Assembly (NCBI GenBank): GCA_029907465.1
Contig: JARYLV010000016.1
Location: 1 to 40,173 of the forward strand
Direction: 5' to 3'
Source of the DNA: Methanomassiliicoccales archaeon
GTDB lineage: Archaea; Thermoplasmatota; Thermoplasmata; Methanomassiliicoccales; JACIVX01
Length of the DNA stretch: 40,173 bases
Every line of letters starts with the position of its first letter. The stretch's first letter is position 1. Of the stretch, positions 1 to 40,173 are shown piece by piece. A program made the position numbers and the translations under genes. Under the pieces are notes generated by a model. The model saw only the letters and a list, made by a program, of their open reading frames with translations. It was not told where the DNA came from and did not search any database.

Positions 1-1
1 G

Positions 2-283
2 GGGTATGGTGTTATTGGTACATCGCCATTTATCGACGAGGCCGCAGAGGCGTACGAAGAACTTGTTGAGACGATCATCAAGGCTGCTGAGATCGAGACG
101 ACGATGAAACGGTTGCTCGATGAGATCGAGAAGACAAAGCGCCGTGTCAACGCGCTTGAGTATAAGGTAATCCCTGAATTGAAGGAAGCAGAGGAGTTTA
201 TCGAGTTCAGGCTCGAGGAGATGGAAAGGGAAAATATTTTCCGCCTTAAGCGCATCAAACAGAAGGCGGAGGCACGCGCTTGA
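2..283 (+). CDS. atpD: A-type ATP synthase subunit D, C-terminal part (5' truncated by window)
   Basis: The window opens inside this gene; 93 codons to the TGA at 281-283 are visible. The subunit belongs to the central rotor stalk of the archaeal A1Ao ATP synthase and transmits rotation between the membrane ring and the catalytic head. The visible part starts with a [18 protein letters not shown]-type segment and then forms a long charged helix with regular heptads, ending in [13 protein letters not shown], as is typical for the C-terminal coiled coil of the family. A 35-codon membrane microprotein gene starts 11 bp after the stop and may be the last gene of the same operon. The assignment rests on recognition of this conserved C-terminal helix; the start and the N-terminal helix lie outside the window. 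Confidence 0.88.
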
Positions 284-294
284 AAATTCTTAAT

Positions 295-402
295 ATGAGT
301 GAAGAGAAGAAAAGGGAACTCGTATTCAAGTTAGCCTGGATTATCTCAACCTTTATGCTGGTTTTCGGCTTTATTATGATTGTCCTCTTCTGGAACGCTT
401 GA
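295..402 (+). CDS. 35-residue single-span membrane microprotein downstream of atpD
   Basis: This short frame runs from ATG at 295 to TGA at 400-402. It encodes a charged N-terminus (MSEEKKRELVFK) followed by one hydrophobic segment of about 20 residues and a short WNA tail. That layout fits a single membrane span with the positive N-terminus inside. It begins 11 bp after atpD and ends 45 bp before the convergent polymerase gene, so it fills the end of the ATP synthase transcript. I do not recognise a family. The position suggests, but does not show, a link with the ATP synthase membrane sector. Coding status rests on the good hydrophobic organisation and the tight spacing. Confidence 0.6.
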   Translation: MSEEKKRELVFKLAWIISTFMLVFGFIMIVLFWNA

Positions 403-447
403 ATTGCTCATCGTGCCAATTATCTCTCATGCACCGCTTCGGTGAAA

Positions 448-1914
448 TCAATTGAAGTTCATCACAGTGCACTTGCCCGTGCCGAGGTGCACGACCGGGA
501 GCTTGGCAGGGTCTGGGTTGAAGTTGTGCATGCGTTGATAACTAGTTTGTGCCTGCCATGTTGACGCATTGATGATCCTCACACCGCGATAATCGGAGAC
601 GCCAGCGCCGTGGACATGACCTGTAACAAAAATATCTGGGACGGGGTCGATGACAAGGAAGTCTTTCTTCTCAGGTGCAATGGGTGTTTTCCCCCCGTAA
701 ATTGGGGCGAGGTGTCTCCTCTTGAGCATCTCCTTCATAGCATCGATTGGATTAGCGTAAGTAAGGGACTGGATATTGCCTATCAGATCGTCAATGCTCC
801 TGCCGTGGTATGAGAGGATAGTTCTCCCTTCGATCTCGAGGTAGCAGGGGTTGCCGATCATGACGACTTGAGAATCGAAAAGATCCGCGATCTCTTTGTG
901 AAATGCTGGTTGCGGTTCGGCGAGTCTCACCGCATCGTGATTGCCTGGCTGGAGGACGATTGTCACGCCGTCCGGGATTTCCTTCAGAAGCTCGCTGAGC
1001 ATCTCGTATTGTTTGAAAATGTCATCGATAACGAGTTCCTCCTCCTGGTCTGGAAAAACGCCGATGCCGTCGACGCAGTCGCCTGGCACGATCAAATAAC
1101 TGACGCCACTTGAAACACCCTCGGTCCTGAGCCAGTTCACCATTGCATCCCATTGTTTTCTCAAAAATGTCTTGCTACCTACGTGGATGTCTGATGCAAA
1201 AGCGATCATTGAGGTAGCACCATTTCGCTCGAATCTGCTTTTCAGGGGGACATCGGGTCTGATGATCTCCTGGACGATGAGCATTTCGCCTTTCCTATTC
1301 GATTTTCCCACGATCCCGATCACCTCATCAGGAACGACGGAATCGTTGATCAAAGGGGAATCCTTTGGGATAAGGGCGAGACACCTCTCCTCCTCATCTT
1401 CTATCTCCAGTATTTTATGACCTGTTTTAGTCGTCCTGACTTCGTTGACCATCGCGATGACCCTCACATCACGCTCAAGTTTTAGCGCGCGGGAGATCGG
1501 GAGGGAGCCAGCCAATTCCCTCCTATGAGCAAGCATTCGTTTGATCGCGTTGAATCTATCCAAAAAATACCGCGCAAAGTCAGATATGTTGCCCTCGCAT
1601 GTCGAATTACCGGTTATATCCTTCAAAATTTTCACCTCACCGATCTTCCTAACACCACCCCGTTGGTTCATGTTTGTTCGAAACCCTTCATTGCTTGGTA
1701 GCACATTCATTGAAGCAGGAGTCTCCGCCGCCGATTGGTATCTCATATATTCTTCCAGGTCTGCTGCGGTGACGATGAGGGGGTGCTGTTTCATGAATGA
1801 AATCACAGATTGAACAAAAGCGATCGGATCGTCTTTTGACATGACGATTTCGAGCGCACTTGGTTCAAGTAATATCCCATTGCTCGCCAGAAATTCGAGA
1901 ACGCGCTCCCTCAT
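448..1914 (-). CDS. polB: DNA polymerase II (family D) small subunit DP1
   Basis: DP1 is the small, proofreading subunit of the archaeal replicative DNA polymerase D. It pairs with the large subunit DP2, which is not in this window, and supplies the Mre11-like 3'-5' exonuclease. From the chosen start the protein is 488 residues. An N-terminal region is followed by an OB-fold region around 145-220, then a calcineurin-like phosphoesterase domain with SDIHVGS near 241, GDCVDG near 280, GNHD near 326 and GHVHGAG near 435, which together form the two-metal site. The open frame extends 23 codons further to 1983, but that start would lie upstream of the TATA-like box at 1939-1946 and would overlap the divergent gene. 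ATG at 1914 is 28 bp from the box and suggests a leaderless mRNA. Confidence 0.95.
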   Translation of the reverse strand: MRERVLEFLASNGILLEPSALEIVMSKDDPIAFVQSVISFMKQHPLIVTAADLEEYMRYQSAAETPASMNVLPSNEGFRTNMNQRGGVRKIGEVKILKDITGNSTCEGNISDFARYFLDRFNAIKRMLAHRRELAGSLPISRALKLERDVRVIAMVNEVRTTKTGHKILEIEDEEERCLALIPKDSPLINDSVVPDEVIGIVGKSNRKGEMLIVQEIIRPDVPLKSRFERNGATSMIAFASDIHVGSKTFLRKQWDAMVNWLRTEGVSSGVSYLIVPGDCVDGIGVFPDQEEELVIDDIFKQYEMLSELLKEIPDGVTIVLQPGNHDAVRLAEPQPAFHKEIADLFDSQVVMIGNPCYLEIEGRTILSYHGRSIDDLIGNIQSLTYANPIDAMKEMLKRRHLAPIYGGKTPIAPEKKDFLVIDPVPDIFVTGHVHGAGVSDYRGVRIINASTWQAQTSYQRMHNFNPDPAKLPVVHLGTGKCTVMNFN

Positions 1915-1938
1915 CTGCGCTGATGATGAAGCAGTCCG

Positions 1939-1946
1939 ATTTAAAT
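1939..1946. promoter_or_regulatory. Palindromic TATA box shared by two divergent genes
   Basis: The perfect 8-bp palindrome ATTTAAAT sits in the 55-bp gap between the starts of the DP1 gene (ATG at 1914, minus strand) and the RNA-binding protein gene (ATG at 1970, plus strand). Its centre is about 28 bp from each start codon, the spacing expected for a TATA box driving a leaderless archaeal transcript in either direction. No second TATA candidate is visible in the gap. Confidence 0.6.
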
Positions 1947-1969
1947 ACTTTTTCCGGTATCCGGTTCGC

Positions 1970-2353
1970 ATGCCTATAATCACAGTGCGGGCGAGGTGCT
2001 ATCCTACTGAAGACCCTGAAAAAGTCAAAAGAGCGATCTACAATATTTTTCCAGAGAGCACTCTGATGGAATCTGAGGACGGCTTCGTCGCTAACGCAAC
2101 TTCAGTTGAAAAACTCAGTGAGCTCATTAGGAATATGAAGATTCTCGATTCAGCGCGTGCTGTGCTCCTCAGAGGAAGAGAAGGCAATATGGTGAAATTC
2201 AGGATCAACAAACAAGTGGCATTTGTTGGAAAACTGAGCTTCATCGAGGATCGGGATCCGCCTCTTGGTTCGATCGAAGTTGTGATTGAGGATGAGAACA
2301 TCACCGGACTCATCGACACGATCGCGCCGAGCACTGTGGGCGGGGAGGGATAG
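1970..2353 (+). CDS. RNA-binding protein of the archaeal exosome-associated COG1325/DUF54 family
   Basis: The 127-residue protein begins MPIITVRARCYPTEDPEKV and continues with a two-part alpha/beta fold, including AIYNIFPES, a loop with DSARAVLLRGREGN, and FRINKQVAFVGKLSFI. This matches the small archaeal COG1325 family, annotated as RNA-binding protein or predicted exosome subunit and related to the ribosomal L5-like fold. The open frame reaches back to 1841, but that extension lies inside the DP1 gene and upstream of the shared TATA box, so ATG at 1970 is chosen. The next gene begins 4 bp after the stop, so the two are probably co-transcribed. The exosome role comes from the family description and is not shown here. 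Confidence 0.72.
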   Translation: MPIITVRARCYPTEDPEKVKRAIYNIFPESTLMESEDGFVANATSVEKLSELIRNMKILDSARAVLLRGREGNMVKFRINKQVAFVGKLSFIEDRDPPLGSIEVVIEDENITGLIDTIAPSTVGGEG

Positions 2354-2357
2354 GCAG

Positions 2358-3122
2358 ATGATCGCTGTTTCTTCACCCGTTTTTTCTATGTTAGATTTTG
2401 AAATGGCATTGGGCTTTATTAGTCAGAAGTTTGATGCTTGGGAGATTGTGGGGGAAGGGCGACACTTCCTTCCCGAGATCGAAAAGACATTTCATGAAGT
2501 CGCACCTTCTTACAACATGAATTTTTCAGCGCACGGACCCTTGAGTGATGTCAATATCGGGAGCCTAAACCCCAGGTTGAGAGAGGCGGCAGTAAGGGAG
2601 ATCGTCGACGGGCTTCTTGCGGCGAATCGAATGAATTTCCAAGTCTATACGATCCACCCGGGTTTCTGGTCCCCGATTGGGTTGCTGGATAGGGAGGGCG
2701 TGTATCGCGCCGTACACGAATCGCTCAAGGCAATAGAGAGAGTTTCTATCGAAACGGGTGTGAGGGTCGGTTTTGAGAACATGCCAGAAACGCCTGTGAC
2801 TATGGGAAAAACGCCGGAAGACTTGTTTGAAATGTTGAACGGCTTCGAGATTGATGTTTGTTTTGACATCGGTCATGCGCATACCTGCGGATCCATAGAT
2901 GCGTTTCTCGAACATACCAGTAGGTTCGTCAACGTTCACATCCATGATAATTGTGGCCAGTATGATGAACATCTCCCCATAGGAAACGGAACGCTCGATT
3001 TCAAGAGAGTGCTGAGAGCGCTCAAGAATTACAAAGGACAACTGGTTATCGAGGCGAGGAATATGCCTGATGCGGAATTATCGAAGGAAAGGTTAACCAA
3101 GCTGATCGCCGAAATCAGTTGA
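2358..3122 (+). CDS. Sugar phosphate isomerase/epimerase family TIM-barrel protein
   Basis: The 254-residue protein belongs to the xylose isomerase-like/AP endonuclease 2 TIM-barrel superfamily. Visible landmarks are the histidine in YTIHPGFWSP, the metal-ligand glutamate in GFENMPETP, FDIGHAHTCGSID, VNVHIHDNCGQYDEHLPIGNG and the final VIEARN strand, each at the expected barrel position. These are the ligands of a divalent-metal site. The substrate cannot be told from the sequence: the family includes sugar epimerases, inosose dehydratases and endonuclease IV. ATG at 2358 is chosen because a GGGGAGGG ribosome-binding site precedes it and it lies 4 bp after the upstream stop. The frame extends to 2286 only within that upstream gene. 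The 3' end overlaps the convergent protease gene by 8 bp. Confidence 0.85.
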   Translation: MIAVSSPVFSMLDFEMALGFISQKFDAWEIVGEGRHFLPEIEKTFHEVAPSYNMNFSAHGPLSDVNIGSLNPRLREAAVREIVDGLLAANRMNFQVYTIHPGFWSPIGLLDREGVYRAVHESLKAIERVSIETGVRVGFENMPETPVTMGKTPEDLFEMLNGFEIDVCFDIGHAHTCGSIDAFLEHTSRFVNVHIHDNCGQYDEHLPIGNGTLDFKRVLRALKNYKGQLVIEARNMPDAELSKERLTKLIAEIS

Positions 3123-4398
3123 CAATTCGTCCACATCGCATGCATTCGAATCTCCCATCCCGATATCTCGCTTCGGTGCACCCACAATATGGGCAGGAGA
3201 ATCCGAAAGACTCTCTGTTTTGTAGACCATACTGTTTTACGTCGATTTGCATTGGGTTATCGGCTCCCCATGGCTTCCTTGGTTCTTTCCCAACAGTGAT
3301 CGAATCCGGCCAGATCTTTCTTCCGATGATGAAACCAATGGCCTTCGACGTATAATTAACGAAGTAAAGGAAACCTACCGCAACCCACGCAAGGATCGCC
3401 AGTCCCATCATGAGGAGAAATGCGAGGCCAGGGAAAACTTGGGTTGGAATCGATAAATAATCGACCATAAAGTGGAGCATGATCGATGCATAAATGCCTT
3501 GAGTGAGAAAGAGGTAGCCGAGGGCAAGGCCAGCAACAAAAGTCGGCATGAGCTTGAATGCATCCCAGCTGAATATATGGGCGGAGCTAAAAAAGACGCT
3601 GGAAATAATGAGGAACGTGATTTCAGGCTTACCCAGGGGGAAGTCGCCTCCTAAGAAATAACTCTTCAATTTCCTTTTTCGTTTCCTTGCGAGATCAATT
3701 ATGAACAGGGGGACGCCGATCAACAGCATCCTGCTCACGATCTCCTCCCAGACGGAGGCACTAGCAAAACTATAAAGAAGCTTCCACAGCTCCCGATCCT
3801 CGAATTCTGGTGTTTTCGGGGTGATGCCAGCAGCATCGAGGATAATATAATAAACGACATTGAAAAAAAGGACAGCAAAAAATATCGTGCCGACTGTATA
3901 AAGTGGGCTATGCACCTCCACCGGTTTTTCGACGGACAACTCCTTAATGAACAACCTCCAACTCTTCCAAATAAGGAATGCAAAAGAACTCACGATCGCA
4001 ATGACGAGTAAGACATGATAAATCGCGAACGAAATTCCCGTGAGCTCAACGAGATTGACGACCCAAGGGACGATGACGAAAAGGGTTGTATGGTAATTTG
4101 GCGTATTCGGGAGAACCACTTGAACACTCCAGATAAGAATGAGGATATTCAGTATCGTTACGGCCACAAGGCTGAGAACTGTATATGTTCCAACGCCCCT
4201 GAGAATCTGCTTCATTACACTCATTGCGGATTGAGTTGATGGGTAAGGCAAAGTGGGAATATCGAATGGAACATACAACCGTTGTCCGCAGAAAGCGCAG
4301 AAATTCGCCTCTGGTATGACGGGACGTCCGCATCGAGGACAGAACCTGTATGGTCGGACGCCAGCAGGCGCCTGGATTCCAGATACCACAGCTTTCAA
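3115..4398 (-). CDS. CPBP-family intramembrane protease with zinc ribbons at both ends
   Basis: The 427-residue multi-spanning membrane protein has an N-terminal double-CxxC zinc ribbon (CPRCG and CAFCGQ near residues 20-40), about eight hydrophobic segments, and a C-terminal ribbon (CPYCG and CMRCG) at the very end. The core carries the CPBP (Abi/Rce1-type) signatures: EEIVSR, then SSAH followed by F, then HFMVDY. These place the catalytic glutamates and histidines in the membrane. CPBP proteins include the CAAX prenyl endopeptidase Rce1, but archaeal targets are mostly unknown. The start is a TTG at 4398, because an in-frame TGA lies two codons upstream; GTG at 4389 is an alternative. Flanking by two soluble ribbons is an unusual arrangement for the family. 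Confidence 0.85.
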   Translation of the reverse strand: MKAVVSGIQAPAGVRPYRFCPRCGRPVIPEANFCAFCGQRLYVPFDIPTLPYPSTQSAMSVMKQILRGVGTYTVLSLVAVTILNILILIWSVQVVLPNTPNYHTTLFVIVPWVVNLVELTGISFAIYHVLLVIAIVSSFAFLIWKSWRLFIKELSVEKPVEVHSPLYTVGTIFFAVLFFNVVYYIILDAAGITPKTPEFEDRELWKLLYSFASASVWEEIVSRMLLIGVPLFIIDLARKRKRKLKSYFLGGDFPLGKPEITFLIISSVFFSSAHIFSWDAFKLMPTFVAGLALGYLFLTQGIYASIMLHFMVDYLSIPTQVFPGLAFLLMMGLAILAWVAVGFLYFVNYTSKAIGFIIGRKIWPDSITVGKEPRKPWGADNPMQIDVKQYGLQNRESFGFSCPYCGCTEARYRDGRFECMRCGRIVN

Positions 4399-4594
4399 TT
4401 TTCAGTTGAATATTTCTACTTGTCGGTGCCCCGTCTTTCTTATCGACTTTTTTCTCTAACTCTTTCGACGCGAACAAGTCATATCTCTGCCTAATGATAT
4501 GTGGGCGGGCAAAGCCAGGTCGAGAATTATCGTCTTGTGGAAACTTTTATTAGGTTTCCGAACCTTCTCGAACAAGCCGGTCAGGAGGCTAAAA

Positions 4595-4846
4595 ATGGAT
4601 GATGAAGTATCAGGCAAGAAGGTAGAATTTGTGACGATAAGCGCTGAGAAGATACCCTTCGGAAGGAACAACTTCATTGAGATCGCTAGAAAAAAGGCGA
4701 TTACTGAAGATGGCGAGAATGAATTTATCTCGCTTTCGAGGGGTTATTATCTTCCTGATGGCTCCGAGAGATTCAAGAAATCTCTTACCATACCGGATGA
4801 CCCACAGATCAAGGCGTTCATCGTAGAGAAGATATCATCGATGTAG
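4595..4846 (+). CDS. Small conserved-looking protein of unknown function, 83 residues
   Basis: The frame encodes an 83-residue basic, soluble protein starting MDDEVSGKKVEFVTISAEK, with no membrane span and no cysteine cluster. A clear GGAGG ribosome-binding site at 4584-4588 precedes ATG at 4595 with good spacing, and a TATA-like CTTTTATTAGG lies near 4545. This supports a real gene of this size rather than the longer frame from 4499. The sequence has a compact alpha/beta pattern ending in DPQIKAFIVEKI. I vaguely recognise it as one of the small archaeal hypotheticals but cannot give a function. A T-rich tract after 4902 could end the transcript. Confidence 0.75.
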   Translation: MDDEVSGKKVEFVTISAEKIPFGRNNFIEIARKKAITEDGENEFISLSRGYYLPDGSERFKKSLTIPDDPQIKAFIVEKISSM

Positions 4847-4940
4847 ACGTCGAGAGCGGATGGGTTTCTAAATCGGCTCGCCCTACGCAAACCAATAATA
4901 CGCCTTTTTATGAGTTTAATTATTTATTTTCATTTTAACG

Positions 4941-5474
4941 CTATTCACCTTTTCTTGATCTTTTGATCAATAGGAGTTCGAGATAGGATCGCCGCTCATT
5001 GTGACTTAGACGTAGCTCCTTCATTAAGGACAGAATCTCTCCCTTCCCCTTTTCGAAATCTTCACCTGCGTACTCAATTTCTACAAAACTTCCCAGATCT
5101 TCGACCTCATCAAGACAAACTATGAGGGCTCCAGTCCTGTATACCGTTCTCTCTTTCGTAACCTTACCAGCGATGTCGAATCCCAATTTCTTCAGAATCG
5201 AGGAGATCAGGTCGCAGTCAGATACCTCAACTTCAATCTCCTCGCGCGTCTTCGTTTCAGAATCGATCTTCGGTCCTTTGTAAACAAGTGTGCAACGATC
5301 CCCCTCTTTTCGAATGCGGAGGGCTTCATCAGTCACAGCGAATCTTCGAAGGGGATGAGTGAAATAAATATCAACTTGCCTTGATGTTCCCACTCTGGAT
5401 GCGCCGATAGACTCAAGGTGACTTTTGACGCGTCCGATATCACTGCAAGGGGACTTAACCTCGATTTCCAGCAT
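4941..5474 (-). CDS. cyaB: CYTH-domain protein, class IV adenylate cyclase/thiamine triphosphatase-like
   Basis: The 177-residue protein opens with MLEIEVKSPC, the ExExK-type signature of CYTH (CyaB/ThTPase) tunnel enzymes. It then shows the expected alternating charged strands: DIYFTHP, EALRIRKEGD, CTLVYKGPKID, TREEIEVEV, KERTVYR, CLDEVEDLGSFVEIE. In the family these residues line a tunnel that binds a triphosphate and two divalent metals. Members act as adenylate cyclase, thiamine triphosphatase or inorganic triphosphatase, and the archaeal role is unsettled, so cyaB is only the family name. The start at 5474 fits the conserved N-terminus exactly. The gene diverges from cobO, with 141 bp between the starts. 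Confidence 0.88.
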   Translation of the reverse strand: MLEIEVKSPCSDIGRVKSHLESIGASRVGTSRQVDIYFTHPLRRFAVTDEALRIRKEGDRCTLVYKGPKIDSETKTREEIEVEVSDCDLISSILKKLGFDIAGKVTKERTVYRTGALIVCLDEVEDLGSFVEIEYAGEDFEKGKGEILSLMKELRLSHNERRSYLELLLIKRSRKGE

Positions 5475-5615
5475 ATTGGTAAATAAGGATCATGTGAATA
5501 AATAATGTTGACCCGATCATCTTCTCGACGCTCATTCCCCACCATATTGGCAATGCTTCTTTTACGAATTGTTGGGAATCACAGTGTGTAAGTGTATTTA
5601 ATTAGAGCGGAGTAT

Positions 5616-6161
5616 ATGTTCGAGTCCGAGGAGGCGTTGGACTTGTCAGGCCTTGTTATTCTGTATACTGGGGATGGAAAAGGAAAGACGACGGCGGCCT
5701 TTGGTCTGGCGATGAGGGCAGCGGGACACGGAAAGCGCATTTGTATTATCCAGTTCATGAAACGCTGTGGGGAGTGTGGAGAGGTCAAAGCGGTGAAAAA
5801 ATTTGATACAATAACGCTTAGACAGTTTGGAACCGGGATGTTCGTCGTGAAGGGAAAGCACAAGAAAGAAGACACTGAAGAAGCAGCAAGAGGCATGGTG
5901 TTTGCTAGTGAGGCGCTCACTTCAGGTCTTTATGATCTCGTTATTCTAGATGAGATATGCATTGCAGTCGATTTTGGACTGATCGATGTTGATGACGTCC
6001 TTGAACTTTTGAAAAAACGTAACCCTGGAGTCGACGTCGTCCTCACGGGACGCAACGCACCAGAAGCGTTGATTGACGTCGCGGATCTTGTAACGGAAAT
6101 GAAAGCGGTGAAGCATCCATACGACGACGGTATGGGAGCACGAGAGGGGATCGAGTACTAA
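5616..6161 (+). CDS. cobO: Cob(I)yrinic acid a,c-diamide adenosyltransferase (CobO/BtuR type)
   Basis: The enzyme transfers the adenosyl group of ATP to cob(I)alamin or corrinoid precursors, giving coenzyme B12. The 181-residue protein has the modified P-loop GDGKGKTTAAFG near residue 21, then IIQFMKR, the GTGMFV region, LVILDEICIA (Walker B-like), VVLTGRNAPEALIDVADLVTEM and the end KHPYDDGMGAREGIEY, all typical of CobA/BtuR/CobO. ATG at 5616 is preferred over the upstream GTG at 5592, because TATTTAATTA at 5594-5603 looks like a TATA box about 20 bp upstream. The gene is alone on this strand, and its stop overlaps the convergent TraB-like gene by 4 bp. A corrinoid-dependent metabolism is implied. 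Confidence 0.93.
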   Translation: MFESEEALDLSGLVILYTGDGKGKTTAAFGLAMRAAGHGKRICIIQFMKRCGECGEVKAVKKFDTITLRQFGTGMFVVKGKHKKEDTEEAARGMVFASEALTSGLYDLVILDEICIAVDFGLIDVDDVLELLKKRNPGVDVVLTGRNAPEALIDVADLVTEMKAVKHPYDDGMGAREGIEY

Positions 6162-6784
6162 TTTCTTGTCGATGTTCTCTCCAAATTCGCTACAATACCG
6201 TTCGCTCTCTCGTATTCAACAACAGCGAGGATTTTTTTATAGAGCGGAGCCATTTGCATAATTCTCTCTGCCATGTATTGTTCCCTCATCTGCAAAAGTT
6301 TCCTGAATCCACTTGTGGCGTTGACCTTCTTGTCCCAGTCAAGAACGAAGTTATGCGGGGACGAGAGGTCAAATTTTTTTCTGGTCAATCTCCTTACGAA
6401 AAAAGATTCTTGGAGGAGGTCAATTGTACCGATGCAGTTGCAGTATGCCTCTGTATAGTATTCCTCATCCATATCGATCGCAACGAGCGGGGTTTTTGTT
6501 CTCTCACTCAGTTCTAGAGCTTTAACGTAACAGGGTGGAGGGATTTTGACCGCCCCGAACAACGAGAGGAGATTTCCGTAAGCGATCTCAAGATCGCTCG
6601 GCTCATACTTTTCATAATCCTCTTTTCTCCTGAGGCCTTCTAGTTCCTCAGGAGATATCGAGATTCCAACAACCTCAGGACAAACAAGCTCAAAGGCCTT
6701 TTCAACCGCAGATTCCTCCGAAACAAGGCCTTTGACAACCGGCAGGACATTGATCGTCGTGCCGTTGAGTTCAACTCTTCTCAT
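6158..6784 (-). CDS. Probable divergent TraB-like protein
   Basis: The 208-residue soluble protein resembles the TraB/PrgY-like family in outline. It has VSEESAVEKAFELVCPEVVGI early, a segment ending SPEELEGL in the place of the family's ELDxxR, LVAIDMDEEYY in the middle and MREQYMAERIMQMAPLYKKIL near the end, where TraB proteins usually have a conserved Arg-Glu and an AVVGAGH motif. Here that last motif reads AVVEYERANGI, so the histidine is missing and the protein is diverged. TraB proteins are thought to be peptidase-like, but that is unproven. ATG at 6784 overlaps the end of the upstream regulator gene by 14 bp, so they form a coupled pair; a TTG at 6802 would add 6 residues. Confidence 0.5.
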   Translation of the reverse strand: MRRVELNGTTINVLPVVKGLVSEESAVEKAFELVCPEVVGISISPEELEGLRRKEDYEKYEPSDLEIAYGNLLSLFGAVKIPPPCYVKALELSERTKTPLVAIDMDEEYYTEAYCNCIGTIDLLQESFFVRRLTRKKFDLSSPHNFVLDWDKKVNATSGFRKLLQMREQYMAERIMQMAPLYKKILAVVEYERANGIVANLERTSTRN

Positions 6785-7727
6785 TAATCCCACAACGCGC
6801 AATGACTAGTTCAAAGAGTTTTTCTGATTCGTTCAGTTTCTTCAATTCATCTTTACCAATAATCGCTGCCCCACCGATATTCTGTCGGGACTTCGCCCTT
6901 CTCAAGAATATGACTGATTTCTTCTCTGTGATCTTAGAAATATCGCCAACGATGCACGCCTTCTCAACGAGCTTTGTCTCATCCTTCCCTACGCCTGTCA
7001 GAATCAAAGTCCGATCGTCCCTCGTTAGTGCTTCGAATGGGCACCGTGCTGTCGGCACAACGGAGTATCCTAGCCTGCTGAGTAGCATGAAAACCTCTCG
7101 GCTAAAGTCATCCATCCCGCTAAGATCTGTAAGGTGGCCAGCAGTCTCAGCAGTATATTTGAATGGATCGAGGGGCAAAACGAGGAATTCACCGAGGAAT
7201 TCTTCGAGCTTGAGTGCAACATCGATCATCGCGCCCATCCCCGATTCGTACATTTTGATTGTTCTTCTCGAGACGCCCGCGACCTCAGCTAGTGTACCGA
7301 GGCTGATATTTCTCTCCTCCCTGATAGACCTCAGTAATTCGTTGTCCAGGCGCACATAGAGACCGCCGGGAGCCGCAAAAATGAATGGCGGGACCCCCTC
7401 TAAGAGATAGTCTGCGAGGGTTTCTATTGAAATAATCGGAACACCGAATCGCGAGTAGACGATACCCTCTTCAATGTCCCCAGAACCAGATTTTTCACCG
7501 ATGAGCAAAGGAGAAGCCTGAAGCGCTTCGGCAAGTACCTTCATTTCCTCGGCGTTTTCTTTTGAGAAAGCATCAACGTTGCTGAGAACCTTGATGATGA
7601 GGAGCGTCTCATCTCTCCGCGCGACAATGTCAAAACTGATGCTCCTCATGGCGATTGGTTTTGACACATAGAATCCCGCCTTAGCCAAGATGTCTCTGAT
7701 GCCCTCGATGAGCTCTCCTCTCTGCAC
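6771..7727 (-). CDS. Archaeal HTH regulator with N-terminal endonuclease-like domain (COG1395 type)
   Basis: From the chosen GTG at 7727 the protein is 318 residues. Its first 120 residues look like a restriction-endonuclease fold (SFDIVARRDETLLIIKVLSN, with the D...I-x-K pattern). An XRE-type helix-turn-helix follows around 130-190 (LRSIREERNISLGTLAEVAGVS, then RRTIKMYESG). A second alpha/beta part ending in an EKKSVIFLRRA-type strand closes the protein. This order is that of the archaeal predicted regulators of COG1395. A TTATATAG box near 7750-7757 lies about 26 bp from the GTG, which argues for that start over TTG at 7739. The downstream TraB-like gene overlaps its end. The target genes are unknown. 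Confidence 0.8.
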   Translation of the reverse strand: MQRGELIEGIRDILAKAGFYVSKPIAMRSISFDIVARRDETLLIIKVLSNVDAFSKENAEEMKVLAEALQASPLLIGEKSGSGDIEEGIVYSRFGVPIISIETLADYLLEGVPPFIFAAPGGLYVRLDNELLRSIREERNISLGTLAEVAGVSRRTIKMYESGMGAMIDVALKLEEFLGEFLVLPLDPFKYTAETAGHLTDLSGMDDFSREVFMLLSRLGYSVVPTARCPFEALTRDDRTLILTGVGKDETKLVEKACIVGDISKITEKKSVIFLRRAKSRQNIGGAAIIGKDELKKLNESEKLFELVIARCGINEKS

Positions 7728-7801
7728 AATTGTAAACAAGGCGAGCTTCTATATAAGGCTTGCTCATTGTCAGATGTATTTCTTGTATGTCTGGGAGGTC
7801 G

Positions 7802-7822
7802 GGTGATCATCGAGTGATCACC
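7802..7822. repeat. Inverted repeat, 8-bp arms, between hsp20 and the COG1395 gene
   Basis: GGTGATCA and TGATCACC form perfect 8-bp arms around the 5-base spacer TCGAG. The element lies 12 bp past the stop of the downstream hsp20 gene and about 45 bp upstream of the TATA box of the COG1395-type regulator, both on the minus strand. It could be a transcript-end hairpin, though no T-run follows on the minus strand, or a binding site for a dimeric regulator. Confidence 0.55.
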
Positions 7823-7833
7823 GATCGACCTTC

Positions 7834-8343
7834 CTACTCGATCCTGATCTCTTTACCTCTCTCCTTTACTTTTGCCCTCTTCAGTAGAATCTCCAAGACA
7901 CCGTTTTTGTAGGTCGCCTTCGCGCTATCGGGGTCGACTTCGCACGGGAGTTCGATGCGCTTCTCGAATCGTCTGTCAGGGTTGTCTACCTCGATGTCGA
8001 GGGAGTCCTCCGTTGCATTCAGTTTGATATCCTCCTTCTCGACACCTGGGAGTTCGACGATAATCCTGACTTTGTCCGCTTCCTCGATAATGTCTGTTAG
8101 CGGCTCTCTCTTTACGACCTCTTCTCTCTTGCGTATCGTGTTACCGAATTCCTGTATCCTCGGTTTCCCGTCGGGGCCGATTCTCATGGAGAATCCATAG
8201 ATCATCGGCTCCCTTTCCAATGGTACATCCCCGCTCATCAGTCTCTCCATAATCCTCTCGATCCTCCGGCGCATCTCTTCGAATTCTTCATCAAAACCGC
8301 CGAAGAAGTCGTCCCAGTCCCTCCTCCTCTTATCCTTTACCAT
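7834..8343 (-). CDS. hsp20: Small heat shock protein Hsp20, second copy, last gene of the heat-shock operon
   Basis: The 169-residue protein is an alpha-crystallin-type ATP-independent holdase that keeps unfolding proteins soluble. Residues 1-45 are charged (KDKRRRDWDDFFGGFDEEF), followed by a linker with YGFSMRIGPDGKP. The alpha-crystallin domain from about 85 shows VRIIVELPGVEKEDIKLNA, the RRFEKRIELPCEVD strand, YKNGVLEI and the end KERGKEIRIE. ATG at 8343 is preceded by GAGGTGATCGCA, a good ribosome-binding site whose bases overlap the stop of cdc48 at 8349-8351, so the two genes are translationally coupled. It differs clearly from the other Hsp20 at 10572-11057, mainly by the YGFSMRIGPDG linker, so it is not a recent duplicate. 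Confidence 0.93.
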   Translation of the reverse strand: MVKDKRRRDWDDFFGGFDEEFEEMRRRIERIMERLMSGDVPLEREPMIYGFSMRIGPDGKPRIQEFGNTIRKREEVVKREPLTDIIEEADKVRIIVELPGVEKEDIKLNATEDSLDIEVDNPDRRFEKRIELPCEVDPDSAKATYKNGVLEILLKRAKVKERGKEIRIE

Positions 8344-8348
8344 TGCGA

Positions 8349-10547
<2,199 letters not shown>

Positions 10548-10571
10548 TTAAAAATATTAAGATGGGAGGTC

Positions 10572-11057
10572 TTATTTAACCTCCACCTTCTTTCTTTTCT
10601 CCTCGACTTTTCTGAGCTTGGGAAGGGTGATCTCCAGGACCCCGTCCTCCATTCGCGCCTCGATCTTGTCCTGGTCTATGTCATCATAGATTGGAATTCT
10701 TCTGTAAAATGAAAGTCGGCCTCTCTCCCTCCGGACATAACCGATGCCCTTTTCCTCTTTTTCTTCCTCTTTCTTCGCGCGGATCTCTAGCATGTTGTCA
10801 ACGATTTCGATTTCGACATCATCCTTTTTGATCCCTGGCATTTCTGCCTGAACGATGTACTTGTCACCGGTGTCCTTGATGTCGATCACTGGAACGCGTT
10901 CGAATCCGCCACCGAGCGCCCTGAAGGACGGGAACCAGGACTCGCCCCATCCCATTCTCAGATTGTCAAGCATCCTTTCCATTTCGTCTAACAGACTAAG
11001 TGGTCCCCAGTAAGATCGTGGAACGATACCCTCTCGCTCGCGGTCTTCCTTTCTCAT
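10572..11057 (-). CDS. hsp20: Small heat shock protein Hsp20, first copy, upstream of cdc48
   Basis: The 161-residue protein has an N-terminal arm (YWGPLSLLDEMERMLDNL, then a WGESWFPSF segment) and an alpha-crystallin domain from about 60 (VPVIDIKDTGDKYIVQAEMP, GIKKDDVEIEI, RRERGRLSFYRRIPIY, MEDGVLEITLP), with a lysine-rich tail. The GVLEI strand that packs into the dimer is intact. ATG at 11057 is preceded by GGAGGTGAT, an almost perfect ribosome-binding site. The longer frame to 11135 would include the inverted-repeat operator and is rejected. A TTTATATA box at 11137-11144, inside the end of the coiled-coil gene, gives it its own promoter, with two operator-like sites between that promoter and the start codon. 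Cdc48 follows 39 bp downstream. Confidence 0.94.
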   Translation of the reverse strand: MRKEDREREGIVPRSYWGPLSLLDEMERMLDNLRMGWGESWFPSFRALGGGFERVPVIDIKDTGDKYIVQAEMPGIKKDDVEIEIVDNMLEIRAKKEEEKEEKGIGYVRRERGRLSFYRRIPIYDDIDQDKIEARMEDGVLEITLPKLRKVEEKRKKVEVK

Positions 11058-11085
11058 ACGATCACCTCCATTATTGTAATGGTAA

Positions 11086-11112
11086 CAACCACAGGTTATC
11101 AACCTGTGGTTA
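11086..11112. promoter_or_regulatory. Two tandem HSR1-like operator sites within a perfect inverted repeat, hsp20 promoter
   Basis: On the minus strand the region reads TAAC-CACAG-GTTG and, 14 bp on, TAAC-CTGTG-GTTG. Both match the core TAAC-N5-GTTA of the operator I recall for the Archaeoglobus heat-shock regulator HSR1, except for the last base. The two sites also create a perfect inverted repeat at 11087-11111 with 11-bp arms and a 3-base spacer. They lie just after the expected start of transcription from the TATA box at 11137-11144 and 29 bp before the hsp20 start codon. A bound repressor would block transcription; as RNA, the repeat would fold into a hairpin in the leader. Confidence 0.7.
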
Positions 11113-11136
11113 CATAATGTAATTAAAAAGAACATC

Positions 11137-11144
11137 TATATAAA
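11137..11144 (-). promoter_or_regulatory. TATA box of the internal hsp20-cdc48 promoter
   Basis: TTTATATA on the minus strand, the consensus archaeal TATA sequence. It overlaps the approach to the end of the coiled-coil gene, whose stop codon is at 11145-11147. Transcription is expected to begin near 11114, giving a leader of about 57 nt that contains the inverted repeat and the GGAGGTGAT ribosome-binding site. Confidence 0.7.
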
Positions 11145-11474
11145 CTATTCGGTCAATAACTTCTTCAGCTCGTCCTCGATGTGTTCAATTTGTTTTCTCA
11201 CAGCCCGCTCCACTGCCCGCAGGTTCTCCACGACCTGGGGGGTCTCTTGCTTAACCTCATCGATGATCTTCTTTGCTGTCCTTTTCACGCTTTCCTCCGC
11301 TTCCTTACTCTCTTTTGCCAGCTCTTTCAATACTTTCTCGCTTGTTCTCTCGATTGTTTCAATCGTTTTTATGATGCTTTCATTCGTCTCTTTAGCGAGC
11401 TTTTTAAGCTCCTCCTCGTACTGGTCCATGAGGGCCTTCAACCTGACTTTATCCCACACCTCAACCCCCTCCAT
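11145..11474 (-). CDS. Coiled-coil protein of unknown function in the heat-shock operon, 109 residues
   Basis: The protein is almost entirely charged helix. From residue 15 to the end it consists of K/E/I/L heptads (for example LKKLAKETNESIIKTIETIE) with no proline except one near residue 78, no cysteine and no membrane span. It should form a long coiled coil or helical bundle. ATG at 11474 overlaps the 3' end of the upstream regulator gene by 14 bp in another frame, so it is translationally coupled to the regulator, and the hsp20 promoter lies at its end. I recognise no family; it looks superficially like apolipoprotein- or prefoldin-type helices. Its position suggests a chaperone-related or regulator-partner role, which is inference only. 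Confidence 0.82.
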   Translation of the reverse strand: MEGVEVWDKVRLKALMDQYEEELKKLAKETNESIIKTIETIERTSEKVLKELAKESKEAEESVKRTAKKIIDEVKQETPQVVENLRAVERAVRKQIEHIEDELKKLLTE

Positions 11475-12105
11475 TTATCGTGCTCAATATCTCTCCGACA
11501 ACTTCATCCCGCAGTCCCAACGCTTTCGCGATCTGGGCCGCCGTTAGCGTAGGGTGCTTGACCGACTCATAGATCACGCGTCTCGCTTCGTAATCCGCGA
11601 TATGCGATTCAATGAGCTCTCTTGTCTCGCTCAGTAGTTTCTCCTTTTTCTCTATGAGAGCGTGTCTGCGGTTCTGGAGTTCCTCAAGTTCTTTGTCGAT
11701 CGCCTCGATCTGTTTTCTCACTTCAGAGTACCTCTGACAAAAGAGATCGAAATCGATACGCTCCTTTTCCTGTAATTTCAACTCAGTTTCAGATTCGATG
11801 TGGAAGTTCTCACGCGATAGAACCTCGACGTTGAACAAGCCTGGTCCCACATCGACGAGAATGGTGAACCCTCTTACCGGGACGTAGACCTTCCTTGCTG
11901 GTCCGCCTCGGTCGCTCTCCATCAGGAAGCTTCGCACTAGATTGTTTTCTTCGAGTACTTTGAGATGTTTCATGATGGCCTGTTGGCTCATTCGCAGTTC
12001 TCGCGAGAGCTGTAACGGGTAATGCGGCTCCCTGACAAGTGCTTCAAGGATCCTTCTGCGGGTGGGATTTTCGATGATAGAGAGAACGGTGTCTAAGTCA
12101 GTCAT
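11461..12105 (-). CDS. ArsR-type HTH regulator, HSR1-like heat-shock repressor candidate
   Basis: The 214-residue protein opens with a winged helix-turn-helix (SIIENPTRRRILEALVREPH, LSRELRMSQQAIMKHLKVLE) whose wing contains SDRGGPARKVYVPVRG. A linker follows, then a coiled coil around 125-165 (IEAIDKELEELQNRRHALIE) and a second HTH-like end (PTLTAAQIAKALGLRDEVVGEIL). The order regulator, Hsp20, Cdc48 matches the A. fulgidus HSR1 (AF1298) operon as I recall it, so the likely role is heat-relieved repression of this operon and of its own gene. ATG at 12105 is chosen because the longer frame to 12141 runs through the operator and into the expected transcription start. TATA box at 12147-12155, operator at 12122-12134. 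Confidence 0.85.
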   Translation of the reverse strand: MTDLDTVLSIIENPTRRRILEALVREPHYPLQLSRELRMSQQAIMKHLKVLEENNLVRSFLMESDRGGPARKVYVPVRGFTILVDVGPGLFNVEVLSRENFHIESETELKLQEKERIDFDLFCQRYSEVRKQIEAIDKELEELQNRRHALIEKKEKLLSETRELIESHIADYEARRVIYESVKHPTLTAAQIAKALGLRDEVVGEILSTINGGG

Positions 12106-12121
12106 ATTAACCACTTCTAGG

Positions 12122-12134
12122 TAACATTTGGTTA
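12122..12134. promoter_or_regulatory. HSR1-like operator at the regulator promoter
   Basis: TAAC-ATTTG-GTTA is a perfect match to the symmetric core TAAC-N5-GTTA. It lies between the TATA box (12147-12155) and the regulator start codon at 12105, covering the expected start of transcription near 12124. This is the place for autorepression. The same core, with one changed base, occurs twice at the hsp20 promoter 1 kb away. Confidence 0.72.
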
Positions 12135-12146
12135 ACAACATATGGT

Positions 12147-12155
12147 ATATATAAT
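12147..12155 (-). promoter_or_regulatory. TATA box of the heat-shock regulator gene
   Basis: TTATATATA on the minus strand, flanked by AAA and CC. Its centre is about 45 bp from the ATG at 12105, so the mRNA should have a leader of about 20 nt containing a weak GAAGTGG ribosome-binding site. The HSR1-like operator follows directly. Confidence 0.65.
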
Positions 12156-12325
12156 TTATCGTTTTTTCTGATAAATCATCAGCTTTGGAGGCCCTATCAA
12201 TGTTCTGCGAGGATACTTGACGAACTTAAATCTCTGGTATGCACCTTGGGCTTTCACTGTGGGCCACCGTGGTCATCATGGGTTTAGCGAATAACTATAA
12301 TAACTGAAACAGAATTGCAAGATGC

Positions 12326-13384
12326 ATGCCCGGGGTTATCGTCAAAGATTCAGTAATCATTGAAGACGCGGCCGAAGGGAGTCAGATTTACAATAAAGGA
12401 TTCTATGGATATCCCCGCTCAGGTGGCGGTCTAGAACTTGACCTCCTCGAGGCGTGCTACCTCGTTGAAACGGGACGTCTAGTCGTCTACGAGGGGCCGT
12501 CGACGATTAGTTTCTCTAATATCATGAGGCGTGCTGCATGCGTGTGTGAAGATTTCGAAATTGATTATTTGGTCTACCGCGATTTGAGGCAGAGGGGTTA
12601 TATTGTTAAGCGTGGCACAAGCGATTTCGATTTCCGAGTATTTCCAAGGGGAGGAACACCCGCGAGTTCCGCGACAAAATTTTGGGTTTCTGCGATCACC
12701 GAAAGATCACTCTTCGATATTGGAAAATTCCTTCACGATGTTGAAAGATCTGAAAAAACGAGAAAGGAACTTCTCGTTGCGGTTGTGGATGAGGAAGGAG
12801 ATATCACATATTATAAGGCCTCCTCCGTTATTCCAAAAGGTCGATTCTCGTCGGAAATAAAGGAAATGGAAATGGTCGAAGCGGTGCTTTTCGAGGATCG
12901 AGCCCTGGTCTTTGAAGAGGGAGCAGTTCAGCAACTTTACGATCGAGAATTTTATGGAAAAAGAATCGGCAATGCGCTACAACTATCGATGATCGAGACA
13001 GCCTTTTTGCTCGAGGAAAAAAGAATTGTTCTCAAGAGTGCAAAGTCAAGTAGAAAGATCAGTTTGAACGGGCTCAGGAGGCGCGCCAAGAAGATCCAGA
13101 CGGACTTCGATCTGAGGTTTAGGGTATACAGCGATTTGAGAAGAAGGGGGCTCATCGTCAAGACTGGGTTCAAGTATGGATCGCATTTCAGAGTTTACGA
13201 CGCTGACCCAGACAAGCACCACTCGAAATACCTTGTTCATGCCGTGCCAACGGAATACCGCGTGACATGGCCGGAGATCTCGAGAGCCGTAAGGCTTGCT
13301 CACGGTGTGAAGAAGGAGATTCTTTTTGGCAGGATATCTGATGGCAAAGTCGATTATCTAAAATTAAAAAGAGTGCGGCCGTGA
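12326..13384 (+). CDS. endA: tRNA-splicing endonuclease EndA, long fused form
   Basis: The enzyme cuts archaeal pre-tRNA introns at the bulge-helix-bulge motif. At 352 residues it is the double-length type made of two fused repeats, which acts as a homodimer. Each half has the EndA N-terminal pattern (LLEACYLVETGRLVVYEG; MIETAFLLEEKRIVL) and a YRDLRQRGYIVKRG / YSDLRRRGLIVKTG core. Only the C-terminal half keeps the catalytic triad: Tyr in FKYGSHFRVYD, His in HSKYLVHAV and Lys in AHGVKKEILFG. The N-terminal half has FRVFPRGG instead and is structural. ATG at 12326 is about 28 bp from a TATA-like ACTATAAT at 12294-12301, which suggests a leaderless mRNA. The stop directly abuts the stop of the convergent gene at 13385. 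Confidence 0.94.
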   Translation: MPGVIVKDSVIIEDAAEGSQIYNKGFYGYPRSGGGLELDLLEACYLVETGRLVVYEGPSTISFSNIMRRAACVCEDFEIDYLVYRDLRQRGYIVKRGTSDFDFRVFPRGGTPASSATKFWVSAITERSLFDIGKFLHDVERSEKTRKELLVAVVDEEGDITYYKASSVIPKGRFSSEIKEMEMVEAVLFEDRALVFEEGAVQQLYDREFYGKRIGNALQLSMIETAFLLEEKRIVLKSAKSSRKISLNGLRRRAKKIQTDFDLRFRVYSDLRRRGLIVKTGFKYGSHFRVYDADPDKHHSKYLVHAVPTEYRVTWPEISRAVRLAHGVKKEILFGRISDGKVDYLKLKRVRP

Positions 13385-14419
13385 TCAGGCGGCTGCCGCT
13401 CTTTCCACAACTCGGCACGCTTCACGCTCATCATTTGGCTTCAAGATCTGCTCTTTTAATTTCGCAGCTCCTGCGTAATCCTCGGGGTCGAGTTTCAACG
13501 CCTCTTCAACGATTTTGATGGCATCTTGGGTCTTTCCAGTGTTCTTAAGAATCGTCGCCATTTTGACCATGTAAAAACTCTTTTTCCTATCAAAAGCGGT
13601 AAACTCGATTGCCTTGGTATATGCATCGAGTGCTTCGTTCGTTCGGCCGAGTTTCAGAAGGGCTTCTGCAAGTTTTGCATACCGACCAGACCTCACTTCA
13701 AGAGAACCCTCTTCCTCAGCAAGGGCTTTGAGCGTTTCCACGTGTCCGATCAGCAGTTCAGGGTGCTCGATCTCAGCACCGCAACAACTGCATTTGATCT
13801 CCTCGGGCCGTAGCTGGGCACCGCACTTTCCACAAATCTTTGGGAGGGCAGAGCCGCAATACGGGCAGGAAAGCCAGTCCTTCTCAACGAGTCCCTTGCA
13901 TGTAGGGCACTCCGAAACCGTTTTCACGAGCGAAGCTTCCAGTTTCTTAATCGCAACGGCTCTCTCCGCCTCTGGCGGGATGAAATACTCCTTTTTCACA
14001 AAAACAAACACAAACGTAAGTATTTCAATGGCTCCGATGATCGAGTTCGCATAAAAGACATCGCCGGACGAGAAGTAAAGGATAAGTCCCCTGCAGATAA
14101 GTGAGAAACCCATCCATGTAATAATGCTCTTCCAGGCACCTATTTCGGTGCGCCATAACGGCCTGGATACTGAGATTTCGGAAATGGCCACGAGAAAGAA
14201 AAGAATAACAATAAGTGTGCCAAGCGTCGTACTTACGAGCCTGCCCCAAATGAAAACAATGACTGAAGAAATGATGGTGAGGATTCCGCCCGCTATCAAA
14301 CACAAAGCAGCTGGTTTTAGCAAAGTTCTACCGATCTGCACCGCTATTCCCAGTGGGGGAACGGCAAAAAGCAATAAATAGGCTTCGGCACTAGCGACAT
14401 TAAACGGGAAGACGCCCAA
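13385..14419 (-). CDS. Membrane protein with zinc ribbons and C-terminal TPR repeats
   Basis: This 344-residue protein has about five hydrophobic spans in residues 1-145, then a soluble part. That part contains two zinc-ribbon units (CPTCKG with CPYCG; CGKCGAQ with CSCCG, residues about 178-222) and at least two tetratricopeptide repeats (YAKLAEALLKLGRTNEALDA; KMATILKNTGKTQDAIKIVE) near 250-325. TPRs bind other proteins, so the protein probably displays a docking platform in the cytoplasm. No enzyme motif is visible. Initiation is uncertain: TTG at 14419 precedes the first span, and no ATG is available upstream. It is convergent with endA and their stops touch. The function is unknown. Confidence 0.82.
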   Translation of the reverse strand: MGVFPFNVASAEAYLLLFAVPPLGIAVQIGRTLLKPAALCLIAGGILTIISSVIVFIWGRLVSTTLGTLIVILFFLVAISEISVSRPLWRTEIGAWKSIITWMGFSLICRGLILYFSSGDVFYANSIIGAIEILTFVFVFVKKEYFIPPEAERAVAIKKLEASLVKTVSECPTCKGLVEKDWLSCPYCGSALPKICGKCGAQLRPEEIKCSCCGAEIEHPELLIGHVETLKALAEEEGSLEVRSGRYAKLAEALLKLGRTNEALDAYTKAIEFTAFDRKKSFYMVKMATILKNTGKTQDAIKIVEEALKLDPEDYAGAAKLKEQILKPNDEREACRVVERAAAA

Positions 14420-15240
14420 AGCACATTAAGGTTTATCAATGGAGCGAAAGCATCAACAATTCAGAGAAATTGCCTTGAAACTTTAAAAACTGTATGAACT
14501 GGACATGAGTTCTTGTCTCTTTAAGCATTGGAAAGTAGGAATAGAATGTCATAGACCAAAGGCATTCTTTGATATGAAAAGAGATTAGGAGATAGAACAT
14601 CGATAACACGCCGTTCGCACGGTTCCTCAATTTCGGACAGCGAATGCATGACGAGCGCCTTTCACATCATAAACGGAAGCACTCATTCATCGAGTAGGAT
14701 TTGAGTATGTCACAAAGGGGATAGTCCTGCAATCTATAGAAAACGCAAGCAAATGCCTAAAAGAAGGGATGTAGCCTTTCAAAAAGTTTAAAGTGGAGTT
14801 CAGGCCCACATCCGTCGGCGACATTGTCAAGGCGCAAATCTTGAAAATGGCTTTCTTCCCAGGTAATTGAAAAGGCAAACAAGGGAAAGCATACCGGGCA
14901 ATAGATCAGACTGTGATTTTAGAATGGCAAATCCTTTCGGCCATTGAACCAGCGATGAAATCATACTGTTTATTTTTTGACTCTTGAAGAATCATCAATT
15001 CTAGGAAAAACCATTAAAGAGTTCTATTGTGAAATTCTGACCCTTCTTTCATGAAAAAACTTTAGGCCTATTAAGTCTAGGGGTCGAAACTGACTTTTTA
15101 ATCTTCGATCTTGTAAAGAACACGCCACACTTGTGATGAATTTGATGCATAACCTATTGCGGACTCTCCGAAATATTTAATTATTTGTAGCTGCACTTTT
15201 TTTCTTTAAACGTTTATTCTCGAGACTGGGAGATTCCTTC
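14420..15240. other. AT-rich gap without a supported gene
   Basis: No open frame here has a convincing start and ribosome-binding site. On the plus strand one frame from about 14672 to 14992 reads as plausible protein (for example VEFRPTSVGDIVKAQIL) but is broken by a TAG and a TGA, so it may be an eroded gene. Two minus-strand frames of 63-64 codons look accidental. AATATTTAATTA near 15172-15183 could be the TATA box of the broken protease gene that follows. Confidence 0.5.
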
Positions 15241-18200
15241 TTGAATGCTAAACTAGGGTTTGGGAAAAGTCTAGTGGTGTGCTTAATTGTGACCATGTTC
15301 TTTGCAAGTTCATTACTTTTTGGTTTAGCTAACGCAGCGTAACCTAAAATCACAGTAAAAGGACGCCTGATGGTTCATCATATGGGTTCAGAAACGGGTG
15401 CCCTTGTACCTATACCTAATGCCAGAGTGGAAATTTATGATGAAGAGATTTTCAATTATCCTACAGTGGGATGGCAACATCTTCCATGGCCAGATGCCTA
15501 TCTCGGAGCAGTTTATACAGATAGCAACGGGTACTTTTCCTTTTCAGTAAACAACGACGACGGCTGGACAATAATCGGCGACGAAAATGGTAGAGACATC
15601 TACCTCAAAATAATGGCGTCTAATGGAGCAGCTGCTGTCAAAGACGAAGTGGGGTGGCTAGGTGGTAAAATTTACTCTTTTAAGACAAACACCAACAAAG
15701 ACATGGGTGACGGCACCACATGGGACATCGGCTCATTAGCGCCAGATAACGCTGATTGCGAAGTAGCGTTTGAGGTTATGCACATCGTCGATCTCGCATG
15801 GCGTCATGTCAAAGAAGAAACGGGTATTGAATTGCGAAAAGTCAACGTGTTTATCGATGACTATTTTGCAATCGAGAGGCTTGCTTCCTTTTATCTCCCC
15901 GAGCTAATAGCTGACTATTTGAACATATATAGGCGGCTCCCACCTGGAGTTGAGGATTATTACCCAACAGAACTAATAGAATTCCTTGAAGGCCTTTTAC
16001 CAGAAGACCTATCCGAAAGCCTGAGCCTCATTAAAAGAGGCATGATCAACGATGTTGCAGGGATTCATCTTTATGCAATCCAAAAACGATCTACCGAGGA
16101 TTTTTATGAGGTAATATTCCACGAGTATGGGCATCACATCATGAGCAAAATCTTTGAATTGGGCCCGCCGTTCAGTATATACGGAAACCACAGCTTTGAG
16201 GATGAATTCAACCCAGAACATGCCTGGGTAGAAGGATGGGCAGAGTATTACTCTTGCATCGCTTCTGAGCGTTACGGAATTGACTACACTCTATCCCTGG
16301 GCGATATTGAATCTGCGCACTTGATTTTTGACTATGGTTCTGATGATGATTCTGATGCTGCTTGGGATAGTGTGGAAGGCAACATAGCCTGTTTACTCTG
16401 GGACTTAACTGACCCGGCAAACGAAGCACATGATGCAATAGACCTCACCTTTGGGGAATTAGTCAGTCTAATAGAAAACTTCGACCCCGACCCTGGTTTG
16501 TTAGATGTTTGGCCCATGGGAAAAGATCACGTTTGGAATATACATGACTTGTTCAATGCTTTCCGATCCAGATATGATCCGCAGACTGCATCAAAATTTT
16601 GGGTACTATTGGATGAGCATGGAATAAGTGAACCGGATAACACACCTCCGAACAACCCAACAAGTTACACTTTTACATTCAGCTCAACATTTGGCTCGCC
16701 CTACACGGACATCCAAGTGGACCTCTTGGGCGGCAATGATGATACCAGCGGTATAAAGGAATACGTCTATGAATGGTTTTACGCCAGCAATCAAGAGATG
16801 CTAGAACAACTGGCTAATCTGGACTGGTCGGAGGAGCTTCAGCCCATAGCGTATCATTGGGAATTCTCCACGAGTCCTCATATTGAACTCGAAGGAGCGG
16901 GACCCGGGGACTGGTACCTCGTAGTAACAGTCTTTGATCACGTAGGGAACTGGGCAGGAGATGTGTTAATGGCAGGCCCATTCAAAGTCAGCGCAAACCC
17001 GGTACTACTCTTTGGAGGGCCAACTGTTAATTCCCCCTCTTCAACTTTTGTTACTTCCATCACCACATTACAGATAGACACACCAACTTATCCCGGAAAA
17101 GACTTCACTGGAAACATACGCCTGCGTCTCCCAGATTTTGGAGGAAATGAACTTGATTATACTGCCCCCTTATCCTTTGGAAGCATTTTTGGAATTGAAA
17201 GCGAAGACGGGGACTACAACTTGGAAATAAAATTCTTGGAGCGATATGGAAACGACGAGACTCAGGTGGTACAGTTTAGACTTGACGATACGCCGCCTAC
17301 TTTAGAATTAGACACAAGCCAACCTCGATATTCAACTTCACCCGTCTACATTTCAAGAAATAGTGAACTAACCATAACAGCAAACGACGTCGGAGTGGGA
17401 TTGGAGAGAATTGAATACAGAATTTTCAATTCTCAATATGACTCAGGGTGGAAACAATACCTAACTCCGGTACGCTTCACGAATCTCCCTGACGGCGAAT
17501 ACATCATCGAAGCAACCGCTGAAGATAGATTAAACAATCAAGCATCAGAACAGATTGCGGTATACATCGATAATACTCCACCTCAAACTGAAATTCTGAT
17601 CGGCGCACCACAGAACTCAGAATCACCAACAGCAGTGAGCCGAGCAACACCGTTCTCAATCGAAGGCGCTGACGCAGGAGCAGGACTGGCAAACAAGAAA
17701 TTCCGAATTTCCACAATGGAATCCGAAGGTGCGTGGACAGATTACACCGCGCCCTTCACACTCAATGGTTTTCCAGACGGCAATTACATTATATCACAGC
17801 TAACCCAAGATCAATTGGGCAACACACAAGAATCCAGCATATCAGTTTTCCTGGACAACGCCGCACCCAGTATAACGAACCTCTCCATTGCCGAGAACTC
17901 TGCACTGCAAGGGAATATTCACTTACATCTCCAGGCCGACGATCCGACCGGAGTTGCCAGCGTCAAGTTTGCAATTGTTCAGACCGATTCTTCCGGGGGG
18001 TTCACATTGCCGATCAGCATGACCCCAGCGGCTTATAACCCAAGTACACAACGCTGGATTTTGGAAATAGACACATTGAAATTCAAAGATGGATTCTACA
18101 AAGTCATCATCGAAACTCAAGATTCATTGGGCAACGGGGGGATAGAAGATTTTGACTATATCATAAGAAATTGGGCTGTGTTGGATCTGAGCCACTTCAC

Positions 18201-18508
18201 GGAAACGGCCAAAGCTGGACGTAGAATGCCCATAAAATTCAACCTCCATATTAATGGCATAGTGGATGAAAAAACAACCACCCGTATACAACGAGGAACT
18301 AGAGATCCGTATCTTCAAGACAAGTAACCCATCAACAATCATCCAAACCTTCAAATTTGGCTTGACCTCACACGATTACCGCATCTCCGAGGATTTGGAG
18401 CAATACATTTGCAACTTCAAAACCCCAAAGATCCCCGGTGACTACACAGCACAAGTTGTGTTCAATGGATTAACAATTGGTACCATACATTTCTCAACTG
18501 TCAAATAG
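15241..18508 (+). pseudogene. Broken gene for a large secreted metalloprotease-like protein with Ig-like repeats
   Basis: Read as one frame, this would be a protein of about 1,090 residues. It has a TTG start at 15241, a signal peptide (KLGFGKSLVVCLIVTMFF, ending ANAA), a transthyretin/carboxypeptidase-regulatory-like domain (VKGRLMVHH...PIPNARVEIYDEE), and a zinc-peptidase region with HEYGHH at about 16120-16137 and a downstream AWVEGWAEYYS. Several beta-sandwich repeats follow, each with a DxxPP-type boundary and a Y-x-x-P-F...GxYxI...D...GN pattern. Two lesions break it. TAA at 15340-15342 follows the signal peptide directly, and the A6 run at 18269-18274 has one base too many, moving the last 80 codons (18269-18508) into another frame. 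The intact middle frame is 985 codons from 15370. Base composition is AT-richer than its neighbours. A sequencing error could explain the A-run but less easily the TAA. Confidence 0.8.
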
Positions 18509-18552
18509 TTGAGGAGACGAAAATCTCCAAATTAAACTTGGCTCTACCTTAC

Positions 18553-18681
18553 ATGAAAACCGGAGTGCCCGTGAGAAAGTTAAGGAAGCGGGGTGAACTA
18601 ATCGAATCAATCTACCAACATGTCAACGAAATGAACTGTCCAAAGCTCTTTAGAAGGCAAAATTTAACGAAAAGCATATGA
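18553..18681 (+). CDS. Possible small ORF next to the tRNA fragment, 42 residues
   Basis: ATG at 18553 to TGA at 18681 encodes a basic peptide (KTGVPVRKLRKRGELIESIY) that ends 9 bp before the tRNA-Arg fragment. No ribosome-binding site is evident and I recognise no family. It could be the last scrap of a gene of the integrated element that left the tRNA fragment, or a chance frame. Confidence 0.25.
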   Translation: MKTGVPVRKLRKRGELIESIYQHVNEMNCPKLFRRQNLTKSI

Positions 18682-18690
18682 GTCTGTGTG

Positions 18691-18735
18691 TGGAGCCAGG
18701 GATGGGATTTGAACCCAAGTTCTCCGGCTCCGAAG
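18691..18735 (-). other. 3' half of tRNA-Arg(TCG), probable integration (att) scar
   Basis: The minus strand holds, in order, an anticodon loop CTTCGGA (anticodon TCG), the 3' anticodon stem GCCGG, a variable loop AGAAC, T-arm TTGGG-TTCAAAT-CCCAT, the 3' acceptor strand CCCTGGC, discriminator T and encoded CCA. The 5' half is absent: upstream sequence is the 3' end of the TFB gene, 20 bp away. Fragments running exactly from the anticodon loop to the tRNA 3' end are what archaeal (SSV-type) tyrosine integrases leave at one end of an integrated element. The outermost T-stem pair is T-T, so the copy is decaying or the alignment is off by a base. It cannot be a working tRNA alone. Confidence 0.72.
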
Positions 18736-18755
18736 TCTGAAAATCAATGGTACAC

Positions 18756-19667
18756 TCAGAGCTGAATATCAATGCCGAGCTTCTCCGTCAATTCCTTGTA
18801 CCTGTTCCTAATTGTAACCTCTGTGACGCCTGCGACATCAGCTACTTCGCGTTGCGTCCTCCTTTCGTTGCACAGAATTGAAGCGATGTAGATCGCTGCT
18901 GCCGCGACTCCTGTCGGCCCGCGTCCCGATGTCAGCTCCTTCTTTGCTGCATCTTTCAGAATCTCGCCTGCCTTCGACTGTACCTCGCCGCTCAATTTCA
19001 GTTCACTGCAAAATCTCTGTATATAGTCTTGCGGTTTCGTCGGCATCAGCTTAAGCTTCAATTCTCTTGTCATGAATCGGTATGTCCTTCCTATCTCCTT
19101 TCTCCCGACACGGCTGGAGTTTGCGACTTCATCAAGTGTTCGTGGTACCCCGCACTGCCTACATGCAGCATAGAGCGAAGCCGCCACAACGCCCTCGATA
19201 CTCCTTCCCCTGATCAAATTCTTGTTGACAGCTTTGCGATAGATCATTGCGGCGGTCTCTCTCACATTCCGTGGCAATCCCATTGCCGACGCCATTCTAT
19301 CAAGTTCGCTGAGGGCGAAAGCAAGGTTTCGCTCTGTTGCATTAGAAACCCTGATTCTCCTCTGCCATTTCCTCAGCCTGTAAAGTTGAGCACGATTTCT
19401 TGTCGGAATGCTCTTACCATAACTATCTTTATTCTTCCACGAAATCTCGGTCGAAAGTCCCTTGTCATGAATTGTGTATGTCATCGGGGCACCCGTTCTC
19501 GCTCTTTTTTCTCCCTGTTCCACATCAAACGCTCGCCACTCGGGCCCCTGATCTATGAATTGGTCATCTATAACCAACCCACAATCTTCGCATATCAACT
19601 CACCCCTCTCATAATCTCTCACGAGGTGTGCGCTGTTACATTCCGGGCACCGCTCTATTTCATCCAT
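18756..19667 (-). CDS. tfb: Transcription initiation factor IIB (TFB)
   Basis: TFB bridges TBP on the TATA box and RNA polymerase. The 303-residue protein has an N-terminal zinc ribbon (CPEC at 7-10, CEDCG at 27-31), a B-reader/linker segment ([25 protein letters not shown]), and two cyclin-like repeats ([18 protein letters not shown]... and [18 protein letters not shown]...). The second repeat ends with the BRE-binding helix-turn-helix [20 protein letters not shown]. All expected parts are present and the length is normal. The frame extends upstream to 19751, but ATG at 19667 starts just before the ribbon and overlaps the stop of gar1 by 8 bp, so the two are coupled. It is transcribed toward the tRNA-Arg fragment. 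Confidence 0.96.
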
Positions 19668-19941
19668 TCCTTCTCTTTGTTTTGGCATCCTCATCGACCC
19701 CTTCAACATATACTTGCTTGCCGACCACGTCAGGCAAGCGATAATTATCAACAGGCTCTATTGACACGAAAGGAGTATTAACTGGACCAAAAACTCGCTT
19801 AACACGTCCGATGACCCTTTTCCGGTTGTCAACAACGTTCATTCCGATATTCGGGGCAAAAGTCGCCCTGACCACATACTTACCATCAAAAGCGATTTCT
19901 TGGACAGTGCCAAGGAGTTTAATCCGTTTATGATAGTTCAC
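19660..19941 (-). CDS. gar1: H/ACA ribonucleoprotein subunit Gar1-like
   Basis: Gar1 is a core protein of H/ACA guide RNPs, which make pseudouridine in rRNA. The protein is a small beta-barrel with [20 protein letters not shown], a conserved [20 protein letters not shown] core, [13 protein letters not shown] and a basic tail. The frame opens at ATG 19977, but a TATATAC box at about 19979-19986 lies directly against that codon, too close for use. GTG at 19941, preceded by GGGGAAG, is the better start and gives 93 residues. It is the first gene of a pair with tfb, an arrangement known in other archaea. Confidence 0.85.
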
Positions 19942-20249
19942 TGATCTTCCCCGAGCGGAGACTACATTAAGAAACATGTATATAAAGATTCCGTAAAAGA
20001 TTTAATCGGACATCTCCTCGCGATAAGAATCGCATATTAATCTTTATTTTATTCTTGTGGATCAATACTAATATGCGGATCATATTGCAACATTTTTGTT
20101 TTGAGCTGAGGTTCAAGCCAATTCTGCGCGCGTTGACAAAGACGAAAGGACCCCATTTGCCGCCTGCTTGATGATTGACACAATGAACACTATGGTGCCC
20201 CCTCACCGCCATCGGAACCTTTTAATCGTGAATCGGGTAATGTTCGATC
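19942..20249. other. Divergent gap between gar1 and the phosphopantoate ligase gene
   Basis: It carries the gar1 TATA box near 19979-19986 and a TTTTAAT box at 20219-20226, the latter about 28 bp before the ATG at 20250. Between them I see no supported gene. An 81-codon minus frame (19967-20212) overlaps gar1 and lacks a promoter or ribosome-binding site. Confidence 0.5.
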
Positions 20250-20993
20250 ATGGAAATACCAAAGGATCACCCGCGTCGCAAATCACTCGAGACGAGGGAG
20301 CGTCTTGCAGAGCTTTGTCGGGAAGGCATCGTTTCAATAACGGGATTGATCGCCCACGGTCGTGGGGAGGCTTTTGATTATCTTCTCGGTGAAAAAACTG
20401 TTAAAGAAGCAGCTATTGCAGAGGAAGTCGCCGTTGCCTATCTCCTAGAAGCAAATAATCCTGTGATCTCGGTGAATGGCAATGTCGCCGCGCTCTGTGC
20501 CAAAGAGATCATCGAACTTGCGAAGTCCTTGCGCGCAAAGATCGAGGTCAATTTATTCCACCGTACTGATGAACGTGTAGACAAAGTCTGTACTTTCTTG
20601 GAGAGGGCTGGTGCAAAACATGTTTTGGGGCGAAAGCCTGATGCGAGGCTGGAGGGGATCTCGTCAGACCGCGCTTTATGTACGCGTGAAGGGATATACA
20701 CAGCCGACGTCGTTCTCGTGCCCTTGGAAGATGGGGACCGGGCTGAAGCTTTGGTAAAGGCTGGAAAGATCGTCATCGCCATCGATCTAAATCCTTTGTC
20801 GAGGACCTCAAGAACGGCCACCGTATCAATTGTCGACGAGGTAACTCGCGCAATCTCGAATATGCAACAAATTGTTGAAAAATTGAGAGATGACCAACGG
20901 GTTCGGAAGGAACTCATTGCGAATTTTGACAATAGGAAGAACCTGAAGGAGATATTGAAGACGATCGGCCGCTATCTTGACTCGCAGTTCTGA
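20250..20993 (+). CDS. 4-phosphopantoate--beta-alanine ligase (archaeal phosphopantothenate synthetase)
   Basis: The enzyme joins 4-phosphopantoate and beta-alanine with ATP in the archaeal coenzyme A pathway, replacing bacterial PanC. The 247-residue protein shows the COG1701 signatures IPKDHPRRKSLETRERL, GLIAHGRGEAFDYLLGE, NNPVISVNGNVAAL, NLFHRTDERV, and AIDLNPLSRTSRTATVSIVD. Nearly all conserved regions are present at normal length. A TTTTAAT box 28 bp upstream suggests a leaderless mRNA starting at the ATG. The AdoHcy hydrolase gene begins 60 bp downstream on the same strand. The archaeal partner, pantoate kinase, is not in the window. Confidence 0.92.
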   Translation: MEIPKDHPRRKSLETRERLAELCREGIVSITGLIAHGRGEAFDYLLGEKTVKEAAIAEEVAVAYLLEANNPVISVNGNVAALCAKEIIELAKSLRAKIEVNLFHRTDERVDKVCTFLERAGAKHVLGRKPDARLEGISSDRALCTREGIYTADVVLVPLEDGDRAEALVKAGKIVIAIDLNPLSRTSRTATVSIVDEVTRAISNMQQIVEKLRDDQRVRKELIANFDNRKNLKEILKTIGRYLDSQF

Positions 20994-21053
20994 TGGGGAA
21001 ACTGATAAGCGATAGCTGAGCAATTTCGTCAAAGACATTGTGAGTGGGTTGCC

Positions 21054-22292
21054 TTGACGGGAGACATAGAGCGAGGTCTTAAAAGATTGGAATGGGCCAG
21101 TACCCATATGAAAGTTCTTTCTGCCATCCGTAAAAGGATGGAAAGGGAACAGCCGTTCAGCGGACTTAGAGTTGGGATGGCACTCCATGTTGAAGCGAAA
21201 ACAGGTATTCTTGCAATTGCAATTTCTGAAGCCGGGGCGAAGGTAAGGCTTGCGAGCTGTAATCCCTTGTCGACAGACGACTCTGTTGCCGCCGCTCTGA
21301 AGGAGCATTTTGGCATCGAGGTCTATGCAAGGAAATGGGAAACGCTTGATGAGTATTATCAGAATCTCAATGCTGTTGTTGACCTCTCGCCTGATTTTGT
21401 GATCGATGACGGCGCTGATCTCATCACGATGCTTCACACGAGTCGTAGGGAAAAGCTGGGTAATGTAAAGGGGGGGAACGAGGAAACGACAACTGGGATT
21501 ATCCGTCTAAGAGCGCTAGCAGCGCAGAAAAAGTTGGAGTTCCCAGTGATTTCTGTCAATGACGCGCACATGAAATATCTTTTCGACAACCGTTACGGAA
21601 CAGGCCAATCGACATTCGATGGCTGGATGACCGCAACAAATCTCCTTGTGGCGGGAAAGAAACTGGTCGTCGCAGGGTATGGGTGGTGCGGGAGAGGCAT
21701 TGCGATGCGCGCGAAAGGGTTGGGCGCAAATATTATTGTAACCGAGGTCGACCCTATTCGTGCGATCGAGGCTGTCATGGACGGCTTCGAAGTCATGCCG
21801 ATGGCTAAGGCCGCTAGAGAGGCGGACATCATCATCACGGCGACTGGTTGCAAGGACGTCGTGAGAAAGGAGCATCTCCGAAACATCAAAGATGGTTGCG
21901 TTCTGGGGAACTCTGGCCATTTCGACAATGAGATCTCGAAAAGTGCTTTGGAAGAAATTTGCGGCAAACCGGTGAGAGTAAAAGAATTCGTTGATGAATA
22001 CCGGTTTCCAGACGGCCGTAGGGTTTACCTGCTCTGTGAAGGGCGCCTTATGAATTTGGGAGCAGGCCAGGGACATCCTGTGGAGATCATGGACATGAGT
22101 TTTTCGATCCAGGCGCTTTCACTCCAATATCTCATAGAAAATTATGAGAAAATGTCACCGACCGTATACAATGTACCTAAAGAGATCGACAATGAAGTGG
22201 CGTATCTGAAGCTGAAGACGATGGGTATTAGGATCGATAGGCTCACGCGTGAACAGAAGCGTTATCTCTCTGGTTGGGAAGGAGGGACATGA
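21054..22292 (+). CDS. ahcY: Adenosylhomocysteinase (S-adenosyl/inosyl-homocysteine hydrolase)
   Basis: The enzyme hydrolyses S-adenosylhomocysteine, the product of methyl transfer, to homocysteine and adenosine, with bound NAD. In some methanogens the homologue is reported to prefer S-inosylhomocysteine. The 412-residue protein has ALHVEAKTGILAIAI, DDGADL, GGNEETTTGIIRLRAL, VNDAHMKYLFDNRYGTGQST, the NAD-binding VVAGYGWCGRGIAMRAKGLG near 205-225, NSGHFDNEIS and LGAGQGHPVEIMDMSFSIQA. The usual catalytic Asp, Glu, Lys and His residues appear present. Initiation is at TTG 21054, with no better ATG near the conserved N-terminus. Its stop overlaps the ATG of the PfkB kinase gene (ATGA), so they are translationally coupled. 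Confidence 0.95.
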   Translation: MTGDIERGLKRLEWASTHMKVLSAIRKRMEREQPFSGLRVGMALHVEAKTGILAIAISEAGAKVRLASCNPLSTDDSVAAALKEHFGIEVYARKWETLDEYYQNLNAVVDLSPDFVIDDGADLITMLHTSRREKLGNVKGGNEETTTGIIRLRALAAQKKLEFPVISVNDAHMKYLFDNRYGTGQSTFDGWMTATNLLVAGKKLVVAGYGWCGRGIAMRAKGLGANIIVTEVDPIRAIEAVMDGFEVMPMAKAAREADIIITATGCKDVVRKEHLRNIKDGCVLGNSGHFDNEISKSALEEICGKPVRVKEFVDEYRFPDGRRVYLLCEGRLMNLGAGQGHPVEIMDMSFSIQALSLQYLIENYEKMSPTVYNVPKEIDNEVAYLKLKTMGIRIDRLTREQKRYLSGWEGGT

Positions 22293-23215
22293 TGTCTCCC
22301 CTCTTCCTTTGCGTTTATGGACATGTTGCATTGGACTATATTCTCCAGCTCGAGAATTTTCCTGAACCAAATACCTCGGTCGACATCCTCGAGAAAAAGC
22401 GATTTTTTGGTGGGACTGGTGCCAATATCGCGACTATCGCCTCCTCCCTCGGAGTTCCGACGGCTCTGTGTTCATTCGTCGGCAACGACTTTCCCGACGA
22501 TTTCCGCCGCTTCATGATCGATCGAGGCGTCGATCTCAGAGATCTCGTGAAGGTCGAGGATGATGAGACGCCACTCGTTTGGATAGTTTCCAATTCATCA
22601 CACGATCAGGTTGCATACGTTTACCAAGGGGCAATGCGCCGGATGGACGCATTCGAGGTCAGGATAGGCGCTGCGCGGGAATCGAAGTTTGTTCACATTT
22701 GCACGGGGAGACCAGGATACTACCTGAAAGTGATAAAAGCATGTAGGGAAATGAACAAATTCATATCCTTTGACCCTTCACAGGAAATCCATCACATATG
22801 GAGTGAAAAGGATTTTTGCGAGGCGATCTCGCAGTGCGATGCATTCTTTGCGAACGACAGCGAGATGAGGACGGCTATGCGTTACATGCATGTGCAGACG
22901 CCTGAGGAACTTTCAACACGTTTGAAATTCCTTGTCAATACAAAAGGAAAAGAGGGATGTGACATATACGAAGGCAAGAACAGGATTAGTGTTCCTGCCT
23001 TCAATTCGAAGAAAATTGTCGATACCACTGGCGCGGGGGACGCTTTTCGTGCAGGCTTCTACGCTGCATTATACCGCGGGATGACCCTTAGAGAATGTGC
23101 GGCAGCAGGCAGTGCGACCGCATCTTTTATAATCGAATCACAAGGGTCGTTGACGAATATTCCCGATTGGAAGGACGTTGAGAAGCGGATGTCAGAGATC
23201 CTCTCCAATCATTGA
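22289..23215 (+). CDS. PfkB-family carbohydrate/nucleoside kinase
   Basis: This 308-residue kinase has the ribokinase fold: an N-terminal substrate lid (DYILQLENFPEPNTSVDILE), FFGGTGANIATIASSLG, FVGNDFPDDFRRF, and the C-terminal signature DTTGAGDAFRAGFYAAL, whose aspartate is the catalytic base and GAGD the anion hole. The ATP-side LKFLVNTKGKEGCDIYEG is also present. ATG at 22289 overlaps the ahcY stop, with a GGAAGGAGGG site just before it. Because AdoHcy hydrolysis releases adenosine, coupling to ahcY suggests a nucleoside (adenosine) kinase role, as for the archaeal PfkB nucleoside kinases; this is inference. A sugar substrate is possible. Confidence 0.87.
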   Translation: MMSPLFLCVYGHVALDYILQLENFPEPNTSVDILEKKRFFGGTGANIATIASSLGVPTALCSFVGNDFPDDFRRFMIDRGVDLRDLVKVEDDETPLVWIVSNSSHDQVAYVYQGAMRRMDAFEVRIGAARESKFVHICTGRPGYYLKVIKACREMNKFISFDPSQEIHHIWSEKDFCEAISQCDAFFANDSEMRTAMRYMHVQTPEELSTRLKFLVNTKGKEGCDIYEGKNRISVPAFNSKKIVDTTGAGDAFRAGFYAALYRGMTLRECAAAGSATASFIIESQGSLTNIPDWKDVEKRMSEILSNH

Positions 23216-23239
23216 CCTCTCTCAGAAATGATTAGCTAC

Positions 23240-23255
23240 TGTCCTGTAGGACAGC
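23240..23255. repeat. Inverted repeat just upstream of the RAM-domain gene promoter
   Basis: CTGTCCT and AGGACAG form perfect 7-bp arms around GT. The element lies between the pfkB-family gene stop (23215) and a TATA-like AGTTTAAACA at 23261-23270. The position suits an operator for the next gene or the end of the ahcY-kinase transcript. Confidence 0.45.
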
Positions 23256-23301
23256 GAAAAGTTTAAACACAAATAAACTGTAATGGGGGTTTGGTGAATA
23301 A

Positions 23302-23535
23302 ATGGCTGTGGGTTTTGTTCTGATCAGTACGGCACCCGCAAAAGAGCATGAGGTTTATAACGAACTGCTCAAAGTCAAGGAGGTTGTTGAGCTCCACCCC
23401 CTATTTGGAGAATACGATTTGATTGCAAAAATCGAGGCGGAGGACTTTAACCTTCTTGGGCAGGTCGTTGTTGACAAGATCAGATCGATCCCCGGCGTTA
23501 TAGACACCAAGACACTTACAGGCATCAAGTTTTAA
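23302..23535 (+). CDS. Stand-alone Lrp/AsnC ligand-binding (RAM) domain protein
   Basis: The 77-residue protein is a single RAM domain with no DNA-binding part. It starts VGFVLISTAPAKEHEVYNEL and continues with VVELHPLFGEYDLIAKIE and a final VIDTKTLTGIKF strand. This is the dimerising, amino-acid-binding half of Lrp-type regulators. Such short proteins can form mixed assemblies with full regulators or bind ligands on their own. A GGGGGTTTGGTGA region precedes the ATG at 23302. Lrp-type RAM protein number two in this window lies at 37068-37469. Confidence 0.88.
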   Translation: MAVGFVLISTAPAKEHEVYNELLKVKEVVELHPLFGEYDLIAKIEAEDFNLLGQVVVDKIRSIPGVIDTKTLTGIKF

Positions 23536-23560
23536 ATGAAATGGGAGCATAGGTGATAAA

Positions 23561-23854
23561 ATGGACTGGGAAGGATTTTTGACAGTACTCTTGTTGACTT
23601 TTGGATTGTTCATGGTTTTGGCAGGAGCATTCACGGCTTATTTTGGTAGTGGGAAGAGCAGGACGATTGGTATCGCGCTACTGATCATCGGTCTAATTGT
23701 AGGGATCATTTGGGTCTATCTCACCGGCTTCACAGATACAGTTCATGTTTGGGTTGCCGACGTCGTCTGGACAGCATTTGTGAACATTCTAGCTGCGGTC
23801 ATCGGCGCACTGATTGCAATCGGTATTTTCTTGCTTGCGATCATGAAATCGTGA
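23561..23854 (+). CDS. Small membrane protein of unknown function, 97 residues
   Basis: Three hydrophobic segments are visible, at about residues 7-29 (GFLTVLLLTFGLFMVLAGAF), 35-55 (TIGIALLIIGLIVGIIWVYL) and 70-95, joined by short loops containing YFGSGKSR and TDTVHVWVADVV. No known motif is seen. GGGAGCATAGGTGATAAA before ATG at 23561 gives a fair ribosome-binding site. It follows the RAM-domain gene by 25 bp and is followed by a T10 run, so the pair probably forms a short operon. Confidence 0.8.
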   Translation: MDWEGFLTVLLLTFGLFMVLAGAFTAYFGSGKSRTIGIALLIIGLIVGIIWVYLTGFTDTVHVWVADVVWTAFVNILAAVIGALIAIGIFLLAIMKS

Positions 23855-23864
23855 TGACCAAACC

Positions 23865-23874
23865 TTTTTTTTTT
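23865..23874 (+). terminator. T10 run after the small membrane protein gene
   Basis: Ten consecutive T residues start 11 bp after the stop codon at 23854. Archaeal RNA polymerase stops at such T-runs without needing a hairpin, so this is a good end for the 23302-23854 transcript. The next gene, purE, has its own promoter region before 23974. Confidence 0.6.
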
Positions 23875-23973
23875 CAATTTCTCTTAGCAGATTTAGGTTT
23901 TATCAATTTCTCCGTTCCTTTTTCCATTCTTATGTACGAAATACTTTTATTCTGGCAATATACTTAGTAGATC

Positions 23974-24441
23974 ATGTCGGATGTAACGATCCTATTGGGC
24001 AGCAAGAACGATATCTCGGTGGGCGAAAAGGCTCTCGAAGTCCTACGGAAATTTGACGTAGAGGCGGAAATCGTCGTCGCATCAGCGCACCGTGCGCCTG
24101 AGCGTGTGAAAGAGATTGTGTCGAAGAGCGACGCAAAGGTCTTCATCGCGATTGCCGGTCTCTCTGCGGCGCTCCCGGGGGCAGTTGCGGCGTTGACGAC
24201 AAGGCCAGTGATCGGCGTGCCTGTCAGTGGTAAAGTCAATCTCGATTCAATTCTATCAATTGTTCAGATGCCCCCAGGAGTCCCTGTAGCAGCTGTTGGC
24301 CTTGACCGTGGAGATAACGCGGCACTCCTGGCCCTTGAGATTTTGGCATTATCGGATAGTCGGATTCACGGCAAACTCCTTGAGTACCGAAAAGAAATGG
24401 CTAAGCAGATTGAGCGAGACTCAGAGGAGGTGCAGCGTTAG
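23974..24441 (+). CDS. purE: PurE, 5-(carboxyamino)imidazole ribonucleotide mutase/AIR carboxylase
   Basis: PurE makes carboxyaminoimidazole ribonucleotide in purine synthesis. The 155-residue protein has the N-terminal [18 protein letters not shown], the [10 protein letters not shown] signature, [31 protein letters not shown], and [20 protein letters not shown]. The catalytic histidine of SAHR is present. Class I enzymes need PurK, class II use CO2 directly; the sequence mixes features and I cannot say which, and no purK is in view. The stop codon overlaps the GTG start of the GMP synthase ATPase gene by one base, so the two are co-translated. Confidence 0.93.
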
Positions 24442-25388
24442 TGTTTGATCCAAAAAAGTTCGTAGAAGACAAGGTTGATGAGCTCAATCGCGAAATCAAG
24501 GGAAAAGCGATCATCGCATGTTCAGGAGGCGTTGACAGCACTGTTGCTGCTGTTATCACGAGCAAAGCCATTGGAGACCGCCTCCTCGCCGTTTACGTGA
24601 ACACAGGGTTCATGAGGAAAGGAGAGACTGAGACGGTAGGAAGAATGCTGGATCAACTTGGTGTGAATTACAGGATCGTTGATGCATCAAGCGAGTTTTT
24701 TGCTGCACTCAAGGGAGTTGTAGATCCCGAGAGGAAACGAAAGATCATCGGGGAGAAGTTCATCAGGGTGTTCGAAAGGACAGCAAGAGATTTTGGAGCA
24801 GATTACCTCGTGCAGGGGACGATCGCTCCAGATTGGATCGAGAGTGGTGACCGCCTGAGGGACACGATTAAAACGCACCACAACGTCGGCGGACTCCCAG
24901 CCGACATGAAATTAAAGCTCGTGGAACCGCTACGTGACCTTTATAAGGACGAAGTCAGGAAGGTCGCGAGATTTTTAGGCATAGAGGTCTCGGAACGACA
25001 ACCATTTCCGGGCCCAGCTCTTGCAATAAGGGTCATCGGGGAGGTGACACCAGAGGCTGTAGAAATCGTCAGGGAGGCGTGTGCGATTGTTGAAGAGGAA
25101 ATCGAAAAGGCAGCCGCTGGTGGGAAAATGACGTTACCATGGCAGTATTTTGCCGTTCTTCTTCCAGTCCAGTCTGTTGGTGTTCAGGGCGACAGGCGCG
25201 CCTACGGAAGAACGATTGCTGTGCGTGCTGTGGATTCGGTCGACGCGATGACCGCGACTTATTCGAAGATCCCACATGAAGTTCTGGAGAGGATTTCGCT
25301 CCGTATCGTCAACGAGATGAAAGACAAAGTGAACAGGGTTGTTTATGACATCACTGACAAACCGCCTGCGACGATCGAGTGGGAGTGA
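24441..25388 (+). CDS. guaAB: GMP synthase subunit B (ATP pyrophosphatase)
   Basis: This subunit activates XMP with ATP and accepts ammonia from the glutaminase subunit (26368-26943) to form GMP. The 315-residue protein has the P-loop AIIACSGGVDSTVAAVITS near 24-42, YVNTGFMRKGETE, DYLVQGTIAPDWIESG, IKTHHNVGGLP, the LRDLYKDEVRKVARFLG dimer region, RQPFPGPALAIRV, and the end DITDKPPATIEWE. All belong to the GuaA C-terminal half, which is a separate gene here, as in many archaea. The start is GTG at 24441, overlapping the purE stop. Confidence 0.96.
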   Translation: MFDPKKFVEDKVDELNREIKGKAIIACSGGVDSTVAAVITSKAIGDRLLAVYVNTGFMRKGETETVGRMLDQLGVNYRIVDASSEFFAALKGVVDPERKRKIIGEKFIRVFERTARDFGADYLVQGTIAPDWIESGDRLRDTIKTHHNVGGLPADMKLKLVEPLRDLYKDEVRKVARFLGIEVSERQPFPGPALAIRVIGEVTPEAVEIVREACAIVEEEIEKAAAGGKMTLPWQYFAVLLPVQSVGVQGDRRAYGRTIAVRAVDSVDAMTATYSKIPHEVLERISLRIVNEMKDKVNRVVYDITDKPPATIEWE

Positions 25389-25389
25389 G

Positions 25390-26124
25390 TCATCGGCGAG
25401 TGTATTTTACTAGAATGCGATCTATCTCATCCCAATGAGAGATTTTTTCATCTGGCACGATCGAATCGTCATGTTGGTAGAATTTCGACTCCTTGAGAAT
25501 CGCGACCATCCCTACACCCTTTGCCCCTTTTATGTCGGCCTGGAGTGAATTACCGATGAACATCGCCTCGTCGGGCCTCGCGTCTAAATTCGAAAGGGCC
25601 ATCTTGAAGATCTTTGGGTTAGGCTTCCTGAGGCCTACATCCGTCGAGAAAATTAGATCGTCGAAATACTGGTCGATTCCATAGTAACGCATATCTCTTA
25701 AGGGGAATTCGGACGGCAATCCCCAGGCGACATCGGATATGAGCCCAATCGCATATCCCCTCGCGTGCACTTTATCAAGCATCTCTTTTGCACCTGGAAT
25801 TAATTGGCGATTTTCGAGCAGTGTCTCATAAAAAGCGTGTAACGCCTTATCCATGAGGTCATCATCACCGTCGCAGCCGTAACGATGAAAGCACCGGTCA
25901 AGGACGTCCGAGAGTGGCACTTCAATCATTTTCTTGATCTTTGCCTCTCTCGCCTCCATTAGCAGGCGGCTCAGGTGCTGATAAAAATCCTCCTCTTCGT
26001 CCGGAATTCCAAAATCTGTTGAGAGGATCCGATAGACTTTCTTAATCGCTTTCATCTCGGGTTCTTTCCAGTCGTGGTAGTAATCGATAAGTGTGTGGCC
26101 AAGGTCAAAAAGTATAGCTTTCAC
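25390..26124 (-). CDS. HAD-superfamily hydrolase, phosphatase-like
   Basis: The 244-residue protein starts KAILFDLGHTLIDYY. This is HAD motif I, but its second aspartate is replaced: the consensus DxDxT reads DLGHT, a variant seen in several archaeal HADs. A helical cap follows, then motif II IGLISDVAWG, motif III around LRKPNPKIF and motif IV FIGNSLQADIKGAKGVGM, with the metal aspartate in place. The missing second Asp usually goes with phosphonatase-like or dehalogenase-like chemistry rather than ordinary phosphatase; the substrate is unknown. GTG at 26124 puts motif I at the N-terminus, and a TATA-like ATTATTAAA lies at 26152-26161; ATG at 26151 is the alternative. It sits between the two GMP synthase genes on the opposite strand. 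Confidence 0.85.
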   Translation of the reverse strand: MKAILFDLGHTLIDYYHDWKEPEMKAIKKVYRILSTDFGIPDEEEDFYQHLSRLLMEAREAKIKKMIEVPLSDVLDRCFHRYGCDGDDDLMDKALHAFYETLLENRQLIPGAKEMLDKVHARGYAIGLISDVAWGLPSEFPLRDMRYYGIDQYFDDLIFSTDVGLRKPNPKIFKMALSNLDARPDEAMFIGNSLQADIKGAKGVGMVAILKESKFYQHDDSIVPDEKISHWDEIDRILVKYTRR

Positions 26125-26367
26125 AGGAAAAATCTGATACAAAATCACCATTTAATAATTCCGATCATAATGAGCTTACGAAATGAAGCGTTGCTAAATG
26201 GCACCTTGTCGATTTGCACAATTACCTGGGCTCTTATCAGCAGCTATTACCATGCAAATCGCCACCATCCGCCTTTCTTTTCAGCGTCGAACCCAAACTG
26301 ATCAGGCCTCTAACAGTTATCTCGGGAACCGACACTCCTTAAATACAGTACAGTCTTTTACAAGGCG

Positions 26368-26943
26368 ATGAAGATCTATGTTATAGACAATGGTGGACAG
26401 TGGACGCACCGGGAGTGGAGGGTGCTCAGATATCTTGGCGTCGACACAGCGATCGTGTCGAATACGACACCATTTGAGGATATTCAGGATGCGGACGCAC
26501 TAGTTCTTTCTGGCGGGGCCCCTCGTGTCGCACTTGATGCCGAAAGGATGGGGCGCAACGGGGAGTATTTAGACAGAGCCGAGATCCCAATCCTTGGGAT
26601 CTGTGCGGGAATGCAGTTCATGTGCGCGAAATTTGGGGGAAAGACAGAACCGGCAAGGGTTCCTGAATTTGGGAAAACCGTACTCTACGTCGATCAAGAA
26701 AACGACCTTTTCAAGGGCCTCCCTCATACTTTTATTGTTTGGGAATCACACAACGATGAAGTATCTATTGTACCCCCTTCCTTCGATATTCTTGCGCACT
26801 CAGATAATTGTCCCGTCGAGGCTGTTAAAATGAAATCGAGGCCGGTATACGGGCTGCAGTTTCACCCGGAAGTTGAGCACACAGAATACGGGACAGAGAT
26901 CTTCAAGAATTTTCTAAGGGTTGTCGAAGGTTGGCACAAATGA
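26368..26943 (+). CDS. guaAA: GMP synthase subunit A (glutamine amidotransferase)
   Basis: This class I glutaminase frees ammonia from glutamine for the ATP-pyrophosphatase subunit. The 191-residue protein begins MKIYVIDNGGQWTHREWRVL. The nucleophile cysteine lies in ILGICAGMQFMCAKFGG, and the His-Glu pair in YGLQFHPEVEHTEYG, so the triad is complete. It lacks the ATPase half, which is encoded at 24441-25388, about 1 kb upstream across an oppositely oriented HAD gene. TTAAATACAGTAC near 26339-26351 is a TATA box about 26 bp before the ATG. The next small gene starts within its stop (ATGA). Confidence 0.96.
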   Translation: MKIYVIDNGGQWTHREWRVLRYLGVDTAIVSNTTPFEDIQDADALVLSGGAPRVALDAERMGRNGEYLDRAEIPILGICAGMQFMCAKFGGKTEPARVPEFGKTVLYVDQENDLFKGLPHTFIVWESHNDEVSIVPPSFDILAHSDNCPVEAVKMKSRPVYGLQFHPEVEHTEYGTEIFKNFLRVVEGWHK

Positions 26944-27188
26944 GATCGGAAGATGTAATCGCGGTCAGGGAAGCGCTTGAGCAGTTGAGAAAGAACGAAC
27001 CATTTGAGAAAGCGCTCGGCCGCGTGCTGCGGAAAAAAGGTAACACCTTTGAAGATTACATCAGGATCGTTGGGGAGATCAGAGAATTGGCCCGGAAGAA
27101 AAAAATCTCATCGAAAGATGCCGGTCAGCTCATTGTTGACGAATTAGAGAAACAAAAGAAGGGTGAGCAGTATCATGGCGATCGCTAG
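26940..27188 (+). CDS. Small charged protein of unknown function coupled to guaAA, 82 residues
   Basis: ATG at 26940 overlaps the guaAA stop by the ATGA pattern. The 82-residue product is helical and highly charged (RKNEPFEKALGRVLRKKG, FEDYIRIVGEIRELARKKKI), with no cysteines or membrane span. I do not recognise a family. Its tight coupling to the glutaminase subunit suggests a role in purine synthesis, or simply co-expression. The 3' end overlaps the end of the convergent DUF131 gene by 45 bp, unusually long for this window. Confidence 0.75.
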   Translation: MRSEDVIAVREALEQLRKNEPFEKALGRVLRKKGNTFEDYIRIVGEIRELARKKKISSKDAGQLIVDELEKQKKGEQYHGDR

Positions 27189-27551
27189 GACCATCGCGAT
27201 AACAGCCATTTTTGCATCGGATCCAAAGATGATCGGGATTGGGCCAATGAGAACAACGCCACCACCTTTGACATGAGGCTTTTCCTCACTACAAGGGCGC
27301 TCCATTTCCATCGTCTCGTATGGTACTTCAATACGTTCGGGGGGAATCGCGAACGACAGAAAAGTTAAGAAGAAACCGATAAAAATCAGTAAAAGTGAGA
27401 TTAAACTCAAAATGCCCGTGCCATAGATCACTGGAAAGATAAGAAAGAGAGCGACCTGCATCTCGCCACTGGCTATACCGTAAACCACCAAGAGGATACC
27501 GCTCAGGATCATTGCCAGCGAGACCAAGCGAATCGGCAAGCGCAGGCTCAT
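27144..27551 (-). CDS. DUF131-family archaeal membrane protein
   Basis: The 135-residue protein has hydrophobic segments near 8-28, 36-70 and 115-135. Before the last lies the family's hallmark loop KGGGVVLIGPIPIIFGSDAK. This matches the small archaeal DUF131/TIGR00304 proteins, whose function is unknown. ATG at 27551 follows two possible GTG codons at 27563 and 27557 in the same frame, so the exact N-terminus is uncertain. It is convergent with the 82-residue gene and overlaps it by 45 bp. Confidence 0.85.
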   Translation of the reverse strand: MSLRLPIRLVSLAMILSGILLVVYGIASGEMQVALFLIFPVIYGTGILSLISLLLIFIGFFLTFLSFAIPPERIEVPYETMEMERPCSEEKPHVKGGGVVLIGPIPIIFGSDAKMAVIAMVLAIAMILLTLLLFL

Positions 27552-27696
27552 ATTCACATACACATGAACGTCCTGTTATCAATTTTTTCATCGGATGATT
27601 GATGCTGATCATATTTTGACATGATTTAGCGATATGAGATTGTTTGCTCATTGGGAAAGTGAAAAAAAGAAGAGAGTCTAATAAAATGTGATCCCT

Positions 27697-28968
27697 TCAT
27701 CTAGCATGAATATTCCATGCAGCGACAAAGGACAGGCCTTTTCTCGTAATGGCTTCAGCGGTCTTATTGACCGCGTCATGTTTGTCAAGGAAATTTCGTT
27801 CTAATGACGGCATTAGTCCTGATTCTACGATCTCTTTCTTATCTCTGAAGTAATCGAGAATGTCAGACGGGTGCTCCCTCATCTGCTCGGTTTCGATCTC
27901 ACCGCCCTCGTGCTTTGCTGCGATATTGGGAACATGATCCGCAATTGCAAGTAGATCATCTCGACGATTGTATGGCTGTCTTACGATGCTTTTCCATGTC
28001 TCAGTTATGTGATGTTCGATTCTCACCTTGTCTTCAAGGCCGAGCATCCTACGAATCTCTGCTGTTTTCTCCAGCGTGTCCACGTTGACCGAATTACTCA
28101 AATTGAAGCCGACGAGCGGCGTCGTCCCGTCGTCCCGTGCAAATAACTTCGCCGTCATCAATGTCCAAAGTACAGAATACGGATTGTCGTTTCCCATGAA
28201 GACGGATATTTTGAATTCCATGTCTATCCCGAGTTTGTGAATGATGTAGCCGAGGAGAACGGTTCCAGGGTTCAGATTGAGAACTTGTTTTATTCCGTAG
28301 TTTGTGCAATAATAAAGGAACTCATCAATGTACTGAAGTGCGTGCTCATTCGGCTGTCCAACTCCGCCAAAATACCCAGTGATCGTTTCAGGACCACCTA
28401 GGTGGACATTTGACCCATCAGTACCCTTCGTATCAAGGGTCTCGACATATGAAGCCCCAATGATCTGCATCGCTGCTGCTGTGGCCAGGATATCCCCCTG
28501 GTCGGCCTCTTGTTCTTTCATCTTTCTGACCCTGATGTATCTCGAGGGCATGATTTCCCTGTTCTTGATAGCCTGTTGGGCCTCAGCAATCAGCCAAGGG
28601 AAGTACTGCAAAGCGCTGATCTCAAGAATAACGGGGTATTTCTCGTTGAATGCTATTTCGTTGGCAACTTCTCCAAGCACTTTTTTTCTGAACTCTCGAA
28701 TGGAAATGAATTTCTTCTTAGCTCTCGCATCGAGGAGCCATTCAATATCCCTCAGATAGGGGGAATTCATATCCTTCAATCGTTGCAATAACTTCTCGAG
28801 CCTCCGAGCCTCTTGCGCCTTTGCGTTGATTTCCTCAGGCGTCCCATATTTTTCGATGACTGAGAGTATGTCATTTATTATTTCATTGGATGGGTCAAGG
28901 AGGAAATCGTTGATTTCCTTCAGAGCGCTACCCGGAATTTCCAGTCTGTCCCGTAGTTTCTTTATCAT
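27697..28968 (-). CDS. Uncharacterised enzyme-like protein, 423 residues, probable alpha/beta barrel
   Basis: I do not recognise this family. The 423-residue soluble protein has a helical N-terminal 100 residues (coiled-coil-like EARRLEKLLQRLKDM), then alternating strands and helices of TIM-barrel type. Conserved-looking loops are YPVILEISALQYFPW, IIGASYVETLDTKGTDGSNV, HLGGPETITGYFGGVGQPNE, KISVFMGNDNPYSVL, IEHHITETWKSIVRQPYNRR and HVPNIAAKHEGGEIE. Such Gly-rich and His-rich loops resemble active-site loops, perhaps for a cofactor or phosphate. ATG at 28968 follows AGGAGAATTGGGG, and a TTTATATTATG box lies at about 29026-29036. It is a single-gene transcript, divergent from the 29356 gene. 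Confidence 0.88.
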   Translation of the reverse strand: MIKKLRDRLEIPGSALKEINDFLLDPSNEIINDILSVIEKYGTPEEINAKAQEARRLEKLLQRLKDMNSPYLRDIEWLLDARAKKKFISIREFRKKVLGEVANEIAFNEKYPVILEISALQYFPWLIAEAQQAIKNREIMPSRYIRVRKMKEQEADQGDILATAAAMQIIGASYVETLDTKGTDGSNVHLGGPETITGYFGGVGQPNEHALQYIDEFLYYCTNYGIKQVLNLNPGTVLLGYIIHKLGIDMEFKISVFMGNDNPYSVLWTLMTAKLFARDDGTTPLVGFNLSNSVNVDTLEKTAEIRRMLGLEDKVRIEHHITETWKSIVRQPYNRRDDLLAIADHVPNIAAKHEGGEIETEQMREHPSDILDYFRDKKEIVESGLMPSLERNFLDKHDAVNKTAEAITRKGLSFVAAWNIHAR

Positions 28969-28974
28969 CCCCAA

Positions 28975-29355
28975 TTCTCCTGCTGCAAGTCTAACGACTT
29001 ACGGTGCGATCAATCGATTGCAGTACATAATATAAATCCGTTCTTCCGTCAAAAATATTGATGTAGCACCGGTAATTTCGTCGTCTTGGAATCTAAACTC
29101 CAAGGAATTTGAAAATGACCATACACTGTTACAAACAGTTATGAGAAAGATCCGAAAAAAGTGAGTTTTCACAGACCGATATTGTATACCGATTGCAATA
29201 TGTCTTGAAAACTACATTCCATACTCAGCTTCAGAACAGTGACGCGATCATATGTATGGTCGGAATAGCCACAACACTTCCATCGAGAAGGCAGAGAAAC
29301 AAAGAACAAGATAATATTTTTATTTCTGGAACTTGATCAAGTAAGAGGTGCGAAT
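28975..29355. other. Divergent intergenic region, no gene seen
   Basis: It contains TATA-like boxes for both neighbours: TTTATATTATG around 29026-29036 for the minus-strand gene, and TAATATTTTTATT around 29311-29323 for the plus-strand gene. The middle 280 bp is AT-rich and has no coding frame or RNA structure that I can identify. Confidence 0.5.
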
Positions 29356-30291
29356 TTGTCCTCCCTGAGCAGCGTCATCGTCGAGATTTTAAAATCAAGG
29401 GAGTTCGAGGTGACCGAAAGGGGAGATCGCATATTCGGAAGGAAGGGAACGAGTGAAGTCGTCTTCTTGCTTCTGGAAGGGACGAATGAGGAGATGAGAA
29501 TCCGTGCCTTTCTCAACGAATTTAAGAATTTCAATGGTAAGAAGGTGATCGTAAGTCTTCAGCCGATTTCCGAGTCGTCGGCAATGCTTCTTGATCCATC
29601 GGTTACCTTCTGGGACAGAGAAGCCGTCGCCCGCGAAATCGGACGAACGCGTATTGAGAAACTATTGGGAGAACACGATCACGGTCTCATCGATGAACTG
29701 ATCGCTGATGATTATCCAAAGATCGTCGCGCCGGAAATGCTGGAAGAAATGCAGGGTACGGAGTTGAGTGAGAAAATTGTAAAGCCTGTGATTGACCTTG
29801 AGGATGTGAAGGAAATCTCAAGGCAGACGGTCGGCGGGTTCAGATATAGGCTGGAGTTGGTTCCTTATTTTGTCTATCAATACTCGTGCGATCTCTATAT
29901 CGATAAAGTCAAAGTCGGTAGCGAGCGCGGACATCTTTCGGTCAATGCACTGACCGGGAAAGTTGAGCCCTGGAACGAGAATGTCGATATTGTTTTGACG
30001 CTCGAGCACGCCTTCAAACGTTTGGAACCGATGCTGGAAACAGAGGAGGCGAAAAAACTCGTTAGAGGTGAAGTAGTGAGAATGCATACTCACGAGCAAG
30101 AAATCATCAAGGATACTGGTCAAGTCACTATCGTAGAGAAGAAAACAGTTTCACCGAATCCAGATGAGGTCGCCATAAAGGAACTCGGCGTGTTCTACAT
30201 TCCGATCTGGTGTGTCGAAGGCATTCATGGTGTCATGATCCTCAACGCGGGCAACGGGAAAATCATCAGCGAAGATTATTATAAGATTTGA
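29356..30291 (+). CDS. Two-domain protein of unknown function with endonuclease-fold-like N-terminus
   Basis: From a TTG start at 29356, with AGAGGTG shortly upstream, the protein has 311 residues. Residues 1-95 (VIVEILKSREFEVTERGDRI, VVFLLLEGTNEEMRIRAFLN, KKVIVSLQPIS, VTFWDREAVAREIG) look like a restriction-endonuclease-type fold without a clear catalytic triad. They resemble the first domain of the COG1395 regulator at 6771-7727. A different beta-rich domain follows (YRLELVPYFVYQYSCDLYID, ALTGKVEPWN), ending FYIPIWCVEGIHGVMILNAG, then NGKIISEDYY. That end recalls membrane-associated or PepSY-like sheets, but no function can be stated. Confidence 0.82.
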   Translation: MSSLSSVIVEILKSREFEVTERGDRIFGRKGTSEVVFLLLEGTNEEMRIRAFLNEFKNFNGKKVIVSLQPISESSAMLLDPSVTFWDREAVAREIGRTRIEKLLGEHDHGLIDELIADDYPKIVAPEMLEEMQGTELSEKIVKPVIDLEDVKEISRQTVGGFRYRLELVPYFVYQYSCDLYIDKVKVGSERGHLSVNALTGKVEPWNENVDIVLTLEHAFKRLEPMLETEEAKKLVRGEVVRMHTHEQEIIKDTGQVTIVEKKTVSPNPDEVAIKELGVFYIPIWCVEGIHGVMILNAGNGKIISEDYYKI

Positions 30292-30335
30292 ACTAAGCAT
30301 ATTTTGGAGAATGGCGGTTCAAGATTTGCATGGTT

Positions 30336-30803
30336 CTATTGTTCATCCTCGATTAATTCCAGAGCCTTGAGGATGTTTTCCCAATGAGACCCTTTCCAGT
30401 AAACCTTACCGCAGCTGCGACAGCGATAAAATTCCGTGTTGTTTACGAGGGCCCCTGCTGGAACCTCATTTTCGACCTCCTTTTGCGTAACTCTATCAAC
30501 CTCCCCATTGCAAACTGTACACCGCGTAAAATCTTCGTCCATCTTCAGATTAAATGACCTTATGACCTGACGAAGCTGCTCGCGAAGTTCATCGCTCTCG
30601 ATGTAAAGACTTCTCTCCCCAAGCCTCTTTGCGAGATTTTTGTCTCTCGTCAGTAGTATTCTTCTGTCTCTGAGAACTTGCATTTCGATCTCATCATCGC
30701 TCCTGTTCTTTTCATAAATCGTGTCATAACCGATGATGCGCAGCCACCTCGCAAGCGTTCCGAGCATCTCATCCGCTGTGAATCTTATCCTCTCATTTGA
30801 CAT
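30336..30803 (-). CDS. Mut7-C RNase domain protein (PIN-like with zinc ribbon)
   Basis: The 155-residue protein starts MSNERIRFTADEMLGTLARW, with the PIN-like acidic residues in DEMLG, LLTRDKNLAKR and YIESDELREQL. A C-terminal zinc ribbon follows (CTVCNG and CRSCGKVYWKG). This is the Mut7-C family, expected to be a ribonuclease related to toxin-type PIN nucleases; it is not paired with an antitoxin here. ATG at 30803 overlaps the end of the riboflavin reductase gene by 11 bp, and the longer frame to 30836 is rejected. The coupling is of unclear meaning but is a tight operon. Confidence 0.87.
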   Translation of the reverse strand: MSNERIRFTADEMLGTLARWLRIIGYDTIYEKNRSDDEIEMQVLRDRRILLTRDKNLAKRLGERSLYIESDELREQLRQVIRSFNLKMDEDFTRCTVCNGEVDRVTQKEVENEVPAGALVNNTEFYRCRSCGKVYWKGSHWENILKALELIEDEQ

Positions 30804-31431
30804 TCCCGGTAGCCTCGTATATGAGGAGAACCCCATTGCCTAATTTTTCTATCGTGATCAGTTTAAGATGAAATGGTAGATGATCGGAGAAGCCGTCTCC
30901 CTCGACAGGGGTCGGGGCACCCCTCCCCCCGAGGACAAAGTCACCGATATAGACACAATACCTATCAACAAAGCCGCTTTTGAAAAAGGACCAGATAACT
31001 TCCCCACCCCCCTCTACGAGCAGCTTCTTTATGCCCTTCGAGTAAAGATATGAGAGCAACGGCTCGATGTCAACCCTCCCCTTTCCGAATCTTACGACCT
31101 CGGCGTTTTTCCAGGTTTTTCTGCACTCTTCCGCCGTCGCGATCAGTGTTGGGGCATTTCGATCAAGGACCTTTGCATTATCCGGCGTTCTTCCATGCGA
31201 ATCGAGCACCACCCTTAGCGGTTTTTTTTCTAGTTGGGGGTCCTTGACAGTCAAATGTGGATCGTCTGCGAGTACAGTACCTATACCGACGAGTATTGCG
31301 TCACACGAAGCTCGTAGCTTCTTAACCCTCTCGAGATCCTCTTGAGACGAGATGCGTACTTGTCTCCGTTCCTTGCCGGCAATTTTACCGTCCGGCGTCA
31401 TCGCGCAGTTGACGATCACAAAAGGCCTCAT
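30793..31431 (-). CDS. Archaeal riboflavin pathway reductase (diamino-ribosylamino-pyrimidinone 5'-phosphate reductase)
   Basis: The enzyme reduces the ribosyl ring of the early riboflavin precursor with NADPH. It corresponds to the RibD C-terminal domain, encoded alone in archaea and acting before deamination. The 212-residue protein begins MRPFVIVNCAMTPDGKIAGK and includes CDAILVGIGTVLADDPHLTV, LRVVLDSHGRTPDNAKVL and KKLLVEGGGEVIWSFFKSG. These are the substrate and NADPH segments of the RibD-C/dihydrofolate reductase-like fold. ATG at 31431 has GAGGTG just before it; GTG at 31434 is an alternative. The Mut7-C RNase gene overlaps its 3' end. Confidence 0.9.
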   Translation of the reverse strand: MRPFVIVNCAMTPDGKIAGKERRQVRISSQEDLERVKKLRASCDAILVGIGTVLADDPHLTVKDPQLEKKPLRVVLDSHGRTPDNAKVLDRNAPTLIATAEECRKTWKNAEVVRFGKGRVDIEPLLSYLYSKGIKKLLVEGGGEVIWSFFKSGFVDRYCVYIGDFVLGGRGAPTPVEGDGFSDHLPFHLKLITIEKLGNGVLLIYEATGNVK

Positions 31432-31565
31432 CACCTCAGATCATATTGAAAAGGGATGATAAGATTTCCGTATTTCGTGGCTTTATTACATTTGTCAGGT
31501 AGAGATGTGAATGAGGAAGCGATAGCGGCCGCTAATTGTTAAGTATCATGAACTGAATATGAACC

Positions 31566-32354
31566 ATGATGGACGAGATTCAAATTATTGAGTTGAAGGA
31601 GACCGATCTGAGGGGTGCCTATGTCATCGATGGATTCCCAAGTGTTGGTCTTGTAGGATCGATTGCCGCGAACTATTTAGTCACAGCTCTGGCGCTAGAA
31701 CAGGTGGGGGTTGTCGATTCAGAATACTTCCCAGCCGTTTCCTGGATAAAGAATGGAGTACCATATGGACCCGTGCGGATATACGCCGGTGAAAAAGGAG
31801 AGGACAAAATTGTTGTCTTCGTATCAGAGTTTCAACCGCCTACAAATCTAATTAAACCGCTTGCGAGAGCGGTGATGGATTGGACCGAAGACCATAGGTG
31901 CGGGATGGTGATCTCGCCAGAAGGTCTCATTGTACAATCGCCGGCCGAACGTCAATACGAGGAGGTTGAGAAGGTTGATACAGCACGGGATCTGATTAAC
32001 CGTGTCTGGGGGATTGGTTCAACCAAAAGGGCGAATGAGGTTCTAAAGAACAATGGGATACCTTTTTTCGAAAACGGCGTCGTTGTTGGTCTTGCCAGCG
32101 TTTTGCTGAATGAAGGCGTGTACAGAGATTTCGATGTTCTCCTGCTATTGTCGGAAGCAAGTGCCGAATATCCAGATGCAAGAGCTGCTGCCGCTGTGAC
32201 TTCGGCGATCGACAAAATTCTGCTTCATACTGACATAGACGTCAAGCCCCTGATCGACGAAGCGGTGATGATCGAAGAAAGATTGAAAGAGATGTACAGA
32301 AAGGCTGGCAAAAAAGAAGAACTGGCAAAAATGCGGTCGATCATGTACGGATAG
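31566..32354 (+). CDS. PAC2-family protein (proteasome assembly chaperone-like)
   Basis: The 262-residue protein belongs to the archaeal PAC2/COG2047 family. Seen are GAYVIDGFPSVGLVGSIAAN, VSWIKNGVPYGPVRIYAGE, VFVSEFQPPTNLIKPLARAV, GLIVQSPAERQ and the EASAEYPDARAAAAVTSAID region. Eukaryotic PAC2 helps assemble proteasomes; the archaeal proteins are only presumed to do so. A tandem ATGATG at 31566/31569 makes the exact start uncertain by one residue. The 3' end overlaps the convergent rtcA gene by 14 bp. Confidence 0.9.
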   Translation: MMDEIQIIELKETDLRGAYVIDGFPSVGLVGSIAANYLVTALALEQVGVVDSEYFPAVSWIKNGVPYGPVRIYAGEKGEDKIVVFVSEFQPPTNLIKPLARAVMDWTEDHRCGMVISPEGLIVQSPAERQYEEVEKVDTARDLINRVWGIGSTKRANEVLKNNGIPFFENGVVVGLASVLLNEGVYRDFDVLLLLSEASAEYPDARAAAAVTSAIDKILLHTDIDVKPLIDEAVMIEERLKEMYRKAGKKEELAKMRSIMYG

Positions 32355-33369
32355 GCCTAACGACGATCCTATACCCTCCTTCGATCTTTTCCAATTCAAA
32401 TCGTGTGTTCATGAACTTGCTTATCAGCCAGAGCTGTGTCTCAAGATGCTTTGAGATTGCTCTCACCCGGAATGTCGATTCTTCGCCAGCGAGCGCAAGA
32501 TACGGCAATATTTGATCGCTTGCGTGAATATCGAGTGTTCCAGCAGATGAAATTTCCTCTTTGAGTGAGAGCGCAGCGCTCGCCCCCACCGTCTCGGCTG
32601 GAATCCCCTTCTCACCTAGAGCATCAGCGCCAAGCATCGTATTCTCGTATTCGGCAAAAAGGCAGATCCCCACACCAGTCGATATTCCTGATGAGATTTC
32701 ACTACTGATATCAATGTTGCCAAAATCGATCAATGACTTCTTCACAGAGTGACACATCCGTGAGCAAATATGTGATGGGAGATTCTGGGAAAAGCACCTA
32801 CCTCCTATCCTTCTCAGCTGGCCCCGGTCTTCCAAGCGTAACGGTGCGATTCTTTTTGCAGGCGAGATTTCGACCAATACCTTTCCACCGCCCTCTGGAT
32901 AGAAGCCCCGTGCTAGAATTTCCATTTCAATATCGATACCGATTCTTTTTAGAAGTGAAAATAGGACGAGATCGTAGTAGTCGATGGGCGGGGACCACCT
33001 TACATTCGTCCCGCCAGTTATTTCCATAACTGTTTTCGTCTCGGCCACGATTGCTGGCAACATACATGCCTGAAGGACGAGCGGGATGCTGCCTGCTGTA
33101 CCAACATTGATCCGGAACTTTCCCCCCCGAACCTTCCCTGGTCGATAAATGATTTCAGTTGAACCGATTGTCGCACCTTCGAGCGCGCCCCCTGAAATCA
33201 GAGCTACGCCATTGATCGCGGCGAGGTGCTGCGGTGCGAGACCTGGGTTCGGTCTTTTGGCCCTGATGTTATGTATTCGCGTCTCTTTGCCTGTCAGGGC
33301 AGCAAATGCGACAGCGCATCTCACCAGTTGTCCGCCGCCCTCACCATATGATCCGTCGACCTCGATCAT
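32341..33369 (-). CDS. rtcA: RNA 3'-terminal phosphate cyclase
   Basis: RtcA converts RNA 3'-phosphates to 2',3'-cyclic phosphates through an adenylated histidine. The 342-residue protein begins IEVDGSYGEGGGQLVRCAVA and has IRAKRPNPGLAPQHLAAING, VLQACMLPAIV, ARGFYPEGGGKVLVEISP, GKG-like ALGEKG, HASDQILPYLALA and, near the end, ISKHLETQLWLISKFM, where the nucleophilic His lies. All conserved parts are present. GAGGGAGATC precedes ATG at 33369. A strong TATA candidate 180 bp upstream (33550-33562) would give it a long leader of about 155 nt. No rtcB or rtcR partner is in the window. Confidence 0.95.
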   Translation of the reverse strand: MIEVDGSYGEGGGQLVRCAVAFAALTGKETRIHNIRAKRPNPGLAPQHLAAINGVALISGGALEGATIGSTEIIYRPGKVRGGKFRINVGTAGSIPLVLQACMLPAIVAETKTVMEITGGTNVRWSPPIDYYDLVLFSLLKRIGIDIEMEILARGFYPEGGGKVLVEISPAKRIAPLRLEDRGQLRRIGGRCFSQNLPSHICSRMCHSVKKSLIDFGNIDISSEISSGISTGVGICLFAEYENTMLGADALGEKGIPAETVGASAALSLKEEISSAGTLDIHASDQILPYLALAGEESTFRVRAISKHLETQLWLISKFMNTRFELEKIEGGYRIVVRPIRT

Positions 33370-34687
33370 AAAAGATCTCCCTCAATGGTGCCAGTAGCCT
33401 GTCAGCAGATCAAGTTGGTTGCACCCTTCGTTATTTTTGTTCTTAGTACGAGCCTTCGAAGATACCTAATCATCGTTCGCCGAGATTTCAGTAACGATTG
33501 AAGTCATTAGGTCGTCAGTGGTGCCCCCAATTTGGAATTGTGCAATGAGATATATATAAAAAATAACTGCGGCGAGAGAGGTGCCTAATTTGCATAGATG
33601 GATTTGGTATTCGACCACACCAAGCTCGTTGATCGCACTTCTTCCGACCGGGAATAAAACACAGCCAAGTTGAAGTGCGCGATCAGGTTAAATGCAATAA
33701 GTCTAAGGTGTCTACCGTCCCGAGTCATCAGATACTCTATACCCAATCTTATAGATCGACAATCCGCTTTAATTGCCATGGGTACCAATATACGATGGCA
33801 CCGAACTCTACGTGCTTCGAGACTAATCTTCTTGGGCTTCTTGGCGGTACCACAATGACCTTCTGTGACGGATGTGTGACGAGAAGATGAAGGGCGTGTG
33901 CCTTCATGATAGATTTATCCGGGGAGCTTGAGCCATAAGGAAAAAACGCAAAGGGAAATCTGGAATTAGGAGAGAATTCTTATCAAAACAGCGCTGTGGC
34001 TTCTTGCGCATTTTGTGAAAGAAGCCGCTCGACAGATTTCCATATGTAATTGTGGATGTCGTTTCTCCATGCGTAAACGGTAGATATTAGGTTACTGCCC
34101 ATGAGGCCACCTCGGGTGTCCTGTTCGGGAAGTTGGTCCCCTAGCAGAGTATGCTTATCTATGATTTCATTCTCGCTGGACTTCCTGAGTCACAGTCGCC
34201 CTTCCTTGTCTATCAAACCGCTATCTAGGCCGGAATAAGTGGGCGACATCACTCTCCACTCGTATAGCGTCGTTTCATAACCATTTAGCGAAAACTCCAC
34301 GATCATTTTGGATCGTCACTGAAGGATTTCCTCAATCGCTGAGATAATTTTGAATGGACTTGTGCGCTCATGTGAGTGCCTTGGACGGCAATTGAATCTG
34401 GGAAATATTGTAACACGCATAGGTAAAGAGCTCCAATCAGAGAGGCTGCCGAAATATGTGCCTTCAAGTCCTAACCATGCTGGGAAATATATTAATATCG
34501 ACTTATGCCATTATACCTCCGGAGGGATGCACAGTTGATGCAGTCGTGTCAGAAGGGTTCTATATTGTGTATTAGGAAATTTTGTTTGCCGATCAACTTA
34601 TCGAGACTTTCAATCGTCCATCGCTCGTCAATATGGTCGGCCGACATGTCCCTGCTCATGTCTGATCTGCATTGATGAGAGGGAGTT
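33370..34687. other. Gene-free island of about 1.3 kb with decayed frames
   Basis: No intact gene is supported. The minus strand contains long near-open frames. At 33983-34510, 176 codons are interrupted only by two TGA codons (34316-34318 and 34190-34192), reading for example ISTVYAWRNDIHNYIWKSVE. At 33585-33914 about 110 codons are open in another frame (GIEYLMTRDGRHLRLIAFNL), with a possible weak likeness to transposase C-termini. These look like remnants of one or two inactivated genes. A TATA box at 33550-33562 faces rtcA. Confidence 0.5.
33550..33562 (-). promoter_or_regulatory. Strong TATA box upstream of rtcA
   Basis: On the minus strand, TTTTTTATATATA includes the consensus TTTATATA. 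Transcription would start near 33527, giving about 155 nt before the rtcA ATG at 33369. No open frame of note lies between, so the leader is either long and possibly regulatory or belongs to a separate small RNA. Confidence 0.4.
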
Positions 34688-36451
34688 ATGCTAACGCCAG
34701 ATAATATGATGCTGGAGATCGGCGCTGTCATGCTCATTGCATTCATAGGCGCCACGATCGCATCTAAGTTGAAGCAGAGTGTCATTCTTGGTTATATCAT
34801 CGTTGGGATCATTCTCGGTCCCCATATTCACTTTCAGCTTGGTCCGTTCACATACAATGGCATCATCAGGGACACGACCATAATCGATTTCCTCTCGTAC
34901 CTTGGCCTCATTCTTCTGATGTTTTTCATAGGGTTGGAATTCTCGTTCAGTAAGGTCAGGAAAACGAAATCATCAGCTGCGATCATCGCGATGTTGAATC
35001 TAGGTATCAACATGTTCACTGGAATTATGTTGGGAACGGCGATGGGCTGGCCAATCGTCGACACGATTTTTCTTGCAGGTATCATCTCGATGAGCAGCAG
35101 TGCGGTGGCAATGAAATCGATCATCGAACTCAAACGGCTAGCAAATCCTGAAACGGAATTCCTCATCGGCATCTCTGTAACTGAGAGCTTCCTCGCCATG
35201 GTTCTTCTGACAATTATCGCTGGTCTGATGATCAAAGATGGGACTGAGCCAGTGAGTTTGTCTTCACTCGCGCTAGGAATCATCGTTTTCTATGCGTTCT
35301 TCGTTTTTCTCGCTCTATGGGTTATACCAAAGACAGTTCATCATCTCCGAAGGATTAAGAACGATGAAATGTTCGTCCTCTTTGCACTTGGCATCGTATT
35401 CCTTGCAGCCGCTTTTGCTGAGATCTCTGGGGTACCAGCTATTATCGGAGCATTTTTCATTGGAATGGTGTTCGCAGAGACGAAAGTTTCAGAGAGGTTT
35501 GAAGAAAAAATCGTGCCGTTCAGAGATGCCTTCGTAGCCGTCTTCTTCGTATCGTTCGGAATGTTGATAGACCCCCTCATGTTCGTTGAAATTTGGTGGC
35601 TGATCTTAGCAGCAGCGACACTTGTCATTATCAACGATTTCATTATTACCGCAGCTCTCGCATATCTGCTGGGGTTTTCCTCGAAAGCATCCATGTCGAT
35701 AGGAAGCGCACTCTGCGGAAGGGATGCTGAGTCTGTGATGTTTGCCAGTGTCGGTAGCCGTGCTTTTGGTGCGACGAAAGGCGCCATTCTTTATCCTTTT
35801 GCAGGGGCGCTTTGTTTCGTAACGAGCGCGATTACCCCGTTTCTCATGAGGAACAGTTTGAAAGTTGCTGGTAGACTCTCCTCAATGCTACCTGCTTATG
35901 TGAAACATGGCGGCGCCGTCATATCAAGGACTTTATCAAAACTGGTCATGCCTTCGACTCTTCCTGTCCTGCAAAAATCAAAGGGAATTGGCATCCTTAT
36001 CATCGCCTACTTCCTGATTCTTTGTGCGACTGCCGTGACGACAGGTTATCTACACATCCTGATCTTTATTATCGGTATTCTCCTGACGATTGTCTTCCAC
36101 TTTGTCTTCTCATCGGAGATTTCTAGAATCGTAAGGAGTACAAATTACTCGAATCTCAATCTTTCACAGAGGGACAATCGGGTTACAGTTAGAATTGTCT
36201 CCTCATTTGTTTCCGGCGGGTTCATCGCAATGATGTTAGCCGCATTTCTTTACCCATTTTACTGGCCATCGACACCTCTGGTACTTCTGATGTATGTTGG
36301 CTGGATCCTCCTCATAATGAGACGGGTTTACCAAACAGTATCGCGTCGACCAATCGCAATCGATCATGGTATTGCCACGGATGAACTTTCCTCATTTGGT
36401 TGCGGGATTGAGAACAAGAATGTTACAAAGATGCCGTTTCGGAACAAGTAG
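34688..36451 (+). CDS. KefB-type cation:proton antiporter (CPA2 family)
   Basis: This 587-residue membrane protein belongs to the monovalent cation:proton antiporter-2 family, exchanging K+ or Na+ for H+ at the cytoplasmic membrane. The first 395 residues carry about 12 spans with the family landmarks: GYIIVGIILGPHIHFQLGPF, LLMFFIGLEFSFSKV, MSSSAVAMKSI, and FFIGMVFAETKVSERFEEKI. The C-terminal 190 residues hold more hydrophobic segments (GIGILIIAYFLILCATAVTT) instead of a TrkA-N NAD domain, so nucleotide gating via a fused domain is absent. GAGGGAGTT precedes ATG at 34688. No kefC/kefF-type partner adjoins, and the gene stands alone. Confidence 0.9.
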   Translation: MLTPDNMMLEIGAVMLIAFIGATIASKLKQSVILGYIIVGIILGPHIHFQLGPFTYNGIIRDTTIIDFLSYLGLILLMFFIGLEFSFSKVRKTKSSAAIIAMLNLGINMFTGIMLGTAMGWPIVDTIFLAGIISMSSSAVAMKSIIELKRLANPETEFLIGISVTESFLAMVLLTIIAGLMIKDGTEPVSLSSLALGIIVFYAFFVFLALWVIPKTVHHLRRIKNDEMFVLFALGIVFLAAAFAEISGVPAIIGAFFIGMVFAETKVSERFEEKIVPFRDAFVAVFFVSFGMLIDPLMFVEIWWLILAAATLVIINDFIITAALAYLLGFSSKASMSIGSALCGRDAESVMFASVGSRAFGATKGAILYPFAGALCFVTSAITPFLMRNSLKVAGRLSSMLPAYVKHGGAVISRTLSKLVMPSTLPVLQKSKGIGILIIAYFLILCATAVTTGYLHILIFIIGILLTIVFHFVFSSEISRIVRSTNYSNLNLSQRDNRVTVRIVSSFVSGGFIAMMLAAFLYPFYWPSTPLVLLMYVGWILLIMRRVYQTVSRRPIAIDHGIATDELSSFGCGIENKNVTKMPFRNK

Positions 36452-36626
36452 AGCCAGAATGAAATGTCGTTTTGATGTCTTGTAATTTTTCAGAAAACGA
36501 CACTTGCCAGCTCTCCTCAAGCCATTCCTTGATGAATGATCAATAATTTGTGTTTCGGCTCGCTTAACTAACTCTGATCTTATTTAGTCTACTCGCAGCG
36601 CGATCGAAAGACATTGAATCTCAAGG

Positions 36627-36698
36627 TGCGGCTGCCGGGATTCGAACCCGGGTTTGAAGCTTGGGAAGCTCCAGTCCTAACCACTAGACTACAGCCGC
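36627..36698 (-). tRNA. tRNA-Gly(CCC)
   Basis: A complete 72-nt tRNA. Acceptor stem GCGGCTG/CAGCCGC with discriminator A, D arm GTCT-AGTGGTTA-GGAC, anticodon stem GGAGC/GCTTC (one G-T pair) with loop TTCCCAA and anticodon CCC, variable loop AAAC, T arm CCGGG-TTCGAAT-CCCGG. CCA is not encoded and there is no intron. AT-rich TATA-like sequence lies near 36722 and 36745 upstream. Confidence 0.97.
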
Positions 36699-36778
36699 TC
36701 GCGCCTTAATCGCATTCCGATCAATAATTCTTTTCCACATTAAATTACTTTGATTGCATTTTCGAAGCAGAAACCCTC

Positions 36779-37033
36779 TCAGCTCACGGTCTCCAACTGG
36801 CTGATGATATTCCAGATCAGGGTTCTGCCATGAAGGGGAATGTTAGGATCATTTGCCAGTTCATCCAAAATGAAGATAGCGCTCGCAGCCCTCACGTCAA
36901 GTGCTTCATTTTGCTGCAGAAGCCGCTCTTTTGCCTCTGTCGCTCCCCGTCTGATATTTCTTGGCACCGATGTATCTTCAGCCAGTTGGTCAAGAATCTC
37001 GATGATCTGCTTGAGTTTGGCATTTTGATCCAC
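36779..37033 (-). CDS. UPF0147-family protein, 84 residues
   Basis: The short helical archaeal protein runs KLKQIIEILDQLAEDTSVPR, a GATEAKERLLQQNEALDVRA middle and the end LANDPNIPLHGRTLIWNIIS. This matches the UPF0147 family, whose function is unknown. GTG at 37033 is chosen because GGAGGTGATCAT lies just before it; the longer frame to 37090 overlaps the preceding gene. It follows the Lrp-type gene by 34 bp on the same strand. Confidence 0.88.
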   Translation of the reverse strand: MDQNAKLKQIIEILDQLAEDTSVPRNIRRGATEAKERLLQQNEALDVRAASAIFILDELANDPNIPLHGRTLIWNIISQLETVS

Positions 37034-37067
37034 ATGATCACCTCCTTCACCTGGGGGCACGTTCCCT

Positions 37068-37469
37068 TCATACACTCTTAGGCATCTCATCGGAGCCTTG
37101 GCTATTTAGCGACTCCGTTTTCAACTCGCCCCTCTCTTTAAAAGTCATCACGACCATCATTGTTTTTATCTCTTTGATTCCCTGGATGTTGGCAATTTTT
37201 TCGACGAGAAATCTCTTCAGTTGATTATAGTTCTGAAATTTCACCTTTGCAATGATATCCGTATCACCAGTAACAAGAAAGACGTCTTCCACAACCTCGT
37301 ATTCGGATATCCGCTCTGCTATTGCATCCGCCTCCTTTGTGTCAATTTTCAGATTTATGAGTGAGGTAACTTGGTCATCACCGTAATAGTTCGACATAAC
37401 TGTGTCATATTCCGTTCTCTCCTTTTCCTGCAAATCGAACACCTCCTCTTGAATGAATCTCAATGGCAT
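37068..37469 (-). CDS. Lrp/AsnC ligand-binding-domain protein without DNA-binding part
   Basis: The 133-residue protein has a polar N-terminus (about 30 residues, with FIQEEVFDLQEKERTEYD) and then a RAM domain: VTSLINLKIDTKEADAIAER, VVEDVFLVTGDTDIIAKVKF, then LVEKIANIQGIKEIKTMMVV. A DNA-binding HTH is missing. Met 25 (37397) is a shorter start option. It lies between a 55-residue protein gene and the UPF0147 gene on the same strand, so the three may be one operon. It is distinct from the RAM protein at 23302-23535. Confidence 0.83.
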   Translation of the reverse strand: MPLRFIQEEVFDLQEKERTEYDTVMSNYYGDDQVTSLINLKIDTKEADAIAERISEYEVVEDVFLVTGDTDIIAKVKFQNYNQLKRFLVEKIANIQGIKEIKTMMVVMTFKERGELKTESLNSQGSDEMPKSV

Positions 37470-37536
37470 ACAGGCTCGCAGGTGCAGGATGCTCTGCGCT
37501 CTCTAAGCGGGCGGAATGCAGAGCCTTGGAAGATCC

Positions 37537-37704
37537 CTAACCAGTCGTCTCAAACTCTTCCTGGAGATCGATAATCACTTGTTCAAGAACTTCTTCAAGA
37601 CTCGAACTGCGGTATTCCCTCAGCCCGCCAATGTCGCTCTGAACTCTGGCTACATAGGTTGTGTTACTTTTTAGGAACTCAACATTGCAAAGGGTCTCTT
37701 CCAT
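37537..37704 (-). CDS. Small protein of unknown function, 55 residues
   Basis: The frame starts at ATG 37704 after GGAGGTGGATGAAAA, a very good ribosome-binding site, and ends at TAG 37537-37539. The product (METLCNV-like start, then TTYVARVQSDIGGLREYRSS and LEEVLEQVIIDLQEEFETTG) has a short beta pair and an acidic C-terminal helix, with one cysteine. A TATA-like ATATATG lies near 37755. It is 67 bp upstream of the Lrp-type gene on the same strand, so co-transcription is likely. I recognise no family, but the translation signals are as good as any in the window. Confidence 0.75.
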   Translation of the reverse strand: MEETLCNVEFLKSNTTYVARVQSDIGGLREYRSSSLEEVLEQVIIDLQEEFETTG

Positions 37705-38321
37705 TTTTCATCCACCTCCAGCCAACATCCTGAGAGGTCACTAACGTGCCGCACATATATGGTTTGATATTTAATGATTTTTACACGACAGAAGTTGATC
37801 GGATTGGAGTCTCGGGCGCCTGTCAAAGGCTTTCAAGAAAGAAGAGATTTCTTGCAATCAGAATGTGGGTCCCACTCTCCCAATATTGTCATCTGGACAG
37901 GTCTCACAGTTCTTTGGAAAAATCGATTTCACAATATATCATTAGAGCGAGGCAACCTCAAAATTGATTTTGAAAGTTGGTAGTAGATGGTTGGTTGTAA
38001 ATGATGTTATCTCATTCTTCCCTTCCTGATCGGAGACTGTATCTTGATTCAGAGTAGTCGATGCCAGAACGGATCAGTTGCACTCCTAAGCGAAGACCAA
38101 TCATTGCTCTCTTAGCTCTGTGATCAGGAATTTGGACGTCCCGCCGGGCAACAAGACTTCAATAAACTCAAGTGTGAAAATCTAAGAGTATCACTCTCGC
38201 TGGCGGAATTGAAACGATTGCCAGCAATTACCCGCCATGCAATTTGCATGCCAATCTCTATCCGATAAATCATATCATATTTTCATCGCCTGCGAAGGTT
38301 GCAATAGGTTTCTAGAATCAG
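37705..38321. other. AT-rich gap without a supported gene
   Basis: Two plus-strand frames of about 70 codons overlap each other (37746-37983) and lack ribosome-binding sites. At 38236-38250 there is an inverted repeat, CATGCAA-T-TTGCATG, of unknown role. Otherwise nothing identifiable is seen. Confidence 0.45.
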
Positions 38322-38834
38322 TCATACAAGCTCTCTGAAAGATCGATTATTCAAGTTTTTCTTAGGGCTTTGCCGAAGGAATTTCTCCATAGTGAACGCA
38401 TTTTTCCCGGGACCGTAGTAGTCCATCAAGATTCCTTTGATCGAAAACCCTCTTTTCTTATAAAATCTCAATGCCACTTCATTCATCATGTGAACTTCCA
38501 AAACAACTTTGACAATACCCCTTGCAATCGCATTCCGCTCAATCTCATCAATCATTGCAGTACCAACTCCGATTTTTCGGTACTCTGGCAGAACAGCGAT
38601 AGAAATGATTCTCCCCTGCCTAGAGGACTCATGGAAATAAGCTGAAGCGTACCCGACTGGCTCTTCATTTATATATGCAATAATTGTTAAAAATTCGTCA
38701 ATTTCTAGGAGTGTGGTTAGCAGTGATCTCTCGTATCGTACCGACTCATCAAAGCATGCCCTCTCAATCAATTCAATACGATGTAAATCATCAACAGTAG
38801 CTCTCCTAATCACAACGCCTATGGAGCTCACCAT
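38322..38834 (-). CDS. GNAT-family N-acetyltransferase, RimI-like
   Basis: The 170-residue protein has the GNAT fold. Seen are VVIRRATVDDLHRIELIERA, then EEPVGYASAYFHESSRQGRI, the acetyl-CoA motif A in IISIAVLPEYRKIGVGTAMI (Q/RxxGxG/A type, here RKIGVG), and EVHMMNEVALRFYKKRGFSI. This matches RimI-type N-terminal protein acetyltransferases best, which in archaea acetylate many protein N-termini, but other substrates are possible. ATG at 38834 fits the conserved start. It diverges from asnS, with 150 bp between. Confidence 0.85.
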   Translation of the reverse strand: MVSSIGVVIRRATVDDLHRIELIERACFDESVRYERSLLTTLLEIDEFLTIIAYINEEPVGYASAYFHESSRQGRIISIAVLPEYRKIGVGTAMIDEIERNAIARGIVKVVLEVHMMNEVALRFYKKRGFSIKGILMDYYGPGKNAFTMEKFLRQSPKKNLNNRSFRELV

Positions 38835-38984
38835 CGATCAATGGTAGCAATAGGAAATAAAAATCTCTGTCTCCACACAAAACCCGATAGAGGATAAGAA
38901 AGTGCAAAAGGTAATTCGAATCGGCACCCCCCCTCCTTCTAAACCGAAATCAAGAGATACTTGAATGCACTTCTTAAGAGACGA

Positions 38985-40173
38985 ATGTACCATCCAGTTC
39001 CGATATCCAAAGTATTCACTGAGCCCCATACGGACAGGGATGTCTGTATCAGAGGATGGGTATACCGGACGAGATCGAGCGGATCGATTGTTTTTTCCAT
39101 TATTCGGGACGCCTCAGGGATCATCCAAGTGACAGTGAAAAAGGGACTTCTACCTGACACCGACTTCAATGCGGCGGTTTCGGCATCGGTCGAATCGTCG
39201 GTGATTGTCGTGGGCAGACTCGCTGAGGATAAGAGGGCACCAGGCGGACTCGAGATTCGAGCCAGCGAATTCAAGTTGATCGGCCCTGCCGAGCCGTTTC
39301 CGATCACAGAATATCAGAGTGAGGAGTTGCTTCTCGATAAGAGACACTTATGGATTCGATCTAGGGAGCAAAACGCAATTATGAAAATCAAGGCGACGGC
39401 ACTGGAGGGAGCAAGGGAATGGCTCAAAGAAAATGACTTCGTTGAGGTGACGCCACCGATATTCACGACAAATGCATGTGAAGGAGGCGTTACGCTCTTT
39501 AAGCTAGATTATTTCGGAAGGCAGGCGTATTTGAGCCAGAGTGCACAGATGTATCTTGAAGCGCTAATCTTTTCGCTCGAAAGAGTTTGGTCTTTGACCC
39601 CTTCTTTTCGCGCTGAGAAATCGAGGACGCCCAGGCATCTGACGGAGTACTGGCACCTTGAGCTCGAAGAAGCTTGGGTAGAGAATGATGAGAATATGAG
39701 GATCCAGGAAGAGCTTGTGACCGCCATGGTTGAAAAAGTCCTGCGAGAAAGACGAGCTGAACTGGAATTGCTCAAGAGAGATATCGAACCTCTCAAGGCC
39801 ATAACGCCTCCCTTCAAGAGAATGAAGTATTCGGAGGTCATTGATTTTTTGCGTTCAAGAGGATTCGATATCGTATATGGATGCGATCTTGGTGCACCTG
39901 AGGAAAGGGCAGTCACCGCAGAGGAGTCTTTACCTGTTTTTATCACAAATTATCCTAAGGAATGCAAAGCATTCTATATGAAGGAAGATCCAGAAGACCC
40001 AAAAACGTACAGATGTTCAGATCTGCTTGCGCCAGAGGGATATGGTGAAATCATCGGGGGAAGCGAAAGGGAGACTGATGTTAATAAGCTCATTGAGAGG
40101 TTAGATGCGCTTTCAATACCAAGGGAAAATTATGAATGGTATCTTGATCTTCGGCGGTTTGGAAGTGTACCTC
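38985..40173 (+). CDS. asnS: Asparaginyl-tRNA synthetase (3' truncated by window)
   Basis: The enzyme charges tRNA-Asn. 396 codons are visible from ATG 38985. Residues 1-110 hold the anticodon-binding OB fold (VCIRGWVYRTRSSGSIVFSI, DASGIIQVTV). The class II core follows with ITEYQSEELLLDKRHLWIRS, FVEVTPPIFTTNACEGG, motif 2 FRAEKSRTPRHLTEYWHLEL, and PVFITNYPKECKAFYMKEDP. The DLLAPEGYGEIIGGSERE segment marks AsnRS rather than AspRS. Motif 3 would lie beyond the window. A TTG at 38961 is an in-frame alternative start with weaker support. The presence of AsnRS suggests direct charging, not only the amidotransferase route. Confidence 0.93.
   Translation, partial: MYHPVPISKVFTEPHTDRDVCIRGWVYRTRSSGSIVFSIIRDASGIIQVTVKKGLLPDTDFNAAVSASVESSVIVVGRLAEDKRAPGGLEIRASEFKLIGPAEPFPITEYQSEELLLDKRHLWIRSREQNAIMKIKATALEGAREWLKENDFVEVTPPIFTTNACEGGVTLFKLDYFGRQAYLSQSAQMYLEALIFSLERVWSLTPSFRAEKSRTPRHLTEYWHLELEEAWVENDENMRIQEELVTAMVEKVLRERRAELELLKRDIEPLKAITPPFKRMKYSEVIDFLRSRGFDIVYGCDLGAPEERAVTAEESLPVFITNYPKECKAFYMKEDPEDPKTYRCSDLLAPEGYGEIIGGSERETDVNKLIERLDALSIPRENYEWYLDLRRFGSVP

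Follow-up and report, generated by a model that had tools for sequence, protein, structure and literature searches.

The window, a stretch of 40,173 nucleotides, comes from a genome of 1.72 Mb; among named organisms, its closest relatives are the Methanomassiliicoccales, a relation that bears out the Thermoplasmata lineage of the original prediction. The gene order it had given was also confirmed, with a regulator, a coiled-coil protein, Hsp20, Cdc48, and another Hsp20 all encoded on the minus strand. The Phr/HSR1-type regulator has 214 amino acids (11461 to 12105; Pfam HTH_20, 3e-16; PDB 2p4w, Phr, 5.6e-16), and its stop overlaps by 14 bases the open reading frame of a conserved 109-residue amphipathic helical-hairpin (coiled-coil) protein (11145 to 11474), recognized from syntenic homologs and a structure model. 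The first hsp20 (10572 to 11057; PF00011, 6e-23) has its own predicted promoter and the Shine-Dalgarno sequence GGAGGTGATC (11060 to 11069, minus strand). The remaining genes encode a Cdc48 AAA ATPase (8349 to 10532; TIGR01243, 1129.6 bits, above cut-off) and a second Hsp20 that overlaps the cdc48 stop (7834 to 8352; archaeal Hsp20 model NF041800, 182 bits, above cut-off). Synteny of the regulator with hsp20 and cdc48 is kept in 60 relatives. A tRNA splicing endonuclease gene (endA, 12326 to 13384) diverges from the regulator; endA adjoins the regulator in most genomes examined, and the operator described below sits in their common intergenic region.

The regulator is a Phr-like ArsR winged-helix protein, and the nearest characterized protein by both sequence and fold is Phr. 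Its build consists of an N-terminal ArsR winged helix, beta strands, a long coiled coil, and a C-terminal three-helix domain. Pfam assigns it to HTH_20/HTH_5, a profile search against PDB returned Phr (2p4w) at 1.9e-23, and Phr was also the top fold match of the AlphaFold2 model (pLDDT, 86.5). The helix-turn-helix is conserved in an alignment of 30 regulator sequences. SurR (2quf/2qlz) was the second-best structure, matched over residues 9 to 208, and was outscored by Phr in every comparison run (profile, NCBIfam, and fold). The NCBIfam scores for both Phr and SurR fall far under the curated cut-offs, with the Phr model NF053602 reaching 65.2 bits against a cut-off of 320. Traits of the HSR1/Phr heat-shock regulators (arCOG01684) found here are a winged helix and coiled coil homologous to Phr, linkage to hsp20 and cdc48, and an AAC-N5-GTT site at the regulator's own promoter.

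The helical protein between the regulator and the chaperones has syntenic homologs in families f1, f3, f4, and f6. Its structure model consists of two long amphipathic helices, profile matches were weak and apolipoprotein-like, and a fold search with the model gave no significant match. It may be a stress protein that binds membranes or aggregates.

Operator sites and their conservation

The core motif TAAC-N5-GTTA was predicted once before the regulator and, with one altered base, twice in tandem before hsp20. Both predictions hold: TAACATTTGGTTA lies at 12122 to 12134, and the minus-strand sequences TAAC-CACAG-GTTG and TAAC-CTGTG-GTTG fill 11086 to 11112. Core-aligned promoters of relatives (61 regulator homologs and 22 genes at the hsp20 position, of which 21 are hsp20 and one is cdc48) extended this core to a 23-bp palindrome, GTWnnYAAC-N5-GTTRnnWAS, in which the half-sites GTT, AAC, GTT, and AAC stand at offsets −6, 0, 8, and 14. 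The regulator operator, GTTGTTAACCAAATGTTACCTAG (12117 to 12139, minus strand; core AAC-N5-GTT at 12123 to 12133), has no mismatch to this consensus. The two hsp20 operator copies, also on the minus strand, have one mismatch each and overlap, 14 bp apart, with the upstream copy at 11095 to 11117 (core, 11101 to 11111) and the downstream copy at 11081 to 11103 (core, 11087 to 11097). In a scan of the window with an 80-row matrix from relatives, to which the window itself contributed its regulator and hsp20 sites, the regulator site scored 20.8 bits, the downstream hsp20 copy 20.9, the upstream copy 16.8, and the next-best position 7.7. The perfect tandem form occurs once in the window's genome, at this hsp20, and this doubling suggests that the chaperone unit is controlled more tightly.

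Both operators lie close to predicted promoters. A predicted, consensus-matching TATA box precedes the regulator (12148 to 12155, minus strand), with 23 bp between its center and that of the operator, and the usual spacing of about 26 bp would place the transcription start inside the site, as originally predicted. The predicted TATA box of hsp20, TTTATATA (11137 to 11144, minus strand), directly follows the stop codon of the coiled-coil gene. Its center is 34 bp from that of the upstream operator copy and 48 bp from that of the downstream copy, so with a start placed by the same 26-bp spacing, the operator pair should fall among the earliest bases of the transcript, at the start itself or shortly after it.

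The motif is not absent from orthologous operons of relatives. Within 100 bp upstream of the regulator, AAC-N5-GTT is present in 58 of 61 order-level homologs (dinucleotide shuffles: mean, 2.7; maximum, 8), and within 100 bp upstream of hsp20 it is present in 21 of 21 (mean, 0.75; maximum, 3), counts that are not independent, as the genomes are related. Elsewhere in the phylum, 40 loci from 16 further families were examined, and in 33 of them the core lies no more than 100 bp from the regulator. Among spacings of 0 to 15, a spacer of 5 is dominant and others are far rarer, with a lesser peak at 13 in the regulator set (20/61). The regulator sites come from 22 genera and differ widely from one another between the conserved letters. 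As controls, the core stands in the 100 bp upstream of 10 of 838 other long open reading frames of these loci and of none of 46 second-hsp20 genes. Low-complexity promoters can yield TAAC and GTTA words, but these counts refute chance AT-rich matches near TATA boxes as the source of the sites, an explanation to which we give practically no credence.

Proposed control and related systems

The best reading of the locus, in which we have high confidence, is a heat-shock operon that regulates itself in the manner of Phr and HSR1; binding, repression, and the heat signal are what we infer from the sequence. The winged-helix regulator would bind as a dimer to the 23-bp site that covers, or immediately follows, the point where transcription of its own gene begins. 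It would also occupy the two overlapping sites at the transcription start of an additional promoter inside the operon, from which hsp20, cdc48, and the second hsp20 would be expressed. While the temperature is normal, the repressor on its sites would block RNA polymerase; heat would weaken binding or lower the repressor level, and both units would then be transcribed. In archaea, a regulator site that covers the transcription start or lies shortly after it is usually a sign of repression. Phr is reported to keep polymerase off the TBP/TFB complex (PMC9133787). Heat is the presumed signal because of the genes present and the precedent of Phr and HSR1, both of which reportedly repress their own genes as well as heat-shock genes (PMC9133787).

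Site details for Archaeoglobus fulgidus and Pyrococcus furiosus were taken from later papers. The A. fulgidus HSR1 (AF1298) operon likewise has a regulator with a downstream hsp20 and is linked to cdc48, and the autoregulatory site of HSR1, CTAAC-N5-GTTAG (PMC9133787, PMC5852551), has the same core and spacing as the operator described here; this likeness is one of operon layout and site. Compared with the HSR1 operon, the present locus additionally contains a gene for a helical protein and another hsp20; it also has two operator copies and a hairpin at a promoter inside the operon, and its operator extends the published site to 23 bp. Phr of P. furiosus (PDB 2p4w), to which the regulator is closest in sequence and fold, acts on hsp20 and the Cdc48 homolog VAT1 as a repressor, from separate sites before each gene (PMC10746257). 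However, its consensus is given as TTTA, TGGTAA, and AAAA over 29 bp (PMC9133787) rather than AAC-N5-GTT palindromes, and the regulator studied here scores under the NCBIfam cut-off for Phr.

A regulator of the SurR kind, sensing redox or sulfur instead of heat and controlling protein quality genes, would also explain the site. The long SurR motif, GTTn3AACn5GTT (PMC12162507), equals the left three half-sites of the operator, is present in the operator logo, and is common to the HSR1 core, so this arrangement of half-sites is not confined to heat-shock regulators. SurR (PF0095; PDB 2qlz/2quf) also matches the regulator over most of its length as the second-best structure, and the C-terminal three-helix domain recalls the C-terminal domain of SurR. 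Against this, the CxxC redox switch of SurR was found in none of 61 regulator homologs (first 120 residues), where cysteines are scarce (0.18 per protein in the first 110 residues). The targets are Hsp20, Cdc48, and thermosome genes rather than the hydrogenase and other hydrogen and sulfur genes of SurR, and Phr remains the higher-scoring match throughout. We consider a SurR-like sensor improbable, and a heat-shock repressor of the Phr/HSR1 kind remains the preferred reading. DNA recognition looks common across the Phr/HSR1/SurR-type family, with a sensor part that would differ among its members.

An inverted repeat within the hsp20 operator

The hsp20 operator contains a perfect 11-bp inverted repeat with a 3-nt loop (11087 to 11097 and 11101 to 11111, minus strand; predicted fold, −14.9 kcal/mol), which is predicted to give the hsp20 mRNA a 5′-terminal hairpin (11087 to 11111). 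At the hsp20 site, the five bases of the spacer can pair with the five that lie to the left of the GTW half-site. The arms differ among three congeners, reading CACAG/CTGTG, CTCGA/TCGAG, and CCGTG/TGCGG (the last with two G-U pairs), and each hairpin folds at −13 to −15 kcal/mol, versus −3 to −6.5 kcal/mol for chimeras that combine arms of different species. Across 21 hsp20 sequences, 34 doubly changed cells were counted, versus 12.7 ± 3.0 in shuffles (0/500 as high), slid versions of the arm pairing gave at most 22, and permutation of arms between genera matched the observed complementarity in 5 of 5,000 trials. Regulator sites had no extra arm complementarity (0.30, versus a null of 0.34) and no hairpin. 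The repeat could possibly act as a 5′ stem-loop or a DNA cruciform, or be a by-product of template switching.

We tentatively propose that the hsp20 operator is a dual code, in which AAC and GTT would be read by the repressor and the spacers would be selected to pair as a 5′ mRNA stem-loop (or DNA cruciform). If true, this would provide a second control layer or protection of the mRNA under heat. The complementarity could instead be a mutational by-product without function, left by template switching that corrects a near-palindrome, an explanation that concerns the hairpin only and leaves the operator unaffected. Such correction of near-palindromes is known from bacteria, the operator already supplies a near-palindrome, and genera g13, g6, g18, and g23 lack a good hairpin (weak folds only). 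The regulator sites are near-palindromic as well, however, and their lack of extra complementarity speaks against this origin, which we regard as somewhat unlikely. The inverted repeat could also be mainly an mRNA element with the AAC and GTT letters secondary, as arms that change between species yet stay complementary, and the loss of stability in chimeras, would allow. This is very doubtful, since all 21 hsp20 sites have the AAC and GTT core and the same site occurs without a hairpin at the regulator; together these observations indicate that the operator is real and the hairpin merely added to it. A simple RNA thermometer was rejected: predicted pairing of the Shine-Dalgarno sequence differs among congeners (0.81, 0.37, and 0.32 at 37°C), and the hsp20 hairpin is still paired in the model at 70°C. 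An Rfam search with the hsp20 leader hairpin returned no RNA thermometer or leader match up to an E value of 1.

Archaeal heat-shock regulation has been characterized in few lineages. The kind of system described here is already known; what is added is a precise predicted 23-bp operator for the whole phylum, its identity with the SurR grammar, and a covarying hairpin within the hsp20 operator, which is a new feature. The second of these ties the DNA recognition of HSR1 to that of SurR and suggests that both use one half-site grammar, with a sensor part that changed.

Breadth of the regulon

In the window's genome, a pattern search allowing up to 2 mismatches to the 23-bp consensus found no strong site beyond the three at this locus, and candidate solo sites elsewhere scored at most about 10 bits. 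The regulon of this genome is narrow, because its thermosome and GrpE loci are also without an operator site. The switch had been called self-contained, which holds for the window's genome but not for some relatives, in which second cdc48 copies and some thermosome genes are preceded by a site. For example, unlike in the window's genome, thermosome genes of family f2 (genus g9) carry the operator (L134 at 3135, L137 at 1307, and L223 at 1501). Exact 23-bp matches in 41 genomes lie nearly all before chaperone genes or the regulator, with two places that look like chance.

The site also accompanies chaperone genes through rearrangements. In family f8, with hsp20 ahead of the regulator, a site of 25 to 27 bits lies before hsp20; in family f25, where cdc48 heads the operon, one of 17.9 bits lies before cdc48; and in genome G010, cdc48 is inverted yet retains its own site. 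Family f6 has a near-perfect palindrome before a small open reading frame and cdc48 in 14 of 14 loci examined. In this family (L059 to L074), a conserved protein of 48 to 55 amino acids (..PDKERSPVPKRRWKPL..) replaces hsp20 before cdc48, and its reading frame begins 25 to 40 nt after the operator, in L064 about 380 nt after the regulator gene. The start of this small protein resembles the N-terminal arm of the Hsp20 of neighbors (..REGIVPRSYWGPL..), and it may be an Hsp20 remnant without the alpha-crystallin domain.

In six genomes of genus g10 (L294 to L299), tandem AAC-N5-GTT pairs at about position 1500 precede a conserved gene with a zinc-protease-like motif, HEYIHTVGY, which is a possible extra member of the heat-shock regulon.
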